Part shown: positions 1 through 64,000 of the stretch, piece after piece | How positions within the stretch are numbered: the first letter of the stretch is position 1 | Layout: each line of letters begins with the position of its first letter | From: Sulfurimonas sp. HSL1-2 | GTDB lineage: Bacteria > Campylobacterota > Campylobacteria > Campylobacterales > Sulfurimonadaceae | Direction of reading: 5' to 3' | NCBI RefSeq assembly: GCF_039645565.1 | Contig: NZ_CP147914.1 | Coordinates: 927,573 to 991,572, forward strand | DNA: 64,000 nucleotides | Made by a program: the position numbers and the translations under genes | Notes under the pieces: model-generated | What the model was told of the DNA's origin: nothing | Database searches by the model: none | Seen by the model: the letters and a program-made list of their open reading frames with translations, nothing else

Positions 1-771
1 GACGAGCCGGCCGTCTTTTTCGCCGCTTTCGAGGGAGAGAGAGTAGTGAAACGCACCCTTGTAGGGACCTTCGTGAAGTTGCATCGAGAGGATGAAATCG
101 GCGATAAGGGGGATCAGTCTGACAATGTCCCCATCCTGCTTCAGATCATTGAGTTTTAGAAGGCTGTAAAGTGCGGAGGAGGAGTAGGTGGTGAGGACGC
201 GGCGGTCAAAGGTGCCGCTCGTGGCCGTATAGAGCTTATGAAACCCGTGCGTCTTTTCATCCATTGCACGCAGGAGGTACGCTTTGGCCGCCATAATCTT
301 GGTGTAGATCATCTCCCTGTCCACGTTCCGAACGGCCACGACGTCGCCAATCAGCTCTTCGGCTTTCCCCCTGTACTCGATCAGTGCATTATCTTCCGCG
401 CCGGGCCGGGAAAAAGCGATCATAAAACGTGCATTCCTGATAGCCTCTTCATCTGGATGTCGATCGCCGGACGTTGAAAGCAGCCCACCGACGGCATCGA
501 TAACGGCCCCGTAGAGCGGGTGGCTTTGCCCGGTACCGGTGCCGAGGGGCTCGCCGTGGAGATAGGGGGTGACCGAGACGGTCCAGTTGCCATCGAGCGC
601 GATCGATGCCGGCAGCGCTACCGGTGTGCCTGAAAAATGCGATTGCGTAAGCGAACGCGCAAAATGAAGCAGATCGTTTCTGAGACGATCATCGGCGGTG
701 CGGTCGGTGGCAGCGTATGCCGCCCCGATCATCCAAAGCAGTACGATGAGGTAACGGTAGATTCTGATCAT
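1..771 (-). CDS. Exported protein of unknown function, C-terminus cut off by window edge
   Basis: An open frame of 257 codons reads leftward from an ATG at 771 and has no stop before base 1, so the C-terminus is missing. The N-terminus (MIRIYRYLIVLLWMIGAAYA) is a typical signal peptide ending in an AxA-like site, so the protein is probably periplasmic. The rest is helical-looking and ends in the window with motifs like TYSSSALYSLLKL and GAFHYSLSLESG, which recall alpha/alpha-toroid repeat enzymes, but I do not recognise a family. It is the last gene of a minus-strand run with the three small genes to its right. Confidence 0.6.
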   Translation of the reverse strand, partial: MIRIYRYLIVLLWMIGAAYAATDRTADDRLRNDLLHFARSLTQSHFSGTPVALPASIALDGNWTVSVTPYLHGEPLGTGTGQSHPLYGAVIDAVGGLLSTSGDRHPDEEAIRNARFMIAFSRPGAEDNALIEYRGKAEELIGDVVAVRNVDREMIYTKIMAAKAYLLRAMDEKTHGFHKLYTATSGTFDRRVLTTYSSSALYSLLKLNDLKQDGDIVRLIPLIADFILSMQLHEGPYKGAFHYSLSLESGEKDGRLV

Positions 772-825
772 TGTTCTTGTATGAACCTCTCTGGCAATGT
801 TGGAAATGGACACGCAAAAAACTGT

Positions 826-1299
826 TTATCGCTCCAGTTTCGTTTTTACAGTTGCGATCGCCCGGGCGAGGACCGACTTGATGTCACTGAAGTGCGTCTC
901 TTGATTCGTGTTGAAGTCGATAAGCCTGTGTTTGCTCCACCGCTCCCGGTACAGATCATCGATCGCAAACCGCACCTCCTGAATGGCAGGCTGACGGTGG
1001 ACATACCTGCCCGTGACGGTGACGGAAGCCTGCTTCAGTGCACAGTAAAGGTCCAGCCTTTGGGAGAGGGAACAGTCCGAAAGGTGCTCTTTCCGCCATG
1101 AACCCTCATCTGCCAGCAGCGTATCTGCCCTGACCAGGATCTCCAGATCGACCGGGGAAACATGAATGCTTCTTTTCTCATAATCTGGAAGTCCCAGCAC
1201 GATACCGTTTTCGGTTTTATAAACACCTATGACTCCAAAAACGATAAAGGCGCCCAGTGACAGCAGCGCCAACAGTATATAGACTATTTTTTGCTTCAC
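826..1299 (-). CDS. Small membrane-anchored hypothetical protein
   Basis: The 157-residue product has one N-terminal hydrophobic segment (about residues 5-27) followed by a charged soluble domain, which suggests a membrane-anchored periplasmic protein. The start is a GTG with AGGA seven bases upstream. It contains two cysteines (in SDCSLSQRLDLYCALK) that could form a disulfide. I do not recognise a family. It lies between the membrane protein at 1329-1721 and the exported protein at 1-771, all on the same strand, so co-expression is likely. Confidence 0.5.
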   Translation of the reverse strand: MKQKIVYILLALLSLGAFIVFGVIGVYKTENGIVLGLPDYEKRSIHVSPVDLEILVRADTLLADEGSWRKEHLSDCSLSQRLDLYCALKQASVTVTGRYVHRQPAIQEVRFAIDDLYRERWSKHRLIDFNTNQETHFSDIKSVLARAIATVKTKLER

Positions 1300-1328
1300 A
1301 GCGTGATCCTAAAAATCTCCGTGCGGCT

Positions 1329-1721
1329 TCACTCCACCTGCCGGGTGACAAGGTCCCGCGCATATGCGGCGATGAAGGTCAGGTTGGTGAGCAGGAGCGT
1401 CAATAGTACCATAAGGAAGAGAAACACGGCTGCACCGTGTTTGGTGTGGAGATACTTAAGGGACCACACGATGACCGCAAGGCTGACCAGAATGGCCGTA
1501 ATCCCGGTAGCGAGAAAGTTGGGGATGACGGTAAAAGCCCCCTCCGTTCCGTAGCGCCAGAACCGGTGTGATTCGCCTATGGCTTCAATAAAAAAGCCCT
1601 GGATGGGGGTATTGCCCTGAAGGATTTCAAACAGCCCGTGATTGATCATGCCGCCCAGGGCGAGAAGGACGCCCAGTATGGAAGCGGTGACCCTGGTGTG
1701 CCGATTGATTCGTTCAGGCAT
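1329..1721 (-). CDS. Hypothetical integral membrane protein
   Basis: The product has 130 residues and about three hydrophobic segments (roughly residues 10-30, 68-88 and 97-117), so it is an inner-membrane protein. There are no recognisable catalytic motifs. Its start lies four bases after the stop of the upstream gene (1725-2021), which suggests translational coupling in a small operon of unknown purpose. Confidence 0.5.
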   Translation of the reverse strand: MPERINRHTRVTASILGVLLALGGMINHGLFEILQGNTPIQGFFIEAIGESHRFWRYGTEGAFTVIPNFLATGITAILVSLAVIVWSLKYLHTKHGAAVFLFLMVLLTLLLTNLTFIAAYARDLVTRQVE

Positions 1722-1724
1722 CTA

Positions 1725-2021
1725 CTATTTTGTATACCTTTTCGTCAATCGGCAGAAATCGTAAAAATCGCTCAGCATCAGGTAGCGGATCTCTATGTCT
1801 TCAAACTTCTTCTGCAGGATCGGGTGGCCCTGCAGATAGAGTTTGACATCGTTCTGGAACTCTTTGGGATACTCTAGCTTTTCCGCCTGCAGGGAAGAGA
1901 AACAGTCCAAAAAATCAAAAAAAAGTTTTGTCACGATCTTCTCTTTCTCCTGCGATCGGTTCGAAAGAAAATCCGTTGTCTCCTCAAACGTTTTGCATAT
2001 ATTCAACAAACACTCGTTCAT
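1725..2021 (-). CDS. Small hypothetical soluble protein
   Basis: A 98-residue, helical, charged protein with three cysteines and no signal peptide or membrane segment. The family is not recognised. It is the first gene of the minus-strand run leading to 1-771 and has a TATAAT box 44-49 bases upstream of its start, which supports it being a real transcription-unit start. Confidence 0.45.
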   Translation of the reverse strand: MNECLLNICKTFEETTDFLSNRSQEKEKIVTKLFFDFLDCFSSLQAEKLEYPKEFQNDVKLYLQGHPILQKKFEDIEIRYLMLSDFYDFCRLTKRYTK

Positions 2022-2064
2022 CTTACTCTCTTTACTCCGGTGGGTTTGACGGCGATATACAAAA

Positions 2065-2070
2065 ATTATA
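2065..2070 (-). promoter_or_regulatory. Putative -10 box for the 2021-to-1 gene run
   Basis: The minus strand reads GGTATAATTTT here. The exact TATAAT with a preceding G fits the -10-dominated sigma-70 promoters of this phylum. The gene starts at 2021, giving a leader of about 37 bases. Confidence 0.5.
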
Positions 2071-2146
2071 CCTGCAACCTGCCTACGTCACGTTTCGTCT
2101 AACGTATGGAACGTCCGGGATATCCCTGGACATCGCCGTACGCAGG

Positions 2147-4087
2147 TCAGTATGAAAATTTCTCCCGAATGGTGTCGGCGATTTCTACCGGCGTTTTCAA
2201 CTGTGCGAAACAGCTCTGTATCCCGCAGAGCATATAGTTTTTGTTATGGGTGGCTTTGACGCGAACGTAGGGGTAGGTGACCTCGGCCAGGGAAGGGGCG
2301 GCCATAGCCAGTTTGTCGGCATTGGCCTTGACGAGCAGGTCTTCGAAGCGGTAGCGGATCGCCTGGTTGAAGAGGTGGGGGTAGCTGATAGGCGCTTTCG
2401 CCAGTTTGGCAGAGTAGAACTGCAGGGTTGTGAAGGCGAACTGCCGGTAGCTGTCATCCTGGAGCATGCCGAGGCTCAGGAGCAGATCGACAATCACGCC
2501 GATGGAACCGGGGTACAGCGCGTCTGCCGGGTCCGCCTCCGTCGTGAACTCCCCGCGACTCAGATACCAGCGTCCGTTCTCATAGAACTCCTCCAGCGCG
2601 AAGTCGGCCATCCGCTGCGCCTGCATGAGCCAGACGTTTTCATAAGTGGCTTCATACGCTTTGATGAACGCGGTGCCGAGGTAGGCGTAATCTTCCAAAA
2701 AGGCGCCGACCTTCGGGGTGCTGTGAATGAGGCCCGAGTGGAAGAGTGCTCCCTGGGGCATCACAAAATCCATAAGCGCCTCCAGTGCATCGACGGCCTT
2801 TTGCGTGTAGAGGGGGTCGGATTTCCCCAGCTCGAAGAGGCCGCGGATCATCATCGCGCTCCACGAGGTCTGCACTTTTTTGTCGATAAAGGGGTATTCG
2901 CGCGCTTGTCTCAGGGAGAGGAAGACCTCCCGTACGGCGTCGAACCACTCCGGGCGGTCGGCGGGCGCTTCGAGCCAGACGATGTTGCGGCCCATGAAGT
3001 TGCCCTCCGGCGTCACATGCAACGTGGCGAGGATCGTTTCCGTATCGTCTGCGCCGAAGCCGTGTTCGAGCAGTGCGGTTTTGGCCGTGTCGTATTCAAA
3101 AGTGTAGTAGATGCCCTGCTTGCCTTCGGTGTCGGCATCGCTGGCGGAGTAGAAGAGGCCGTCTTCTTGCATTTTCCCGGTCATGAAGTCGGCGATCTCT
3201 TTGGCAATGAGGGTATAGCTCGCGTCATTCAGCATACGTCCGGCACGGGCGTAGAGCTCGCAATGCAGCCCGTTGTCGAAGGTCATCTTCTCAAAACGGG
3301 GTACCAGCCAATTCACGTCGGTACTGTAGCGGCAGAAGCCGCCGTCGATGAGGTCGTACATGCCGCCCCGGTGCATTGTAGAGAGGGTCTGCGTCAGCAT
3401 CTTCTCGGCATCGGGATTGTCTTGCAGCAGCACGATGTCCAGCAGCGCGTTAAGGGTGTAGATCTGAGGGAATTTCAGATCATTCGAAAAGCCGCCGCTG
3501 TTCGGCTCGAAAATGCGAAGCGCCTGTTTGACGAAGCGCTGTATCAGGGTGGCATTGAGCTGTTTTACCTCTACTGCCTGCGGGGCAGGTTTGTCCAGAT
3601 AGGCCTGAATCTCGTCGGCACTTTTGAACAGGCTCTCATCTTTTTGCGCCACTTTGGCCGCAATGAGTTTAGAGAGCTCCGTGAAACCGATCTTCTCTCC
3701 GCGGGAGTCCGGCGTGATGTAGGTACCGGCAAAGATGGGCCGGTTGTCCGGGGTGCAGAAGACGGAAGTGGGCCATCCGCTCGGTTTGCGGTTCAGCAGG
3801 TGGTGTACCTCCTGGTAGTATTTGTCGATATCCGGGCGCTCTTCGCGGTCAACTTTGATGCAGATATAGTGCTCGTTCAGGATCGCGGCGATCTTTTCAT
3901 TGCTGAACACATCGTGCTCCATGGCGTGGCACCAGTGGCAGGTGCTGTAGCCGACCGAGATGAAAAGGGGGCGCTCTTCCGTGCGGGCGCGTTCGAACGC
4001 TTCGTCGCACCAGGGGTACCACTCTATGGGGTTGTCTTTGTGTTGCTGCAGATAGGGCGAGTCTTCGAGGGCGAGTCTGTTGGGCAT
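2147..4087 (-). CDS. Thioredoxin-domain protein of the YyaL/DUF255 (SPATA20-like) family
   Basis: At 646 residues this is close to the usual length of the family (about 650-700). Residues about 1-160 form a thioredoxin-like DUF255 domain with the active-site motif C50-HW-C53 (in STCHWCHAMEHDVF). The rest is the alpha/alpha-barrel, glycosidase-like part, with the family signature FEKMTFDNG and the segment SASDADTEGKQGIYYTF. There is no signal peptide, so the protein is cytoplasmic. The family is widely conserved but its reaction is not settled. It stands alone, with a 166-base gap downstream of the small gene at 4254. Confidence 0.9.
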   Translation of the reverse strand: MPNRLALEDSPYLQQHKDNPIEWYPWCDEAFERARTEERPLFISVGYSTCHWCHAMEHDVFSNEKIAAILNEHYICIKVDREERPDIDKYYQEVHHLLNRKPSGWPTSVFCTPDNRPIFAGTYITPDSRGEKIGFTELSKLIAAKVAQKDESLFKSADEIQAYLDKPAPQAVEVKQLNATLIQRFVKQALRIFEPNSGGFSNDLKFPQIYTLNALLDIVLLQDNPDAEKMLTQTLSTMHRGGMYDLIDGGFCRYSTDVNWLVPRFEKMTFDNGLHCELYARAGRMLNDASYTLIAKEIADFMTGKMQEDGLFYSASDADTEGKQGIYYTFEYDTAKTALLEHGFGADDTETILATLHVTPEGNFMGRNIVWLEAPADRPEWFDAVREVFLSLRQAREYPFIDKKVQTSWSAMMIRGLFELGKSDPLYTQKAVDALEALMDFVMPQGALFHSGLIHSTPKVGAFLEDYAYLGTAFIKAYEATYENVWLMQAQRMADFALEEFYENGRWYLSRGEFTTEADPADALYPGSIGVIVDLLLSLGMLQDDSYRQFAFTTLQFYSAKLAKAPISYPHLFNQAIRYRFEDLLVKANADKLAMAAPSLAEVTYPYVRVKATHNKNYMLCGIQSCFAQLKTPVEIADTIREKFSY

Positions 4088-4253
4088 GGGTTTCCGATCT
4101 GTTTTGGAAAGGACTTTAACAAACGAATCTATGTTCGCGCCGAGCGTATTGCGAATTCAGCGATAGTCCTTTGTTTTTGTTCGATATGCAAGATCCGCTC
4201 TTTTGGTCTTAACGTCCTTTTTTTGATTCGGCTACATATGCGTAAGACACTAA

Positions 4254-4574
4254 TCAGTGCGATAAGTGATGTTCTTCTATGATCTCGGTAAAGGCCGCCT
4301 GGAGCACGGCTTCGTCCGGGAGCTCGCCGCGCGCTGCTTTGCCCCGAAGATCGTAGAGCTCGAAAAGACGTGCAACATCTTCTTGCTTCAGTTCGAAGCC
4401 TTTTGCTTCGATTGACCGCAGGAGTCCTTCGCTGACAGCAATTTGGTGCTCTTTATTTGCCACTGTCCACGCCTCACCCATGTACCAGTAGACCACCATG
4501 TCAGTGACTGGGTAATGTCCTTTTTTGATGTAGGTGTAGTCATTGAAATATCGTTCCAGTCTGTCCAATTGCAT
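4254..4574 (-). CDS. Small conserved-looking hypothetical protein
   Basis: A 106-residue acidic helical protein without membrane segments. Two in-frame ATGs occur. The upstream one (4580) sits directly against AGGAGG, while the one at 4574 has it at six bases, so I chose 4574. It follows trxC on the same strand after 58 bases and could be co-transcribed with it. The family is not recognised. Confidence 0.5.
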   Translation of the reverse strand: MQLDRLERYFNDYTYIKKGHYPVTDMVVYWYMGEAWTVANKEHQIAVSEGLLRSIEAKGFELKQEDVARLFELYDLRGKAARGELPDEAVLQAAFTEIIEEHHLSH

Positions 4575-4632
4575 CAGCATCCTCCTGGCTTACATAACAG
4601 GAGGTGTGCAAATGTCGGTCCCGACTGCTTTG

Positions 4633-5103
4633 TCAGCGACTATCTGCATCCTGACGGTAGGCGTTACATTTGGCGATGTACTTCCCGGTCCACTTTTGGA
4701 GCTCTTCCACGCTCATCGCCCTGGCCCTGCGGTTGATCTCATACCCGTTTTTAAAGAGAATCAGCGTCGGTACGGAGCGGATGTTATAACGTGCTGCAAG
4801 CAGCTTTTGCGTATCGGTATCGACTTTGAGGAAACGGGCCTTCATCGGCAGGGCTGCGGCCGCCTCTTCGAATGCCGGGGCCATCGTGCGGCAGGGACCG
4901 CACCAGGGCGCCCAGAAATCGACGACCACCACGATGTCGCTGTTCCAGATATGCTTCATAAAGGCCGCATCATCCACGCCGACCGGTTTCGTCTCCAGCA
5001 GCGAAGCCTTGCAGTGCGTGCAGTCGGCTTCGCTGTAATGCTCCTGTACGGGAATGGTGTTGATCTCACTGCAATGGGGACAGACCACTTTTTGTGTATC
5101 CAT
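4633..5103 (-). CDS. trxC: Thioredoxin 2 (zinc-ribbon thioredoxin)
   Basis: This 156-residue protein has an N-terminal zinc ribbon with four cysteines (C8, C11, C28, C31; motifs CPHC and CTHC). A thioredoxin fold follows with the active site WCGPC at residues 67-71 and the conserved cis-proline in RSVPTLILF. That arrangement and length are those of TrxC/thioredoxin 2, a cytoplasmic disulfide reductase often tied to oxidative stress. GGAGG lies nine bases before the ATG. It forms the left flank of the integron remnant. Confidence 0.9.
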   Translation of the reverse strand: MDTQKVVCPHCSEINTIPVQEHYSEADCTHCKASLLETKPVGVDDAAFMKHIWNSDIVVVVDFWAPWCGPCRTMAPAFEEAAAALPMKARFLKVDTDTQKLLAARYNIRSVPTLILFKNGYEINRRARAMSVEELQKWTGKYIAKCNAYRQDADSR

Positions 5104-5152
5104 AACGCTATGCCTCCGGGTCTAGATCTCTTTCCGCCCCGGGCGCGGTGTG

Positions 5153-5158
5153 ATTTTA
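5153..5158 (-). promoter_or_regulatory. Putative -10 box for trxC
   Basis: The minus strand reads GCGTAAAATCAC, with TAAAAT 50 bases upstream of the trxC start. One mismatch to TATAAT; no convincing -35. Confidence 0.35.
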
Positions 5159-5263
5159 CGCTGTCATACAGCATGGAAAATCAGCGCTGACCCATGGAGC
5201 TATAATCTATCCCTTGCAAGTTTCAAACTATGAAAGATGAAACAGTACATCTTGGAGTGCCAA

Positions 5264-5335
5264 GCATAACGTTTAGGATGAGCAATCAAAAAGCCGCCTG
5301 CGGGCTTTTGACAGGTCGCCTCTGATTTGTTAAAT
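5264..5335 (-). repeat. attC site of cassette A (distal end of array, diverged)
   Basis: A 72-base site. Read on the minus strand it starts ATTTAAC and ends GTTATGC, with the same central hairpin (GCCCGCAGGCGGC) as the others. It carries several substitutions, and the terminal R' box departs from GTTRRRY (T in the fifth position). It is the oldest-looking full-length site and marks the left end of the array. Confidence 0.8.
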
Positions 5336-5338
5336 ACT

Positions 5339-6130
5339 TCAGCATGGCACGACGCTGAATGCACTCCCGACGGCACTGGCCATAGCGTTGATGATCTCTG
5401 TCGTGATTCTGGCCCTGTTGAAAGCGATATCGCAAAGCATGGCGAAGACCGCCAGCAGGTAAACCAGATAGCCGAAACCTGTGTAGTCGTTATAGAGGAT
5501 CGTGTAGAACCAGTTTTGTTCAAAAAGGTAGAAGTAGGAGCATATGGCGCTCGATAACAGCAGAAGAACTCCGGGAAAAAACAGGTGTTCCGTCGCTTCC
5601 GGTTTGAGGAAAGAGACCGTCAGCAAGAGGATGAAGACGAGCGCGTTGATCCCTAGAAATATCCTGACGTCCAGGGTCAGTTTCGCCACGATCGCCATGT
5701 ACTTTGCCTGCATAAAATCGGCGAGCTTCTCTTTGGCCTTTTCCGCTGTAGCGATTTCAAACGCGATGTAGTTCGTCAAACGTTCTTCCCACTTTTTTCG
5801 GCATTCGCAATCCAGATTCCGGAGTTTGAAAAGCTGTTCCGCCAGGATGGCCGGTACATCGTTTTTCAGCATCTGTTTGTAGGCTGCCAGTTTTGCATCG
5901 GCCTGGAGGTTGAACGCTTCGGCTTTCGTGCCCAACAGCGTTTTCAGAGTTTGCGATTGTGGCCACCGGATGGCATCGATCTTTGTATCGACATCGTTTT
6001 TGAGTTTCCACTCGATGAACCCGCTTGCCGATTTTTCAATAGTGTGAGGATCGGAAAACGTCAATAAGAAGAGGGGAACAAAAAGAATGACGCCAAGTAG
6101 GCCAAAAGCACGGAGCAGCTGTTTTTTCAA
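5339..6130 (-). CDS. Cassette A gene: hypothetical membrane protein
   Basis: A 263-residue protein with an N-terminal hydrophobic segment (about residues 7-27), a long soluble helical part containing a CEC motif, and about three C-terminal membrane segments. I chose the TTG at 6130 because AAAGGA lies five bases upstream and the longer reading would begin inside the attC site. Its base composition is nearer to the host than that of the other cassettes. The stop codon falls just before its attC. The family is not recognised; a signalling or envelope role is only a guess. Confidence 0.6.
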   Translation of the reverse strand: MKKQLLRAFGLLGVILFVPLFLLTFSDPHTIEKSASGFIEWKLKNDVDTKIDAIRWPQSQTLKTLLGTKAEAFNLQADAKLAAYKQMLKNDVPAILAEQLFKLRNLDCECRKKWEERLTNYIAFEIATAEKAKEKLADFMQAKYMAIVAKLTLDVRIFLGINALVFILLLTVSFLKPEATEHLFFPGVLLLLSSAICSYFYLFEQNWFYTILYNDYTGFGYLVYLLAVFAMLCDIAFNRARITTEIINAMASAVGSAFSVVPC

Positions 6131-6161
6131 TGGATTCCTTTGTGTGTTGGAGGTTTGAATT

Positions 6162-6217
6162 GCGTAACCCAAAAGCCGCCCGAGGGTTTTTGATTGGTCT
6201 CCTCTGATTTGTTAGGC
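6162..6217 (-). repeat. attC site of cassette B, internally shortened (56 bases)
   Basis: It matches the other sites from R'' GCCTAAC through the central hairpin. It then lacks about 16 bases of the ATTGCTCATTTTAAAC segment and ends in a non-consensus GTTACGC. The missing part belongs to the L'/R' side, so folding into the recombinogenic hairpin should be impaired. Confidence 0.8.
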
Positions 6218-6646
6218 ACTTCCTTGTTTTGTTTGTAGTTTTTTGAATAAATACACTGCAAGTGATCCAATCGCAACGACACTGACACCTGCCCAAAAAA
6301 CTTGCCTACTTGTCTTCACTCCTTCAGTCACATACCTAGCAAAGTGTTCGCAATTATTTCCAAACAAATCGTATTCTGGGTTCTCTAAAGCTTCTTTAAT
6401 TCGTTGTATAGCTTTTTGAGTATCAGTTACCTTGCCAATAATATCCCAATTTCCTGTATGTCCAAGCCAATCTGCTCTAATACTTGGCGGTGTCTGGTGA
6501 ATGACAATTGGATGAGAACCATCCGACTCAGGATGTTCTAATATATTTCCTATGTCTATTACACCATAGTGAGAAATTGGGATTCCATTTTTTTCTGATG
6601 GTTGAACAGCTAAATACAAACCATCTTGGTGACTTTGGTATGGCAT
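6212..6646 (-). CDS. Cassette B gene: LRAT/NlpC-P60-like domain protein with membrane tail
   Basis: This 144-residue protein shows the hallmarks of the LRAT (H-box) branch of the NlpC/P60 fold: a His in ISHYGVIDIG near residue 25 and a catalytic-type Cys in NNCEHFARYV near residue 100. A C-terminal membrane segment follows (about residues 118-137). In other organisms such proteins are thiol acyltransferases or hydrolases acting on lipids; the substrate here is unknown. The ATG at 6646 was chosen because AGGAG lies seven bases upstream and longer frames run into attC. The stop codon overlaps the R'' box of its attC. The low G+C marks it as foreign. Confidence 0.75.
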   Translation of the reverse strand: MPYQSHQDGLYLAVQPSEKNGIPISHYGVIDIGNILEHPESDGSHPIVIHQTPPSIRADWLGHTGNWDIIGKVTDTQKAIQRIKEALENPEYDLFGNNCEHFARYVTEGVKTSRQVFWAGVSVVAIGSLAVYLFKKLQTKQGSA

Positions 6647-6663
6647 ATTATTTACTCCTAATT

Positions 6664-6735
6664 GCCTAACGTTTAAAATGAGCAATCAAAAAGCCGCCCG
6701 CGGGTTTTTGATTGGTCTCCTTTGGTTTGTTAGGT
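6664..6735 (-). repeat. attC site of cassette C
   Basis: A 72-base site: R'' ACCTAAC, L'' region AAACCAAAGGAGACC, a near-perfect stem CAATCAAAAA/CTTTTTGATTG around CCGCGGGCGG, then GCTCATTTTAAAC and R' GTTAGGC. Both boxes fit RYYYAAC/GTTRRRY. Confidence 0.88.
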
Positions 6736-7404
6736 ATTGTCATGTCTTAACTCGCCTGTAACTTTTGTAATACGAAGTGCCAATGCAAATAGCAACAAGA
6801 ATGGTGCTAAAGCAAATAAACTTTTTTCAAAATCATTTTTTTGAGAAAGCTCTTTCATGTCGAGCAAAATGAAGCGTTGTTTATTGTAATCATTAATAGT
6901 TTGCTTCAAATGCTCATAAATATCTGGATACATAGGCTTGAAAGACATAGGAGGTAGATTTTCAAAGTTGATTACTGGATGATCATTTACATCATATTGT
7001 GAAATAGATTTATTTGCATCTTTAATCCATTTGCATTCTAACTTTCTATTTCTCTCTATTTCATCAAAATTATCCGGTGAATATTCAGTCCTTATAGAAT
7101 CTGTACAGTAATATGAATGTGCTGAAGGGTCTAAATCATACTTTATCTGACTAAATAAAAATTTCAATCGATGTTCTTCTATTTCGAACCAACGTTTTGC
7201 TGTATCCATACGTTGTTCCGATGTAAGAGAAATGATGCCTATTAATGCTGCAAACAGCCAAAGATAATCAATTTTTTTCCATGTTTTTTTTGATAAATTT
7301 TTATGCCACAAAAATGGAGCATGCATTATCAGAAGAATAGTTAAAAAAAATAAAAGCATGTACCATACATTGCTAATCATTACATTTATAATAAAATCAT
7401 TCAT
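6730..7404 (-). CDS. Cassette C gene: hypothetical membrane protein
   Basis: A 224-residue protein with two N-terminal membrane segments (about residues 10-30 and 45-62), a central soluble region of about 130 residues with a conserved-looking YYC and CKW cysteine pair, and one C-terminal membrane segment (about 193-212). The central part probably faces one compartment as a sensor or effector domain. It is strongly AT-rich compared with the chromosome. The stop codon lies inside its attC site. No family recognised. Confidence 0.65.
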   Translation of the reverse strand: MNDFIINVMISNVWYMLLFFLTILLIMHAPFLWHKNLSKKTWKKIDYLWLFAALIGIISLTSEQRMDTAKRWFEIEEHRLKFLFSQIKYDLDPSAHSYYCTDSIRTEYSPDNFDEIERNRKLECKWIKDANKSISQYDVNDHPVINFENLPPMSFKPMYPDIYEHLKQTINDYNKQRFILLDMKELSQKNDFEKSLFALAPFLLLFALALRITKVTGELRHDNT

Positions 7405-7429
7405 ATATTTTCTTTCATTCTATTGTGAT

Positions 7430-7501
7430 ACCTAACGTTTAAAATGAGCAATCAAAAAGCCGCGCGCGGGTTTTTGATTGGTCTCCTCTGATTTGTTATA
7501 T
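7430..7501 (-). repeat. attC site of cassette D-E
   Basis: A 72-base site with R'' ATATAAC, central CCGCGCGCGG hairpin and R' GTTAGGT. R'' complements the GTTATAT box at 9074-9080 that leads gene E, not a box next to gene D, which shows that D and E now form one cassette. Confidence 0.88.
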
Positions 7502-7508
7502 GCTTTCA

Positions 7509-8282
7509 TTATTGAAATGGGTCATAATAATCCTGCTGTAAAATTTGAGGAAATCGCTTTTCTATCAAACTTATTAAATGCTCAATAGTTTGTAAATATC
7601 TGAAAACTAGATTCTCTCCATGTATGCTGTGTGGCCAAATACATATTAAATTTTCTTCATTTACATTGACAGGGGTTTGTAAATTTAAATATTGTGCTAA
7701 TTTCTGTTGTGATTGCTCAAATAAATAAAAGACTCTTTTTAATATGGGGTCTTTTAGTGGAAGATGCCCTGGATTGTCCTGACGAAAAAGAACGCATGCC
7801 TCGCCAACATCAAAAAAATCTAAATGGATTGTTGGAAAGGATGCTACACAAGAATAAAGCTTGTGTATATTAATAAAATAAAATATGGTGCTTAAAACAC
7901 TATAGTCATGAATAGATTGAGGAGTTCCATAATATGGATAACGACCAGTTATAATTCTACTTTCATGACGTTTTTTCATTTCCCGAAGAACATCTACCGT
8001 AAAAACTTCAAGATTTTCATGATGATCAATTATTTTGTGATGGTCTCGGCATAACCAAATGAGATTGTCATAACTATTTTTATTTCCATTACAAGGTTCG
8101 TTGGCTCTTGGACCGTTAACCCCTACAATATGTGCTCTTTCACCCAAATTTACCCGGCCGTCAGAAAGTACCTTATTACAAAATTCATTTTCATGATTAA
8201 AACTGCACCGGCCTCCTGCATTGGTAATTAACAGTGTTGTATCGTTAATGCTGATCGATCGGTTTTTACTCTTATTAATCAT
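7509..8282 (-). CDS. Cassette D gene: HNH endonuclease-domain protein
   Basis: In this 257-residue protein, residues about 20-110 form an HNH nuclease domain. It has a Cys near residue 26 (GGRCSFNHE), the ERAHIVGV His motif, Asn in YDNLIWLCRDHHKIID, and the closing His pair. The C-terminal half (about 115-257) is helical and unlike SAVED or other familiar partners. DNA cleavage is the family activity; the target is unknown. The start ATG is preceded by AGAGGAG seven bases upstream, and that sequence is itself part of a broken attC. It follows gene E after 26 bases and is probably translated from the same transcript. Confidence 0.75.
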   Translation of the reverse strand: MINKSKNRSISINDTTLLITNAGGRCSFNHENEFCNKVLSDGRVNLGERAHIVGVNGPRANEPCNGNKNSYDNLIWLCRDHHKIIDHHENLEVFTVDVLREMKKRHESRIITGRYPYYGTPQSIHDYSVLSTIFYFINIHKLYSCVASFPTIHLDFFDVGEACVLFRQDNPGHLPLKDPILKRVFYLFEQSQQKLAQYLNLQTPVNVNEENLICIWPHSIHGENLVFRYLQTIEHLISLIEKRFPQILQQDYYDPFQ

Positions 8283-8284
8283 TA

Positions 8285-8308
8285 ATTGGCTCCTCTGATT
8301 TGTTATGT
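8285..8308 (-). repeat. Half attC (R''-L'' only) between genes E and D
   Basis: The minus strand starts ACATAACAAATCAGAGGAGC and continues CAAT, matching the R''-L'' half of the array's attC sites except for one missing A. The hairpin centre, L' and R' are absent and gene D's ATG follows directly. The AGAGGAG part is well placed as gene D's ribosome binding site. Confidence 0.8.
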
Positions 8309-9052
8309 TTAAATATCATCAAATGCCAATTCAAACTTACCATTAATTTTTTTTGCTTTTTTGAAATTCAAATGTGTAAACCCATTATCTAGACATAGTT
8401 TTTTAAATTCTTCAATTTGTTTAGTAGTTGTATCTAGACCAAAAAATATACTTTTTAATTCATCTTTATGAAACTTTTTTTCACCTTGGAACCCTATGTC
8501 TATACATCTATACTCATTCTCATACTTCCAATCAATGTGTTTGGTAAGCATCAGTTTTACAAGTTCACTTCCATCATCACTTTCCAAATAAGAAAGCAAC
8601 TCATATTTTTCATCATAATCAACTTTTATAGGATGATATAAACAGTCATAACCATCATAGTTAAGTGGTTCAAATTCAAAAACTAAACCGTTATGACTGT
8701 TGGAGTAATGCGACCACATTAAAATATTATCATGGGTGGCAGATAAAGATAAAACACCAATATTATCAATAAGTTCGTTGTTTGATTTTTTGATCATTTT
8801 TATGAGTTTTTCGTTTGTATAAAAAGCCATCATTTCTTTAATGTCTTGTTTCCCAAATTGAGGGTTTCGAAGCGATGCTTTGATTAGCCATAATTTACGT
8901 TCTTTATTACTATATTTTTCTCTGAAAGATAATCTGCAATCAAAAGGATCATTAAAATATTTTATTGGAGAATAATACAAAGATGAATTGATGATTATGT
9001 TATTTAAAAATTGATCATTGAAGCTTCTATACTTATAAAGTTTTGTACTCAT
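8309..9052 (-). CDS. Cassette E gene: DUF2971 protein
   Basis: A 247-residue soluble protein with DUF2971 landmarks: N-terminal LYKYRSFN and PIKYFNDPFDCR, the central SATHDNILMWSHYSNSHNG block, and the later KHIDWKYENEYRCI segment. The biochemical role of DUF2971 is not established; members are frequent in accessory regions and integron cassettes. A weak AGGA precedes the ATG. The stop codon ends directly against the half attC at 8285-8308, and the HNH gene follows, so the two may act together. Confidence 0.8.
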   Translation of the reverse strand: MSTKLYKYRSFNDQFLNNIIINSSLYYSPIKYFNDPFDCRLSFREKYSNKERKLWLIKASLRNPQFGKQDIKEMMAFYTNEKLIKMIKKSNNELIDNIGVLSLSATHDNILMWSHYSNSHNGLVFEFEPLNYDGYDCLYHPIKVDYDEKYELLSYLESDDGSELVKLMLTKHIDWKYENEYRCIDIGFQGEKKFHKDELKSIFFGLDTTTKQIEEFKKLCLDNGFTHLNFKKAKKINGKFELAFDDI

Positions 9053-9073
9053 AAAAAATATTTTCCTATGTAG

Positions 9074-9145
9074 ATATAACGTTTAAAATGAGCAATCAAA
9101 AAGCCGCCTGCGGGTTTTTGATTGGTCTCCTCTGATTTGTTAGCT
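9074..9145 (-). repeat. attC site of cassette F
   Basis: A 72-base site: R'' AGCTAAC, stem CAATCAAAAA/CTTTTTGATTG around CCGCAGGCGG, then TTTTAAAC and R' GTTATAT. R'' is the exact complement of the box at 9864-9870, which fixes the start of cassette F and the attI junction. Confidence 0.88.
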
Positions 9146-9146
9146 T

Positions 9147-9851
9147 CTAAATAATGTCCTTAACGTAAAAACATGGAGTCACAGCAGCAATTTTACCGCC
9201 AGTTGTATCTGAGATTGTGCCGTGCATGATACCGTGACACACAGTTGGTCCAGTAGTTGTTGTCATGTTCCCAACGATCACATAACCTAAGTCAAATACG
9301 GGTCCACCACTATATCCACCAATACTGGGATTCTCAAGGGTAAAAAAGTCAGATGGGATCTGAGTGTCAAATCTTGGAAGTGTTATTAGTGATGAAGATG
9401 CATGTGAACGAAAAGTAAAAGGACTAAATTTTCCCACTCCACCTAAGCCATTTGGAAAGCCAACAGCAGTTAAGTAATCATCACGAGATGGTGGTGTTTG
9501 AGTGAATTTCAATTGATCTACAGGAAAGAAGCGTCCTTGAAGAATGGGTATGATTGATGTTTCAAGGATAATAGGTAAAACAGAAACATCTGCAATAGAA
9601 TGGTGAGTCCAATTTAGAGTCTTATTAAGTTGAGATAGTAAAAAAGTTTGACAGTTTCCATTATTATCGCTAATCACTACTTGAGTAGATGGATTACAGT
9701 CATGTGCTACATGCGAAGCTGTCAGTAAGTATGGTGATTTTTCATCTTTTAGAATAAACATACCTGAACCTACTACCGTACCCTTTGCTGTTGGTGTTCG
9801 TAGGTTACATACAACTTGGAATGTTTGGTCTCTTGTTAATCTTATACTCAT
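9147..9851 (-). CDS. Cassette F gene: trypsin-like serine protease
   Basis: This 234-residue protein has a chymotrypsin/trypsin-like catalytic triad: His in LLTASHVAHDC (near residue 47), Asp in SIADVSVL (near 89) and Ser in GGYSGGPVF (near 180). There is no signal peptide, so a cytoplasmic protease is likely, which is unusual for a housekeeping role but common for proteases used in bacterial conflict systems. It is the first cassette after the attI junction and thus the best expressed from a cassette promoter. AAGGAA lies six bases upstream of the ATG. Confidence 0.8.
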   Translation of the reverse strand: MSIRLTRDQTFQVVCNLRTPTAKGTVVGSGMFILKDEKSPYLLTASHVAHDCNPSTQVVISDNNGNCQTFLLSQLNKTLNWTHHSIADVSVLPIILETSIIPILQGRFFPVDQLKFTQTPPSRDDYLTAVGFPNGLGGVGKFSPFTFRSHASSSLITLPRFDTQIPSDFFTLENPSIGGYSGGPVFDLGYVIVGNMTTTTGPTVCHGIMHGTISDTTGGKIAAVTPCFYVKDII

Positions 9852-9895
9852 TGTATTCCTTGTAGCTAACTATTAATTAGTTTACATTTTAGTGT

Positions 9896-9901
9896 ACTAT
9901 A
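9896..9901 (-). promoter_or_regulatory. Candidate cassette promoter (Pc) -10 box
   Basis: The minus strand reads TTCTATAGTACAC, with TATAGT about 45 bases upstream of the first cassette gene and before the crossover box. This is where a cassette promoter should lie. The -35 is unclear (TTGCAG lies 22 bases upstream). Confidence 0.35.
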
Positions 9902-10012
9902 GAACTTTTTTGGTTAGAAAAAACTGCAAAAATAATAACAATATGCAATATATTAAACCTTTTGGTGTGCTGTAGTGTAAAAATGAATGTATGACTATTA
10001 TCGATATCCGGT

Positions 10013-10039
10013 GATAGATTAACAAAATGTAGGTCTATC
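10013..10039. promoter_or_regulatory. Inverted repeat upstream of the integrase stub
   Basis: GATAGA and TCTATC flank a 15-base spacer, 28 bases before the integrase start. It could be an operator for intI or simply a chance repeat. Confidence 0.25.
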
Positions 10040-10066
10040 GACGGATTTTGATGTTAAGGATAGATC

Positions 10067-10126
10067 ATGGGTAAAAAGCTTTTAGACAAGGTTCGGGATC
10101 AGATTAGTATTAGGCTAGAGTGTTGA
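10067..10126 (+). pseudogene. intI: Integron integrase, N-terminal stub only
   Basis: An ATG preceded by AAGGA at six bases opens a 19-codon frame, MGKKLLDKVRDQISIRLEC. The segment LLDKVRDQI matches the conserved N-terminus of integron integrases (LLDQVRD.IR.KHYS...). It lies divergent to the array next to the attI region, exactly where intI belongs. The similarity stops after about 12-17 codons and the frame ends in TGA within the 3' end of the neighbouring minus-strand gene (stop at 10115-10117). All catalytic residues (the tyrosine-recombinase R-H-R-Y set and the integron-specific insert) are gone, so this is a deletion remnant. Confidence 0.75.
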
Positions 10127-11107
10127 GAAGAAAGCCTGCTTATGTAGGTTCTTGAGTGCGCTGTTGAGCCCGTTGGCGTTGAACATGACGAGTTCGCGGT
10201 AGTAGCGCTGCAGTTGTTCAGTTAAGAGGACGGACTTTCCGCCTTTGAGGATCATGCCGGTGGTGACTATACGCTGGACGAGTTCGAAAAGCTCTACGCG
10301 GAGTGCGTCGAGTTCCGCGCCGTCTTTCTCAGAGAGGAAGGCGTTTTTCACCGCTTCCAGTCTCTTTTCGGCGGCGCGGCGGACCTCCTTGTCCTCCAGG
10401 GCATCCACGGCGCCGATGCCGATGCCGTGGAGGGCGTAGTGGATCGTTTTGGAGACGGATTTGTTCTTTGTGTAGGTGCCGAGGGGGTGCGAGGCGACGA
10501 TGTGTTCCTCGGGCACATCGTAATTGTCGAGGATGATATCGACAGTCTGCATAGCGTTGCCAACGAAAGTTTCAGTTACTTCACCCACGGTGAAACCGGG
10601 TTCGGGTTTGAAGGGCACCACCGCCTGAAACTCCTGCCCTTCGCAGTGGAAACCGACGACGAGGGTGTCGAAGATGCCGTAGCCGCTCGCCCATGTCAGG
10701 CGGCCGCTGAGGCGGTAGGTGCCGCACCGCCGCGTGGCGGAAACGACGGTTACCGGGGCGCGCAGGTGGTTGATGGCGATCCCGCAGCGTCTGTTCAGGT
10801 AGGTTGCCATCAGCACAAAACGGTTGGCGTGCATAATCTTGTTCGCCGCGAGGATCTGGATGGCCAGAAAGGCGAGGCTGCCCGAACGGGGTGCCAGGGT
10901 CGTGAAGAGCCGGAATTTCATCTGCTCATGCAGCTCGGCGGCGTAGTGATGAAAGGCGAAGACGCCTGTATCGTAGACGAGTCCGAAGGCCTCTTTGAGC
11001 AGAGCCGTCTCCGTGTCGAGGCGGTACAGGGGGAGGGCGTCCAGCCGGCCGGCTGCCGCGTCGAGCTGCTCGTTATAGTGCTCAAGCCCCAGTGTCGCCT
11101 CTGTCAT
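10115..11107 (-). CDS. Acyl-CoA dehydrogenase-like flavoprotein
   Basis: The 330-residue product resembles the acyl-CoA dehydrogenase fold: an N-terminal helical part, a central beta domain (VVSATRRCGTYRLSGRLTWASG, then FDTLVVGFH and AVVPF), and a helical C-terminus. The central pattern is typical of the FAD-binding middle domain. The substrate cannot be told, and a flavin-dependent monooxygenase is possible. The ATG at 11107 overlaps the stop of the acetyltransferase gene (ATGA), which is why I reject longer frames. Its last codons abut the integrase stub, so its natural C-terminus may have been altered there. Confidence 0.6.
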   Translation of the reverse strand: MTEATLGLEHYNEQLDAAAGRLDALPLYRLDTETALLKEAFGLVYDTGVFAFHHYAAELHEQMKFRLFTTLAPRSGSLAFLAIQILAANKIMHANRFVLMATYLNRRCGIAINHLRAPVTVVSATRRCGTYRLSGRLTWASGYGIFDTLVVGFHCEGQEFQAVVPFKPEPGFTVGEVTETFVGNAMQTVDIILDNYDVPEEHIVASHPLGTYTKNKSVSKTIHYALHGIGIGAVDALEDKEVRRAAEKRLEAVKNAFLSEKDGAELDALRVELFELVQRIVTTGMILKGGKSVLLTEQLQRYYRELVMFNANGLNSALKNLHKQAFFSTL

Positions 11108-11610
11108 GCTTCTCCCTTGCCGATGCTTTTGGTAGCGATGACCCGTAGCGGTTCGAACCCCAGGCGTTCCCAGGCGCTGCGGGCGCTGCGGGCGCTTTCG
11201 TTCGCCGCCATATAGCTCAGTTCGATCGTACTGATGGACTTCGACGCGAACCACTCCTCCATCGCCCTGTACATCAACGTACACTGCTCGCCGCCCCGGT
11301 GGGCTTCGTCCACGTAGCACAGGCCGATCCACCCCACGAGCCCGATATCGGCCGCGCCGATCTGCGACGGGGCGATCTTGCCCATGATACAGCCGATAGC
11401 TTCGCCGTTGCGCTGCAGAATGAGGGTTTTCGCCTTCCGTGTGTCGAGGTACTCGAGGGCATAGGTTCCCATCGCATCGACGGAGAGGGCGGAGAACCCT
11501 TCGTAATAGGGTCCCTCTGCGCACTTGGAGAGGAAGAGAAAAGTCTTATGGAGGGCTTCAACCAGAAAAAGGAGGTCCTCTTCACCCGCGGCACGCAGTT
11601 CGGTGTCCAT
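11104..11610 (-). CDS. GNAT-family N-acetyltransferase
   Basis: A 168-residue protein with a GNAT layout: the beta strand IGCIMGKIAP, the WIGLCYVDEAHRGGEQCTLMY segment corresponding to the acetyl-CoA binding V-x-x-x-x-R-G-x-G region (here RGGEQ), and a C-terminal ELSYMAANESARSAWERLGF-type motif. The substrate is unknown. It is directly upstream of, and overlaps by four bases, the acyl-CoA dehydrogenase-like gene, so the two are translationally coupled. Confidence 0.75.
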   Translation of the reverse strand: MDTELRAAGEEDLLFLVEALHKTFLFLSKCAEGPYYEGFSALSVDAMGTYALEYLDTRKAKTLILQRNGEAIGCIMGKIAPSQIGAADIGLVGWIGLCYVDEAHRGGEQCTLMYRAMEEWFASKSISTIELSYMAANESARSARSAWERLGFEPLRVIATKSIGKGEA

Positions 11611-11727
11611 ATCGCTCCTTTCCGTTTGTATGCTGCATTCTACAGTCTGTCGGGTTAAAGCGGGTGAAGGGGGAGCGCCCGCGGCGTGCCGGGCGCGGAG
11701 TCTCAGATACGTTCGATCTGTCGATGC

Positions 11728-12357
11728 TTATGGTGCCAGCCCGATCTGCTGCATGAAGGCGCCGTTGTCCCAGAAAAGGAACTCTTCGAACATGATGCCG
11801 TCCTTGTTCCAGTGGCCTATGGTTGCCATTGGAATGCGGTAGGCCTTGCCTGTAGGCTGGATGACCGTGCCGTCGGCGAGCACCATGGGTTTGGTGAAGG
11901 TGCCTTCGAGCCAGCCGGTCACGGCGCTCCACTGGCCGTCAGCTGTACCGAAGCGGACCGGGTGCTCCTTGATCCGGTTGTCGGGCGCGAAGGTGAACAT
12001 GTACTTCAGGTCTTCGATGTGCTTCTCAATGCCTTTGGTTACATGGCCGTCCGGCCAGTGGACGATGACATCCTTGGTATGGCTCTTGTGCAGATCCTGC
12101 CATTCCTGGCCGGTGTAGACGCGGAAATCCAGGTCATCAAAGTTCGCAAGGTTCTGGGAAAGGACCGGCGGTACGCCTTTCATTTTCGGTGCGGGCTCAC
12201 CTGCCACGGTCCCGGGCCACATCTCTTTTTCTGCGGCAGCGGCAGGGACGGTGCCTATGAGCACGGCGCCGAGCATGGCGCCGAAGGCAGCAGGGACGAT
12301 CCGGCGCTGCATCGAGGCCAACGTTCTTGTCCATTTGGTAAGGGTTTCTGTGTTCAT
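11728..12357 (-). CDS. Secreted SnoaL-like (ester-cyclase/NTF2-fold) protein
   Basis: A 209-residue product with a signal peptide ending in VPAAAAE. The mature part resembles SnoaL-like NTF2-fold proteins (YTGQEWQDLHKSHTKDVIVHWPDG, and a C-terminal GHWNKDGIMFEEFLFWDN typical of 'ester cyclase' family ends). The start at 12357 is favoured over 12387 because GAGGAGAG lies four bases upstream. It is probably periplasmic; the ligand is unknown. It is a single gene, separated from both neighbours. Confidence 0.7.
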   Translation of the reverse strand: MNTETLTKWTRTLASMQRRIVPAAFGAMLGAVLIGTVPAAAAEKEMWPGTVAGEPAPKMKGVPPVLSQNLANFDDLDFRVYTGQEWQDLHKSHTKDVIVHWPDGHVTKGIEKHIEDLKYMFTFAPDNRIKEHPVRFGTADGQWSAVTGWLEGTFTKPMVLADGTVIQPTGKAYRIPMATIGHWNKDGIMFEEFLFWDNGAFMQQIGLAP

Positions 12358-12540
12358 GGGTCTCTCCTCATGATGGTTACATAGCAATCAGGCCGTGCCG
12401 TGCACAACCACACTTAGTCTCTTAGTTATCCATCATATTTGGTTTGAACTTTTGTCTGTATTTCCGTTGAGTATTAATTAAAAAAAGTTATGTAATGAAG
12501 TATGGGTATCACAGTCGGGATGCATTGATGATTGCAGGGT

Positions 12541-12559
12541 GTGTGCCGCAGGGGCACAC
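12541..12559. terminator. Hairpin after the RND operon
   Basis: GTGTGCC and GGCACAC pair perfectly around a five-base loop, 11 bases past the last stop of the efflux operon. There is no U-tract, so it is at best a weak terminator or a 3' stabiliser. Confidence 0.35.
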
Positions 12560-12569
12560 GGCATGAGGC

Positions 12570-14285
12570 CTACGGTTCGTAGACGGAGACGGCTTTGCGC
12601 TCTTTGAAGCCGAAGTGGCGGTCGAGGTCGGCGTTGTGCAGCAGGACCGGCACGACGAGCAGCGACGCGGCGACGGCGGCGATGGTGCCGAAGATGAGTG
12701 CGACACCGAGCCCGCCGAAGACGGCGTCGCTGGCGAGCAGGGTCGAGGCGAGGATGATCGCCGTCGCGGTCAGGAAGATCGGCTTGGCGCGGGTGGCGGC
12801 GGCGTAGGCGAGCGCTTCCGTCTTGTGCATCCCTTTCTCGTGCATCAATGACTTGGTGAAGTCGATGAGCAGCAGCGAGTTGCGCGAGCTGATCCCGATC
12901 AGGGCGATGAAGCCGATGAGCGACGTCGCCGTCAGGAAGAAGGTGTCGGCACTGAAGAGGTCCATAATGAAGTGGCCCACGATGACCCCGATGATGGAGA
13001 GGAAGCTGCCCAGCAGGACGATGCCGCTGAGGGTGAAGCTCTTGTAGTAGACGACCATCAGCAGGAAAATGAGCACGAGCGCGGCGATGAAGGCCCCGCC
13101 CAGGTCCCGGAAGGTGTCGAGGGTGACTTCCATCTCGCCGTCCCAGTGCAGCTCGTAATGGCTCCCCGTATTCCTGTCGGTGAGAGAGAGGTCGAAGAGG
13201 CCGCTCTTCTCGATGTCATACTGCTCAGAGAGGGTATCGAGGATCATATGGCGCGCGTCCATCAGCGGGTAGACCTGGGAGACCATGTCCGTTTCGGCGA
13301 CGACGTTGACCATCTGGTGCAGGTCTTTGCTCATGATCATCGGGTTGGCGCGCGTCGGGATGATGTCGACGACCTCGGTCAGCGGCACGAGCAGGCCGTT
13401 GCTGTTCATCAGGCGCAGCCCCGAGAGCTTCTGTTCGAGGGCGAGCTTGTCCTTGCGGCTGAAGACCTTCGACTCCGGGCTCAGCGTCAGGAAGATCGGG
13501 ATCTGCTCGTTGATCGTTTCGCTGTTCTTGACGGCGATGTCCATCCCCTCGAAGGCGAGGTAGATGATGTCGTTGACCTGCTTGATGGAGAGGCCCGAAC
13601 GGGTGATCTTCGTGCTGTTGACCTTGAGGTCGAAACTGTCGTAGATCTCGTCGGCCATGACGTCGATGTCGACGAGCCCCGCCGTCTGGTGGAAGATCGC
13701 GGCGACCTTGCCGGCGAGGTCGCGAATGCCTGCGGTGTCGCTGCCGTAGATCTCGGCGACGATGGCGGCCAGGGTCGGCGGTCCTGCCGGCGGTTCGACG
13801 AACTTGATGTTCGTGCCGGCGACGACGGGCTGGCACGCCTCCTGGATCAGGGGACGCATCCGCTGAACCATCAGGTAGGAGGGCTCGCCGCGGTCATGTT
13901 TCTTGGTGAGGTTGACGACGATCTCGGAGACGTTTTCCGCGTTTTTGAAGTGGCTGCCTTTGATGAGGCCGGCGAAATCGAGCGGCGCACCCATGCCGAG
14001 GAAAGTCTCGGTGTCGAGCACCTCCTGCTCCTTCTGGATAAAGGAGGTGACGCACTGGCTTACCGCCGTCGTCTGGCGCAGGGAAGAGCCGTTGGGCAGG
14101 TCGACGTAGACGGTGAAGGTGTCATTGTTCTTGCCCGGCAGCATCTTGGCCTTGACGATCTCGGTCGGCGCGATCATCAGCACCGAGATGATGAAGGCGA
14201 CGAGGGTCACGATCAGGATCATTTTCTTCTGGCTTCTGCTCTGCAGCAGCGCCGCGATGAAGGCTTCGAACTTCTGGAAGATCAT
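12570..14285 (-). CDS. RND efflux permease, C-terminal half (separate polypeptide)
   Basis: The 571 residues correspond to the second half of an RND permease: one membrane helix (about residues 20-40), the large periplasmic porter/docking loop, then five helices. TM10-like GISSRNSLLLIDFTK has Arg where AcrB has the proton-relay Lys940. It begins at an ATG with a full AAGGAGG six bases upstream, placed inside the end of the N-half gene with an ATGA overlap. The gene therefore has its own start and is not simply the tail of a frameshifted frame. It should assemble with the N-half, the adaptor and the TolC-like protein. Confidence 0.85.
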   Translation of the reverse strand: MIFQKFEAFIAALLQSRSQKKMILIVTLVAFIISVLMIAPTEIVKAKMLPGKNNDTFTVYVDLPNGSSLRQTTAVSQCVTSFIQKEQEVLDTETFLGMGAPLDFAGLIKGSHFKNAENVSEIVVNLTKKHDRGEPSYLMVQRMRPLIQEACQPVVAGTNIKFVEPPAGPPTLAAIVAEIYGSDTAGIRDLAGKVAAIFHQTAGLVDIDVMADEIYDSFDLKVNSTKITRSGLSIKQVNDIIYLAFEGMDIAVKNSETINEQIPIFLTLSPESKVFSRKDKLALEQKLSGLRLMNSNGLLVPLTEVVDIIPTRANPMIMSKDLHQMVNVVAETDMVSQVYPLMDARHMILDTLSEQYDIEKSGLFDLSLTDRNTGSHYELHWDGEMEVTLDTFRDLGGAFIAALVLIFLLMVVYYKSFTLSGIVLLGSFLSIIGVIVGHFIMDLFSADTFFLTATSLIGFIALIGISSRNSLLLIDFTKSLMHEKGMHKTEALAYAAATRAKPIFLTATAIILASTLLASDAVFGGLGVALIFGTIAAVAASLLVVPVLLHNADLDRHFGFKERKAVSVYEP

Positions 14286-15880
14286 TTATGGCCTCCTTGG
14301 TGTTTCGCATGGTCGGGACGGTGCATCATCCGCTTGGCGAAATAGGGGGTGAAGATATAGGCGACGAAGAGCGACGCGATCAGCGCCACCGGGACGTTGG
14401 CCGGGATCGGTTTCATGAACTGCCCCATCATGCCGCCGACAAAGGCCATGGGGACCATGGTGAGAATGATGGCGAAGGTCGCGATGTTCGTCGGCGGCCC
14501 GATCTCGTCGGTCGCCTCGACGAGCAGGTCGTCTTTTGGCATGTCCGCCGACTCTACCGAGTGGAAGTGGCGGTGAATGTTCTCGATGACGATGATGGCC
14601 GCATCGACCAGGAGCCCCAGCGAGAGCAGGAACGCAAAGAGGGTGATCCGGTTGATCGTCTGCCCGGTGATATAGGCGATAAAGAGGGTGATCGCCAGGA
14701 TGGCCGGGACGGTGAAGGTAACGATGAGCGACTCGCGCCACCCCAGGACGAAGACGAGCAGGATCGCGATGATGACGATGGAGATAATGAGGTGGAAGAC
14801 CAGCTCGTTGACCGCCTCGTTGGCGCGTTCGCCGTCGTTGCGGGTGATGGAATATTTGATCCCCGCTTTTTCGAGAACCGGCTTGTAGTTTTCAAGGGCC
14901 TCTCTGACCTCGTCGGCGATGACGACGGCATTGGTGCCCTTGAGCTTGGAGATCGTCAGGGTGACCTGCTCCTGAAGCGGGGAGAAGGCGTCGTCGTCGC
15001 GGACGCTGATGCTGGCGGAACGGAAGTTCTGGATGTCGTAGCCGTCCTCGACCTTGGCGACGTCGCGCAGGTGGATCGGTGCCCCCATGTACTGGGCGAC
15101 GATGATGTCCTCGACGTCCTGGACGCTTTCGATGGCGTTCTTGACGCCCATGATGACGATCTCGCCCTCTTTGGTGCGGTTCTTGACCGCCGGGACGTTG
15201 TAGGCGAGGGCCTGCACCGCCTGGGTGATCTGCCCCAGGGAGAGGTTGTAGCCGGAGAGCTTGTTCAGGTCGACGAGGATGTTGTACTGGTGTTTATGCC
15301 CCCCTTTGAGCGCCGTGACGGCGACGTTGGGCAGGCCGTTGATGGCGTGCTGGAGATTCTTGACCGCGTCGTAGAGCTGGGTGTCGTCCATCTTGGCCGG
15401 GTCTTTGGCGTAGAAGGCGACGGAGACGATCGGGATGTCGACGTCGATATCGAGGGGCTTGATGACCGGCTGCATGGCGTTTTCGGGGAAGATGTCGGCG
15501 TTCTGCATGATCTTGTCGTAGACCTTCAGGTTCGAATCCTCTTTCTCCTCGCCGATGTAGAAGGCGGCGTTGACGATGCCGACGTTGTCCATCGCCATCC
15601 CCATGATGTGCTCGATGCCGAGCACCTCTTTCATCTTGCGCTCGAGGGGGCGGACGATGACGTTCTCGACCTCTTTGGCCGTGGCGCCGGGCAGCGCGAT
15701 GATGACAGTAGAACCGCTGACGACCATCTGGGGGTTTTCCTCGCGGGGCATGATCATCAGCGAGAGGTAGCCGATGGCGAGCAGGGTGATCCCCAGGATC
15801 ATCGTCAGGGGGCTGTTGATGAAGTAGCGGGCGAGTTTACCCGCGTAGTCCTTGGGGGTGTAGGGTTTGTGTGTCTGCAT
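14282..15880 (-). CDS. RND efflux permease, N-terminal half (separate polypeptide)
   Basis: The 532 residues match the first half of an RND pump: TM1 (about 25-45), the periplasmic PN1/PN2 loop (PREENPQMVVSGSTVIIALP and GATAKEVENVIVRPLE), then TM2-TM6. The TM4 motif reads LLVDAAIIVIEN; AcrB has LLVDDAIVVVEN, so the second proton-relay Asp is Ala here. The reading frame ends after VAYIFTPYFAKRMMH, in the cytosolic linker between TM6 and TM7. Together with the next gene the length is 1103 residues, normal for an RND monomer. Substrate class (organic compounds versus metals) cannot be told. Confidence 0.85.
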   Translation of the reverse strand: MQTHKPYTPKDYAGKLARYFINSPLTMILGITLLAIGYLSLMIMPREENPQMVVSGSTVIIALPGATAKEVENVIVRPLERKMKEVLGIEHIMGMAMDNVGIVNAAFYIGEEKEDSNLKVYDKIMQNADIFPENAMQPVIKPLDIDVDIPIVSVAFYAKDPAKMDDTQLYDAVKNLQHAINGLPNVAVTALKGGHKHQYNILVDLNKLSGYNLSLGQITQAVQALAYNVPAVKNRTKEGEIVIMGVKNAIESVQDVEDIIVAQYMGAPIHLRDVAKVEDGYDIQNFRSASISVRDDDAFSPLQEQVTLTISKLKGTNAVVIADEVREALENYKPVLEKAGIKYSITRNDGERANEAVNELVFHLIISIVIIAILLVFVLGWRESLIVTFTVPAILAITLFIAYITGQTINRITLFAFLLSLGLLVDAAIIVIENIHRHFHSVESADMPKDDLLVEATDEIGPPTNIATFAIILTMVPMAFVGGMMGQFMKPIPANVPVALIASLFVAYIFTPYFAKRMMHRPDHAKHQGGHK

Positions 15881-15889
15881 CTGCGCTCC

Positions 15890-16684
15890 TTACGGGATCG
15901 TGACCGTCGCGTACATTCCCGGGTAGATCGGGGCCTTGGAGGTCGTTTTGAAGGCGATCTTGACGCGGAAGGTGTGCGTCATCGGGTTGGAGCTGGGGAT
16001 GATGGCACTGACGGTGCCGGTTGTCAGCAGCCCCACGGAAGGGATCTCGACGGCGACCTTGGTGCCGTAGGGAACCTTGGAGAGGTCGCTTTCGGCAACT
16101 TCGATGGCGATCTTGAGGTCGCTCAGGTCGGCCAGGACGAACGCCGGCATCCCCGGCATCGCCATCTCGCCGACTTTGATGTTCTTGGCGATGATGACGC
16201 CGTTGTTCGGGGCCTTGATACGGAGGTATTTGTACTGGTTGTAGACTTCGGAGAGCTGCGCCTGGGCCTGCTCCACCTGTTTCTTGCTGATGGAAACCAT
16301 GTCCTCCATATTTTTGGCGGCGAGTTCAAGGTTCTCGACTTCGTACTGGCTGACCATGTTCTTTTCCAGGAGGCGCTTGTAGCGGGCCAGGTTGAGACGG
16401 ACGTTGCTCAGCTGGTTCTGGTTCATCTGCAGGGCGAGTTCGGCCTGGGAGATCCCCAGTTCGACGCGCGCTTTCGCGCTGTCGACCTCTTTGGAGTCGA
16501 TGGTGTAGAGCAGCTGCCCCTTCTTGACGCGTTCGCCCTCAGCGGCACCGACTTCGGTGACGAAGCCCATGTAGCGGCTCGTGATCATCTTCTGGTTGTC
16601 GGAGATGACGCTCCCGGCGACGGTCAGGCCGTCGGCGTAGAGGGCCGCAGCACCGAGGATAAAAGTGAGAAGCAGTTTTTTCAT
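15890..16684 (-). CDS. RND periplasmic adaptor (membrane fusion protein)
   Basis: The 264-residue protein has a signal peptide (FILGAAALYADG), a split lipoyl/biotinyl-like domain (GERVKKGQLLYTIDSKEVDS and KAPNNGVIIAKNIKVGE), a coiled-coil hairpin between (about residues 65-140) and a beta-barrel domain. This is a compact HlyD/AcrA-type adaptor that links inner-membrane pump and outer-membrane channel. It overlaps the TolC-like gene by four bases upstream and is followed nine bases later by the permease N-half. Confidence 0.88.
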   Translation of the reverse strand: MKKLLLTFILGAAALYADGLTVAGSVISDNQKMITSRYMGFVTEVGAAEGERVKKGQLLYTIDSKEVDSAKARVELGISQAELALQMNQNQLSNVRLNLARYKRLLEKNMVSQYEVENLELAAKNMEDMVSISKKQVEQAQAQLSEVYNQYKYLRIKAPNNGVIIAKNIKVGEMAMPGMPAFVLADLSDLKIAIEVAESDLSKVPYGTKVAVEIPSVGLLTTGTVSAIIPSSNPMTHTFRVKIAFKTTSKAPIYPGMYATVTIP

Positions 16685-18069
16685 TGTGTGACTCCGTTGG
16701 CAAGTTTTTCAAGGGCAAAAACCCGTTCGGTCCGTTTGTTTTTGACTTCCAGCAGCGCAAGGACCTTCTCAAGCTGCTGGGACTGTTTGATGACGACGTC
16801 GCTCATGGAAGCGATCTGCTCGCGGTAGCGCGCTTCGTAGCTGGCGTAGATCTCGTTGGCCAGGGCCAGCTCTTTGGAGAGGGCGTCGATCTCGTAGTCG
16901 AGCGATTTGATCTCCGTGTGGATCTTGTCGACCTGAAGGGCGATCCCTTTTTTGGCGAGGTCGATCTGGGTTTTGGTCTTGAGGGTCTCGATACGGGCCT
17001 CTTCATAGGCGGCATAGTCGCTGCCGCCGGCGAAGAGGTTCCATTTGAGCTGGATACCGACGGTGTAGGAGCCTTTGTCGGCGGCATAATGCTCGAAACT
17101 GTCGGCGGCCGTCTGGACATCGGCCTGGAGTCCGACCATCGGCAGGTAATCCGACAGGGCGACATCCTGCATGCTTTCACGGATTTCCAGGCCCGTCTGC
17201 GCCCGTTTGACGTCGATGTTGGCGGCGATGACGTCCGCCGTTTCGAGCGGCGGCATGGGGACGTCGGAAGCGGGCAGGGTGATGGCGCTTACCGGCTGGT
17301 CGAGCAGGAAGCTGAGGTAGTGGTAGAGCAGCGCCTCGTTCGCCTCCATCTGGTGGATGGAGCGTGCGACGTTGGACTTCTTCGCCTGGACCTCAAGCAG
17401 GTCGGTGCGTTTGGCGTACCCCTCCTTGATCATCGACTCCGTCATCGCCTCAAGGGTGCCGATGTTGTCGTAGATCGTCTTCAGGTTGGAGAGCGCCTCG
17501 TCAAGCAGGCGCATATCGTAGAAGGCTTTGCGGGTTTCGTAGATCTTCTCGTTGAGCAGCTTCGTTTTGTCCAGGCGTTTGAGGCGCTCCATCCCCTCGG
17601 CCGCTTCGACGTAGGCGCTGATCTTCCCGCCGACGTAAAGGGGCAGGGTGTACTGCAGTTTGCTCTGGAAGAAGTTGCGGTCGGCGGGGTAGTTCAGCGC
17701 TTCGGGCTGACGGTCGAGTAGTGTTCCGTCCGTACAGTAGGCCGGCGGTGTGGCTCCTTGACAGGCAATAAAGTCACTGAAACCGAAATCACCGAAATTC
17801 GCTTCGCGCCCGGTCAGTTTGAAACCGAAGACGTTGCCGGCATCGTCGGAGCGGGCGATGTTCTGGATGAAGTCGAGGGAACCCCAGTGCTGTCCCCCGG
17901 CCTGTGAAGCACGCTCGTGCGCGCTTTGTACGTCGTAGGTCGCGGCTTTGATCTCGAGGTTCTGTGCCTTGAGCAGGTCGATGGCTTGGTCCAGAGCCAG
18001 GCCCCCGTTTTGGGCCGTCGCAGCCGCGAGGCTGAGGGCCGTAGCGCAGAGCAGAGTTGCCAGTTTCAT
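16681..18069 (-). CDS. TolC-family outer-membrane efflux protein
   Basis: The 462-residue product has a signal peptide (residues about 1-20) and two repeats of the outer-membrane efflux protein fold, with heptad-rich helices and the strand region LKWNLFAGGSDYAAYEEA. The start at 18069 (AAGGAGA eight bases upstream) gives the clean signal peptide; the longer frame adds an unlikely N-terminus. It is the first gene of the efflux operon, followed by the adaptor and both permease halves. A disulfide may form between the two cysteines in ACQGATPPAYC. Confidence 0.85.
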   Translation of the reverse strand: MKLATLLCATALSLAAATAQNGGLALDQAIDLLKAQNLEIKAATYDVQSAHERASQAGGQHWGSLDFIQNIARSDDAGNVFGFKLTGREANFGDFGFSDFIACQGATPPAYCTDGTLLDRQPEALNYPADRNFFQSKLQYTLPLYVGGKISAYVEAAEGMERLKRLDKTKLLNEKIYETRKAFYDMRLLDEALSNLKTIYDNIGTLEAMTESMIKEGYAKRTDLLEVQAKKSNVARSIHQMEANEALLYHYLSFLLDQPVSAITLPASDVPMPPLETADVIAANIDVKRAQTGLEIRESMQDVALSDYLPMVGLQADVQTAADSFEHYAADKGSYTVGIQLKWNLFAGGSDYAAYEEARIETLKTKTQIDLAKKGIALQVDKIHTEIKSLDYEIDALSKELALANEIYASYEARYREQIASMSDVVIKQSQQLEKVLALLEVKNKRTERVFALEKLANGVTQ

Positions 18070-18130
18070 GATAGCGGTCTCCTTGTTGAATGCGAATGTT
18101 ATAAAAAAGTTATAAAAATTATGAGCTTGC

Positions 18131-18136
18131 ATTATA
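18131..18136 (-). promoter_or_regulatory. Putative -10 box for the efflux operon
   Basis: The minus strand reads GTGTATAATGC, 62 bases upstream of the TolC-like start. Between them the leader carries two direct copies of TTTTTATAAC, a possible regulator site. Confidence 0.45.
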
Positions 18137-18336
18137 CACTACACGATCTTAATAATTGTAAACACGCCAGCAGAGTATTGCAGCTGAGAGCATAGGAAAA
18201 TCTTATCACAATATTCACAAGCTTTCCATTGAAACGACCCGCCCCCATGCCCGTTACCGTCTTTTTACTCTATTTAAGCTACACTTGCACCATCTTACGG
18301 AAACGCCCTTTGGGGCGGTGTATCAGAGGAGTACGG

Positions 18337-18933
18337 GTGAGTCTCAAAGAGAATATCTCGATGGTCAAGGAGGAGCTGAGCACGGAGGAGCAGTTCTTCG
18401 AGCAGGCAGTGAAGACCGAACGGTTCGTCAAAAAGTACAAGAAACCGCTGATCGCGGCAGTCGCGGCGGTGGCCCTTGCCGTCATCGGTACGGCGGCGTA
18501 TGATGCGTATGCCGCGTCCAAACGCGATGCGGCGAATGCTGCTTATATGACCCTGCAGTCCGACCCGGCCAATGCGGCGGCACAGCAGACCCTCAAGGCG
18601 AACGCGCCGATGCTGTATGACGCGTGGAGCATGTCAGAGGCGATCAAAAACGGCGACGTCAAGGCGCTGCAGGCGCTTACGTCCTCACCTGCGGTGGAAG
18701 TCTCCGACGTCAGCAGCTACGAAGCGGCGGCGATTGCCGGCGACGTCAAGGCCCTGGGAAGCTACGGCTACCGCCAGGGTGCGCTCTACAAAGAGATGGC
18801 GCTGATCGATGAGGCCGTCTTGCTGATGCAGTCGGGCAAAACGGACGAAGCGCACCGCCGCCTGCAGATGATCGGGGATCAGTCCCCGCTCGCCCCGCTG
18901 GCGGAAGCGCTCTCGCACTACGGCGTGAAATGA
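18337..18933 (+). CDS. YfgM-like membrane-anchored TPR-type protein
   Basis: A 198-residue protein with an N-terminal cytosolic stretch (SLKENISMVKEELSTEEQFF), one membrane segment (about residues 34-55) and an Ala-rich helical periplasmic part with TPR-like repeats. That topology, and the overlap with a BamB-like lipoprotein gene, resemble the YfgM-BamB pair, which works in outer-membrane protein assembly. The GTG at 18337 was chosen because AGAGGAG lies five bases upstream and because related proteins start with a similar LKENI sequence. Confidence 0.65.
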   Translation: MSLKENISMVKEELSTEEQFFEQAVKTERFVKKYKKPLIAAVAAVALAVIGTAAYDAYAASKRDAANAAYMTLQSDPANAAAQQTLKANAPMLYDAWSMSEAIKNGDVKALQALTSSPAVEVSDVSSYEAAAIAGDVKALGSYGYRQGALYKEMALIDEAVLLMQSGKTDEAHRRLQMIGDQSPLAPLAEALSHYGVK

Positions 18934-20003
18934 TCAAGCAGGCTTCCTTCCTTCTCATCGGTGCGCTGCTCGCGTTTTCGGGCTGCAGCAACAAGGAGTA
19001 CTACACGCCGGAGCAGACGGTCAACGACTGGCCGGTCTGTAAAGCACCGAACAATTCGGCGGAAGCCATTGTCGGCGAACGGCCGAAAGTCGACGACGTC
19101 CCGGCCTGGCCGACCTGTAAGCGCGCCGGGGTGCAGCTTGTCACCAAAGGGGCCCAGGGGGCGGTAGCACGCCGGGGCCTGGTCGTCGAAAAGAGCGGTG
19201 TCAGCGGCTACAAGATCCCCGACGGCGAGCGTTTCCTCGGCAGCAGCGGCGGCTGGTTCCTCTCGACCGGCATAGACGGCAACGTCACGCTGCACAGCGC
19301 TGAGGGCAACGAGACGAAACGTCTGTCGCTGGAGAAGACCGTGGCCGCGGCCGCGGTGGAGGGCGACTACCTGGCCGTGCTCTTCTCCAGCAACGATCTT
19401 GGGATCTACCGCCTCTCGACCGGCAAGAGCTACTACAAGCTGCCGGGGACGCCGGCGACGGCGGTTGACGTCCGTATCGCCAACCCCTATTTCCTCGGTA
19501 ACCTTGTCGTCTTCCCGACGCTTGACGGGCGCCTGGTCGTCGTCAACTACGAGGAGAAGGAGCTGCTGCGCTCGACGGTGGTGAGCACCGAGACCTATTT
19601 TGACAATATCTTCTATTTCAAGGTTATCGGTGACACGATGGTCGCGGCGACGCCGAACCGCCTTTTCTGTCTCAGCGACAAAGAGCGGCGCGAAAAGCTC
19701 GACCTCCGAGACGTCGTTTTCGACGAATCGGGCATCTGGGCGGCGACGAAAGAGGGCGAAGTGATTCACCTCACGACGGCACTGCAGCCGGTCGCCAAGC
19801 AGAAATTCCCGTTTGCGCACTTTCTGGGAATGATCGTGGGCAAAGAGAAGCTCTACCTCCTGGAAAAAGAGGGCTACCTGATCGTCATGGACAAGGCGAT
19901 GACGCAGACGGAGGTCTACAGCATCGCGCTGGATGACGGCATCAGCTTCACCGGCGAGAAAGCCTTCTACGTGCGCGACAAGATCATCTCCGTCGAGGAG
20001 TAG
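18930..20003 (+). CDS. BamB-like beta-propeller lipoprotein
   Basis: The 357-residue protein begins with a lipoprotein signal peptide whose lipobox LAFSGC places the lipidated cysteine near residue 19. The rest is beta-rich with repeating blades (e.g. DGNVTLHSAEGN, DGRLVVVNYEEK, EGEVIHLTTAL), as in the PQQ-like propeller of BamB. It overlaps the YfgM-like gene by four bases. I infer a scaffold in outer-membrane assembly; sequence identity to BamB itself is not evident, so the exact role is open. Confidence 0.65.
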   Translation: MIKQASFLLIGALLAFSGCSNKEYYTPEQTVNDWPVCKAPNNSAEAIVGERPKVDDVPAWPTCKRAGVQLVTKGAQGAVARRGLVVEKSGVSGYKIPDGERFLGSSGGWFLSTGIDGNVTLHSAEGNETKRLSLEKTVAAAAVEGDYLAVLFSSNDLGIYRLSTGKSYYKLPGTPATAVDVRIANPYFLGNLVVFPTLDGRLVVVNYEEKELLRSTVVSTETYFDNIFYFKVIGDTMVAATPNRLFCLSDKERREKLDLRDVVFDESGIWAATKEGEVIHLTTALQPVAKQKFPFAHFLGMIVGKEKLYLLEKEGYLIVMDKAMTQTEVYSIALDDGISFTGEKAFYVRDKIISVEE

Positions 20004-20010
20004 CGTCGGC

Positions 20011-20832
20011 GTGTCCGGTCCGCTCGAAGCCTTTATCGAATACATCACCGTTACAAAGGCCCTCAGCAAGCGGACGGTCGAGGCTTACCGCTCCGACCTC
20101 GAACAGCTCGAGAAGGCGGCGGAACGTCCGCTGCTCTCCCTGGAGACCGCCGACGTGCTGAAACTGCTCGGCGGGATCGCCAACAAACGCACCCTCAACC
20201 GCAAACTCTCCTCCCTCAACGCCTTTTTCGCTTTCTGCCATTCGCGCCGCTTTACGGCGGAGGCGGAGAAGTTCGCGCTGGCGAAGATCCCCAAGCAGCT
20301 GCCGAAGTTTCTCAGTTACGATGCGATCGATCAGGGGGTCGCGGCCATCGGGACGGAGAAGTGGACGGACCTGCGCGACCGGGCGCTGATCCTGTTCCTT
20401 TACGCGACGGGGGTGCGCATCAGCGAGGCACTGGCCGTCGAGCCCAGCGATTTCGAAGGGGAGTGGCTGCGGGTACGCCACGGCAAAGGGGAGAAAGAGC
20501 GGCTGGTCCCCGTCGCCGAGGCGGCACGCCGCCTGATCGACCGTTACCTCGATGCGGTGCCCTTTGAGCGCAACCAACTCTGGCTGAACCACAGGGGCAA
20601 GCCGCTCAGCCGCGTTTCCGCCTATAAGATCACCCAGAAGTACCTCGGCGTCTCGCCCCATGTCCTGCGCCACTCCTATGCGACGGCACTGATCCTCGGC
20701 GGGGCGGACCTGCGGGTCGTCCAGGAGCTGCTGGGGCACGCTTCGCTGCTGACGACGCAGGTCTATACCCATGTACAGAAACAGAACCTCAAAGAGACCG
20801 TCCTGCGTTACCACCCCTACAGCAAATCCTGA
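20011..20832 (+). CDS. Xer-family tyrosine recombinase
   Basis: The 273-residue protein has an N-terminal SAM-like core-binding domain and a C-terminal catalytic domain with all key residues: R136 (ATGVRISEA), K159 (HGKGEKER), H217 and R220 (HVLRH), H243 (LLGH) and Y252 (QVYTH). The length fits XerC/XerD and is shorter than the XerH of Helicobacter and Campylobacter. It could resolve chromosome dimers at a dif site; none is evident here. The GTG at 20011 follows the lipoprotein stop by seven bases. It is not an integron integrase: the integron-specific insert is absent. Confidence 0.8.
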   Translation: MSGPLEAFIEYITVTKALSKRTVEAYRSDLEQLEKAAERPLLSLETADVLKLLGGIANKRTLNRKLSSLNAFFAFCHSRRFTAEAEKFALAKIPKQLPKFLSYDAIDQGVAAIGTEKWTDLRDRALILFLYATGVRISEALAVEPSDFEGEWLRVRHGKGEKERLVPVAEAARRLIDRYLDAVPFERNQLWLNHRGKPLSRVSAYKITQKYLGVSPHVLRHSYATALILGGADLRVVQELLGHASLLTTQVYTHVQKQNLKETVLRYHPYSKS

Positions 20833-20846
20833 CGGTCACGCCCGCA

Positions 20847-21518
20847 CTAGCGGACGGGAAAATCGAAATAGCGTTCCGGGAAGGGTTCATCTTCCAGCGT
20901 AAAGTGCCACCACTCCTCTTGAAGCGGCCGGAACCCGGCGCGGGTCATCACACTGCGCAGCAGCAGACGGTTTGCACGCTGCTGCGCCGTCACCGCCATA
21001 CTACTGGGCCACGACTCCGGCCCGAAAAAATCGAACCCCGTGCCCATGTCCAGTTCACTGCCGCTTTCACGGTCGATCAGGGTCAGGTCGACCGTGCTGC
21101 CGCGCGAATGCCCCGAACGGGCCGCGATATATCCCTCTTTGAAGAGCACGTTTTTGGCGACACGGGGATAGTAGCGCGCCTTCATTTTCGTATCACCGAG
21201 ATCCTTGGCCCAACGTACGAAGTGGTCGACGGCGCGCTGGGGACGGTAGCAGTCGAACACTTTAAGGCCGAGGCCGAAGGGGGCAAGGGCGGCGTCGGCC
21301 TTTGAGAGGGCCGCTGCCGCCGGGCGGGTCAGGTAGCAGCGGGGGGCTTCGTAGCCGTCGATCCGGGCACCGACGAAATTATCGGTCGTGAAGTAGCGCG
21401 CCTCGACGGCGATTCCGGGGGCGGTGTCATCGATCGCGACGAACGCCTCGGGCATCTCGTCCGCCCGCAGGGGGAGGGTGAGAAACGCCGCCAGGAACAG
21501 TCGGGGGAGGGGTGCCAT
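20847..21518 (-). CDS. D-Ala-D-Ala dipeptidase (VanX/DdpX family)
   Basis: The 223-residue product has a signal peptide (about residues 1-19) and the M15D zinc-peptidase motifs SGHSRGSTVDLTL (zinc His and Asp) and EEWWHFTL (catalytic Glu and zinc His), plus the family's FDCYRP. It should hydrolyse D-Ala-D-Ala in the periplasm, more likely in peptidoglycan recycling or nutrition than in vancomycin resistance. It is convergent with the Xer gene (14-base gap). Confidence 0.85.
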   Translation of the reverse strand: MAPLPRLFLAAFLTLPLRADEMPEAFVAIDDTAPGIAVEARYFTTDNFVGARIDGYEAPRCYLTRPAAAALSKADAALAPFGLGLKVFDCYRPQRAVDHFVRWAKDLGDTKMKARYYPRVAKNVLFKEGYIAARSGHSRGSTVDLTLIDRESGSELDMGTGFDFFGPESWPSSMAVTAQQRANRLLLRSVMTRAGFRPLQEEWWHFTLEDEPFPERYFDFPVR

Positions 21519-21538
21519 GCGTCAAACCTTTTTCGGCC

Positions 21539-21544
21539 ATTATA
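21539..21544 (-). promoter_or_regulatory. Putative -10 box for the dipeptidase gene
   Basis: The minus strand reads GTTATAATGGCC; TATAAT is 21 bases upstream of the start, implying a short leader. Confidence 0.5.
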
Positions 21545-21639
21545 ACAGCACTTTTGCATGCTTGAAGCAGCCTTCGTGGTGCCATTATGAATAATTCAAA
21601 CTAATATCGACTTCCCGCACTGATTAAGAAACGCGGGAA

Positions 21640-21645
21640 TATAAT
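21640..21645 (+). promoter_or_regulatory. Putative -10 box for the cytochrome c gene
   Basis: GAATATAATGG lies 32 bases before the ATG at 21678; GTAAGGAA lies between as ribosome binding site. Confidence 0.5.
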
Positions 21646-21677
21646 GGATACTTATCACATTTTTGTAAGGAATTTCC

Positions 21678-22172
21678 ATGCGCTGCTCAGGATTGAAACA
21701 TGGGGCTGTCTTCGCCGTCTCCATACTGGTATTGGGTGCCTGGCCGCTCGCTGCAGAAGGGGGAAAAGCCGACATCGAACGCGGACGCTACGTGGCAACG
21801 ATGATGGGGTGCAATGACTGCCATACCCCCAATTACATCATGGCCGAGGGGAAGGTGCCCGAAGCCCTCTGGCTGACGGGGAGCCCGTTCGGGTGGCGGG
21901 GCCCCTGGGGAACGACCTACGCGACGAACCTCCGCATGCGCCTGGCGGGGATGACGGAGGATGAGTGGGTGATGAAAGCGAAACAGCTCAAAGCGCGCCC
22001 GCCGATGCCTTGGTTCAACCTGAACCAGATGAAAGAGGAGGATATGCGGGCGTTTTACCGCTATGTCAGGCACCTGGGCGTCGCCGGCGCGGATGCACCG
22101 GCCTACGTGCCGCCGAATGAAGAACCGAACCCGCCTTACGCGACCTTCCCGTCACCGCCACCGGCAAAGTGA
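21678..22172 (+). CDS. Small periplasmic c-type cytochrome
   Basis: A 164-residue protein with a signal peptide (about residues 1-26) and one heme motif CNDCH (C45-C48-H49). A methionine in RPPMPWFNL is the likely distal ligand, as in class I cytochromes. The Pro-rich C-terminal tail is unusual. The pattern PFGWRGPWGTTYATNL resembles diheme or alcohol-dehydrogenase-type cytochrome subunits, but here only one heme site exists. It is probably a soluble electron carrier. The next gene is the small peptide at 22287; a GC-rich hairpin (22243-22256) sits between them. Confidence 0.8.
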   Translation: MRCSGLKHGAVFAVSILVLGAWPLAAEGGKADIERGRYVATMMGCNDCHTPNYIMAEGKVPEALWLTGSPFGWRGPWGTTYATNLRMRLAGMTEDEWVMKAKQLKARPPMPWFNLNQMKEEDMRAFYRYVRHLGVAGADAPAYVPPNEEPNPPYATFPSPPPAK

Positions 22173-22286
22173 GTGTTGCAGATAAGCGAACAGAAAATGC
22201 ATACGAGCGTGCGGAAAAATTGGGGAGACGGAGGCAATGAATCCGGGGCTCCCCGGTTCCCAATATTATCAAAGAAGAGGGTCGTA

Positions 22287-22478
22287 ATGTCTCAGAAAGT
22301 GCAAATCACAATCGCTGGTCTTCCGGAGGGTGCCGTCAGCGCCGAAACCATGCAGAAAAAGATCTTGAAAAACATCGTTGCCGAGATCAAGTCTGCCAAT
22401 ATGGACGGTCTGAACCCCTTTGACCTGGATATCGATGCCGGTCTGGATGTCGCAGTCGAAATGACAGCGGGCGCCTGA
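22287..22478 (+). CDS. Candidate RiPP precursor peptide
   Basis: A 63-residue acidic peptide starting MSQKVQITIAGLPEG and ending in NPFDLDIDAGLDVAVEM then TAGA. It has no signal peptide, no cysteine and a single aromatic residue, F45. The ATG follows AGAAGAGGG. It lies 40 bases upstream of an FxsB-like radical SAM/SPASM gene on the same strand, the usual place of a substrate peptide. FxsB-type enzymes link aromatic side chains to a residue two positions on, so F45-D46-L47 would be the predicted target. This is an inference from context; the peptide matches no family I know. Confidence 0.55.
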   Translation: MSQKVQITIAGLPEGAVSAETMQKKILKNIVAEIKSANMDGLNPFDLDIDAGLDVAVEMTAGA

Positions 22479-22518
22479 AAACGCTTGCTGCAGCCTCCCG
22501 CGGGAGGCGAGAGACGCC

Positions 22519-23607
22519 ATGATCGCCACGCTTGTACTCAAACTGACCGAAACGTGCAATCTCGACTGCACCTACTGCTACATGTTCAACTCCGAAGACA
22601 AGACCTATACACGTGTCCCGAAGTATCTGCCGCTCGAGACAGGTCTGCAGGTCCTTGATCATATCGGCGCCTACCTCTGGCGTCACCCCGGACACCGGAT
22701 CCGCCTGGTACTGCACGGCGGCGAACCCTCTTTGTGGCCGGAGACGTCCATGACGCCTTTCCTTGAAGCCGTCGCCGCGCTGCGCAATGAGACGCAGCGG
22801 CTCAGCCTCGGCTTTCAGACCAATCTGTACGACTACGATGCCGGGCTGCTCTCACGCGTCGCGGCGGCGGGCGGTTCCATCGGCGTGAGTCTCGACGGAC
22901 CGGGCGCCTACAACGACCGGCGGCGGGTAACAAAGGGCGGGAATGGGAGCTATGCACGGGTCGCGGAAAACCTGCGCCGCCTCGAAGCCGACGGCTTGCT
23001 GGACGCTTTCGGGGGTGTGCTCAGCGTGGCGGACCCGGAGATCCCGCCCGAAACTTACCTGGAGTGGGTCGGGACGCTGCCGAAAAAGCGGGTCAGCGTA
23101 CTCTGGCCCATCCACTATAACCACGACGCGCCGCCGCAGCATGACTACGGTGCCTGGTACGCCGAACTGTTCCGGCTCTGGAGCGCGGCGGACGACCCGT
23201 CGATCGATATCCGGATCTTCCGGGACGCCATCAAACGGATGCTGGGCTCCGCACACCACGGCGACGGCGTCGGCGGCGACCGACTCAACAGCATCGTCGT
23301 CAACACCGACGGGCAGTATGAGCGCCATGACTACCTGCGCTATTTTGCCGACGGGGCGGTGCGGACGGCGTACAACGTCCGGGAACACGGCCTGGAAACG
23401 GCCGCAAACGATGCGGTCATCCGCCGCTGCGCCGACCTGCGCGATACGCTGCCGGAGGAGTGCAGGATCTGTGAGCACTCCGAGGTGTGCGGTGGCGGGT
23501 TCGTCGCCAACCGGCTCGGGGGCGCGGGGGTCGATTTTTCACGCAAATCGGTGATGTGCGGCGACCATCGCCGTTTTTTCGACGCGGTGCGCTCCTATCT
23601 CGGGTAA
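22519..23607 (+). CDS. Radical SAM/SPASM peptide maturase, FxsB-like
   Basis: In this 362-residue enzyme the radical SAM cluster motif is C13-x3-C17-x2-C20 (TCNLDCTYCYMF), followed by HGGEPSLW for SAM binding. The C-terminal SPASM region has CRICEHSEVCGGG and a final Cys in VMCGDH. The stretch NSIVVNTDGQYERHDYLR, the following alanine-rich part and VCGGGFVANR closely mirror the FxsB family, whose members install three-residue cyclophanes in peptides. It probably modifies the peptide encoded just upstream. No transporter, protease or FxsA/FxsC-like partner is visible nearby. Confidence 0.8.
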   Translation: MIATLVLKLTETCNLDCTYCYMFNSEDKTYTRVPKYLPLETGLQVLDHIGAYLWRHPGHRIRLVLHGGEPSLWPETSMTPFLEAVAALRNETQRLSLGFQTNLYDYDAGLLSRVAAAGGSIGVSLDGPGAYNDRRRVTKGGNGSYARVAENLRRLEADGLLDAFGGVLSVADPEIPPETYLEWVGTLPKKRVSVLWPIHYNHDAPPQHDYGAWYAELFRLWSAADDPSIDIRIFRDAIKRMLGSAHHGDGVGGDRLNSIVVNTDGQYERHDYLRYFADGAVRTAYNVREHGLETAANDAVIRRCADLRDTLPEECRICEHSEVCGGGFVANRLGGAGVDFSRKSVMCGDHRRFFDAVRSYLG

Positions 23608-23649
23608 GCTCAGGCGGCAGCAGTAGAGGGATACACCGGGTTTGTGCTG

Positions 23650-23655
23650 TATAAT
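23650..23655 (+). promoter_or_regulatory. Putative -10 box for the PEBP gene
   Basis: GCTGTATAATGC lies 35 bases upstream of the ATG at 23690, separating this gene from the radical SAM gene. Confidence 0.5.
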
Positions 23656-23689
23656 GCATGACGACTATACCACTGTCAAAGGAGTCATC

Positions 23690-24223
23690 ATGAAAGTACT
23701 GACGGGTCTATTGCTGTTGGCCGCGACATGGCTGTATGCTGGGAATTTCACGCTCAAAAGCAGCGATCTGCAGGGGCAGCTGACCATGAAAGAGGTCTTT
23801 AACGGTTTCGGGTGCAGCGGGCAGAACGTTTCACCGTCCCTGAACTGGGAAGGCGCCCCCGAAGGCACGAAGAGTTTCGCCGTGACCGTTTACGACCCGG
23901 ACGCCCCGACGGGCAGCGGCTGGTGGCACTGGGTCGTTTTCAACCTTCCCGCTACCGTCACCTCCCTGCCTTCCGGGGCCGGGAACGACGCCAAAGGGCT
24001 GCCAAAAGGTGCCGTGCAGAGCATGACGAGCTTCGGGCAGGCCGGCTTCGGCGGCGCCTGCCCGCCGGTCGGCGACCGGCCGCACCGCTACGTTTTCACG
24101 GTCTATGCCCTCGACGTCGCCGAGCTTGACCTTGACGCTTCGGCGATGCCGGCGCTGGTCGGCTACATGCTCAATGCCCATGCGGTTGCCAAGGCATCGC
24201 TGATGGCTTACTACGGCCGATAA
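23690..24223 (+). CDS. YbhB/YbcL-family (PEBP-like) periplasmic protein
   Basis: The 177-residue protein has a signal peptide (about residues 1-17, ending ATWLYAG). The PEBP fold is marked by GCSGQNVSPSLNW, VYDPDAPTGSGWWHWVVFN and GDRPHRYVFTVYAL. The family binds phospholipid-like or other anionic ligands; the bacterial function is not settled. GGAG lies before the ATG. The YjdF-like gene follows after one base, so they are probably one transcript. Confidence 0.88.
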   Translation: MKVLTGLLLLAATWLYAGNFTLKSSDLQGQLTMKEVFNGFGCSGQNVSPSLNWEGAPEGTKSFAVTVYDPDAPTGSGWWHWVVFNLPATVTSLPSGAGNDAKGLPKGAVQSMTSFGQAGFGGACPPVGDRPHRYVFTVYALDVAELDLDASAMPALVGYMLNAHAVAKASLMAYYGR

Positions 24224-24224
24224 T

Positions 24225-24845
24225 ATGGGGCGCAGTGCGGGGTTGGTATGGATTGCGGTGTTTGCCGCGGTCCTGCTCTGGTCCGGGATCGCACCGAAAG
24301 ACCGCCTGACCTGGGGGCTGGAAGTGGCCCCCGCCGTCATCGGCGCCGTCGTGCTGGCGGCAACCTACCGCCGCTTCCCGCTGACGCCGCTGCTCTACTG
24401 GCTGATCCTCGTACACTGCATCATCCTCATGGTCGGCGGCCACTACACCTATGCGGAAGTCCCGTATTTCGACGGCTTTTTGCAGAGCGCACGCAACAAC
24501 TACGACAAGCTCGGCCATTTTGCGCAGGGATTCGTTCCGGCGCTGATCGCGCGGGAAGTGATCGTCCGCCTGGAGGTGATCCGGGGTGAGGGATGGCGCT
24601 TTTTCTTCATTATCGCCTTCTGCCTGGGACTGAGCGCATTTTATGAACTCATCGAATGGTGGGTCGCGCTGCTCAGCGACGAGGCTGCCGATGCCTTCCT
24701 GGGGACGCAGGGCTATATCTGGGATACGCAATCGGATATGGGGTATGCACTCTTCGGCGCGCTCTCTGCGCTGCTGTTCATGCGACGCTGGCACGACCGT
24801 CAGCTGCAGCAATACGTTTTCGGCGGAGGGGTGAAAGGTGGTTGA
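24225..24845 (+). CDS. DUF2238 (YjdF-like) membrane protein
   Basis: A 206-residue protein with about six hydrophobic segments and the DUF2238 signatures NNYDKLGHFAQGFVPA and DTQSDMGYALFGAL with a preceding SAFYELIEWW. It is an inner-membrane protein of unknown function. It starts one base after the PEBP stop and its end overlaps the GGDEF gene by eight bases. Confidence 0.8.
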   Translation: MGRSAGLVWIAVFAAVLLWSGIAPKDRLTWGLEVAPAVIGAVVLAATYRRFPLTPLLYWLILVHCIILMVGGHYTYAEVPYFDGFLQSARNNYDKLGHFAQGFVPALIAREVIVRLEVIRGEGWRFFFIIAFCLGLSAFYELIEWWVALLSDEAADAFLGTQGYIWDTQSDMGYALFGALSALLFMRRWHDRQLQQYVFGGGVKGG

Positions 24846-25773
24846 CAAAGCGCAGCTTCATACGCAGGTTTTCCACTCCCTCAACGAGCAAATCGCGGTG
24901 ATCGACAGCCGTGGGACGATCCTGGAGGTCAACGCCGCCTGGAAGCGCTTCGGAACGGATAACGGCCTGGCGGAGACCTTTGCCTCCGTCGGGTGCAGCT
25001 ATCTCTCGGTGCTGGAGGCTGCAATCCTTTCGGGCGATACGCTGGCCATCGAGGCTTCCGCGGGGATCATGGATGTCGTGAAGGGGCGGCGCAAGGAGTT
25101 CCGGTACGAATACCCCTGCCACAGCCCGGAGAAGAAGCGCTGGTTTATGATGCACGTCTCCCCGCTGTACGGAAGCGATATGACGATGTTCGTGGTCGCG
25201 CATTACGATATCACGCAGCGCTACCTGGCCGAGGAACATGCCGCGTTTCTTTCGCAGCACGATCCGCTGACGGGGTTGGCGAACCGGAGGCGTTTCGGCG
25301 AATTTGTGCAGGAGGCCATCAGGCGCGACGCGCGCAGCGGGCAGTCGGTCACGCTGCTTGAGCTGGACCTGGACAATTTCAAATCCTTCAACGATGCGCT
25401 GGGGCACCCCGCCGGTGACGACTGCCTGATGCAGGTCGCCGCGGTACTCCAGGAACACACTCGCCGACCGGATGACCTGGCGGTGCGTCTGGGCGGGGAC
25501 GAGTTCGCCATTGTCCTGGGCGGGGACAACACCGATGCCCACCGGGAAATCGCCGAGACGATCCGTAGTGAGATCGAGGCGCTGGAGCTGGCATTTGACA
25601 ACGGCAAAAGAAGCGTCACGGCGAGCATCGGGGGCGTTGCATCATATCCGGCGCCGGACGAGCGGGTCGAAACCCTGTTGGCAGCGGCCGACCGGATGCT
25701 CTACCGGGCCAAAACACAGGGGCGGAACCGGGTCGTCTTCGAACGGCTGCCGCAATGGCATGCCGACAGCTGA
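24838..25773 (+). CDS. PAS-GGDEF diguanylate cyclase
   Basis: The 311-residue protein has an N-terminal PAS domain (about residues 10-130; LNEQIAVIDSRGTILEVNAAW) and a C-terminal GGDEF domain with the intact active-site motif LGGDEFAIVLGG near residue 222 and the opening DPLTGLANRRRF. It should make cyclic di-GMP from GTP. No RxxD inhibitory site is obvious before the GGDEF motif. There are no membrane segments, so the PAS domain senses a cytosolic signal. The start is a GTG inside the end of the previous gene. Confidence 0.9.
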   Translation: MVDKAQLHTQVFHSLNEQIAVIDSRGTILEVNAAWKRFGTDNGLAETFASVGCSYLSVLEAAILSGDTLAIEASAGIMDVVKGRRKEFRYEYPCHSPEKKRWFMMHVSPLYGSDMTMFVVAHYDITQRYLAEEHAAFLSQHDPLTGLANRRRFGEFVQEAIRRDARSGQSVTLLELDLDNFKSFNDALGHPAGDDCLMQVAAVLQEHTRRPDDLAVRLGGDEFAIVLGGDNTDAHREIAETIRSEIEALELAFDNGKRSVTASIGGVASYPAPDERVETLLAAADRMLYRAKTQGRNRVVFERLPQWHADS

Positions 25774-25798
25774 TACGTTTTTGCAACGCTTCATGCGC

Positions 25799-25804
25799 TA
25801 TAAT
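25799..25804 (+). promoter_or_regulatory. Putative -10 box seven bases before the 25811 ATG
   Basis: GCTATAATGGC. Transcription would begin at or next to the A of ATG 25811, so either the mRNA is leaderless or translation starts at 25844. Confidence 0.5.
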
Positions 25805-25810
25805 GGCGCT

Positions 25811-26167
25811 ATGAAAATGCTCCATTTCGAAGAGACACGCACCATGTTCAAACCCATCATCGACCGCCTCAACGCCAAAGGACTCATCTATAAAAAACTG
25901 GATGAAGTGCCGCCCAAAGCGCTGGGGATACGTAACAAGATCCGTCTCTTCAACGCCACGGACCGCCAGGGGTATTACACCGCGATCTTTGTAGTCGCCC
26001 AGAAGAGCCGGGTCGTGATGAAAGATGTCGAGAAGTTCGAAATGATCCTGCGCAAGCTGGAACTCTACGTCGACCATGCCTTCAAACAGCGGGTTCTGAT
26101 GCTCGACGCACCGCTCTGCTCCAAAGCCGAAGCCGCCTTCAAGCAGCAGGGGTGGAAGCTTATCTGA
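25811..26167 (+). CDS. Conserved-looking hypothetical protein upstream of coaX
   Basis: A 118-residue basic protein rich in alternating charged residues (e.g. KLDEVPPKALGIRNKIRLF), without membrane segments. A strong -10 box ends seven bases before this ATG, so this start would be leaderless. The in-frame ATG at 25844 (MFKPIIDRLN), with a weak GAGA upstream, is an equally good start and gives 107 residues. It overlaps coaX by one base (TGATG). The function is unknown; the position suggests co-expression with coaX-hisG. Confidence 0.6.
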   Translation: MKMLHFEETRTMFKPIIDRLNAKGLIYKKLDEVPPKALGIRNKIRLFNATDRQGYYTAIFVVAQKSRVVMKDVEKFEMILRKLELYVDHAFKQRVLMLDAPLCSKAEAAFKQQGWKLI

Positions 26168-26790
26168 TGCTGCTGTGCGACATCGGCAACACCTCTTTGC
26201 ATTTTTACGACGAAGAAAGCGGGCGTGACTATAGAGAACCGGCCGCCACGTTTGACCCCGCCGAAGTGACCGTTCCCGTCTATTACATCAACGTCAATGC
26301 CGCGTTGCAGCCCCGCCTCGATAGCCTGGAAAACTGGACCGACCTGCGCCCCTTCATTGCGTGGGAGGATTACTATGCGACGATGGGCATCGACCGCGTC
26401 GCGGCCTGCGAAGCGGTGGAAGAGGGGGTCATCGTCGATGCGGGCAGTGCCATCACCGTGGACGTCGTACGCGGCGGCCGTTTCGAGGGGGGATTCATCT
26501 ACCCGGGCGTTTCGGCGCTTTCTGAGACCTACCGCCGCATCTCCCCGCGCCTGGACAGCTCATTCAATTTTGATATGCAATTGGATAAAATGCCGAAAAA
26601 TACGAAAGATGCGATCAGTTACGGCGCACTGGGGCTGCTGGCCCGCGAAGTGCGCGCATACGGTCTGCCGGTCTACCTCACCGGCGGGAACGCATTGGAG
26701 CTCATGCCGCTGTTCGGCGCGCCGAACCATGAACCGCTGCTGCTGTTTTCGGGCATGAAAAAGATCATTCAAAAGGCTGGACTATGTTGA
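26167..26790 (+). CDS. coaX: Type III pantothenate kinase
   Basis: The 207-residue product has the ASKHA-type motifs of CoaX: MLLCDIGNTSLHF at the N-terminus, VDAGSAITVDVV in the middle, then GGFIYPGVSALSETYRR and the C-terminal VYLTGGNA. It phosphorylates pantothenate in the first step of CoA synthesis; coaD at 53677 performs a later step. It is shorter than many homologues (about 240-260) but keeps the motifs. The ATG at 26167 overlaps the previous stop. Confidence 0.88.
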   Translation: MLLCDIGNTSLHFYDEESGRDYREPAATFDPAEVTVPVYYINVNAALQPRLDSLENWTDLRPFIAWEDYYATMGIDRVAACEAVEEGVIVDAGSAITVDVVRGGRFEGGFIYPGVSALSETYRRISPRLDSSFNFDMQLDKMPKNTKDAISYGALGLLAREVRAYGLPVYLTGGNALELMPLFGAPNHEPLLLFSGMKKIIQKAGLC

Positions 26791-27401
26791 CCGTCGCGCT
26801 GCCCAAGGGCAGAATCGCCAAAGAGACCCTCGAGATTTTCGAGACGATTTTCGGAGAGAAGTTCGCCTTCGATGACCGCAAGCTGATTCTCGATACGCCG
26901 AACTTCCGTTTCCTGCTGGTACGCAACCAGGATGTGGCGACGTATGTCTACCACCAGGCCGCCGATATCGGCGTCGTGGGGCTCGATACGCTTGAAGAGC
27001 AGGGGCTCGATGTCATCCGCCTGCTGGACCTCGGGCGCGGCTACTGCCGGGTCGCCATCGGCATGAAACAGGGCGAAAAGCTCGACCTCACCAAGCCCGA
27101 GATCAAAGTCGCGACCAAGATGGTCAACATCACCAAGCGCTACTTCGCCGAACGCGCCGTTGCCGCCGATGTCATCAAACTCTACGGCTCCATCGAACTG
27201 GCCCCGCTGGTCGGGCTGGCGGATATGATCGTCGATATCGTCGAAACGGGAACGACGATGAAGCAGAACGGCCTGGAGGTCGTCGAGGAGATCATGGAGT
27301 CGACGACGCATCTGATCGCGAACAAGAACAGCTACTTCGAGAAAAAAGCGGAGATCCTCGACATCTACGAGAAGATCAACAAGGTGATCAGTGAGTCTTG
27401 A
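26784..27401 (+). CDS. hisG: ATP phosphoribosyltransferase, short form
   Basis: A 205-residue protein with HisG motifs: VALPKGRIAKETLEIF, DIGVVGLDTLEEQG and the PRPP-binding DMIVDIVETGTTMKQNGL. It catalyses the first step of histidine synthesis. The length marks the short form, which lacks the regulatory C-terminal domain and normally needs HisZ; no hisZ is in the window. It overlaps coaX by seven bases and the methyltransferase gene by 11. Confidence 0.93.
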   Translation: MLTVALPKGRIAKETLEIFETIFGEKFAFDDRKLILDTPNFRFLLVRNQDVATYVYHQAADIGVVGLDTLEEQGLDVIRLLDLGRGYCRVAIGMKQGEKLDLTKPEIKVATKMVNITKRYFAERAVAADVIKLYGSIELAPLVGLADMIVDIVETGTTMKQNGLEVVEEIMESTTHLIANKNSYFEKKAEILDIYEKINKVISES

Positions 27402-28071
27402 CCTCTACGCGAAAGCGGAACACCTGCTCGGCATTGAGGAGTCGACCGAGCGGCTGCACGATCTCTATATTCAGACCCTGAAAAACTACCCGGTCAAAAC
27501 ACTGCTCGACATCGGCTGCGGCCGGGGCTTCCTGATGGAAAAAGCGCAGGAGCTCGGCATGGTCTGCACCGGCATCGACCAGAGTGCGGTGATGGTCGAG
27601 GCCGCGGCGGCCAAAGGATTGACGGCCGCAAAAAAAGGGATCTGCGAAGTCGAGGGGAGCTACGACGCGGCGGTGGCCGTTTTTGACGTGCTCAACTTCC
27701 TCGACAAGGACGGACTCTTCATCTTTTTGCAGTGCGTGGCGCAGCGGCTCAACCCCGGCGGGATCTTCATTGCCGACATCAACACCCTGCACGGCTTCAC
27801 GGATGTCGCCGAGGGGACGATGACCAACGAGGATGAAAACCATTTCCTGGCCGTCGATGCCTATTTCGAATCCGAAGAACTGCACACCGAATTCACCCTC
27901 TTTACGAAAACGTCGCCGGAGTGCTACATGAAGGAGCAGTCGGAGATCGTGCAGTGGTTCCACCCGCTCAAACGTTTCCGCAACGTGCCGAACCTCAAAC
28001 TGACCCACTATAAAAATATCTCGCTTTACGACACGAACGACAAAATGCTGCTGGTGTTTCAGGCGGTCTGA
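27391..28071 (+). CDS. Class I SAM-dependent methyltransferase
   Basis: A 226-residue protein with the SAM-binding motif LLDIGCGRGFLMEKA (about residues 37-51) and the following GIDQSAVMVEAA and YDAAVAVFDVLNFL. It belongs to the Rossmann-fold class I methyltransferases; the substrate is unknown. The GTG start overlaps hisG. Association with hisG is probably positional rather than functional. Confidence 0.82.
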   Translation: MSLDLYAKAEHLLGIEESTERLHDLYIQTLKNYPVKTLLDIGCGRGFLMEKAQELGMVCTGIDQSAVMVEAAAAKGLTAAKKGICEVEGSYDAAVAVFDVLNFLDKDGLFIFLQCVAQRLNPGGIFIADINTLHGFTDVAEGTMTNEDENHFLAVDAYFESEELHTEFTLFTKTSPECYMKEQSEIVQWFHPLKRFRNVPNLKLTHYKNISLYDTNDKMLLVFQAV

Positions 28072-28103
28072 ATCCCCCCTGCGTGAAAACGGCGCCGTAA
28101 TGT

Positions 28104-28109
28104 TATACT
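28104..28109 (+). promoter_or_regulatory. Putative -10 box seven bases before the 28116 ATG
   Basis: TGTTATACTC lies directly before the gene. It would give a leaderless mRNA for the ATG at 28116, for which no ribosome binding site is visible. Confidence 0.45.
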
Positions 28110-28115
28110 CTTGGC

Positions 28116-29312
28116 ATGAAAATGCCGGGGCACGTTAACCTTTTTCTGTTTCTCATCGTGGCGCTGTTCCTGTCTGCAGAGGAGGAGCCGTCCTCTTTTC
28201 CATCCGTCTTCGACGCCCCTGTTCCCGAATGCGACTGCAGCGCCCTCGTCAATGAAGTCAATGTCCACAGGGCGATCAGCATCTATGAGTGGCAGACGCG
28301 CCTGGATGAGAAAAAGGGGTGGCTGGAGAGCGGCATGGAGTATGTTGACGCGTTCCATGCGGATGTGACCCAGAAGGTGCATGTGCTCTCGGCCAATGCA
28401 GATGTGCAGATTCTCAGCTGGAGCGGCGGCGAAACGAAAAAAAAGCGCCATAGAGTCCCCCGGGACGGTAATGCCAGTGAAGGGATCTCGGGCTACTTCA
28501 ACCGGCTCTTTCATGATGACACTTTCCTCTACAGCAATGAAGGAAGCTATCTCATATTGCGCGCAGGGGTTGAGTACAACGAGAAGGCGGGCGAATCGTT
28601 TCTCAATAATGTCCGGTTCGCGATGAAACTGCCCCGCACCCAGGACCGGCTGCAGATCTTTATCGGGGACCCTTTGGCGGACAAGGACAAAGATGTCGTC
28701 TCCGAAAACGGGCAGATCGATGAGACGACCGGGGTGGGGGCGCGCTACTACATCCCGGATGCCGTCAAGAATCTGAAATCAAGCGTTTCCATCGGTTTCC
28801 GGGGAATGACCAACCCTTTCACGCAGTGGCGCGTCGAATATCCCATGAACTTTTATGACTGGCTCATTCGGCCGGTACAGTATGTGGACTACTCCGTCAA
28901 ACGAAAGTTTTACGAAGAGAGCGACCTCTATTTCGACCGGCGAATCTCACGAGAAGAGATGGTGCGTCTGCAGCTGCAGCGCTCCACCGAGACCGACAAG
29001 GTCGGCATGGGGTATATGGGGGCGATCTCCTACTTCAAGACCCGGCGCTTCGGCGCGGGGTTCCGGACCTATGTGTCCGCATCGGGGCGTACCGAGGTCG
29101 ATGCTGTCCAGAGCAGTGACACGAACAGCACCGCCGCCCAGATGACACCGGGCATTTACCGGTACAGCGTCGGCGTCGGCTGGAAACAGTCGTTCCTGCG
29201 GTCATGGCTCTTTTATGAGATCAACCCCCGGATCGATTATGACATGCAGTACAACTGGGGACCGAACTACGTCTGCCGGTTCTGGCTGGAGATCTATTTC
29301 GGCGATACCTGA
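28116..29312 (+). CDS. Exported protein of unknown function, possibly outer-membrane
   Basis: The 398-residue product has a signal peptide (about residues 1-21) and a CDC motif early in the mature part. The second half is beta-rich with alternating aromatic strands, ending FWLEIYFGDT, which fits a beta-barrel or an outer-membrane-associated protein. There is no family I recognise. The translation start lacks a ribosome binding site and lies seven bases after a -10 box. Its end overlaps the convergent ferritin-like gene by 19 bases. Confidence 0.6.
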   Translation: MKMPGHVNLFLFLIVALFLSAEEEPSSFPSVFDAPVPECDCSALVNEVNVHRAISIYEWQTRLDEKKGWLESGMEYVDAFHADVTQKVHVLSANADVQILSWSGGETKKKRHRVPRDGNASEGISGYFNRLFHDDTFLYSNEGSYLILRAGVEYNEKAGESFLNNVRFAMKLPRTQDRLQIFIGDPLADKDKDVVSENGQIDETTGVGARYYIPDAVKNLKSSVSIGFRGMTNPFTQWRVEYPMNFYDWLIRPVQYVDYSVKRKFYEESDLYFDRRISREEMVRLQLQRSTETDKVGMGYMGAISYFKTRRFGAGFRTYVSASGRTEVDAVQSSDTNSTAAQMTPGIYRYSVGVGWKQSFLRSWLFYEINPRIDYDMQYNWGPNYVCRFWLEIYFGDT

Positions 29313-30124
29313 GCCAGCAGTTTTTTCATCAGTTCGATATGGTAGCTCTCCTGGAAGTTGATGAAATCGAAGAAGGCGGAGAGCTCCTCGTCCCTGACCG
29401 CTTCGGCGAGGGAACGGCACTGCTCCTTGGCATTCTCCTCTTCACTGATGCCGTTTCGGATAAACGCCTCGATGTCGGTGATCTTGTAGGTCTGCTCATG
29501 CAGGGGACGGGGCAGGGCAAGGATCCCCATCTTCGCCATCATGTTCCCGAACGATTTAAGATGGAACTGGGACTCGTCGATGAGGTCCTGGTAGATGTCG
29601 CGCTCCAGAAGATCACGGCTTTCATTCTGCATATAGGCGTAAATGAGGATCAGTTCGTACTCTTTATAGGACTCCTCGAACAGGAAAAGGGTGAGGGCAT
29701 CGGTCTGAGCGGTATCAAGCGTTTTGCCCGGCAGGGTACGGTGGCGGTCGAAGGCCGTAATAGGCGCATTGCTGTCGGGACGCGCACGCAGTGTCTCCAG
29801 CCTGGCGATGAGGTACTGGTCGTCGGTGATCATCCGTGCCGAGAGCGCCGAATCGGGATAGGCGGCCATGGTCGCTTTGACGGCCGCGCCCAGGGCGTGC
29901 AGGGCTTCGGCATTGTCGGCTGGGCGACCCAGATCGATGTCGCGGTCATAGGTGTAGGCGGTACCGTTCTCTGCCAGTTCCCGTGCGATCCAGCGCAGAT
30001 GCCTGAAGGCGATCTGGGCGTGGTCGTAGAGCTCGGATTTGACCGCTTCGTCTTCAATCATGAAGGAGGTGAAAAGCACGTTGAGCCAGAGGGCGTGTTT
30101 GCGTTCGAAGATCGCCGGGGTCAT
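29294..30124 (-). CDS. Ferritin-like four-helix protein
   Basis: A 276-residue helical protein with features of a ferritin-like diiron fold: Glu/His-rich helices around EDEAVKSELYDHAQIAFRHL, LFLFEESYKEYELILIYAYM, DLIDESQFHLKSFGNMM and FINFQESYHIELMKKL. Iron binding is likely. It overlaps the NifU-like gene upstream by four bases, which suggests a joint role in iron or Fe-S handling. A specific enzyme activity cannot be assigned. Confidence 0.6.
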   Translation of the reverse strand: MTPAIFERKHALWLNVLFTSFMIEDEAVKSELYDHAQIAFRHLRWIARELAENGTAYTYDRDIDLGRPADNAEALHALGAAVKATMAAYPDSALSARMITDDQYLIARLETLRARPDSNAPITAFDRHRTLPGKTLDTAQTDALTLFLFEESYKEYELILIYAYMQNESRDLLERDIYQDLIDESQFHLKSFGNMMAKMGILALPRPLHEQTYKITDIEAFIRNGISEEENAKEQCRSLAEAVRDEELSAFFDFINFQESYHIELMKKLLAQVSPK

Positions 30125-30552
30125 TCTTCTTCCTCCGTCGCACAGCTGCTGGCGATGGGGAGTTTGTGAAGCTCCTCTTCTCCCCCGGCCGCACGGTGGG
30201 CGAGGTTCTGCAGGGCGGCTTTGAACGCGGTGAGCACGAGCTCGGAGCAGGCCCGCTGTTTTTCGGGGGCCCCGGCGACCTGTTGCTCCATGCTGTGCAT
30301 GATACGGATCGCTTCGTCGACGCTCGCGCCCTTGACCATTTCGGTGAAGACGGAACCGAGCACGACGGTGTCCTGGCAGCCGTTGGTCGCGAAGGCGATC
30401 TCGCCGACGGCTTTGGGATCCTGCCCGAGGTAGAGGATGACGTACTCGCCGCTGCGGTCATCATAGCCGAGGCCGACCCCGCCGGGTGCCTCCAGTTTGC
30501 CGTAGTTTTTCGGCTGCATCATATGTTCGATAATCTCTTCGCTGAGTTCCAT
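30121..30552 (-). CDS. NifU/IscU-like Fe-S scaffold homologue with altered ligands
   Basis: A 143-residue protein aligning with the IscU/NifU N-domain: ELSEEIIEHMMQPKNYG at the start, FATNGCQDTVVLGSVFTEMV in the middle and KQRACSELVLTAF later. Two of the three scaffold cysteines are kept (C59, C102). The first (in the usual A-C-G-D motif) is Ser34 (DDRSGEYV), and the His before the third Cys is Ala. It is therefore probably not a standard scaffold; a specialised carrier or regulator is possible. It is coupled to the ferritin-like gene. Confidence 0.7.
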   Translation of the reverse strand: MELSEEIIEHMMQPKNYGKLEAPGGVGLGYDDRSGEYVILYLGQDPKAVGEIAFATNGCQDTVVLGSVFTEMVKGASVDEAIRIMHSMEQQVAGAPEKQRACSELVLTAFKAALQNLAHRAAGGEEELHKLPIASSCATEEEE

Positions 30553-30698
30553 CCGCGCCCCCTGTGTACACTTCTTGTGCTATTATTCTAACCTTAAATA
30601 CTTAGAGGGAGCGCCGTGCAGGTCGCTTCTGCCAAGGAGATGCCCTGAGCCGCCGCAAACCCGTCCAAGACAACGGTTTTACTGCCAAAGATTTTCTG

Positions 30699-32405
30699 GT
30701 GACGACCCCCGAGGAGATGCAACGCCGCGGATGGGAACAGCTGGACGTCATCCTGGTCAGCGGGGATGCCTATATCGACTCGCCCTTTATCGGCGTGGCG
30801 ATGGTGGGGCGTATCCTGGAGCGCGAGGGGTACCGGGTCGGGATCATCGGCCAGCCCGACATTGAAAGCGGCGACGACATCGCGCGTCTCGGCGAGCCCA
30901 GGCTCTTCTGGGGCGTGAGCGGCGGCAGCGTCGACTCGATGGTTTCCAACTACACCGCGACGAAGAAGTTCCGCAACAGCGACGATTACACTCCCGGCGG
31001 CAAAAACGACAGGCGTCCCGACCGCGCGACCCTGGTCTATACGAACCTGATCCGCCGCCATTTCAAAAACACGGCCCCGATCGTCCTTGGGGGCATCGAA
31101 GCAAGCCTGCGCCGCATCACGCACTACGATTACTGGAGCAACAAGCTGCGCAAACCGATTCTCTTTGATGCCAAAGCGGATTACCTGATCTACGGGATGG
31201 GGGAGATCGCGCTGCTGGACCTGGTCCACACCCTGGAAAAGGGGGAAGAGCCGATGAAGGTGCGCGGGGTCTGCTACGTTTCCAAAACGCCGGAGCCCGA
31301 TTACATTCAGCTCCCCTCCCACGCCGAGTGTCTGAAGGAGAAGGAACGCTATATCGATATGTTCCAGTACTTCTACGACAACAACGATCCCATCTCCGCC
31401 AAAGGGCTCTGCGAGGAGGTCGACGGGCGTTACCTGATCCAGAACCCGCCCTGCGACTACCTCAGCGAGCCTGAGATGGACGGCCTCTCCGCCATGCCTT
31501 TTACGCGGGAACTGCACCCCTTTCACCGGAAAGCGGGGGAGGTGAAGTGCCTCGAGACGATCAAGTTCTCCATCATGACGCACCAGGGGTGCTGGGGCGA
31601 ATGCAACTTCTGCGCCATCGGCGTGCACCAGGGACGCACCATCCGCACCCGTTCGGAAGCCTCCATCGTCGGCGAGGCGAAGGCCTTCACCGAGTACAAG
31701 GATTTCAAAGGGATCATCTCCGATGTCGGCGGGCCGACGGCGAATATGTACGGCTACGAGTGCAACAAGAAGCTCAAACTCGGCACCTGCGACCACCAGC
31801 GCTGTGTCGATTCGCGCCACCTCTGCTCGTCGATGAAGGTGGACCACTCCCGCAACATCAATCTGCTGCGCCAGGTGCGGGAAGTGCCGGGGATCAAAAA
31901 GGCTTTTGTCGCTTCGGGGATCCGCTACGACCTGATCAACGAGGACAAACGTTACGGCTATGACTACCTCAAGGAGCTCGTCCGCCACCATATTTCCGGG
32001 CAGATGAAAGTGGCACCGGAGCACACCCAGCAGCATGTTCTGGACCTCATGGGCAAGCCGGGAAAACAGACGCTGATCGATTTTAAAAAGCTTTATGATA
32101 AACTTAACGCAGATGAGGGGAAAAAGCAGTTTTTAACGTACTATCTTATTGCGGCACATCCTGGCTGTACGGAAGCGGACATGCATGAGCTGAAACGCTT
32201 TACGTCCGAAGAGCTCAAGATGAATCCGGAACAGGCACAGGTGTTTACGCCGACGCCGGGGACGTGGTCGTCGGTGATGTATTACACGGAGCTGGATCCG
32301 GTAACGCGCAAACGTATCTTTGTTGAGAAAGATACGCGCCGCAAAGAGAAGCAAAAAGAGATAGTCGTCAAAAAACAGCAGTTTAGGAGCGGTTTCGCCA
32401 GTTAA
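30699..32405 (+). CDS. YgiQ-family radical SAM protein
   Basis: The 568-residue protein has the YgiQ N-terminal domain (LDVILVSGDAYIDSPFIGVAM), the radical SAM cluster motif C-x3-C-x2-C in GCWGECNFCAIGVHQGR, and the C-terminal TPTPGTWSSVMYYT block typical of the family. The reaction is unknown. The annotated start is a GTG. The frame is open further upstream and a CTG at 30645 has AAGGAG five bases before it and would add SRRKPVQDNGFTAKDFL, resembling usual YgiQ starts, so the true N-terminus may be 18 residues longer. Confidence 0.88.
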   Translation: MTTPEEMQRRGWEQLDVILVSGDAYIDSPFIGVAMVGRILEREGYRVGIIGQPDIESGDDIARLGEPRLFWGVSGGSVDSMVSNYTATKKFRNSDDYTPGGKNDRRPDRATLVYTNLIRRHFKNTAPIVLGGIEASLRRITHYDYWSNKLRKPILFDAKADYLIYGMGEIALLDLVHTLEKGEEPMKVRGVCYVSKTPEPDYIQLPSHAECLKEKERYIDMFQYFYDNNDPISAKGLCEEVDGRYLIQNPPCDYLSEPEMDGLSAMPFTRELHPFHRKAGEVKCLETIKFSIMTHQGCWGECNFCAIGVHQGRTIRTRSEASIVGEAKAFTEYKDFKGIISDVGGPTANMYGYECNKKLKLGTCDHQRCVDSRHLCSSMKVDHSRNINLLRQVREVPGIKKAFVASGIRYDLINEDKRYGYDYLKELVRHHISGQMKVAPEHTQQHVLDLMGKPGKQTLIDFKKLYDKLNADEGKKQFLTYYLIAAHPGCTEADMHELKRFTSEELKMNPEQAQVFTPTPGTWSSVMYYTELDPVTRKRIFVEKDTRRKEKQKEIVVKKQQFRSGFAS

Positions 32406-32415
32406 AGGAGTCCAA

Positions 32416-33936
32416 TTGGCACTATTTGGAAAGCTATTCAAGAAAAAAGAGACGTCGAGGCCCCAGGAGACCGCCTCGGTCGAGGAGATTGAACTTCAAG
32501 ACGCTCCGTTCAACCTCAATGATACCTTGCGCGATGTCGCGAATATCCTCTCCCTCGATGCGCAGGAGAAGCGCATCTCCATTGTCTACCGCATGAAGAA
32601 AAATGTCCCTTCCGCCGTGATCGGTGACCGTTACAAGCTTTCCCGTCTTTTGACCGACATTATCGGGAATGCCATCGATTTCACCGACAAACGCGAAGAC
32701 GTCGTTGTCCAGATCAGCCGGAATGAAAACAATGAAGAGGCACTGGAACTCCATTTCGAGGTTATCGACTACGGTGTGGGCATGGACGAAACGGTGGTGG
32801 AAAAACGGCTGATGCCGATGCTGACCAGCGACAGCCCGGCGGGCGCGTTTGAGATTCGCGGCAGCGGGCTGCAGCGCGCCCGTGATATCGTGCACGCCAT
32901 GCAGGGGAGTATCCGCCTGACCAGCCGGCCGAAAAAAGGGACGCGCGTCAATTTCCACCTGCTGCTTTCCGCCGAAGACCTCACGGAGAAACGCCACTAC
33001 CGCCTGCCCAACAAAGAGGGAGTCGGGCGCAAAACTCTGGTCGTTGATAACGATATCGGCAGTGCAAAGGCGGTGGTCCCGATGCTCGAGTATTTCCGTC
33101 ATGACGTCACTGTCGGCAAAACCGCCGACCTGGCGTTCATGGAGTCGTACGACATCGTCATGGTCTCCTCCGAGTATTGGAGTGACGAACTCTACGCGGA
33201 CATCCAGAAGCTGGGAGAAGCGTGCCCCAAAATCGTTATGATCGAAAGCATGATCAAACACCAGGATGTCGAAGACCGCGCCCTCGAGTACGTCGACTGG
33301 TTGATCTACAAGCCTTTCACCCAGCAGTTCGTCTTTGAGATGCTTGTCGCGCTCTATTCCGATGCGCTCGGCACCGAAGCCGAAGCGGAAATGGAAACGG
33401 CGGAACCCGCTGCGGAAGTAACGGTACCGGAAGTGTCCGTTGAAGAGACGGTGCCTGCAGCAGCCGAACCGGTTAAAGCAAAGGTCGTATCAACCGTGGA
33501 AGCCTTCCTCAGCGGAAGGGCGCTTGAGAGCCGGGGCGCCGGGGAGAAAAACGACCATGGCGTCTTCTGCAAATCGTCCCATCAGTTCTTCGTTGCCGCG
33601 GACGGCCTGGCCAACTGCGGCAACGATTACGCCGCCTTTGTCGAGAAGCTCAAAGAGGCGATCTGGAAATATGTCAAGGCCGACCGTGTGCTCATGGGGA
33701 TGATCGACCAGGGACAGCTCGGGGAGGCTGCGGAGTACTGTTCCAAGATGAAACAGCCCCTCGCCGAACTCGGTGTCTACAAACTCGCCTGCCTGGCCGA
33801 TCTGCTCGAAACCGCGTGCCGGGAGCGGAACGCGGAAGATATTGACGCCCTGACGAATGCCGTAGGCTTTATTCTCAAACAAACGATTGCGTCTCTCGAT
33901 CAGTTCATCGAGCAATCGAAATACAAAATCCGTTAG
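32416..33936 (+). CDS. Degenerate histidine-kinase-like protein (HATPase, pseudo-receiver, pseudo-HPt)
   Basis: The 506-residue cytosolic protein has no dimerisation/phosphoacceptor domain. Residues about 30-190 form a HATPase_c domain with N-box DIIGNAIDF and G-box DYGVGMD. Then a receiver-like domain (RKTLVVDNDIGSAKAV) lacks the phosphorylatable Asp, a Glu/Pro-rich linker follows, and an HPt-like helical domain ends the protein, with Ser or Lys where the HPt His should be (YCSKMKQPLAELG). It is a paralogue of the next gene's domains (shared EKRHYRLP). It starts at a TTG with AAAGGAG. It is likely a regulatory partner rather than an active kinase. Confidence 0.7.
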   Translation: MALFGKLFKKKETSRPQETASVEEIELQDAPFNLNDTLRDVANILSLDAQEKRISIVYRMKKNVPSAVIGDRYKLSRLLTDIIGNAIDFTDKREDVVVQISRNENNEEALELHFEVIDYGVGMDETVVEKRLMPMLTSDSPAGAFEIRGSGLQRARDIVHAMQGSIRLTSRPKKGTRVNFHLLLSAEDLTEKRHYRLPNKEGVGRKTLVVDNDIGSAKAVVPMLEYFRHDVTVGKTADLAFMESYDIVMVSSEYWSDELYADIQKLGEACPKIVMIESMIKHQDVEDRALEYVDWLIYKPFTQQFVFEMLVALYSDALGTEAEAEMETAEPAAEVTVPEVSVEETVPAAAEPVKAKVVSTVEAFLSGRALESRGAGEKNDHGVFCKSSHQFFVAADGLANCGNDYAAFVEKLKEAIWKYVKADRVLMGMIDQGQLGEAAEYCSKMKQPLAELGVYKLACLADLLETACRERNAEDIDALTNAVGFILKQTIASLDQFIEQSKYKIR

Positions 33937-33946
33937 GGGGTGGCGG

Positions 33947-36541
33947 ATGAATATTGTACGTTTGATTACGGTGGTGATGATCGCCGCCGCATCGCTCGCC
34001 GTCATGGCGGCGGAACCCTACATGAACATCGTTGTTGCCGCGGGCAACAGCAAATCGGAAATGGATATCCATGTCCATACCCTGCAACGGAAATTTGCCG
34101 AAGACCCCTACATCGTCAAAGCACAGGCCCGTGAGCATTTCGAGGTCGTCAGCCGCCGTTCGGGGCGCTACTACATTGCCAGTATCGAGCCGATCCGCGA
34201 CAGCGAAGTCGTCTCCAGGATGCTGGAGAAGGTACAGCGTTACTTCCCGGACGCCTATGTTTACACCCACCGCGGGGACGAAGCGGCGGCATCCGAACCG
34301 GAACCGAAGGTGGAGGTGCGGACGGTCTACGTTCCCGCCGAACCCGAGATCAAGACCGTCTATATCCCGGCCGAACCGGAGGTGAAGACCGTCTATGTTG
34401 ACAGGCCGGCCAAAGGGATTGCGTCTGAAAAGATCTTGATGGCACTGGCAGTGATGGCGCTGCTCCTGCTGCTGCTCGTCGCCTACAGTCTCTATCAGAG
34501 GCGGAAGCTCTCAAAGATAAGCCACGTGCTCAAAAAAGAGCATGAAGAGCTTGAGCAGATGCTCGAGCATCAAGAAGACATTATGGTCAACGTCGGCGAG
34601 AAGATACGGCAGCCTGCCAAGGAGATCGGCAGCAGCAGCGAAAAGATTCTGCAGACGAAACTCGACCCGGTGCAGAGCCGCGAACTGGAAAAGATCAAAA
34701 ATTCCGATGAACTGCTCCTGGACATCACCAACGACCTGATCGACTTTCTGAACCTCAAGTCCAACAAGGTCAAACTGCGCCATGAGCTGTTCAACATCAA
34801 CAACGTCCTCGACGAGATGGCGGGGACGGTCAGTAACCGTGCGCGCGGCAGCAACATCGAATTTATCTTTGATATCGAGAAGGGGGTCCCGGCCAAATTC
34901 ATCGGTGACTCGCTACGGCTGGGGCAGGTGCTCACCAACCTGATGAGCAACGCCATGAAATTCACCGTGGACGGGGAGGTGCGGCTGCATATCCGCCGCC
35001 TGGAGGACAAAGGCGGGAAAGTGATGCTGGAGTTCGTCATCTCCGACACGGGGGTCGGGATCGATCCGAACCGTTTCAACGATATCTTCGAGCCCTTCTC
35101 TTCGGCCAACGATCTCAAAGAGACGGGCCTGGGGCTCTATATCTCCCGGGCACTGATCGACATGATGGGCGGTACCATCGAGATCAAAAGCGTCATGAAC
35201 AAAGGAAGCGACTTTATCCTGACGATCCCGTTCGATGTGCCTGACGTCAATGAAAAACGCCACTACCGTCTCCCGGCCAAGGCCTTCACGGGGCACAGCT
35301 TCGTGATCGTCGAGGTTCAGCCGACGGCGGCGGACGCGCTCAAAAAAATGCTGGAGTACTTCAAAAACGACGTCAGCGTTCGCTCACTGGGGGCGATCCG
35401 GAACAAAAGCGACATCCTCTTTGAAAGCGAAGTTGTCATCATTGCCGAGGATGCTTTCACGCCGGACGTTCAGGCCCTGATCAAGAGGGTCAAGAGTGAA
35501 ACCAATAACAAGGTCGTCCTGGCGGGGAGCATGATCAACGAACCGCATGACGTTTCGTCGCTCAAAACGCTCATCGATGCGCGCATCATGAAACCGCTGA
35601 ACCTGCAGCGTATCTACGACCTGATCGTCGACCTTTTCGAAGACAGTATCAAAGAGGTCGACACCGAGGGCGTGACGCCGAGGCATACGTCGCCGAAGGC
35701 GTTTACGGAACCGCAGCACTATGAGGACGTTCCGGAAACACCGAACATTTCGAAACAGAGCTTCGGCGTCTTTGCCGGGGCATCCGTTCTGATCGTCGAA
35801 GACAACCTGATCAACCAGAAGGTACTGCTGAGCCTCTTCAACGGCAGCGGCATCAAGGTGACTATCGCCGGCGACGGCGTGGAAGCGCTCGAAGCGGTGC
35901 AGGATCCGAAGAACCGTTTCGACCTGGTCCTTATGGATATCAACATGCCGGTCATGGACGGGTACGAGGCGACACGCCATATCCGTGCCGATGCGCAGTA
36001 CGATGAGATGCCGATCGTCTCGCTGACCGGGCTCGGGCTGCCCGAGGAGATTGCGAAGATGTACGCGATCGGCATGAACGCCCACCTGACCAAACCGGTG
36101 CAGGTCGGACGGCTCTACACCGTGTTCAGCCGCTTTATCAAGACGGTTACTCCTACCGTCAAGAAGGCGCAGTCGCCGCTCAAGGAGACGCCGTTCGTCA
36201 ACACGGAAGTCCTGGCGGCGAAGGATGGCCTGATGCGTGCCAGCGGGGATGCGGAGCTTTACGGCGAAATCCTCGAAGAGTACGTCAAGCTCTACGCCAG
36301 TGCGGACCAGACATTGGAGATCTTCATGAAGACGGGGAATACGGACGCCGCCAAAAAACTGGCACACGATATCAAAGGCGTCAGCGCGAACATCGGTGCG
36401 AACCACATGGTGCAGGTGTGCGAGGCCCTGAACGTCGGCCTGTCGCGGAACTTGGAGAACAGCAAGCTGCAGGCGTTGAAGCATGAATTCGACCGCCACC
36501 TGCATGATGTCCTGAAAGAGGCGAGAAAGTATCTGCCGTAA
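33947..36541 (+). CDS. Hybrid pseudo-histidine kinase with SPOR-like, REC and HPt domains
   Basis: This 864-residue protein has a signal-anchor, a SPOR-like periplasmic domain (about 25-106), a linker with three KTVY/RTVY-x-PAEP repeats (125-155), TM at 162-182, a DHp-like helix pair, HATPase_c (DTGVGID at 367-373), a degenerate receiver (450-560), an intact receiver (about 612-730; E618, D619, D664, K716) and an HPt domain with H807 (AHDIKGVSANIG). The DHp motif reads GEKIRQP where kinases have SHEIRTP, so the phosphoacceptor His is Glu218. REC and HPt could still relay phosphate received from another kinase. It starts ten bases after the previous gene. Confidence 0.78.
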   Translation: MNIVRLITVVMIAAASLAVMAAEPYMNIVVAAGNSKSEMDIHVHTLQRKFAEDPYIVKAQAREHFEVVSRRSGRYYIASIEPIRDSEVVSRMLEKVQRYFPDAYVYTHRGDEAAASEPEPKVEVRTVYVPAEPEIKTVYIPAEPEVKTVYVDRPAKGIASEKILMALAVMALLLLLLVAYSLYQRRKLSKISHVLKKEHEELEQMLEHQEDIMVNVGEKIRQPAKEIGSSSEKILQTKLDPVQSRELEKIKNSDELLLDITNDLIDFLNLKSNKVKLRHELFNINNVLDEMAGTVSNRARGSNIEFIFDIEKGVPAKFIGDSLRLGQVLTNLMSNAMKFTVDGEVRLHIRRLEDKGGKVMLEFVISDTGVGIDPNRFNDIFEPFSSANDLKETGLGLYISRALIDMMGGTIEIKSVMNKGSDFILTIPFDVPDVNEKRHYRLPAKAFTGHSFVIVEVQPTAADALKKMLEYFKNDVSVRSLGAIRNKSDILFESEVVIIAEDAFTPDVQALIKRVKSETNNKVVLAGSMINEPHDVSSLKTLIDARIMKPLNLQRIYDLIVDLFEDSIKEVDTEGVTPRHTSPKAFTEPQHYEDVPETPNISKQSFGVFAGASVLIVEDNLINQKVLLSLFNGSGIKVTIAGDGVEALEAVQDPKNRFDLVLMDINMPVMDGYEATRHIRADAQYDEMPIVSLTGLGLPEEIAKMYAIGMNAHLTKPVQVGRLYTVFSRFIKTVTPTVKKAQSPLKETPFVNTEVLAAKDGLMRASGDAELYGEILEEYVKLYASADQTLEIFMKTGNTDAAKKLAHDIKGVSANIGANHMVQVCEALNVGLSRNLENSKLQALKHEFDRHLHDVLKEARKYLP

Positions 36542-36564
36542 CGGCGGATTTAGTAATCATTCCC

Positions 36565-36570
36565 TACAAT
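36565..36570 (+). promoter_or_regulatory. Putative -10 box seven bases before the S4 gene
   Basis: CCCTACAATTACC ends seven bases before the ATG at 36577, which has no visible ribosome binding site; a leaderless transcript is possible. Confidence 0.4.
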
Positions 36571-36576
36571 TACCGC

Positions 36577-36825
36577 ATGAGAATAGACAAATTTCTGAAT
36601 GCGGTCAATATCACCAAGCGCCGCACCGTGGCGCAGGACATGCTCGCCAACGGGGTCGTCAGCATCAACGGCCAGAGCGTCAAGCCGAGCAAGAACGTCG
36701 CGGTGGGGGATGTCATCGCCATTGCTTACCTCAAGGGGGAGAAGCGCTACGAAGTGCTGCAGATCCCGACGACGAAATCCACACCCAAATCGATGCAAAG
36801 CGAATACGTAAAGGAACTGAATTGA
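36577..36825 (+). CDS. S4-domain RNA-binding protein (Hsp15-like)
   Basis: An 82-residue protein that is essentially one S4 domain: MRIDKFLNAVNITKRRTVAQ, ANGVVSINGQSVKPSKNV and VGDVIAIAYL. It binds structured RNA; bacterial relatives act on stalled 50S subunits. It overlaps trpD by four bases at its 3' end. Confidence 0.85.
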   Translation: MRIDKFLNAVNITKRRTVAQDMLANGVVSINGQSVKPSKNVAVGDVIAIAYLKGEKRYEVLQIPTTKSTPKSMQSEYVKELN

Positions 36826-37808
36826 CCTACAGTGAAGCCAAAGCCGCGTTTGAACGCCTTTTCCGGCATGAAATGGACGACGCGCAGATGCGCGATTTCC
36901 TGCTTTCGATGAAACTGGACGAGACGATGCCGGTCGAGGTGCTGGCCGCTGCTGCGTCCGTGATGCGCGCCAATGCCATCGCCCTGCCCGTGGACGAAAC
37001 ACTGCGCCCGGAGCTGATCGATATCGTCGGTACCGGCGGGGACAAGATCGGCAGTTTCAATATCTCGTCGACGGTGGCGCTGCTCTGCGCCTCGATGGGC
37101 TCCTATGTCGCCAAGCACGGCAGCCGCTCTGTCACCTCCAAGTCCGGCAGTGCCGATATGTTCGAAGCCCTCGGCGTACGCCTGGACCTGGGCATCGAAC
37201 AAAGCGCGCGCCTGCTCGAGGAGACGGGCTTCACCTTTATGTTCGCCCAGAACCACCACCCGGCCATGAAGTTCATCATGCCGGTGCGCAAAAGCATCCC
37301 GGAAAAAACGATCTTTAACGTCCTGGGCCCCCTGACGAACCCCGCCGGCGTCGGGAAGATCATGCTCGGCGTCTTCGATAAAAGCTTCGTGCCGAAGATC
37401 GCGGAGGCGCTGATGATCAACGAGGTGAAGTCGGCGATCGTCGTCAGTTCGAAAGAGCGGATGGACGAGATCAGTATCTCCGACATCACCTACGCGGCCC
37501 GCGTCGATGCCGGCGGCATGACCGAGTATGAGATCGATCCGGCTCGCTACGGCATCGCGCGCCAGCCTCTCGAAGCGATCGTCGGCGGCGACGGGGAAGC
37601 GAATGCCGCGATCCTGCGGAACATCTTCGATAACCGCGCCACCGACGCGCAGCGCGATATTGTCCGCATCAATGCGGCCAACGCCTTCATCGTCGACGGG
37701 AAGGCGCGGGATATCCAGGAGGGGCTTGAGATGGCCGACGAGGGGCTGCAGAGCGGCCGGGCGAAAGCCAAGCTGGCGCAGATCATCGAGGTCTCCGCGA
37801 AACTGTGA
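36822..37808 (+). CDS. trpD: Anthranilate phosphoribosyltransferase
   Basis: A 328-residue enzyme with the family motifs DIVGTGGDKIGSFNISST (PRPP loop), VAKHGSRSVTSKSGSAD and the FNVLGPLTNPAG block. It transfers phosphoribose to anthranilate in tryptophan synthesis. No other trp genes are near, so the pathway is split. It starts at a TTG overlapping the S4 gene stop, with AAGGA upstream. Confidence 0.95.
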   Translation: MTYSEAKAAFERLFRHEMDDAQMRDFLLSMKLDETMPVEVLAAAASVMRANAIALPVDETLRPELIDIVGTGGDKIGSFNISSTVALLCASMGSYVAKHGSRSVTSKSGSADMFEALGVRLDLGIEQSARLLEETGFTFMFAQNHHPAMKFIMPVRKSIPEKTIFNVLGPLTNPAGVGKIMLGVFDKSFVPKIAEALMINEVKSAIVVSSKERMDEISISDITYAARVDAGGMTEYEIDPARYGIARQPLEAIVGGDGEANAAILRNIFDNRATDAQRDIVRINAANAFIVDGKARDIQEGLEMADEGLQSGRAKAKLAQIIEVSAKL

Positions 37809-38221
37809 GACAGCTCAAATGCGGCCGGGAGGATCTGGACCGGGTGGTCGGTGCCATGATGGACGCGCTGCCGCGGGGCGGGGTCGTCATACTGCAGGGC
37901 GACCTTGCCAGTGGCAAGACGACGCTGACCCAGGCCGCGGCGCGCCATCTCGACATCGACGAGCCGGTGACGTCGCCGACCTTTTCGCTGCAGCAGTGCT
38001 ACGGCGACCAGATGTTCCACTATGACATCTATAACCACGGTATCGAGCATTTCCTCGCCCTGGGGCTGCTTGAAGAGCTGGAAAAACCGGGGTATCATTT
38101 CATCGAGTGGGGGGACGAGACCCTCATAGAGATGCTGAAGATGGCGGAGATCCCCGCCATTGTGATTGAAATCGAAAAATGTGCGCCCGACGCACGCTGT
38201 TACAAGGTGTACCATGCATAA
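37805..38221 (+). CDS. tsaE: tRNA threonylcarbamoyladenosine synthesis ATPase TsaE
   Basis: A 138-residue P-loop ATPase: GVVILQGDLASGKTTLTQAAA (Walker A GDLASGKTT), VTSPTFSLQQCY and HYDIYNHG, then FIEWGDE. TsaE works with TsaB and TsaD to make t6A37 in tRNAs. The GTG start overlaps the trpD stop and its own end overlaps lptB. Confidence 0.92.
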   Translation: MRQLKCGREDLDRVVGAMMDALPRGGVVILQGDLASGKTTLTQAAARHLDIDEPVTSPTFSLQQCYGDQMFHYDIYNHGIEHFLALGLLEELEKPGYHFIEWGDETLIEMLKMAEIPAIVIEIEKCAPDARCYKVYHA

Positions 38222-38936
38222 ACTGAGTGCCCAGGAGTTGGTCAAAACGATCAAACAGACCGAAATCGTCCGTGGGGTCTCCCTGGAGGTCAATACCGGG
38301 GAGGTCGTCGGCCTGCTCGGCCCCAACGGCGCCGGCAAAACGACGACCTTCTACATGATCTGCGGTCTCGTCGAAGCGACGGGGGGCGAGGTCTTCATCG
38401 ACGAGAAGAATATTTCCGGCTACCCGATGCATGCCCGCGCCCGGTCGGGAATAGGCTACCTGCCGCAGGAAGCTTCCATCTTCAAGGACCTCACGGTTGA
38501 AGAGAACCTGATGGTCGCGGCGCAGGCGGTCATCAGCAACAAAAAAGAGCAGCTCGACCGCATCGAGGAGATGCTCGATATCTTCAACATCGAACCGATC
38601 CGCTACCGCAAGGGGATCAGCCTCTCGGGCGGGGAGCGCCGCCGCGCCGAGATCGCCCGCGCCCTGGTGGCCCGTCCGCGCTTCTTACTGCTGGACGAAC
38701 CTTTTGCCGGGGTCGACCCGCTCGCCGTCCTCGATATCCAGAAAGTCGTCGAACAGCTGGTCAAACATGACATCGGCGTACTGATCACCGACCACAACGT
38801 CCGCGAGACCCTCGACGTCTGCGACCGCGCCTACGTCATCAAGAGCGGCACGCTGCTCGCGTCGGGTTCGAGCGCCGAGATCATGGTCAACGAGGATGTC
38901 CGGCGGCACTACCTTGGCGAGTCGTTCAAATTCTGA
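38214..38936 (+). CDS. lptB: LPS export ABC transporter ATPase LptB
   Basis: A 240-residue ATPase with Walker A GPNGAGKTT, Q-loop PQEAS, signature LSGGERRRAEIARAL, Walker B FLLLDEPFAGVDP and the DHNVRETLDVCDRAYV block specific to LptB. It powers LPS transport with LptFG. The tsaE-lptB order is common in this phylum; rpoN, which often follows, is replaced here by a TIGR02757-type gene. ATG 38214 is preferred because the longer frame reads into tsaE. Confidence 0.95.
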   Translation: MHKLSAQELVKTIKQTEIVRGVSLEVNTGEVVGLLGPNGAGKTTTFYMICGLVEATGGEVFIDEKNISGYPMHARARSGIGYLPQEASIFKDLTVEENLMVAAQAVISNKKEQLDRIEEMLDIFNIEPIRYRKGISLSGGERRRAEIARALVARPRFLLLDEPFAGVDPLAVLDIQKVVEQLVKHDIGVLITDHNVRETLDVCDRAYVIKSGTLLASGSSAEIMVNEDVRRHYLGESFKF

Positions 38937-39675
38937 TCTGAAGGCGCTGCTGGATAGGGAGATGCGGCAGCGCAACCATGCGCTGGAGATTTCCTACGAG
39001 CGGCCTGACCCCATCCTTGTCGCACAGCGCTACAGGGAGCCCTACAGCGCACTCGCATGTGCGCTTTTCGCCTACGGGCGCGCCGACCTGATCGTCCGTT
39101 TCCTCGACCGCCTCGATTTTTCCCTGCTCGATGCGGACGAAGCCGTGATTCGGAGCGCTTTCGAGGGCTATTACTACCGTTTCCAGAACCGTAAGGATAT
39201 TACCGAGTTCTTTATCACCCTGCGGCGTCTGAGGCTCGATGCGGATATGGAAGCACTCTTTACGGAAGCGTACGGGAGGAACCGTTCCGTGATCGACGGT
39301 CTGAATGCTTTGATCTCGGCCATGCGGGAGCTGAACGATTATGAAAGCCGCGGCTACCGGTTCCTTGTCGGCAGCGAAGTGACGAAGTACAGGGGCGGAG
39401 CACCGATGAAACGGTGGCTGATGTTCCTGCGCTGGATGGTGCGCAGCGATGCTATCGATTTCGGGCTCTGGGAAGGCGTCGACAAGGCCGACCTGCTGAT
39501 GCCTCTGGATACCCACACTTTCAACGTCTCCCGCCGCCTGGGGCTGCTGCAACGGAAAACCTATGACCTTCAATCTGTCGTGGAGCTGACCCGGACCCTC
39601 AAAACCTTCGACCCTGCCGATCCGGTCAAGTACGATTTCGCCCTCTACAGGCTCGGTCAGGAAAAAGTACTCTGA
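38896..39675 (+). CDS. TIGR02757-family protein
   Basis: A 259-residue soluble protein with the family pattern: DPILVAQRYREPYSALACAL, GRADLIVRFLD, YYYRFQNRKD, KRWLMFLRWMVRSD and the closing PLDTHTFNVSRRLGLL. The function is unknown, although the segment before and after DTHTFNVSRRLGL resembles helix-hairpin-helix DNA glycosylases. The start is uncertain: ATG 38896 overlaps lptB by 41 bases, and TTG 38914 is an alternative. Confidence 0.8.
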   Translation: MSGGTTLASRSNSDLKALLDREMRQRNHALEISYERPDPILVAQRYREPYSALACALFAYGRADLIVRFLDRLDFSLLDADEAVIRSAFEGYYYRFQNRKDITEFFITLRRLRLDADMEALFTEAYGRNRSVIDGLNALISAMRELNDYESRGYRFLVGSEVTKYRGGAPMKRWLMFLRWMVRSDAIDFGLWEGVDKADLLMPLDTHTFNVSRRLGLLQRKTYDLQSVVELTRTLKTFDPADPVKYDFALYRLGQEKVL

Positions 39676-39765
39676 CACTGGGACGATAGCCGGATTTAGC
39701 ACAGGAGTGCGTCTGAAATAAAAAAACGCTACTATGCGCAGGTAGAACACCAAACGGAGAGTCCC

Positions 39766-40059
39766 ATGTTGGAAAAACAGTATCTCTACGCCATCTCGGT
39801 CGTGGCGATGAAAAACCAGTCCGTCAACAACCAGCTGGTCAGCGGATTGGCGGACAAACGCCATATACTCGCGGATGCCAATGCGATTGTGTGGCAGTTC
39901 GATGCCGCGTACAGCGATGCTGTCGTCCTGATCAGCTGCAATGTCAGCGATGCGGGGCCCGGCGGGATGGGGTATCAGTTCACGCTCAAATATACGCAGG
40001 GGCGTCTGGAACAGTGTGTCGGCGATCTTGTGAACAAATTGGAAGAGCTGTTGGATTGA
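39766..40059 (+). CDS. Small hypothetical protein
   Basis: A 97-residue soluble protein with a mixed alpha/beta pattern and a CNVSDAGPGGMGYQF segment. GGAGAG lies five bases before the ATG. It stands alone between the TIGR02757-type gene and a convergent Lys-rich gene. No family recognised. Confidence 0.55.
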   Translation: MLEKQYLYAISVVAMKNQSVNNQLVSGLADKRHILADANAIVWQFDAAYSDAVVLISCNVSDAGPGGMGYQFTLKYTQGRLEQCVGDLVNKLEELLD

Positions 40060-40063
40060 TGCC

Positions 40064-40079
40064 GCCGCAGCGCTGCGGC
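40064..40079. terminator. Perfect GC palindrome between convergent genes
   Basis: GCCGCAGCGCTGCGGC is fully self-complementary and lies between the converging ends at 40059 and 40089, as a bidirectional stop could. There is no U-tract on either side. Confidence 0.35.
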
Positions 40080-40088
40080 AGAGGGGGG

Positions 40089-40289
40089 TCAGGCCGCTTT
40101 TTTGACCGCTTTTTTCGCCGCTTTTTTCGCGACTTTGACCTTTGAAGGTTTCTCTTTCAGGACGATCTTCGTCACTTTCTTCGCCACTTTTTTTGCGGCT
40201 TTTTTCTTCAGTACGTTGTTCGCAACGGCCTTTTTTATCGCCTTTTTCGCCACTTTTGCTACCGCTTTTTTCTTCAGGACTTTTGCCAT
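40089..40289 (-). CDS. Lys/Ala-rich histone H1-like small protein
   Basis: A 66-residue, extremely basic protein made of AKK/VAKKA repeats (MAKVLKKKAVAKVAKKAIKK at the start). The start at 40289 has AGGGAG nearby; the longer frame adds an unlike N-terminus. The composition is that of bacterial H1-like nucleoid proteins (Hc1-like tails) and indicates nonspecific nucleic-acid binding. It faces the HTH-like gene at 40430 across an AT-rich divergent promoter region. Confidence 0.65.
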   Translation of the reverse strand: MAKVLKKKAVAKVAKKAIKKAVANNVLKKKAAKKVAKKVTKIVLKEKPSKVKVAKKAAKKAVKKAA

Positions 40290-40429
40290 TCTTTCTCCCT
40301 GTAGGTGGTTTTTATTACTGCAAAATAGTAATAAATTATTACCATAGTACATGTTTAATAGATTTATGTCAATGATATAAGGAGAAAAGAAATAAAATAA
40401 TACAAAATAAGGAACCGGGAGGGTGCGTA

Positions 40430-40717
40430 ATGACCTTTATCGAGTTCAAAAAACTTCTTCTGGATGCGGAGATCACGCTGCCGAAATTCAGCAAGTTGAT
40501 CAAAGTGAGCGAAAAGAACCTGCAGTCGTACAAGAAGAAGGGCGAAGTGCCCAATACGATCGCCGTCATCGCCGCCTGTTTTGCCGAGATGAAGAAAAAT
40601 GGGATGGCGTACACACCCGTGGTGGAAGCGCTGGCGCTGCAGGCCAAAACAAAAAAAGGGGCGGGGTTCGCCAAAAAGAAAAAAGGGGATGAACCGGCGC
40701 CGAAAACGACGGAGTGA
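40430..40717 (+). CDS. Small HTH-like DNA-binding protein
   Basis: A 95-residue protein whose first about 65 residues look like a Cro/XRE-type helix-turn-helix (ITLPKFSKLIKVSEKNLQSY then KKGEVPNTIAVIAACF), followed by a Lys-rich tail (KTKKGAGFAKKKKG). It may be a regulator or nucleoid protein. It is divergent from the Lys/Ala-rich gene. Confidence 0.55.
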   Translation: MTFIEFKKLLLDAEITLPKFSKLIKVSEKNLQSYKKKGEVPNTIAVIAACFAEMKKNGMAYTPVVEALALQAKTKKGAGFAKKKKGDEPAPKTTE

Positions 40718-40771
40718 CGCTGTACTGCGGCAGGGGAGCACCCCTTTACCGAAGGGGGCGGGAGAAAGTGC

Positions 40772-40777
40772 TATAAT
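40772..40777 (+). promoter_or_regulatory. Putative -10 box for the CoA-binding protein gene
   Basis: GTGCTATAATTCC lies 20 bases upstream of the ATG, followed by AAAGGAA as ribosome binding site. Confidence 0.55.
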
Positions 40778-40797
40778 TCCCGAAAAAAAGGAACGAT

Positions 40798-41229
40798 ATG
40801 GAGTGCGAATTTCCGACGGTCAATGCCAACAGCGATGAGATCAAGGCGATGTTTGAAGCGACCAAGACGATCGCCGTTCTGGGCCTCTCCCCGGACGAGA
40901 GCAAGGACAGCCACCGTGTAGCGAAATACCTCAAAGAGGCGGGCTTCAAGATCGTCCCGGTCTACCCGAAAGAGGATGAGATCCTCGGCGAAAAGGTCTA
41001 CCGCTCCCTGGCCGAGATCCCCTTCCCGGTCGATATGGTCGATATCTTCCGCAAACCGGCGGCCCTGGATGCCGTCGCAGATGCCTGCATCGCGCGCGGC
41101 GACGTGAAGTTTTTCTGGGCGCAGAAGGGGATCGTCAACAACGCTGCAGCCGAAAAAGCGGAGCAGGCGGGTATGAAAGTTGTCCAGAACCACTGTACGA
41201 TGGTCGAACACCGCCATCTTCTGGGATAA
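40798..41229 (+). CDS. CoA-binding domain protein (YccU-like)
   Basis: A 143-residue Rossmann-fold protein: TIAVLGLSPDESKDSHRVAKYL, VPVYPKEDEILGEKVYRSL, VDMVDIFRKP and the C-terminal VQNHCTMVEHRHL. These are the landmarks of the CoA_binding_2/YccU family, whose role is unclear. It is followed five bases later by ilvA. Confidence 0.88.
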   Translation: MECEFPTVNANSDEIKAMFEATKTIAVLGLSPDESKDSHRVAKYLKEAGFKIVPVYPKEDEILGEKVYRSLAEIPFPVDMVDIFRKPAALDAVADACIARGDVKFFWAQKGIVNNAAAEKAEQAGMKVVQNHCTMVEHRHLLG

Positions 41230-41234
41230 CGCCG

Positions 41235-42446
41235 TTGTTCCCCTTCAGCAAGATCGAACAGGCCGCCGAACGCATCGGCGGCGTCGTGACGAAAACCCCC
41301 TACGCCTTTGCACCGTATCTCAGCGAAATGAGCGGCTGCGAGGTCTACCTCAAGAAGGAGAACCTCCAGATTACCGGTGCGTTCAAGATCCGCGGGGCCT
41401 ACAACAAGATCGCATCACTGAGCGACACGGAACGCGCACGCGGCGTTGTCGCAGCGAGCGCGGGCAACCATGCCCAAGGGGTCGCCTACTCCGCGGCGCA
41501 GTTCGGGATCCGGGCCGTGATCGTGATGCCGGAATCGACACCGCTCACGAAGGTGGACGGTGTGCGCTATTACGGGGCGGAAGTTATCCTGCACGGCAAC
41601 AACTATGATGAAGCCTATGCCCATGCCGTTGCGTACGGCACGGAGCACGGACTGGAGTTCGTCCACCCGTTCGAAGATGACGAAGTCATTGCGGGGCAGG
41701 GAACAATAGGCATGGAGCTGTTGGCAGCAGGTGAACGCCCCGATGCGGTGGTCGTCCCTGTCGGGGGCGGCGGGCTCATCAGCGGTGTCGCAGCGGCTGT
41801 CAAGCATCTTGACCCCTCCATCGAGGTCATCGGCGTCAGTGCGACCGGTGCCCCCGCGATGCGCCAGTCCTTTGAAGCAAAACGGCCGATCGATACGACC
41901 TCCGTGCGCACCATCGCCGACGGGATCGCTGTGCGCGACACGTCGCCGAAAACGCTGGAGTACATCCTGGAGAGCGTCGACCGCTTTATCGGTGTCGATG
42001 ACGAGGAGATTGCCAACGCGATCCTCTTCCTGCTGGAGAAACAGAAGCTCTCGGTCGAAGGGGCGGGGGCGGTCGGTGTTGCGGCACTGCTGCACAAAAA
42101 GCTGCCGCACCTCGTCGGCAAAAAAGTGGCCGTGGTGCTTTCCGGCGGGAATGTGGACGTCACGCTGCTCTCCGTTATTATCGAGAAGGGTCTGCTCAAA
42201 TCCTTCCGGAAAATGAAGCTGACGGTCACCCTGGTCGACCGTCCGGGCTCTTTGATGCAGCTGACGGAACTGCTCAAATCGCTCAACGCGAACATCGTCC
42301 ACATCGCCTACGACCGCACCTCGACGGACCTTGACTACGGGGATGCCAACGTGACGATCCACCTGGAGACGAAAGGCGAGGCACACCAGAACCAGATCCG
42401 CGATCTCCTGCACCGTCACGGTTACCTGAGCCAGGAAGGGCACTGA
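41235..42446 (+). CDS. ilvA: Threonine ammonia-lyase (threonine deaminase) with C-terminal ACT domain
   Basis: A 403-residue PLP enzyme. The PLP lysine lies in ITGAFKIRGAYNK, SAGNHAQGVA binds substrate and VPVGGGGLISGVAAAVK forms the phosphate cup. Residues about 325-403 form a single ACT domain (VTLVDRPGSLMQLTELLKSL). It makes 2-oxobutanoate, the first step of isoleucine synthesis, which fits ilvB-ilvN 1 kb downstream. The TTG start follows the previous stop by five bases. Confidence 0.9.
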   Translation: MFPFSKIEQAAERIGGVVTKTPYAFAPYLSEMSGCEVYLKKENLQITGAFKIRGAYNKIASLSDTERARGVVAASAGNHAQGVAYSAAQFGIRAVIVMPESTPLTKVDGVRYYGAEVILHGNNYDEAYAHAVAYGTEHGLEFVHPFEDDEVIAGQGTIGMELLAAGERPDAVVVPVGGGGLISGVAAAVKHLDPSIEVIGVSATGAPAMRQSFEAKRPIDTTSVRTIADGIAVRDTSPKTLEYILESVDRFIGVDDEEIANAILFLLEKQKLSVEGAGAVGVAALLHKKLPHLVGKKVAVVLSGGNVDVTLLSVIIEKGLLKSFRKMKLTVTLVDRPGSLMQLTELLKSLNANIVHIAYDRTSTDLDYGDANVTIHLETKGEAHQNQIRDLLHRHGYLSQEGH

Positions 42447-42450
42447 CTTT

Positions 42451-43371
42451 ATGGCCAACGTCGTTGCGATCGATCTGGGCTCGAATACCTGCCGCGCCAT
42501 CGAGTATGACTGCGCGACGGGCACCTTCGGCCGCCAAAGCGAACGGATCGTCAAGACCGCCGACCGGATGCACGAGACGGGACGCATCGACGAGGGGGCG
42601 GTCGCGCGGGTGATCGACGCGCTCAAGGAAACGGATGCGCTGTTCGACCTCGAAAAGACACCCTACCGCGCCGTGACGACCGCAGCCATGCGTATGGCGA
42701 AGAACAGCGATGAAGTGCTTGAACGGATTGCGGATGAGACCGGGGTCCGGTTTGAGATTATCGACGGCGACCGGGAGGCTTTTTATGCATTGAAGGCTGC
42801 CCGTGCACGTCTGGCGCAGCTCGGCATCCCCTCGGAGTCGCTCTGTATGATCGATATCGGCGGCGGTTCGACCGAGGTGATCTTCTACCAAAACGGGGAG
42901 ACGGTTTCCAAGAGTTTTCCCATCGGCATCGTCACCGTGGCCCAGCAGTGCGAAGCCCCCGAGGAGATCAGAACCTTTGTGCAGCTGCAACTGCTGCGGG
43001 AGGTGTACATCTTCGTCGATACCTACATCATCACCAAAGGGCGTCCGCTCACCTTCGTGATGACGGCCGGGACCCCGACGACGATTGCCGCATTCCTGCA
43101 GGGGATGACCTATGACAGCTACGATCCGGCCAAGATCAACGGCTACAGACTCAGCAGGCCCGATTGCGAGAAGGCGCTGCAGGAGCTGCTGGCACTGGAT
43201 GAAATGACGCGTACGCTTTATGTCGGTGTCGGACGCGAAGCGCTGATCGTGGCCGGGATCGTCATCGTCGAACTTTTCTATGAAGTGCTCGACTACAATA
43301 ATGCGGTCGTGATCGACGACGGGGTCCGCGAAGGGGTTGCGATCGCCTTTTGCGAAGAGGCGCGCGGCTAA
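42451..43371 (+). CDS. Ppx/GppA phosphatase-family protein
   Basis: A 306-residue ASKHA-fold protein: VVAIDLGSNTCRAIEYD, TTAAMRMAKNSDEVL and MIDIGGGSTEVIFY. The Ppx/GppA family hydrolyses polyphosphate or pppGpp. It is the size of the single-domain form without the C-terminal HD-like part, so the substrate is uncertain. It starts four bases after ilvA and is the last gene before the ilvB promoter. Confidence 0.85.
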   Translation: MANVVAIDLGSNTCRAIEYDCATGTFGRQSERIVKTADRMHETGRIDEGAVARVIDALKETDALFDLEKTPYRAVTTAAMRMAKNSDEVLERIADETGVRFEIIDGDREAFYALKAARARLAQLGIPSESLCMIDIGGGSTEVIFYQNGETVSKSFPIGIVTVAQQCEAPEEIRTFVQLQLLREVYIFVDTYIITKGRPLTFVMTAGTPTTIAAFLQGMTYDSYDPAKINGYRLSRPDCEKALQELLALDEMTRTLYVGVGREALIVAGIVIVELFYEVLDYNNAVVIDDGVREGVAIAFCEEARG

Positions 43372-43429
43372 ATCCCAGATTCCCCCTGTTTTAAGCGAAA
43401 AACTTACCCCTGTTTAACGATTAATCGAC

Positions 43430-43435
43430 TATAAT
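43430..43435 (+). promoter_or_regulatory. Putative -10 box and long leader for ilvB
   Basis: GACTATAATTACC lies 87 bases upstream of the ilvB start. The leader contains a GATAG...CTATC hairpin (about 43475-43494). Attenuation is possible but no leader peptide rich in branched residues is visible. Confidence 0.5.
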
Positions 43436-43521
43436 TACCCCATTTTTATCTGATTTAGATAGAGTCTCGGAACCGATAGAACACTGTGCTATCTACGGGA
43501 CGTTTTTACGAGGAGAAAGCC

Positions 43522-45216
43522 ATGCAGATGAGTGGCGCACAGATGGTCATTGAGGCACTGAAACACGAAGGGGTCGATACCGTATTCGGCTACCCTGGTG
43601 GTGCCATCATGAACGTCTATGACGAGATATACAAACAAAATGATTTCCAACACATCCTGACCCGGCACGAGCAGGCGGCCGTGCATGCGGCAGAAGGGTA
43701 TGCGAAGGTCACCGGCAAGGTCGGCGTGGCGATGGTCACCTCCGGTCCGGGCTTCACCAACGCCGTGACGGGAATCGCCGATGCGTATATGGACTCCATC
43801 CCCCTCGTCGTTATCAGCGGGCAGGTCCCGATGTCCCTGATCGGGACGGATGCCTTCCAGGAGATCGATTCCGTCGGGATCAGCCGCTCCTGTACGAAGC
43901 ATAACTACCTGGTTACCGACGCGGCTGACCTGCCGCGTGTCCTGAAAGAGGCATTTTACCTCGCCGCGACGGGGCGCCCCGGCCCGGTCCACGTCGATAT
44001 CCCCAAGGATGTTACGGCCCAGATCGCCGAGTTTGACTACAGCCGTCCGGTGGAGATGGAGACCTACAAACCGACTACCAAGGGCAATGCCCGCCAGATC
44101 AAGAAAGCGATCGATGCGATCGCCGCGGCCAAACGTCCGCTGCTTTACCTGGGCGGCGGGGTTATCAATGCCAATGCTGCAGACGAAGTCCGCGCGTTCG
44201 CGAAACTGACGGGGATACCGGCAGTTGAAACCTTCATGGCCCGCGGCACGATGGGCGCAGACAACCCGCTGGTGATCTCCATGCTGGGCATGCACGGCTC
44301 CTATGCCGCGAATATGGCGATGAGCGAGACCGACCTCATTATCGGGCTGGGCGCACGTTTCGATGACCGCGTTACCGGGAAACTGAGCGAGTTCGCGAAA
44401 AACGCCGACGTTATCCATGTCGATATCGACCCCGCGAGCATCTCCAAGCTGGTCAATGCGGAGTACCCGATCGTCGGTGATGTCAAGTACGTCGTCGAGG
44501 AGATGAGCGCCCTGGCAAAAGGGAAGATCGATGCGGAACGCTACGCCCCGTGGCTGGAGACGATCGAACACTTCAACAAGCTGCATCCGCTGGGATACGA
44601 AGAGGAACCCGGTGTCATCAAGCCGCAGTGGGTCATCGAGCGCATCGGTCAGCTGCTGGGCGAAAAGGCGAACATCAGTACCGACGTCGGCCAGCACCAG
44701 ATGTGGACGGCCCAATTCTATCCCTTCTCGCGTCCGCGCCAGTTCATCAGCTCCGGCGGTCTGGGGACGATGGGCTTCGGCTTCCCGGCGGCGATGGGGG
44801 TCAAGCGCGGTGATATGGAGCGTGTCAGCATCAACGTCACGGGCGACGGCTCGATCCTGATGAACATCCAGGAGCTGATGACGTCGGTCGAGTACAAACT
44901 GCCGGTCATCAACGTTATTTTGAATAACCACTTCCTGGGGATGGTCCGCCAGTGGCAGACACTGTTCTATGACAAGCGCTACTCGGAAACGGACCTCTCC
45001 ATGCAGCCCAACTGGGTCGGGCTCGTCGAGAGCTTCGGCGGGGTCGGCTACAACGTCGAGACGAAAGAGGAGTTCGACGCCGCGCTCAAAGACGCCGTCG
45101 AAAAGAACGTCGTTGCGATGATCAACGTCAACGTCTCGCGTTTCGAAAACGTACTGCCGATGGTCCCGGCCGGCGGTTCGCTGTTCAATATGATGTTGGA
45201 ATACAAGGATAAATGA
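43522..45216 (+). CDS. ilvB: Acetolactate synthase large subunit
   Basis: A 564-residue ThDP enzyme: FGYPGGAIMNVYDEIY, the catalytic Glu in TRHEQAAVHAAEGYA, SGPGFTNAVTGIADAYMDSI, and the ThDP-binding GDGSILMNIQELMTS to NHFLGMVRQWQ. It makes acetolactate for valine/leucine and acetohydroxybutyrate for isoleucine. The ATG at 43522 has GAGGAGA upstream. Its end overlaps ilvN by four bases. Confidence 0.95.
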   Translation: MQMSGAQMVIEALKHEGVDTVFGYPGGAIMNVYDEIYKQNDFQHILTRHEQAAVHAAEGYAKVTGKVGVAMVTSGPGFTNAVTGIADAYMDSIPLVVISGQVPMSLIGTDAFQEIDSVGISRSCTKHNYLVTDAADLPRVLKEAFYLAATGRPGPVHVDIPKDVTAQIAEFDYSRPVEMETYKPTTKGNARQIKKAIDAIAAAKRPLLYLGGGVINANAADEVRAFAKLTGIPAVETFMARGTMGADNPLVISMLGMHGSYAANMAMSETDLIIGLGARFDDRVTGKLSEFAKNADVIHVDIDPASISKLVNAEYPIVGDVKYVVEEMSALAKGKIDAERYAPWLETIEHFNKLHPLGYEEEPGVIKPQWVIERIGQLLGEKANISTDVGQHQMWTAQFYPFSRPRQFISSGGLGTMGFGFPAAMGVKRGDMERVSINVTGDGSILMNIQELMTSVEYKLPVINVILNNHFLGMVRQWQTLFYDKRYSETDLSMQPNWVGLVESFGGVGYNVETKEEFDAALKDAVEKNVVAMINVNVSRFENVLPMVPAGGSLFNMMLEYKDK

Positions 45217-45686
45217 TGGAGAATGAAAGAAGAGTCGTTTCGGTCATCTTACAGAACGAGGCGAGCGCGCTCTCGCGGATCACAGACCTCTTTTCGGCCC
45301 GTGGCTACAATATCGAGTCGCTGACCGTTGCACCGATCCCGGAATCGAAATATTCGCGCCTCACAATCGCGACCTCCGGCTCTGTCCGGGTGATCGAACA
45401 GATCATCAAGCAGCTGCACAAGCTCATCCCGGTCCTGCGGGTTTACGAGCATGCCGATCTCGTCGAGAAGGAGATGGCGATGGTCAAGTTCCCGATCACC
45501 GAGAACCTTTCCGACATCGAGACACTGAGCAAAGCCTATAACGGCAAGATCGTCAACGTCGGCAACGACATGCTCATTGCGATGGTCGCCGATGAGCCCA
45601 AGCGCGTTTCGCACTACCTCGAGGCCGTCAAGCGTTTCAACCCCAAAGAGATTGTCCGCAGCGGTACCGTGGCACTGGAGCGCTAG
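45213..45686 (+). CDS. ilvN: Acetolactate synthase small (regulatory) subunit
   Basis: A 157-residue protein with an N-terminal ACT domain (VVSVILQNEASALSRITDLF then ARGYNIESLTVAP) and a C-terminal regulatory domain. It binds valine and controls the large subunit encoded directly upstream. The next gene starts at the base after its stop, as in the ilvB-ilvN-lpxD order of Campylobacter. Confidence 0.94.
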   Translation: MMENERRVVSVILQNEASALSRITDLFSARGYNIESLTVAPIPESKYSRLTIATSGSVRVIEQIIKQLHKLIPVLRVYEHADLVEKEMAMVKFPITENLSDIETLSKAYNGKIVNVGNDMLIAMVADEPKRVSHYLEAVKRFNPKEIVRSGTVALER

Positions 45687-46682
45687 GTGCGACTCTCTCT
45701 CATCGCGGAAACACTCGGTACGCCGCTGCCGGGTGAAGAGCGCGAGATCCGTGCCATGAATACGCTGGCGGATGCGTCGGCGGACGAACTCTCCTACCTT
45801 TCAGATAACCGTTACCTCAACTCCCTGGAAACGACAAAGGCCGCAGCGGTTCTGGTCAAAGCGAATGCCGTAGATGCCGTTCCGGAGCACTGCATCGCGC
45901 TCGTGTGCGAGGACGTCTCGCTCAGTATGGCAAAGGCGACATCCCTTTTTACCCCGCCGCTGATCGACCATGATGCCGCCGAACCGCTTATCGGGGAAAA
46001 GAGCTTTATCGATCCGCGCGCCAATATCGAGAAGGGGGCCGTGATCGGTAATGGTGTCACGGTCATGGCCGGTGCCTATGTCGGTTCGGGCGCCGTGATC
46101 GGCGACGATACGGTTATTTTTCCCAATGTGACGATCTACCGTGACTGCCGAATCGGGGCACGCTGCCGCATCCACGGCGGGACGACCATCGGTGCGGACG
46201 GATTTGGTTATGCGCATACGGCGCAGGGAGAGCACGTCAAGATCTATCAAAACGGCAATGTCGTCATCGAGGACGACGTCGAAATCGGCGCGAACTGTTC
46301 GATCGACCGGGCACTCTTCAACTCCACCTTCATCCGTCGCGGTGCGAAGATCGACAACAATGTGCATGTGGGGCACAACTGCGATATCGGGGAACACTGT
46401 ATCTTCGTCGCACAGGTCGGTGTCGGCGGTTCGACGCGTCTGGGTCGCAACTGTGTCGTCAGCGGCCAGACGGCATTCTCGGATCACCTGGAGATTGCCC
46501 CGTTTACAACGTTTACGGCACGTTCCGGCGTGACGAAATCCATCAAGGAGAGCGGCAAAATTTTCAGCGGCTACCCGTTGATGGAACACCGCCTCTGGAG
46601 CCGGCTGCAAAGCCGGCTGTCGAAGCTGGCCAAAGAGGGGATCAGCACAAAAAAGCGAGTCAAAACCCATGAAGTTGAGTGA
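45687..46682 (+). CDS. lpxD: UDP-3-O-acylglucosamine N-acyltransferase, first copy
   Basis: A 331-residue LpxD with an N-terminal uridine-binding domain and a left-handed beta-helix of hexapeptide repeats (about 100-290). The catalytic His lies in VHVGHNCDIGEH, and GADGFGYAHTAQGEHVKIYQ is the conserved loop. It adds the amide-linked acyl chain in lipid A synthesis. It starts at a GTG right after ilvN. Its 3' end overlaps a second lpxD by 14 bases. Confidence 0.92.
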   Translation: MRLSLIAETLGTPLPGEEREIRAMNTLADASADELSYLSDNRYLNSLETTKAAAVLVKANAVDAVPEHCIALVCEDVSLSMAKATSLFTPPLIDHDAAEPLIGEKSFIDPRANIEKGAVIGNGVTVMAGAYVGSGAVIGDDTVIFPNVTIYRDCRIGARCRIHGGTTIGADGFGYAHTAQGEHVKIYQNGNVVIEDDVEIGANCSIDRALFNSTFIRRGAKIDNNVHVGHNCDIGEHCIFVAQVGVGGSTRLGRNCVVSGQTAFSDHLEIAPFTTFTARSGVTKSIKESGKIFSGYPLMEHRLWSRLQSRLSKLAKEGISTKKRVKTHEVE

Positions 46683-47619
46683 AATCTGCCAAAAACTGGG
46701 CATTACGTACAACGGTGAGGATCGTGAGATTGCGGGCCTCAATGCGCTGCAGGATGCGGGACAGAATGAAGTGAGTTTTCTGGAAAACCCGAAATACGCT
46801 TCACAGCTCTCCGCTACGAATGCCGCGGCCGTACTGGTGACAGCGTCCATGGCGCAGCAGTTGCCGGCACACTCCATCCCCCTGATCGTCGACGAGCCCT
46901 ATATTGCATTGGCGAAAGCCTCCGCCTTTTTCGCGCCCCAGCGCCTTGAACACGATCTGCCCGAAGCCGCCGTAGGTGCAGGGACGGTGATCGAAGCGGG
47001 TGCCTTTGTCGCCAAGGGGAGTACTATCGGCCAAAACTGCCACATTATGCCCGGTGTCTTTATCGGAAACAACGTCACCGTCGGCGACAATACGATCCTC
47101 TACCCCAATGTCACGGTCTACCGTGACTGCAGGATCGGCAGCGACTGTATCATCCATGCAGGGACGGTGATCGGCAGCGACGGCTTCGGCTTTGCAACGA
47201 CGAAACTGGGCGAGCACGTCAAGATCTATCAAAACGGGAATGCCGTCATCGAAGATGATGTCGAGATCGGCTCCAACACGACCATTGACCGTGCCGTCTT
47301 CAAGAGCACCGTGATCAAAAAAGGGGCGCGGATCGACAACCTGGTGCAGGTCGGGCACAACTGCGTCATCGGCGAATACAGCGTCCTGGTCTCGCAGGTG
47401 GGGCTTGCCGGCTCCTCCCGCCTGGGACGCAACGTCGTCATGGGCGGCCAGAGCGCGACGGCCGGCCACCTTTCCATTGCACCGTTTACGACGATCGCCG
47501 CGCGCGGCGGGGTGACGAAGAACGTCGACAAAGCCGGTGTCTACGGCGGGTTCCCGCTGATGGAACACAAGCTCTGGCTGAAACTCCAGGGCAAGCTCGC
47601 GCGTCTGCTCAAAGCCTGA
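46669..47619 (+). CDS. lpxD: UDP-3-O-acylglucosamine N-acyltransferase, second copy
   Basis: A 316-residue LpxD paralogue of the preceding gene, sharing HVKIYQNGN, VIEDDVEIG, PLMEH and VGHNC (catalytic His kept). It differs in the N-terminal domain and in the chain-length region (e.g. VSQVGLAGSSRLGRNVVMGG). Both copies look functional, so they may use different acyl-ACPs or conditions. It ends a four-gene overlapping run. Confidence 0.92.
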   Translation: MKLSEICQKLGITYNGEDREIAGLNALQDAGQNEVSFLENPKYASQLSATNAAAVLVTASMAQQLPAHSIPLIVDEPYIALAKASAFFAPQRLEHDLPEAAVGAGTVIEAGAFVAKGSTIGQNCHIMPGVFIGNNVTVGDNTILYPNVTVYRDCRIGSDCIIHAGTVIGSDGFGFATTKLGEHVKIYQNGNAVIEDDVEIGSNTTIDRAVFKSTVIKKGARIDNLVQVGHNCVIGEYSVLVSQVGLAGSSRLGRNVVMGGQSATAGHLSIAPFTTIAARGGVTKNVDKAGVYGGFPLMEHKLWLKLQGKLARLLKA

Positions 47620-47728
47620 ATCAAGGCCTCTTTTCTGCACGGCGGTGCAGTACAATCTCTTCTTCTTTTTATGTAAATTGGCGGTGTGGAATAGATGAGG
47701 GCGGCGCAAAGCGCCATCCCCGTAAGAA

Positions 47729-48895
47729 TCAGTAGGTTTTGACGAAGTCGGCGATCCGCGCGATGCCTTCGCGGATGTTTTCGATATCGGTGGCAAAACT
47801 GAAGCGGAAGTAGCCGTCCATCCCGAAGCCGAGACCCGGGACGACCGCGACCTCTTTTTCTGCGAGCAGGCGTTTACAGAAGGTCATGGAGTCTTCGGTG
47901 ATCTCTTTGATGTTGACAAAGAGGTAGAAGGCACCGTCCGGCGAGAGCACGGAGAGGCCGTCGATGGCGTTGAAGCGTTCGACCGCTTCGTCGCGGCGTG
48001 CCATGAAGGCCTGGCGCATCATCTCGATCTCATCATCCGCGGAGCCGTCGAGGCCCTTGATGGCGGCGTACTGGGTGATGGAATTGATGTTGGACGTGCT
48101 CTGGCTCTGCAGGTCTTTGGTCGCTTTGATCATTTTGGCATCCGCGGAAGCCATGTAACCGAAACGCCACCCCGTCATCGCGACGGATTTGCTCAGCCCG
48201 TTGATGGTGACGGTACGCTTGAACATGTCGTCGCTGATCGATGCGGCGGAAGTAAACTCCCCTTTGTAGACGAGTTTTTCGTACATCTCATCGCTCGCGA
48301 CGATGATGTCGGTGCCTTTGAGGACTTCTGCCAGCCCTTCGAGCTCCGCTTTGGAGTAGACGGCGCCTGTCGGGTTCGACGGCGTGGTAAGAATCAGCAT
48401 CTTCGTTTTCGGCGTGATGGCATTACGCAGCTGCTGCGGCGTGATCTTGAAGCCACTGGCATCGTCGGTCATGATCTCGACGGGGGTACCGCCGCAGTAT
48501 TTGACCAGTTCCGGGTAGGTGACCCAGTAAGGTGCGGGGATGATGACCTCGTCACCCTCCTGGACCGTTGCCGAAAAGAGGTTAAAGAGCGAATGCTTGG
48601 CGCCGTTGTTGACGATGACCTGGTTCATCTCGTAATGCAGGCCGTTGTCGCGCTTCAGTTTCTCGATGACGGCACGTTTCAGTTCGGGGATGCCGTCAAC
48701 GGCCGTATAGCGGGTTTTGTCGCTTTCGATAGCGGCGATTGCGGCATCTTTAATGACACGGGGCGTACCGAAGTCCGGTTCGCCGGCGGAGAAACTCAGC
48801 ACGTCTTTACCCTGCGCGCGCAACTCCTGCGCGAGTGCGGTGACGGCGATCGTGATCGATTCGGAGAGAACGTTTACTCTATCGGTCAGTTGCAT
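47729..48895 (-). CDS. aspC: Aspartate/aromatic aminotransferase, class I
   Basis: A 388-residue fold-type I PLP enzyme: SFSAGEPDFGTPRVIKDAA at the N-terminus, APYWVTYPE, TTPSNPTGAVYS, and the PLP lysine in INGLSKSVAMTGWRFGY. It closely fits the bacterial Ib-type aspartate aminotransferases; some also act on prephenate. It is convergent with the second lpxD and has its own promoter. Confidence 0.88.
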   Translation of the reverse strand: MQLTDRVNVLSESITIAVTALAQELRAQGKDVLSFSAGEPDFGTPRVIKDAAIAAIESDKTRYTAVDGIPELKRAVIEKLKRDNGLHYEMNQVIVNNGAKHSLFNLFSATVQEGDEVIIPAPYWVTYPELVKYCGGTPVEIMTDDASGFKITPQQLRNAITPKTKMLILTTPSNPTGAVYSKAELEGLAEVLKGTDIIVASDEMYEKLVYKGEFTSAASISDDMFKRTVTINGLSKSVAMTGWRFGYMASADAKMIKATKDLQSQSTSNINSITQYAAIKGLDGSADDEIEMMRQAFMARRDEAVERFNAIDGLSVLSPDGAFYLFVNIKEITEDSMTFCKRLLAEKEVAVVPGLGFGMDGYFRFSFATDIENIREGIARIADFVKTY

Positions 48896-48939
48896 TCTAG
48901 GCCTTTAGGCGGGAAATATCCCTAGTGTTAAATCCTGAA

Positions 48940-48945
48940 ATTATA
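48940..48945 (-). promoter_or_regulatory. Putative -10 box for aspC
   Basis: The minus strand reads GTGGTATAATTTC, 45 bases upstream of the aspC start. Confidence 0.5.
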
Positions 48946-48993
48946 CCACTATAAGCATAAGGGCAGTGTTGAAAAGGAGCGTCGGGAGAAAAT

Positions 48994-49341
48994 TTAGGTG
49001 CAGCGTGTTCTCAAACGGCAGGCAACACGGTGAAGCAGCATCGCGGCGGCCACCGCAGCGGCATCGACGGCAATATCCGAAAACGATGCGTGACGGTTCG
49101 GCAGGAAGGCCTGAACGATCTCGATGAGGAGCCCGTAGCCGAGCAGGGCGGCGCTACGAATTCGCCAGGAAAGTGCGGGGTAGGCAAAAAGGTGGAGCAT
49201 ATAGAGGGTGAAAAAGGCGGCAAAATGGTTGAGGATATCGCTGAAGGAAGCGAGTTTCGGCAGCGGTTCGTAGCTGGGGATAAAGGCGAGGATCGAAATG
49301 GCGAGGAGTGCGGCGGCGAAGAGAAGCCTCGCGGCGGTCAT
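48994..49341 (-). CDS. VanZ-family membrane protein
   Basis: A 115-residue protein with four hydrophobic segments and the VanZ-like patterns DILNHFAAFFTLYML, LLGYGLLIEIVQAFLPNRHASFSDI and DAAAVAAAMLL. The function of short VanZ proteins is not known. It overlaps cysE by four bases and is the last gene of the long minus-strand run. Confidence 0.8.
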   Translation of the reverse strand: MTAARLLFAAALLAISILAFIPSYEPLPKLASFSDILNHFAAFFTLYMLHLFAYPALSWRIRSAALLGYGLLIEIVQAFLPNRHASFSDIAVDAAAVAAAMLLHRVACRLRTRCT

Positions 49342-50036
49342 TTCATCGCTTTGAGGAAGGAGTCGTAGATATTCTCCAGTTCGAGATCCTGCTCGAGGAT
49401 TTCGGCATTATCCTGCATGAGGATGTGTTCAAGGACGGCCACACGCTTCAGGAGGTATTCGAAGAGCTCCTTGTCGATGTCGGGAAGCTTGTTGTGGCTG
49501 AGCGGGTCCTTGTCGCGCCCTTTTTCGATGATGCGTGCCGGGATACCGACGGCGGTGGAGTTGTCCGGGACCGGTTTGACGACGACCGAGTTGGAGCCGA
49601 TCTTGGCATTTTCACCGATGATGATATCGCCGAGCACTTTGGCGCCCGCGCCGATAACGGCATGGTTCTTGATCGTCGGGTGGCGTTTGCCCGGGGTCAG
49701 GCTGACGCCGCCAAGCGTCACACCCTGGTAGACGAGGACGTCATCTTCGATGATACAGGTCTCGCCGATGACGACCCCGATGCCGTGGTCGATAAAGAAG
49801 CGGCGCCCGATCGTGGCTCCCGGGTGGATGTCGATATTGGTCAGGATCTGGTTGATCGCCATGATGAAGCGTGCGGTGCGGCGGAAACCGTTGCGGTAGA
49901 AACGGTTGGCGATCCGGTACCAGGTGACCGCCCAGATACCGGGGTAGTTGAAAAAGAGTTCGAAGCGGCTTCGGATGGCAGGGTCGTTATGGTAGACGTT
50001 GACAAAATCTTCTTTGATTTCAGCAAATAGGCCCAC
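49338..50036 (-). CDS. cysE: Serine O-acetyltransferase
   Basis: A 232-residue protein with an N-terminal helical region (DPAIRSRFELFFNYPGIWAV) and hexapeptide repeats: IHPGATIGRRFFIDHGIGVV (catalytic His), GVTLGGVSLTPGKRHPTI and the GAGAKVLGDI coil. It makes O-acetylserine for cysteine synthesis. The C-terminal tail is longer than usual and does not end in Ile, so the CysK-binding tail seems altered. Confidence 0.93.
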   Translation of the reverse strand: MGLFAEIKEDFVNVYHNDPAIRSRFELFFNYPGIWAVTWYRIANRFYRNGFRRTARFIMAINQILTNIDIHPGATIGRRFFIDHGIGVVIGETCIIEDDVLVYQGVTLGGVSLTPGKRHPTIKNHAVIGAGAKVLGDIIIGENAKIGSNSVVVKPVPDNSTAVGIPARIIEKGRDKDPLSHNKLPDIDKELFEYLLKRVAVLEHILMQDNAEILEQDLELENIYDSFLKAMK

Positions 50037-50047
50037 CGGTAACCCCT

Positions 50048-51880
50048 TTATTTTGTCGTACGCAAATAGCCGTTTTGCGCCAGGAAGTGTTTGAGTGTGG
50101 AAAGTGTATCACGGTTTCCTTCCTTTGTCCTAAATTCGGATTCGGCAATCCGCGTTTCAAGTTGTTTTAATACGGTGGCCGGATCGTACTCGAGGTTGTC
50201 GAGGATCTCGAGGATGTCCTCGGCTTCGTCGAGGTTCGTGAAGCGGTAGCCGTCATCGTCGATCAGCACCGTCGCCTCGCTGGGGTGGCTGAAAAGGTTG
50301 TGATGCATGCCGAGGGTCTCCTGGTAGGCACCGACGTTGAAAAAGCCCAGGAAGTACTCTTCGACGTCGAGGTCCACGTCGTGCAGGTAGAGCGGCGCTT
50401 TGGGATCGAAACCGATCTCCCCGTCGCTGTCGCAGGTGATATCCCACAGGGATGCCGCCCGGATGGCCGGCTGTTCCAGACGGTCCAGCGGCATCACGGG
50501 GAAGTGCTGTTTGAGGCCCCAGTAATCCGGCATGCTCTGGAAGAAGGAGCTGTTGACGAGGTAGCGCTCCTGCAGCCTCTCTTGCAGCCGTTCGATCTCG
50601 GGGAGCTGGTTGCTCTGTTTGAGGTAGAGGGCCTTCTTGATAATGAGGTGCACCAGGGTCTCCGCGTTGGAACGGTCCTGCAGGTCGATATAACCCAGCT
50701 CGAACAGCTTGAGCAGGGATTCGAGGTGGTCAAGCGCATCGTGCAGGTACTCGATACTGTTGCCGGAGGTGAGCATGTTGTTGAGTTCGAGCAGCTCCTC
50801 GATCAGGGGCGGATTCACCTCTTTGAGCTTGAGGGAGCGCTCCTGGTAGTCGTGGGAGAAGAGCTCCAGTACCGGTGTGACGAGGACGGCGTGCGACGCG
50901 GTAATGAAGCGGCCCGATTCGGTGACGATGTTGGGATGTTCGACCCCCTTGTCATTCATGATCCCGCCGAGCAGGAAGACAACGTCGTTGGCGAACTCTT
51001 TGAGACTGTAGTTGCGGACCCGCTGTGAGGGGTGCTGGGCATATTCGACGGAGAGGCCGCCGCCGATGTTGATGGCGCGCAGCGTATCGGCCCCCATCCG
51101 TTTGAGCTCGGCGTAGATATTCCCCGCTTCGCGCAGGGCACGTTTGAGCGGGGCGATCTCGTCCATCTGCGAACCGATATGGAAGTGCAGCATCGTAAAA
51201 CGGTCGAGCAGGTCATAGCGCTTGAGCAGTTCGAAGGCTTCGAGCAGCTCGGTCGAGGTAAGGCCGAACTTCGCCTGCATCCCGCCGCTTTTGGCCCAGA
51301 TCCCGCTGCCGCCGCTGTGCAGGCGGATCCGGATGCCGATGTTCGGGACGCGGTAGGGGGTGCTTTCGGCGACTTCAATGATCGATTCGAGTTCGCCGAT
51401 CCCTTCGATGGTCAGGGTGATGTTATGGCCCATCTGGGCCGCGAGGAAGCCCATGGTGATCATCTCGACGTCTTTGAAGCCGTTAACGGTAATCGGTGAG
51501 CCAGTCGGCGTATTGGCCATGGCGAGGATCAGTTCCGCCTTGGAACCGGCCTCCAGGCCGTATTGGTGATCCTTGCCCGCTTCCACGATGGACTTGACGA
51601 CCTCCGGGTACTGGTTGACTTTCAGCGGATAGACGGCTTTGAAGCGCCCATGATAGTGGTTTTCCTCGATGGCGCGGTTAAAGTGGCCGTAGAGGGCATC
51701 GATCTGTTTGGAAATGAGGTGGGGGAACCGGAGAATTACGGGTCCGCTAATCTCTTCCGAACGGATTTGCTTGATAATATCGATCAGCGCGGGTGAGCTC
51801 TTGTAGTTGATGTGGGCTCTGCCGTCGCGGATGATGAAGTTGTGGTCACCCCAGATATCGAGTCCGTAGGGCTGTTGCAT
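50048..51880 (-). CDS. speA: Biosynthetic arginine decarboxylase
   Basis: A 610-residue fold-type III PLP enzyme: FKAVYPLKVNQYPEVV with the PLP Lys, GLEAGSKAEL, NIGGGLSVEY and VTESGRFITASHAVLV. The length fits biosynthetic SpeA (about 610-660). It makes agmatine for polyamines. ATG 51880 is chosen because AGGAAG lies seven bases upstream. It lies 16 bases after hisS. Confidence 0.93.
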   Translation of the reverse strand: MQQPYGLDIWGDHNFIIRDGRAHINYKSSPALIDIIKQIRSEEISGPVILRFPHLISKQIDALYGHFNRAIEENHYHGRFKAVYPLKVNQYPEVVKSIVEAGKDHQYGLEAGSKAELILAMANTPTGSPITVNGFKDVEMITMGFLAAQMGHNITLTIEGIGELESIIEVAESTPYRVPNIGIRIRLHSGGSGIWAKSGGMQAKFGLTSTELLEAFELLKRYDLLDRFTMLHFHIGSQMDEIAPLKRALREAGNIYAELKRMGADTLRAINIGGGLSVEYAQHPSQRVRNYSLKEFANDVVFLLGGIMNDKGVEHPNIVTESGRFITASHAVLVTPVLELFSHDYQERSLKLKEVNPPLIEELLELNNMLTSGNSIEYLHDALDHLESLLKLFELGYIDLQDRSNAETLVHLIIKKALYLKQSNQLPEIERLQERLQERYLVNSSFFQSMPDYWGLKQHFPVMPLDRLEQPAIRAASLWDITCDSDGEIGFDPKAPLYLHDVDLDVEEYFLGFFNVGAYQETLGMHHNLFSHPSEATVLIDDDGYRFTNLDEAEDILEILDNLEYDPATVLKQLETRIAESEFRTKEGNRDTLSTLKHFLAQNGYLRTTK

Positions 51881-51896
51881 GTTTTTGCTTCCTGAA

Positions 51897-53108
51897 TTAG
51901 AGTTGATCGGCCGCAATTACCGATTCGGTTTTGGTGTCGAGATCTTTGATCCAGACGTTCCCCGCCGCACGTTCGTTCTCGCCGATGACGACACAGTAGC
52001 GCGCATTGATACGGTCGGCCCCTTTGAGGTGGGCCTTGAGGCCTTTGGGCGCGTATTCGACGACGACAGTGTTGTCAGTGCGTTTCGCCCGGGCCAGTTG
52101 CATGATCGGGGGGAGGGACTCCGCATCCATTGCCCCCATGTAATAACCGTCGCGGACCGCCTCGGGCATTTTGACCAGTTCGAGCAGACGTTCGATTCCG
52201 ATGGCGAAGCCGACGGCCGGGGTCGCGCGGCCGTCCAGGAACTCGACGAGGCGGTCGTAGCGCCCCCCGCCGGCCACGGCGCTCTGCGCGCCGATCTCGT
52301 CGCTGACGAATTCGAAGGCGGTCTTGGAGTAGTAGTCCAGGCCGCGCACCAGGTGGGTGTCGACTTCGTAGGCGATCCCGCCTTCGTCGAGCAGCTGTTT
52401 GAGCGTTGCGAAGTCGCTGTCACACGCTTCGCAGAGGTTGTCCATCAGCTTCGGGGCCTCTTTGTAGAGGATCTGGCACTGTTCGTTCTTACAGTCGAGT
52501 ACACGGATGGGGTTGGTCGCCTTGCGGCGTGCGCAATCCTCGCAGATATGTTCCTCGTGCTTGTCGAGAAAACCGACGAGCTTTTCGCGGTACTGCGGCA
52601 TACAGTGCTGGTCGCCGAGGGAGTTGATCTTGAGGCGGAAGGAGATCCCCAGCGCGGCGAGAATGTCGGCGACCATCGTAATGATCGTGACGTCTTCGTA
52701 AACCGAATCGACGCCGAAGCTTTCGCACCCGAACTGGTGGAATTCGCGCAGGCGTCCCTTCTGGGGGCGTTCGTACCGGAACATCGGCCCGTGGTAGAAG
52801 TAGCGCTGGATCCCCCCGGCGCGGTCGAGCTTGTTCTGCACAAAAGCGCGGACCACCCCGGCGGTCCCCTCGGGACGGAGGCAGACGTCGTTGTCGCCCT
52901 TGTCGATGAACTGGTACATCTCCTTGCCGACGATATCGCTGGACTCGCCGACGGAGCGTTTGAAGAGCGCCGTCTCCTCGAGCAGCGGCGTTTCGACATA
53001 GCTGAAGCCGTAGCGGCGGGCGATGGCCGTCGCTGTTTGTAAAAAGTATTCAAACCGCACGTTGTCCGGCGGCAGAATGTCATTCATACCACGCAGGGAA
53101 CGAATCAT
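51897..53108 (-). CDS. hisS: Histidyl-tRNA synthetase
   Basis: A 403-residue class II synthetase: motif 2 FRYERPQKGRLREFHQFG, the histidine-binding LVRGLDYYSKTAFEF and motif 3 GFAIGIERLLEL, with a C-terminal anticodon-binding domain. It has all catalytic motifs and is not a HisZ. It overlaps tmk by four bases. Confidence 0.95.
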   Translation of the reverse strand: MIRSLRGMNDILPPDNVRFEYFLQTATAIARRYGFSYVETPLLEETALFKRSVGESSDIVGKEMYQFIDKGDNDVCLRPEGTAGVVRAFVQNKLDRAGGIQRYFYHGPMFRYERPQKGRLREFHQFGCESFGVDSVYEDVTIITMVADILAALGISFRLKINSLGDQHCMPQYREKLVGFLDKHEEHICEDCARRKATNPIRVLDCKNEQCQILYKEAPKLMDNLCEACDSDFATLKQLLDEGGIAYEVDTHLVRGLDYYSKTAFEFVSDEIGAQSAVAGGGRYDRLVEFLDGRATPAVGFAIGIERLLELVKMPEAVRDGYYMGAMDAESLPPIMQLARAKRTDNTVVVEYAPKGLKAHLKGADRINARYCVVIGENERAAGNVWIKDLDTKTESVIAADQL

Positions 53109-53692
53109 GACTCTCCTTTGGTGATGATAATTTCTTGAATCTGTTCGGTGATCGTGTCGACGTCCAGACCGGCATCGATGACGAGGGTCGGGATGCCCAG
53201 CAGCCGGGCAGCCCGTTCGAGCTCGTCCTGTATGGCCAGCAGGTACTCGGTGCCCCGGGACTCGATGGTGTCGTGGGCCTTCCGGGCGAGGCGGCGCATC
53301 AGCTCCGTCTCCTCCAGCTTCAGGATCACGGCGAAATCGGGCAGGACTCCGCCCGTGGCGAAGCGGTTCAGGCGCAGCAGTTCGTCGGGCTCGAAGGCCT
53401 GCTTGACCATGGCGTAGGCCATCCCCGAAATGACGGAACGGTCCGAGATGATCAGCTCGGAGCGGTGCGGGAGGATAACCTCCTCGATATGCTCGCTGCG
53501 GTCGGCCAGGAAGAGCAGCATCTCTGCGCGTTCGGAGCGCACACCCGTCTCCAGGATCAGCTCCCTGATCCGTTCTCCGGCAGCGGTGCCGCCGGGCTCC
53601 TTGGTGAAGCAGGCGTCGGGGAAGAGCGCCCGCAGGGCCTGCATCTGGGTCGATTTGCCGGCGGTATCGATCCCCTCTAGGACAAGGTACAT
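53105..53692 (-). CDS. tmk: Thymidylate kinase
   Basis: A 195-residue P-loop kinase: VLEGIDTAGKSTQMQALRA (Walker A), LFLADRSEHIEEVILP and the DRS motif ISDRSVISGMAYA. It phosphorylates dTMP. Unusually the P-loop reads GIDTAGKST where many have G-x-DGAGK. It overlaps coaD (16 bases) and hisS. Confidence 0.94.
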   Translation of the reverse strand: MYLVLEGIDTAGKSTQMQALRALFPDACFTKEPGGTAAGERIRELILETGVRSERAEMLLFLADRSEHIEEVILPHRSELIISDRSVISGMAYAMVKQAFEPDELLRLNRFATGGVLPDFAVILKLEETELMRRLARKAHDTIESRGTEYLLAIQDELERAARLLGIPTLVIDAGLDVDTITEQIQEIIITKGES

Positions 53693-54168
53693 GAGTCCAT
53701 TCCCCGGATGATGGCTTCGACCTCGGCGGGCAGAAGATGCTCCGTCTTGCCGTTGAAGGTGAGCAGGTTGCGCACGATGGACGAACTGACGAAAGCGTTG
53801 CGCAGGCTGGGCATCAGGTAGACCGTTTCGACGTTCGCGTCGAGCGAATGGTTCAGGTAGCCCAACTGCAATTCGTATTCGAAATCGCTGACGGCGCGCA
53901 GGCCGCGGATGAGGATGTCTGCACCGTATTCGCGGGCCAGGTCGATGGTGAGGTTGTCAAAACCGATCACTTCCACGTGCTGCAGCCCCCCGACGGCGGC
54001 ATTGGCCATGCTGACGCGCTCGTCGAGGGTGAACATCGGCTTTTTGGTGTGCGACTCGGCCACGGCGACGATGACGCGGTCGAAGAGTTTGAGCGCCCGT
54101 GCGATGATGTCGTAGTGCCCGTTGGTGATGGGGTCGAAGGTCCCCGGATAGAGTGCTGTTTTAATCAT
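53677..54168 (-). CDS. coaD: Phosphopantetheine adenylyltransferase
   Basis: A 163-residue nucleotidyltransferase with LYPGTFDPITNGHYDI (H-x-x-H-type motif), LIRGLRAVSDFEYE and the C-terminal SSSIVRNL. It makes dephospho-CoA. It overlaps ubiX by eight bases. The coaD-tmk order is typical of the phylum. Confidence 0.95.
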   Translation of the reverse strand: MIKTALYPGTFDPITNGHYDIIARALKLFDRVIVAVAESHTKKPMFTLDERVSMANAAVGGLQHVEVIGFDNLTIDLAREYGADILIRGLRAVSDFEYELQLGYLNHSLDANVETVYLMPSLRNAFVSSSIVRNLLTFNGKTEHLLPAEVEAIIRGMDSCTLS

Positions 54169-54688
54169 CGCTCCCCCAGCGCTTGTAAAGATTGTTTTCG
54201 ATCCCGACCAGGTCGAACCATTTGCCGATCATGAAGTCCTCCATGGCATCGAGGCTCTCCTGCTGCGAATAGTAGGCCAGGACCGGCGGGGCGATAAAAA
54301 CGCCCAGGGTGGCCAGTTTGTGCATGTTCTCCAGGGCAATGGCCGAGAAGGGCATCTCCCGCGGGGCGAGCAGCAGGGTCTTGTGCTCTTTGATCATCAC
54401 CGCAGCTGCCCGCGTGGTGAGGTTGTCCGCAATGCCGACGGCCACCTTGGCCAGGGTATTCATGCTGCAGGGGATGATCATCATCGCGTCCGCGCCGAAG
54501 GAACCGGAGGCCAAAGGTGCGGCGATGTCATCCGCATCGTGGAGCGTGACATCCTGCTCGTGGCGGAACACCGTTCTGGCGTTTTCGGAGACGATAAGGT
54601 GCTTCTGGACATGGTCCGGAAGGGCACGGAGGGTTTTGAGTCCCAGGGAGGCCCCGCTTGCACCGCTGATGGCTATGATGATCTTCAT
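54161..54688 (-). CDS. ubiX: Flavin prenyltransferase UbiX
   Basis: A 175-residue protein: IIAISGASGASLGLKTLRAL (FMN-binding GASG), MIIPCSMNTLAKVAVGIADN and LLLAPREMPFSAIALENM. It makes prenyl-FMN for UbiD-type decarboxylases. No ubiD is in the window; in futalosine-pathway bacteria the UbiD-like partner is often the menaquinone MqnP/MqnL set, which fits the aminofutalosine deaminase at 56340. It is the first gene of the minus-strand run. Confidence 0.92.
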   Translation of the reverse strand: MKIIIAISGASGASLGLKTLRALPDHVQKHLIVSENARTVFRHEQDVTLHDADDIAAPLASGSFGADAMMIIPCSMNTLAKVAVGIADNLTTRAAAVMIKEHKTLLLAPREMPFSAIALENMHKLATLGVFIAPPVLAYYSQQESLDAMEDFMIGKWFDLVGIENNLYKRWGSDD

Positions 54689-54715
54689 GCACGCTCGCAA
54701 ATTGAAATGGGTGCT

Positions 54716-54721
54716 ATTTTA
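54716..54721 (-). promoter_or_regulatory. Putative -10 box for the ubiX operon
   Basis: The minus strand reads CGTGGTAAAATAGC, 28 bases upstream of ubiX; one mismatch to consensus. Confidence 0.4.
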
Positions 54722-54988
54722 CCACGTGGGGACTTAGGTTGCGTAGGGTGTCGGAAATATGGGGAAGAAAGAGGGAAGAAGGACCGAAGTCTCCTTCCGT
54801 CTCTGAACGAAACTTTAACATGCGGACCGGCGCGGTCCGCGACGTGGTTGAAACCAAGGTAAAACATTTACCCTGCCTCCACTCTAGCAGAGCAAACTTG
54901 GCGTTATCCTTAAAGTGCCCGCAATACAGGGGCAGAAAGGCGAAAGTGCTCCGCAGCGTTGCGATAACGTTTGTTAGCGAAGCGGCGC
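54722..54988. other. Gene-free, hairpin-rich interval, possible structured RNA
   Basis: No plausible gene is visible. Perfect inverted repeats follow one another: GCGGACC/GGTCCGC (54822-54840), TGGTT/AACCA (54844-54855), GGTAAA/TTTACC (54858-54872), GAAGGA/TCCTTC (about 54777-54796), and CGTTATC/GATAACG enclosing TGCCC/GGGCA (about 54902-54970). Such density in an interval between two same-strand genes suggests a small RNA or leader, but I cannot match it to 6S, RNase P, SRP or a known riboswitch. Confidence 0.35.
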
Positions 54989-55405
54989 CTACTTCTCTTT
55001 GGCGATCAGGTCGTGGTACTGCTTGATGACGGTTTTGAGCTTGTCGCGGTCCGGCATCTTACGCGAAGCGATGTATCCGATGATATTGCCCGCCTCATCT
55101 TTTTTCGGCACGATCGTCACGACGACCCAGTAGTACTTTCCATCTTTGCGGAGGTTTTTGACATACCCTTCCCAGGTCTTGCCCTCTTTGATCAGTTTCC
55201 ACATCCCCTCGAACGCCGCTTTGGGCATATCGGGATGGCGCAGAATGCTGTGAGGCTGCCCCACGGCCTCCTCTTTGGAATAGCCTGTCATCTCTACAAA
55301 TTTACGGTTGACGAAGGTGATAACCCCTTTGAGATCGGTCTCGGAGATCAGGCTTCTGCCGTCGAAAAGTACTTCTTCATCGATAGGTTTCGGTCGTTTG
55401 ATCAT
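54989..55405 (-). CDS. Single PAS-domain protein (aerotaxis-receptor-like)
   Basis: A 138-residue protein that is one PAS domain: ETDLKGVITFVNRKFVEMTG, GQPHSILRHPDMPKAAFEGMW and KNLRKDGKYYWVVVTIVPK. These are the landmarks of Aer-type FAD-binding PAS domains. With no output domain it must act through a partner; energy-taxis PAS proteins are common in the phylum. ATG 55405 is preferred (AAAGAGA upstream). Confidence 0.8.
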   Translation of the reverse strand: MIKRPKPIDEEVLFDGRSLISETDLKGVITFVNRKFVEMTGYSKEEAVGQPHSILRHPDMPKAAFEGMWKLIKEGKTWEGYVKNLRKDGKYYWVVVTIVPKKDEAGNIIGYIASRKMPDRDKLKTVIKQYHDLIAKEK

Positions 55406-55452
55406 ATAGTGTCTCTTTGAATGATGGCGCAGTCCGTCCATCAGTTTTTCAC

Positions 55453-55458
55453 ATTATA
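55453..55458 (-). promoter_or_regulatory. Putative -10 box for the PAS gene
   Basis: The minus strand reads ACGCTATAATGTG, 48 bases upstream of the start. Confidence 0.5.
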
Positions 55459-55467
55459 GCGTGCTCT

Positions 55468-56337
55468 TTATTTGAGAACCATATGCGGGAAATAAAGTTG
55501 CAGCATGCTTACTCCTTCCGCCCCGAGGGTACGGAAAAAACGCTCCATTTCACTCTCCGCATTCCAGACGGGCTCGGTGACCCCGGTGCGGTTTTCGAGC
55601 AGCCGCTGTGCATCATATTCGACGCCGACGCTGTCAATGAGGCCGACGGCCTCGGCCTGCCGGGCCGTGAAGATGTGGGCATCGGCGAACTCGGCGCTTT
55701 TGGCGGGGTCCAGGCCGCGCGCTTCGGCGACATCGCGTACGAACATCGCATAGGTGTCCTGGATGACTTTGTCGATTTCGGCCCGTTCGTAGGGCGTCCA
55801 CTGGCGGTCCGGCGTGCCGGCCTGCTTGTACTTGCCCGCTTTGACGACCTGGGTCCCGATGCCGAGCTTCTCCATCAGCCCCTCCAGGTTCGCGCCCTGC
55901 ATGATTACACCGATGGAACCGACCATGGCGCCGGGGTTGGCGACGATTTCATCCGCCCAGATCGAGGCGTAGTAGCTGCCGCTGGCGAGAACCCCCTTGG
56001 CGTAGACGACAACGGGCTTGGCGTCATGCAGCCGCTTGAGCGCGTAGGCGACCTCGACGGAGGGGGCCACCGCACCGCCGGGGGAGTCGGCGACGAGCAG
56101 GACCCCTTTGATCTGCGGGTTGGCACAGGCTTCATCCAGCTCGCGTACGACGTCGGTCGTGTCAAAGATCGGACCGCTCAGTTCGATCCGTTGGAGGTTG
56201 ACCGTCTCGAAGCCGTCGTCGGGCATCGGGAAGAAGATGATGAAGAGCAGCAGCAAAAACAGCAGCGCTTTGAAGTGGTTCTGGATGTAGTCGATCAATG
56301 CGCCCAGGGGAGCGAACAGCGTTTTGAGAAAATGCAT
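55468..56337 (-). CDS. sppA: Signal peptide peptidase SppA, short form
   Basis: A 289-residue protein with one membrane anchor (about residues 20-38) and an S49 peptidase domain: ADSPGGAVAPSVEVAYAL, the catalytic Ser in GVLASGSYYASIWADEI and the Lys in VVKAGKYKQAGTP. The length is that of the half-size SppA forming an octamer. It cleaves leftover signal peptides in the membrane. It starts two bases after the deaminase gene. Confidence 0.9.
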   Translation of the reverse strand: MHFLKTLFAPLGALIDYIQNHFKALLFLLLLFIIFFPMPDDGFETVNLQRIELSGPIFDTTDVVRELDEACANPQIKGVLLVADSPGGAVAPSVEVAYALKRLHDAKPVVVYAKGVLASGSYYASIWADEIVANPGAMVGSIGVIMQGANLEGLMEKLGIGTQVVKAGKYKQAGTPDRQWTPYERAEIDKVIQDTYAMFVRDVAEARGLDPAKSAEFADAHIFTARQAEAVGLIDSVGVEYDAQRLLENRTGVTEPVWNAESEMERFFRTLGAEGVSMLQLYFPHMVLK

Positions 56338-56339
56338 GG

Positions 56340-57557
56340 TCAGCCTTTGCGTGAGATACCGTCGATGAAGATCTGGCGGAGCGGGTAGCGCTGCAGCAGC
56401 AGGTGCAGCGGCGTATCGTCGCTGGGGGTGTGGTCGAGTTCAACCCAGAGCATGTCGGCGGCCTTGCCCTCGGCGATTTCGCCGCAGTTGAGGCGCAGGG
56501 CCCTGGCGGCGTCGACGGTGACGCTGTTGAGCAGGCGCCGGGCCAGGGGGAGCAGCGGGGTCTCCGAATGCAGGAAGAGCGCGATTTTCATCTCCTCGAA
56601 GAGGTCGAGGGCGTAGTTCGAGCTGAGCCCGTCGGTGCCCGTCAGCCAGGGGAGTTCATGCGCCTCGAGGGCGTCAAGGTCGATGGCCCCGTTGCCCAGC
56701 AGCCGGTTGGAGACGGGGCAGTGGATAACGGTATGGCCCCCCTGCGAGAGGGCTTCGAGCTCCTGCGGCTGTGCCTGGACGACATGGGTCATCAGCGTCG
56801 GCGTCTCGGCAAAGAGTTCGAGGAAACCTGCGGCGTCATTGACGGCATACTCCTGTTTGAGCAGCTCCTGAAAGAAGGGTTTGAACTCCCCTTCGTTGCG
56901 GTCGAGCCACTCCCGTTCGGCCGGGCTTTCAAGGTAGTGGGCCGTCGTGACCAGATGCTCGTCACGTGCGACGCGAAGGGCACGCTTGATAAGGGCGGGG
57001 TGGACGGAGTAGGGGGAGTGGATGGCGACGGCGGGGAAGAAGCCGGGGCGTTCGACGGTCTTGGAGTTGTCGAGGCGCTGCAGAAAGTCCGTGTACAGCG
57101 CGTCGGCCATCGCGGCTTGCGAACCGATCACTTCGTTGAAGAAGACGACCTTCTGCGGGGCCGCGGCTGCGGCTTCGAGGTCCAGGCCGTGGGAACTGAT
57201 GGCCCCGAAAGCGGTAATGCCGTTGTCGAGCATCATGGCGATGGTGCGATCGAGACACTCCCGTCCGCAGGCATTGATGAGCGTATCGCGCTCCTCGATC
57301 ACGCTGTAGAGCCAGGTGAGGAAGTTGCCGTATTTCAGGGTCGTTTTGTTGGCGCTGAACTCAAGGTGGACGTGGGCGTTGATCAGTCCCGGCATCAGAA
57401 GCGTCGGCTTTTCCGCTTCGAGGATTTCGGCGTCCGGGAAACGCGCCTTTAGTTCATCGGCGGGCGCGACGGCGACGATGGTCTCTTCGAAGGCGACGGC
57501 GTGTTCGGTCGTGATGCCGGTCGGTGTCAGGATTGCGGAGGGAATGAGGATCGTCAT
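56340..57557 (-). CDS. Aminofutalosine deaminase-type amidohydrolase
   Basis: A 405-residue amidohydrolase with metal ligands in PGLINAHVHLEFSA, the later TTAHYLES and THVVQ, and TGTDGLSSNYALDLFEEMK. It fits the Campylobacter/Helicobacter 6-amino-6-deoxyfutalosine deaminase branch of the ATZ/TRZ family, a step of futalosine menaquinone synthesis. Other amidohydrolase substrates cannot be excluded by eye. It forms a pair with sppA. Confidence 0.8.
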   Translation of the reverse strand: MTILIPSAILTPTGITTEHAVAFEETIVAVAPADELKARFPDAEILEAEKPTLLMPGLINAHVHLEFSANKTTLKYGNFLTWLYSVIEERDTLINACGRECLDRTIAMMLDNGITAFGAISSHGLDLEAAAAAPQKVVFFNEVIGSQAAMADALYTDFLQRLDNSKTVERPGFFPAVAIHSPYSVHPALIKRALRVARDEHLVTTAHYLESPAEREWLDRNEGEFKPFFQELLKQEYAVNDAAGFLELFAETPTLMTHVVQAQPQELEALSQGGHTVIHCPVSNRLLGNGAIDLDALEAHELPWLTGTDGLSSNYALDLFEEMKIALFLHSETPLLPLARRLLNSVTVDAARALRLNCGEIAEGKAADMLWVELDHTPSDDTPLHLLLQRYPLRQIFIDGISRKG

Positions 57558-57595
57558 CGGTTGCCCCTAGAAGTACGCTTTAATATAGTCAGGCG

Positions 57596-57601
57596 TATAA
57601 T
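57596..57601 (+). promoter_or_regulatory. Putative -10 box for aroQ
   Basis: GGCGTATAATACC lies 35 bases upstream of the ATG, followed by AAGGAAG as ribosome binding site. Confidence 0.55.
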
Positions 57602-57636
57602 ACCCACTCGATTTTAAAACGAGATAAGGAAGATTA

Positions 57637-58116
57637 ATGAAAATTGCAGTCATTCAGGGACCGAACCTCAATATGCTCGGCGTCCGTGAACAGCAGATTT
57701 ACGGGCCGATGAAACTTGAACAGATCCACCAGCAGATGAAAGAGTTCGCAGAGCAGAACGGGGTGGAAGTCGAGTTTTTCCAGAGCAACCTCGAGGGCGA
57801 GATCGTTGACCGCATTCAGGAGTGTTACGGCGACGCGAACGGTATCATCCTCAATGCCGCGGCCTACACCCATACTTCCGTCGCGATCCGCGATGCCATC
57901 TCCGCCGTCAGCCTGCCGACGATCGAAGTGCATATCAGCAATATCGCACGCCGCGAAGAGTTCAGACAGAAGAACATGATCGCACCGGTATGTACCTCCT
58001 CCATCGTCGGCTTCGGGCCGTTCGGTTACCACCTCGCCATGGTCGGCATGCTGCAGATCTTCAACGAAATCCGTGTGGCACAACAGGCGGCGCAGCAGGC
58101 AGCGCAGCAGGCCTAA
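57637..58116 (+). CDS. aroQ: Type II 3-dehydroquinate dehydratase
   Basis: A 159-residue enzyme: [19 protein letters not shown] (catalytic Tyr), [15 protein letters not shown] (His), [14 protein letters not shown] and [11 protein letters not shown]. It works in the shikimate pathway; aroK lies 2.2 kb downstream in the same run. The C-terminus carries an unusual [12 protein letters not shown] repeat tail encoded by a GC-rich 9-base repeat. Confidence 0.94.
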
Positions 58117-58120
58117 GCCA

Positions 58121-58612
58121 ATGGTCGAGCGGCGGCTCCCCTCGGGCCTGGCCCTGATCCGTACAGGGAACTTTCCCGGGCTTTTCCCCATGCGCAGGCT
58201 GCCGCACAGAGCGGTGATCGGGATCGGCGGCAACGTGGGAGACGTCGTCAGGCGCTTCGAACGGCTGCTCGTCTTCCTTCGCCGGGACCCCTTTATCAAT
58301 GTACTTTCCGCATCGCCGCTGCTTCAGAACCCCCCGTTCGGTTACACGGACCAGCCCGATTTTATCAACGGGGTGCTCCTCGTCGAGACGACGCTCCCGC
58401 CGCGCGCACTGATGCACCACCTTCTGCGTATCGAACGCCGTTTCCGGCGGGTACGCACCTTTTCCAATGCCCCGCGGACCCTGGACCTCGACATACTTTT
58501 CTATGACCGCAGGACGCTCGACTACCCCGACCTGACCGTGCCCCATCCGCACTGGCGGGAGCGCGACAGCGTCGTCATACCGCTCTCCCTGCTGCCCGGG
58601 AGGACGCGTTGA
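58121..58612 (+). CDS. folK: HPPK (folate pyrophosphokinase)
   Basis: A 163-residue protein. The core GIGGNVGDVVRRFERLL, NPPFGYTDQPDFINGV, LLRIERRFRRVR and APRTLDLDILFYD are the HPPK signature. It pyrophosphorylates hydroxymethyl-dihydropterin in folate synthesis. The N-terminus is about 35 residues longer than usual (LPSGLALIRTGNFPG), as in campylobacterial FolK. It overlaps flhG by one base. Confidence 0.9.
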   Translation: MVERRLPSGLALIRTGNFPGLFPMRRLPHRAVIGIGGNVGDVVRRFERLLVFLRRDPFINVLSASPLLQNPPFGYTDQPDFINGVLLVETTLPPRALMHHLLRIERRFRRVRTFSNAPRTLDLDILFYDRRTLDYPDLTVPHPHWRERDSVVIPLSLLPGRTR

Positions 58613-59436
58613 TGCGCCGGGCCAAGCGGACCCGCTTCATTGCCGTAACCAGCGGCAAAGGGGGCGTCGGCAAAAGTACGATCACCTCCAACCTGGCGCT
58701 GCTGCTCTCCATCAGCGGCCTGAAGGTGGCGGTGTTCGACGCCGATATCGGCCTGGCGAACCTGGATGTCATGTTCAACGTGACGGCCGGGAAGAATATC
58801 CTGCACGTGCTCAAGGGGGAGGCGGCGCTGCGCGATGTCGTCATTCCCGTCGCGGAGAACCTGCTGCTGATCCCCGGAGAGAGCGGGGAGGAGATCTTCC
58901 GCTACTGCGATGCGGGGATGTTTGAACGGCTCATCGGCGAGACGGGCGTGCTCGACGACATCGATATCATGCTCATCGACACCGGGGCGGGCATCGGCGA
59001 ACATACCCAGCTCTTTTTGCAGTCGGCCGACGACGTCATCGTCGTGACGGTACCCGATCCCGCCGCCATCACGGACGCCTATGCCACGATCAAAGTGACC
59101 GCGCGCCGCCGCAAGGATATCAAGATGATCCTCAACCAGGTGCACAGCCCCAAAGAGGCCCACAATATCTTTGCGAAGATCAGCACGGTCGCCAAAACGC
59201 ATATCGGGCCGGACCTCCGCCTCGAGCTGCTCGGGGAGATGACCCGGGATGACAAGGTCGCCTATGCCGTCAAACGGCGTTCGAGCTTTGTCCGCGAATT
59301 CCCGACCGCCCGGCCGACCCGGGAGTTGCAGGCGATTGCGCAGAACATCATGGCCGACATCGACCGCAGCGTCACGGTGCAGGCGAGCGAAAGCGGTATT
59401 GCCGGGCTCTTCAAACGCCTGCTGGAGCAGTTCTGA
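58612..59436 (+). CDS. flhG: MinD/ParA-type ATPase FlhG
   Basis: A 274-residue deviant Walker A ATPase: VTSGKGGVGKSTITSNLALLL, VFDADIGLANLDVMFN and the IDTGAGIG region; the C-terminal tail RSVTVQASESGIAGLFKRLLEQF is a likely amphipathic membrane-binding helix. FlhG controls flagellar number with FlhF. In this phylum flhF normally lies just upstream, between folK and flhG; here it is missing. The gene downstream has a FliM-like N-terminus. Confidence 0.85.
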   Translation: MRRAKRTRFIAVTSGKGGVGKSTITSNLALLLSISGLKVAVFDADIGLANLDVMFNVTAGKNILHVLKGEAALRDVVIPVAENLLLIPGESGEEIFRYCDAGMFERLIGETGVLDDIDIMLIDTGAGIGEHTQLFLQSADDVIVVTVPDPAAITDAYATIKVTARRRKDIKMILNQVHSPKEAHNIFAKISTVAKTHIGPDLRLELLGEMTRDDKVAYAVKRRSSFVREFPTARPTRELQAIAQNIMADIDRSVTVQASESGIAGLFKRLLEQF

Positions 59437-59984
59437 TGGCGCGCGGTATCCTGAACCAGGCCGAGGTCGATGCGCTGATGGAGCTCTTTGGAACGGCGCC
59501 GAAGGCCGAACAGCCGGTCAAACGTGGCGAGGGAGCGGCACCGGAAGTCAGTGCGCTCCGCAGCGCGCTGGAGGCAACGGCACGGCAGTGGGCGGAGGCG
59601 CTCGGGGCATTGACGGGCGCCCCGGCGACGGTGACGCTCAAGAGCATCGTCCGGCGAGGCCGCGCGACGGAAGAGACCGGAAATGTGCTGCTGCAGTATG
59701 CGGAAGCGCCCCGTTATCTGGTCGTCCCCGAGCCGCTTGTCAACCTGGTCAATGAAAAGAGCCTGGGCGCGCTGGAGATCGATCCGTTGCTGGAGCACCC
59801 GCTCACTACGATTGACAGGGAACTTTTTGCATCGACGGGGACGCTTTTTTCCGGAGGCAGCCGTATGGTGCAGGCCGCGCAGATCCCGGGAGGAAAACAC
59901 CTCCTCGAAGCACGGTTCGACATCGCCGTCGGATTGCTGCTGCAGACGACGGTGCGCATGGTGCTGCATGACGAATCTCTATGA
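59436..59984 (+). CDS. Short FliM/CheC-like protein
   Basis: The 182-residue product begins MARGILNQAEVDALMELFG, which matches the N-terminal CheY-binding motif of FliM (ILSQEEIDALL). The rest (ATARQWAEALGALTGAPATV, LVVPEPLVNLV, GALEIDPLLEHPL) is reminiscent of the CheC/FliM middle domain, but the length is about half that of FliM and no SpoA/FliN-like C-terminus follows. It overlaps flhG by one base and the cupin gene by 17. It could be a reduced switch protein or a relic kept for another use. Confidence 0.5.
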   Translation: MARGILNQAEVDALMELFGTAPKAEQPVKRGEGAAPEVSALRSALEATARQWAEALGALTGAPATVTLKSIVRRGRATEETGNVLLQYAEAPRYLVVPEPLVNLVNEKSLGALEIDPLLEHPLTTIDRELFASTGTLFSGGSRMVQAAQIPGGKHLLEARFDIAVGLLLQTTVRMVLHDESL

Positions 59985-60282
59985 GTTCACCCTCCCGGAG
60001 GAGGGCGAAGAGCGGCTGGATATCCTGCTGCGCAATGACGCGGTCCGGATCGAGCGGATCGCTTCGAACCGTGCGCGGACGGAATGGTACGACCAGGATG
60101 AGGATGAGTGGGCCGTTCTGCTCGAGGGCAGAGCGGAGCTGGAGATCGGGGCGCGCCGTGTGACGCTCTTGCGCGGCGATACGCTGCACCTGCCGGCGCA
60201 TTGCCGGCACCGGGTGCTCTCGACCTCGGATGACGCCCTTTGGCTGGCGGTTTTTATCAAAGATATATCAGCGGTTAGTTAG
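59968..60282 (+). CDS. Cupin-fold protein
   Basis: A 104-residue single cupin: WAVLLEGRAELEIGARRVTLL, GDTLHLPAHCRHRV and WLAVFI. The metal-binding His set is partly present (H in LHLPAHCRH). A similar small cupin ends the flhF-flhG-fliA-fliM-fliY block in Helicobacter, so its position here fits a shrunken version of that block. Function unknown. Confidence 0.75.
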   Translation: MTNLYEFTLPEEGEERLDILLRNDAVRIERIASNRARTEWYDQDEDEWAVLLEGRAELEIGARRVTLLRGDTLHLPAHCRHRVLSTSDDALWLAVFIKDISAVS

Positions 60283-60302
60283 GATAACCGGAAGGAACGC
60301 AG

Positions 60303-60818
60303 ATGGCAAAGAATATTATTTTAATCGGATTCATGGGAGTCGGCAAGGGCAGTATCGCCCGCGAGATCGTCAAACAGCACCCCATGGTGGCCTTGGATAC
60401 TGACGATGTGATCGAGAGTATGGAGAACCGGAAGATCAAGAAGATCTTTGAAGAGGAGGGCGAAGCGCATTTCCGCAAGATCGAACAGCAGGTCGCCGAC
60501 TGGCTCGAATCGGACGTACGGCATACGCTCATCTCCACGGGCGGCGGTTTTTTCAAGGTCAAGAACCTGCACAAGATCGGCACCGTCGTCCTGCTGCACG
60601 CGGATTTCGACACGATCCACCGCCGTATCCTTGCCCACCCCAATGCGGAAAAGAAGCTGAAAAAACGTCCCCTTTTCCAGGATGAGGCCCGCGCCCGCAC
60701 CCTCTACGACGAGCGGGAAAAACACTATATGAAAGCGGCCGATATCGTTATCGATGTCGCCGGCAAAAGCCCCGAGAAGATCGCGAAAGAGATCATCAAG
60801 AAGGTGCTCAAAAAATGA
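60303..60818 (+). CDS. aroK: Shikimate kinase
   Basis: A 171-residue P-loop kinase: ILIGFMGVGKGSIAREI (Walker A with GVGKGS), LDTDDVIESMENRKI (shikimate Asp), FEEEGEAHFRKIE and STGGGFF. It phosphorylates shikimate. Its 3' end overlaps the thioredoxin-like gene by four bases. Confidence 0.94.
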   Translation: MAKNIILIGFMGVGKGSIAREIVKQHPMVALDTDDVIESMENRKIKKIFEEEGEAHFRKIEQQVADWLESDVRHTLISTGGGFFKVKNLHKIGTVVLLHADFDTIHRRILAHPNAEKKLKKRPLFQDEARARTLYDEREKHYMKAADIVIDVAGKSPEKIAKEIIKKVLKK

Positions 60819-61231
60819 AAAGGCTCTTTTCCCTGCTGGTGCTGACGACCACACTGTTATCCGGGGCGGGAATCCAGTGGGAAAAAGACTTTGACACTGC
60901 CCTTGCGAAGGCGAAGGCACTGGACAGACCGCTCTTCTTCGTCTTCTCCCGTCACAGCTGCAAATGGTGCCGCCACCTGGAGGCGACGACCTTTCAAAAC
61001 GCCGAGGTGATTGAACGCCTCAACGGTAAGTTCGTCAACGTGATCGCTTATACGGACGACGGCGATTACGTCCCGCAGGAGCTCTGGAGCCCCGGGACAC
61101 CGGCACTCTGGTTCCTTGAAGGCAGCGGCGAAGCGATGTTCCCGGCGATTCCGGGTGCCGTCGGTGCCGCCGATTTTCTGAAGGCCACGGATATTGTTCT
61201 GCAGGCATACGAAGAACAGCGAAGGCAGTAG
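60815..61231 (+). CDS. Periplasmic thioredoxin-like protein (CxxC)
   Basis: A 138-residue protein with a signal peptide (about residues 1-18) and a thioredoxin fold: FFVFSRHSCKWCRHLEATTF with the CKWC active site and GTPALWFLEG with the cis-Pro. It probably handles disulfides or cytochrome cysteines in the periplasm. It is coupled to aroK by overlap, likely only for expression. Confidence 0.82.
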   Translation: MKRLFSLLVLTTTLLSGAGIQWEKDFDTALAKAKALDRPLFFVFSRHSCKWCRHLEATTFQNAEVIERLNGKFVNVIAYTDDGDYVPQELWSPGTPALWFLEGSGEAMFPAIPGAVGAADFLKATDIVLQAYEEQRRQ

Positions 61232-61307
61232 CGGCCGGAGTGATAAAAAAACCCGTAGAACCGCCGCGACAAGCGCCTGCCGGGTGACATTCAAGAAACA
61301 AACAGGC

Positions 61308-61313
61308 TATAAT
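61308..61313 (+). promoter_or_regulatory. Putative -10 box for hisD
   Basis: AGGCTATAATTGC lies 32 bases upstream of the hisD start; AAAAGAGA follows as ribosome binding site. Confidence 0.55.
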
Positions 61314-61345
61314 TGCGCCAAAGAAGTATAGAAAAGAGACACATT

Positions 61346-62644
61346 ATGGTATTTACATCGACGACCGCCGCCGACTTCGACACGATTTTCTCGAACCTGC
61401 TTGAACGCGGGAAAATGGATATCGAGCATGTCACCGCTATCGTCGGCGGGATCATCAAGGAGATCCGCAGCGAGCAGAACACGGCGCTGAAGCGCCACAT
61501 CGCGAAATTCGACCAGTGGACGCCCGTCAAGGACGAAGAGCTCAAAATCGATACGGACGTGATGGCGCGGGCCTACGCAGGGCTGGAGCCCAAACTGAAA
61601 TCGGCGCTGCACCTCGCCTACGACCGCATCAAGTCCTACCATGAGAAGCAGTTGCCCAAATCCTGGTTCGATACCGAAAGCAACGGGACGATTCTGGGGC
61701 AGAAGGTGACGCCGGTCGACCGCGCGGGCCTCTATATCCCCGGCGGGAAAGCGGCCTATCCGAGTTCGCTGCTGATGAACGTCATCCCGGCGCAGGTCGC
61801 GGGCGTCGAGGAGATCGTCGTCTGTACGCCGACACCGGAGAACGAACCCAATGCCCTGCTGCTGGCGGCCTGCCACCTCTGCGGCGTGACGCAGGTCTAC
61901 AAGGTCGGCGGTGCCTCCGCGATCGCGGCGATGGCCTACGGGACGGAGACGATTCCCAAGGTGGACGTCATCACGGGACCGGGCAACATCTTCGTCGCGA
62001 CGGCGAAGAAACTCGTCTTCGGCGACGTCAACATCGATATGATCGCCGGTCCGAGCGAGATCGGTGTCCTGGCCGATGCGAGCGCGAATGCGCACCACAT
62101 CGCGATCGACCTGCTGTCGCAGGCGGAACATGACGAGATGGCGAGCTCCATCCTGATCACCCCCTCGGCCGAACTGGCAGAGCAGGTGAACCTCGAGATC
62201 GAAGCCTGGCTGCAGAAGCTGCCGCGCGAACAGATCGCCCGCAAGTCCATTGTCGAACGGGGAGCCATCATCGTCGCGCGTGACATGGCCGAGGCGGTAT
62301 CGCTGATGAACGAGGTCGCACCGGAACACCTCGAGGTGGCGACGGACAACCCCTTTGAACTGCTCGCTTCCATCAAGCACGCCGGCGCCATCTTCCTGGG
62401 CCACTATACCCCCGAGGCGATAGGGGATTACGTCGCCGGGCCGAACCACACGCTGCCGACCGGCGGCACGGCCCGTTTCTACTCGCCGCTGGGCGTGGAG
62501 AACTTCATGAAGAAGTCCTCCGTCATCGCATTCTCGCGCGGGGCCATCAACGAAATCGGCGAGGCGTGCGCCCTGATTGCGCATACGGAAGGGCTGACGG
62601 CACATGAACAGTCCGTCCGCGTCCGCATGGAAAACGCCGAGTAA
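61346..62644 (+). CDS. hisD: Histidinol dehydrogenase
   Basis: A 432-residue enzyme: RAGLYIPGGKAAYPSSLLMN, DVITGPGNIFVATAKKLVFG, the zinc and catalytic residues in DLLSQAEHDEMA and NEVAPEHLEV, and PNHTLPTGGTARFYSPLGV. It makes the last two oxidations of histidine synthesis. The ATG at 61346 is preferred over the longer frame, which would read through the -10 region's transcript start. A clear terminator follows. Confidence 0.95.
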   Translation: MVFTSTTAADFDTIFSNLLERGKMDIEHVTAIVGGIIKEIRSEQNTALKRHIAKFDQWTPVKDEELKIDTDVMARAYAGLEPKLKSALHLAYDRIKSYHEKQLPKSWFDTESNGTILGQKVTPVDRAGLYIPGGKAAYPSSLLMNVIPAQVAGVEEIVVCTPTPENEPNALLLAACHLCGVTQVYKVGGASAIAAMAYGTETIPKVDVITGPGNIFVATAKKLVFGDVNIDMIAGPSEIGVLADASANAHHIAIDLLSQAEHDEMASSILITPSAELAEQVNLEIEAWLQKLPREQIARKSIVERGAIIVARDMAEAVSLMNEVAPEHLEVATDNPFELLASIKHAGAIFLGHYTPEAIGDYVAGPNHTLPTGGTARFYSPLGVENFMKKSSVIAFSRGAINEIGEACALIAHTEGLTAHEQSVRVRMENAE

Positions 62645-62667
62645 GATAACCGCTGCTTATCCAGCAA

Positions 62668-62692
62668 AGATGTTCACTTTAGTTGAACATCT
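62668..62692 (+). terminator. Rho-independent terminator after hisD
   Basis: AGATGTTCA and TGAACATCT form a nine-base perfect stem with a seven-base loop, followed by a pyrimidine-rich stretch and TTTTTT, 24 bases after the hisD stop. Confidence 0.75.
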
Positions 62693-62831
62693 TCTTCAAT
62701 TCTTTTTTATATTATTAAAAATAATTTTACCAACTCCGCATTTTTTACACATATCAGTCCATTTTTGATAAGTGTGTGCCACAAATTTAGTTTCAGTTAA
62801 AGTTAAATCCGATAGCATCCATGTAGCGTAA
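62693..62831. other. AT-rich gene-free interval
   Basis: This interval is much poorer in G+C than its surroundings. I see no gene, tRNA or repeat in it. It may contain the promoter of the ferredoxin/NrfD operon. Confidence 0.4.
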
Positions 62832-62880
62832 ATGCCTTGTAATCCCCCTATTTGCGGGGGTTTTAAATATTATAAGGCAT
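62832..62880 (+). promoter_or_regulatory. Two-tier hairpin upstream of the ferredoxin operon
   Basis: Outer arms ATGCCTTGTAA/TTATAAGGCAT (one G-U pair) enclose an inner CCCCC/GGGGG hairpin followed by TTTT. It could be an intrinsic terminator or attenuator in the leader. Confidence 0.5.
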
Positions 62881-62892
62881 GATAATCGTACT

Positions 62893-62938
62893 GACGCTTT
62901 TGCATTTTCCGTTCCGAAACGGAGGATACAAAAGCGTC
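62893..62938 (+). promoter_or_regulatory. Long stem-loop in the leader of the ferredoxin operon
   Basis: GACGCTTTTG and CAAAAGCGTC pair perfectly (10 bases) around a second hairpin TCCGTT-CCGA-AACGGA. It lies 32 bases before the ATG at 62971. There is no U-tract, so an mRNA-stability, processing or protein-binding element is more likely than a terminator. Confidence 0.5.
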
Positions 62939-62970
62939 TGTGCCGCTTAAAACTGGTGTAAGGAGAACAC

Positions 62971-63612
62971 ATGCAATTAGGCTTCCTGGTTGATCTGCAT
63001 CTGTGTATGGGATGTAAGGGTTGTGAGATCGCCTGTAAAGTGGAAAACCAAGTTCCGCTTTCGACATGGCGTCTTCGTGTTAAATATGTGGACGTGGGTA
63101 CGTTCCCGGAGACAAAACGGACGTTTACTCCGCTGCGCTGTAACCACTGTCACAATGCGCCTTGTGAGCGCATCTGTCCGGTCAGCGCGCTGCACTACAT
63201 CGACAACGGTATCGTGAACATCGACAAAGAGCGCTGTATCGGTTGTGCGGGTTGTGTCATGGCGTGTCCGTACGGTGCGATCTACATTGATCCGGAGACA
63301 CAGACGGCGGATAAATGTACGTACTGTGCCCACCGTATCGCTTCGAGCCTTATGCCGGCGTGTGTTGTTGCCTGTCCGGTTGAAGCGAACATCTTCGGCG
63401 ACCTGGACGATCCGACGTCCAACATCAGCAAGTACATCCAGAACCATCAGGGCGATGTGCAGGTCCGCAAACCGGAAAAAGGCACGGATCCGCACCACTA
63501 CTATGTCGGCGGCGGCAACGTCACCCTCAATCCTCTGGCATCGTTCAGAGTCGAAGGTCACCAGCTCTTTAACAAGCTGACGACACACATGCCGGTAGGA
63601 GGACACCACTAA
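62971..63612 (+). CDS. 4Fe-4S ferredoxin subunit, PsrB/NrfC-like
   Basis: A 213-residue protein with sixteen cysteines in four clusters: CMGCKGCEIACK (residues about 12-23), CNHCHNAPCERICP, CIGCAGCVMACP and CTYCAHRI...CVVACP. This is the electron-transfer subunit of molybdopterin oxidoreductases such as polysulfide or thiosulfate reductase. It has no signal peptide and would depend on a partner for export, or face the cytoplasm. GTAAGGAG precedes the ATG. It overlaps the NrfD-like gene by one base. Confidence 0.9.
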   Translation: MQLGFLVDLHLCMGCKGCEIACKVENQVPLSTWRLRVKYVDVGTFPETKRTFTPLRCNHCHNAPCERICPVSALHYIDNGIVNIDKERCIGCAGCVMACPYGAIYIDPETQTADKCTYCAHRIASSLMPACVVACPVEANIFGDLDDPTSNISKYIQNHQGDVQVRKPEKGTDPHHYYVGGGNVTLNPLASFRVEGHQLFNKLTTHMPVGGHH

Positions 63613-64000
63613 TGGTACATGAAGCTGTAGCTGCGACAAATGCCGTCGTCACACTCGACGTCGGGCTCCCGGGTATCGTCTGGGGATGGATCATTACAAT
63701 GAACATGTGGGCGAAAAGCATCGGTACCGGTGTCATTTTCATGCTCTTCTACCTGTTGAAGCGCTACCCGGAAGCGGCTGGAAGCCTGCGTTTCCCGGTG
63801 ACGGTGGTCTCCATCGTCTTCATCCATATTTTCCTGTTCTTTACGGTCATTGACCTGCACCAGATGTTCCGCTTCTGGCACATCTTCTTCCACCCGCACT
63901 GGACGTCGGCGATTACCGTCGGTGCATGGATCGTCACAATCCTCGTCCTCGTGCTGTTCGGTATGGCGTTCGCGACCTTCATCAAAAAGGACAACGCGCT
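63612..64000 (+). CDS. NrfD/PsrC-like membrane subunit, cut off by window edge
   Basis: The first 129 residues of an integral membrane protein with at least three hydrophobic helices (about residues 20-45, 55-80, 98-122) and the N-terminal WGWIITMNMWAKSIGTGVIF pattern of NrfD/PsrC quinone-reactive subunits. With the upstream ferredoxin it should form the quinone-side module of a polysulfide/sulfur reductase-type complex; the catalytic subunit is not in the window. Confidence 0.82.
   Translation, partial: MVHEAVAATNAVVTLDVGLPGIVWGWIITMNMWAKSIGTGVIFMLFYLLKRYPEAAGSLRFPVTVVSIVFIHIFLFFTVIDLHQMFRFWHIFFHPHWTSAITVGAWIVTILVLVLFGMAFATFIKKDNA

Follow-up and report, generated by a model that had tools for sequence, protein, structure and literature searches.

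A conserved 63-residue peptide and a radical SAM/SPASM enzyme form a candidate two-gene peptide-modification unit in Sulfurimonas sp. HSL1-2

We analysed a 64,000-nt stretch (hereafter, the window; positions 927573-991572) of the single-contig 2.52 Mb genome of Sulfurimonas sp. HSL1-2, in which a small peptide gene and the radical SAM/SPASM enzyme gene that follows it very probably constitute a precursor-maturase pair. The short precursor gene lies directly beside the maturase gene and is conserved together with it, the arrangement that the triceptide criterion calls for. The features of the locus, in window coordinates, are:

22287..22478, + strand: precursor peptide gene (MSQKVQITIAGLPEGAVSAETMQKKILKNIVAEIKSANMDGLNPFDLDIDAGLDVAVEMTAGA), 63 aa; open reading frame, conserved in five species
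22347..22391, + strand: putative leader-recognition helix TMQKKILKNIVAEIK, residues 21-35; from the alignment, shuffles and a low-confidence model
22407..22451, + strand: invariant core region GLNPFDLDIDAGLDV, residues 41-55; from the peptide alignment
22419..22427, + strand: F45-D46-L47, predicted crosslink motif (start of F-x-L-x-I); from pattern comparison and shuffles
22493..22508, + strand: palindrome GCCTCCCGCGGGAGGC between the peptide and enzyme genes; from hairpin z-scores
22519..23607, + strand: radical SAM/SPASM peptide maturase, 362 aa; from the open reading frame, Pfam/NCBIfam profiles and an AlphaFold2 model
22555..22578, + strand: CX3CX2C radical SAM cluster motif, C13/C17/C20; from the sequence
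23461..23559, + strand: auxiliary-cluster cysteines C315, C318, C324 and C347 (CX2CX5C...C); invariant in the enzyme alignment

The peptide reading frame opens with an ATG at 22287, 5 nt downstream of a GAGGG Shine-Dalgarno-like site, and its stop codon ends at 22478. The first-pass annotation described a small, acidic, Cys-free peptide with one aromatic residue, and this description holds: the 63 residues include nine acidic and five basic residues and no Cys, and F45 is the sole F/W/Y/H. Arg is also missing, and the C-terminal end is EMTAGA. Diverged pairs among the five species give a dN of 0.04-0.10 against a dS of 0.6-1.5 (dN/dS about 0.06-0.09), which identifies the peptide as a real coding gene. 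Its dN is about half that of the enzyme in the same genome pairs; purifying selection on the peptide is stronger than on the enzyme. The peptide alignment shows no differences among the five species across residues 35-55, which include NPFDLDIDAGLDV, and conservation spans the whole peptide, N-terminus included. The AlphaFold2 model of the peptide (mean pLDDT 50) contains only one helix, residues 19-36. The window peptide did not match Trypco1 (PF19493), and plasmid records gave no match to it either. Profile searches of the PDB with the peptides gave weak ubiquitin-type and other matches that we judged to be due to chance.

The peptide and enzyme genes are separated by 40 bp. Hairpin z-scores for this spacer are -0.7 in the window and -3.6 and -2.2 in relatives, and the spacers of the sibling genomes and of the most diverged family genome (G025, below) also form stems although their sequences differ (three unrelated sequence forms). 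The spacer hairpin may set the ratio of peptide to enzyme.

The enzyme, present as one copy in the genome, matches Pfam Radical_SAM (PF04055; E=2.6e-12) and, with its CX3CX2C motif, has the defining features of the radical SAM superfamily. It had been credited with both the radical SAM and the SPASM cysteine sets; C13/C17/C20 are indeed in place, whereas of the canonical seven-Cys SPASM set only C315/C318/C324/C347 occur and the upstream half is missing. These two groups are the only clade-conserved Cys. The aligned ChlB sequence has the same four C-terminal Cys, and one auxiliary cluster is therefore expected. Among solved structures, ChlB is the closest by sequence (E 1.8e-34), and ChlB with its precursor's leader bound is the top fold match (E 1.3e-21, TM 0.80) of the AlphaFold2 enzyme model (pLDDT 77, pTM 0.82), ahead of anaerobic sulfatase maturases. 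Among NCBIfam profiles the best match is YhhB (NF041707; E 3.7e-66, 223.5 bits against a cut-off of 445), followed by FxsB (TIGR04269; E 6.5e-64, 216 bits against a cut-off of 370).

The earlier label "FxsB-like" is accurate at the level of the superfamily, and both C-terminal motifs cited for it, VVNTDGQYER and CEHSEVCGGG, are present. We rejected assignment to FxsB proper, given the score far under the FxsB cut-off and the position of the enzyme in the tree. In a maximum-likelihood tree the window enzyme groups in a ten-sequence clade with 100/100 support, separate from the FxsB, YhhB and XyeB sequences sampled; the tree does not fix how the deeper branches are ordered. On these grounds we place the enzyme in an unnamed sister clade within the FxsB superfamily.

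The co-conservation of peptide and enzyme predicted at first reading is borne out. The enzyme is present in 5/200 genomes sampled from the same GTDB family: its own, G010 (98% identity), G036 (83%), G027 (83%) and G025 (72%), the last belonging to a different genus and the other four to a single genus. A 299-genome draw from the order yielded no further carriers. The peptide lies just upstream of the enzyme in all five carriers, and a peptide profile run against the family genomes recovered the same five and one marginal match (E 0.008), which lies within a gene and contains a stop; peptide and enzyme are thus always found together. The four genomes of one genus share their flanking genes. The G025 locus and the window locus, on the other hand, have only the peptide and enzyme genes in common; the neighbours in G025 include a SUF-like operon, recognised by reading the sequences, and an AMMECR1-SnoaL open reading frame. 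Such wholly different surroundings indicate that the peptide and enzyme genes are a two-gene unit that was moved or kept as such. A 2OG-Fe dioxygenase gene (PF10014; L014 5033-6103, - strand), a possible tailoring enzyme, occurs downstream of the G025 copy. We did not retain it as part of the system, since a lipoprotein-like gene intervenes and the window and the other loci tested contain no homologue. Viral contigs and phage records contained no close relative, and the relatives in plasmid records (about 32% identity or less) all fall outside the clade.

In the window the pair is flanked by cytochrome c, YbhB/PEBP protein, DUF2238 and GGDEF genes, none of them an evident maturation gene. As the first-pass annotation stated, no transporter or protease gene adjoins the pair, and this is the case both in the window and in the G025 context. 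An RND efflux operon located 4-10 kb upstream has no evident connection with the pair. Its pump gene (12570-15880, - strand) is divided into two overlapping open reading frames, an N half of 532 aa and a C half of 571 aa, that meet at an ATGA-type overlap with a Shine-Dalgarno-like site. Three sibling genomes keep the split too, at 95-99% identity, so it is natural rather than a sequencing frameshift. A VanX-like D-Ala-D-Ala dipeptidase of the Peptidase_M15 family (228 bits against 320 for the VanX model) is encoded at 20847-21518 (- strand); no further van genes were noted nearby.

Outside the family, the clade comprises sequences from a Proteobacteria MAG (L002), Comamonadaceae (L004), the genus Polaromonas (L006, L023) and Streptomyces canus (L003). 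These are 38-46% identical to the window enzyme and extend the clade to Pseudomonadota and Streptomyces, where it is rare (2/87 genomes of the genus Polaromonas, 1/247 of the genus Streptomyces). The S. canus copy (L003 1-11314) is apparently flanked by transposase-like open reading frames, as read from the sequences, which suggests mobility. In each distant member a small open reading frame precedes the enzyme gene, with 45-81 bp between them. In pairwise comparisons over the whole peptide, the window peptide resembles these precursors more than it does shuffles (p 0.0000-0.0085); profile-profile comparison gave an E of only 0.059, and BLASTP of the window peptide against the Polaromonas peptide gave no alignment. 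The likeness resides in a helix, TMQKKILKNIVAEIK in the window, that has a [KR]-I-[LM] pattern followed by hydrophobic positions, and in a P-x-x-[VIL]-x-[IV]-x-[FA]-G-L strand. The L002 peptide matches Trypco1/CU044_2847 (E 1e-4; 23.3 bits against a Pfam cut-off of 24.6, and 23.4 against an NCBIfam cut-off of 23). The Trypco1 domain sits beside trypsin-like peptidases in conflict systems, and FxSxx peptides with radical SAM-SPASM enzymes have been tied to related conflict systems (PMC7159879). The proposal of a minimal system fits the window, L002 and L003, near whose enzymes there is no aKG-HExxH hydroxylase gene; it does not fit the Polaromonas and Comamonadaceae members, in which such a gene (TIGR04267) lies directly downstream of the enzyme (L004 6959-8413, L006 7013-8422).

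The modified residue was proposed to be F45, on the understanding that this position stays aromatic. F45 is invariant in the five species, but in an ungapped strand alignment it faces Asp in L002, Ala in L004 and L006, and Ile in L003; the Phe of FGL/FTL aligns with A51, and the aromatic residue of the distant relatives lies six residues later. Conservation of F45 thus holds within the five species and not positionally beyond them. The F-x-L tripeptide, in contrast, is present in every clade precursor (the Polaromonas-type precursor ends in F-G-L-K-W), and F-x-L-x-I is the only three-residue pattern common to the C-terminal parts of the window, L002 and L003 peptides. Shuffled sequences shared any such triple pattern in 2% of trials, and none of 5000 yielded one led by an aromatic. 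This sharing makes F-x-L the most parsimonious choice of target motif, in which Leu would be the partner at i+2. Known relatives join an aromatic residue at i to the C-beta of residue i+2; the partners reported are Asn, Asp, Arg, Ser and Ala, and Leu is not listed (PMC11002830). Set against that source, and leaving subscription literature aside, a bond between Phe and Leu would be novel. The sequences EFGV and EFGL in L035 and L039 show FGL or FGV to be natural in ordinary, unmodified Trypco1 domains, so F-x-L in the relatives may be structural. We lean slightly towards a crosslink on F45, and Leu47 is a plausible, tentative choice as its partner.

The reading that best accounts for these observations, and that we consider evenly balanced between right and wrong, is a two-gene peptide-modification module in which the enzyme would bind the leader and close an F45-D46-L47 cyclophane, with a product kept in the cell or processed by general means. 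The enzyme itself would hold the central helix of the peptide (about residues 19-36), by analogy with ChlB and the ChlA leader, without help from a dedicated recognition domain. A 5'-deoxyadenosyl radical produced at the radical SAM cluster would remove a beta-hydrogen from the residue two positions past the single aromatic; the resulting carbon radical would add to the F45 ring to give the three-residue cyclophane, with a 2-Da loss. The product would probably stay intracellular as a modified mini-protein, or be processed by a general protease.

Other outcomes deserve weight. A modification that makes no Phe-Leu ring, whether F45 is joined to D46 or D48 or the Asp/Leu-rich core is epimerised or dehydrogenated, is on the unlikely side but a serious contender: the clade is deep and unnamed, Leu is missing from the published partners, the Asp-rich core is invariant and the aromatic of the relatives is displaced. 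Yet YhhB, FxsB, ChlB and XyeB, the closest families whose chemistry is known, all form cyclophanes, and every precursor keeps an aromatic two residues before a Leu. We doubt, with more conviction, the specific proposal of a new triceptide subfamily in which a Phe-Leu (F-x-L) tie is installed in a Trypco1-derived mini-protein used uncleaved inside the cell.

The fate of the product bears on a further alternative, in which the peptide would be an antimicrobial or signalling RiPP that is secreted by means of an exporter and a protease encoded at other loci of the genome. Many such RiPPs are exported, as at the XyeB locus with its peptidase-ABC transporter, but an exporter or protease is adjacent in neither genomic context and the near-invariant core is unlike an arms-race product, and we regard secretion as improbable. 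The near-invariance of the whole peptide and the lack of an adjacent exporter or protease favour a function inside the cell over that of an arms-race toxin; the unusual conservation likewise points to a conserved cellular role and away from an antibiotic one. The same conservation, extending to the N-terminus, and the Trypco1 match of the L002 peptide would suit a Trypco1-like mini-protein that partners the enzyme in a structural or regulatory capacity and is not its substrate. We give this very little credence: the enzyme family acts on peptides encoded just upstream, and the gene order and leader helix fit substrate pairs such as YhhA/YhhB. If the two-gene cyclophane module is real, the reach of radical SAM cyclophane chemistry would widen to include an unfunctionalised aliphatic partner, engineering would gain one of the smallest complete modules for crosslinking peptides, and a family of modified peptides would be connected with a small domain known from bacterial conflict systems.

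Comparison with known systems places the pair near, and outside, several of them. The window pair belongs to the same superfamily as FxsA/FxsB (TIGR04269; MscB) and shares with it a Phe-based cyclophane, predicted in the window; unlike that system, the enzyme is below the cut-off, the peptide lacks the FxSxx-COOH end, and no VMAP-type conflict genes were seen near the pair. The L002 peptide fits the P-x-x-[VIL]-x-[IV]-x-[FA]-G-L strand of Trypco1/CU044_2847 (PF19493, NF041216), of which the window peptide keeps P-F-D-L-D-I-D-A-G-L, but the latter has no profile match, is much shorter than the 98-position domain and has no trypsin-like partner. YhhA/YhhB (NF041707) supplies the best NCBIfam match, a precursor gene directly upstream and an R-V-L pattern in the YhhA leader; the window enzyme, however, reaches half of the cut-off score and falls in a separate clade, and YhhB joins Tyr/His to Arg whereas the window peptide has F-D-L and lacks Tyr/His-x-Arg motifs. 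ChlA/ChlB (PDB 9gm3, 9gmc) is a fused radical SAM and aKG-HExxH triceptide system. ChlB is fused to its hydroxylase and the window enzyme stands alone; ChlA carries YDA and HHRHNRS motifs, in contrast to the one Phe and no Tyr, His or Trp of the window peptide. ChlB nevertheless provides the closest solved fold (TM 0.80, 25% identity) with the same cluster cysteines, and the R-V-L and K-L-L helices of the YhhA and ChlA precursors resemble the leader helix of the window peptide. ChlB was crystallised with its precursor leader, and the window enzyme may bind its own peptide in a like manner.
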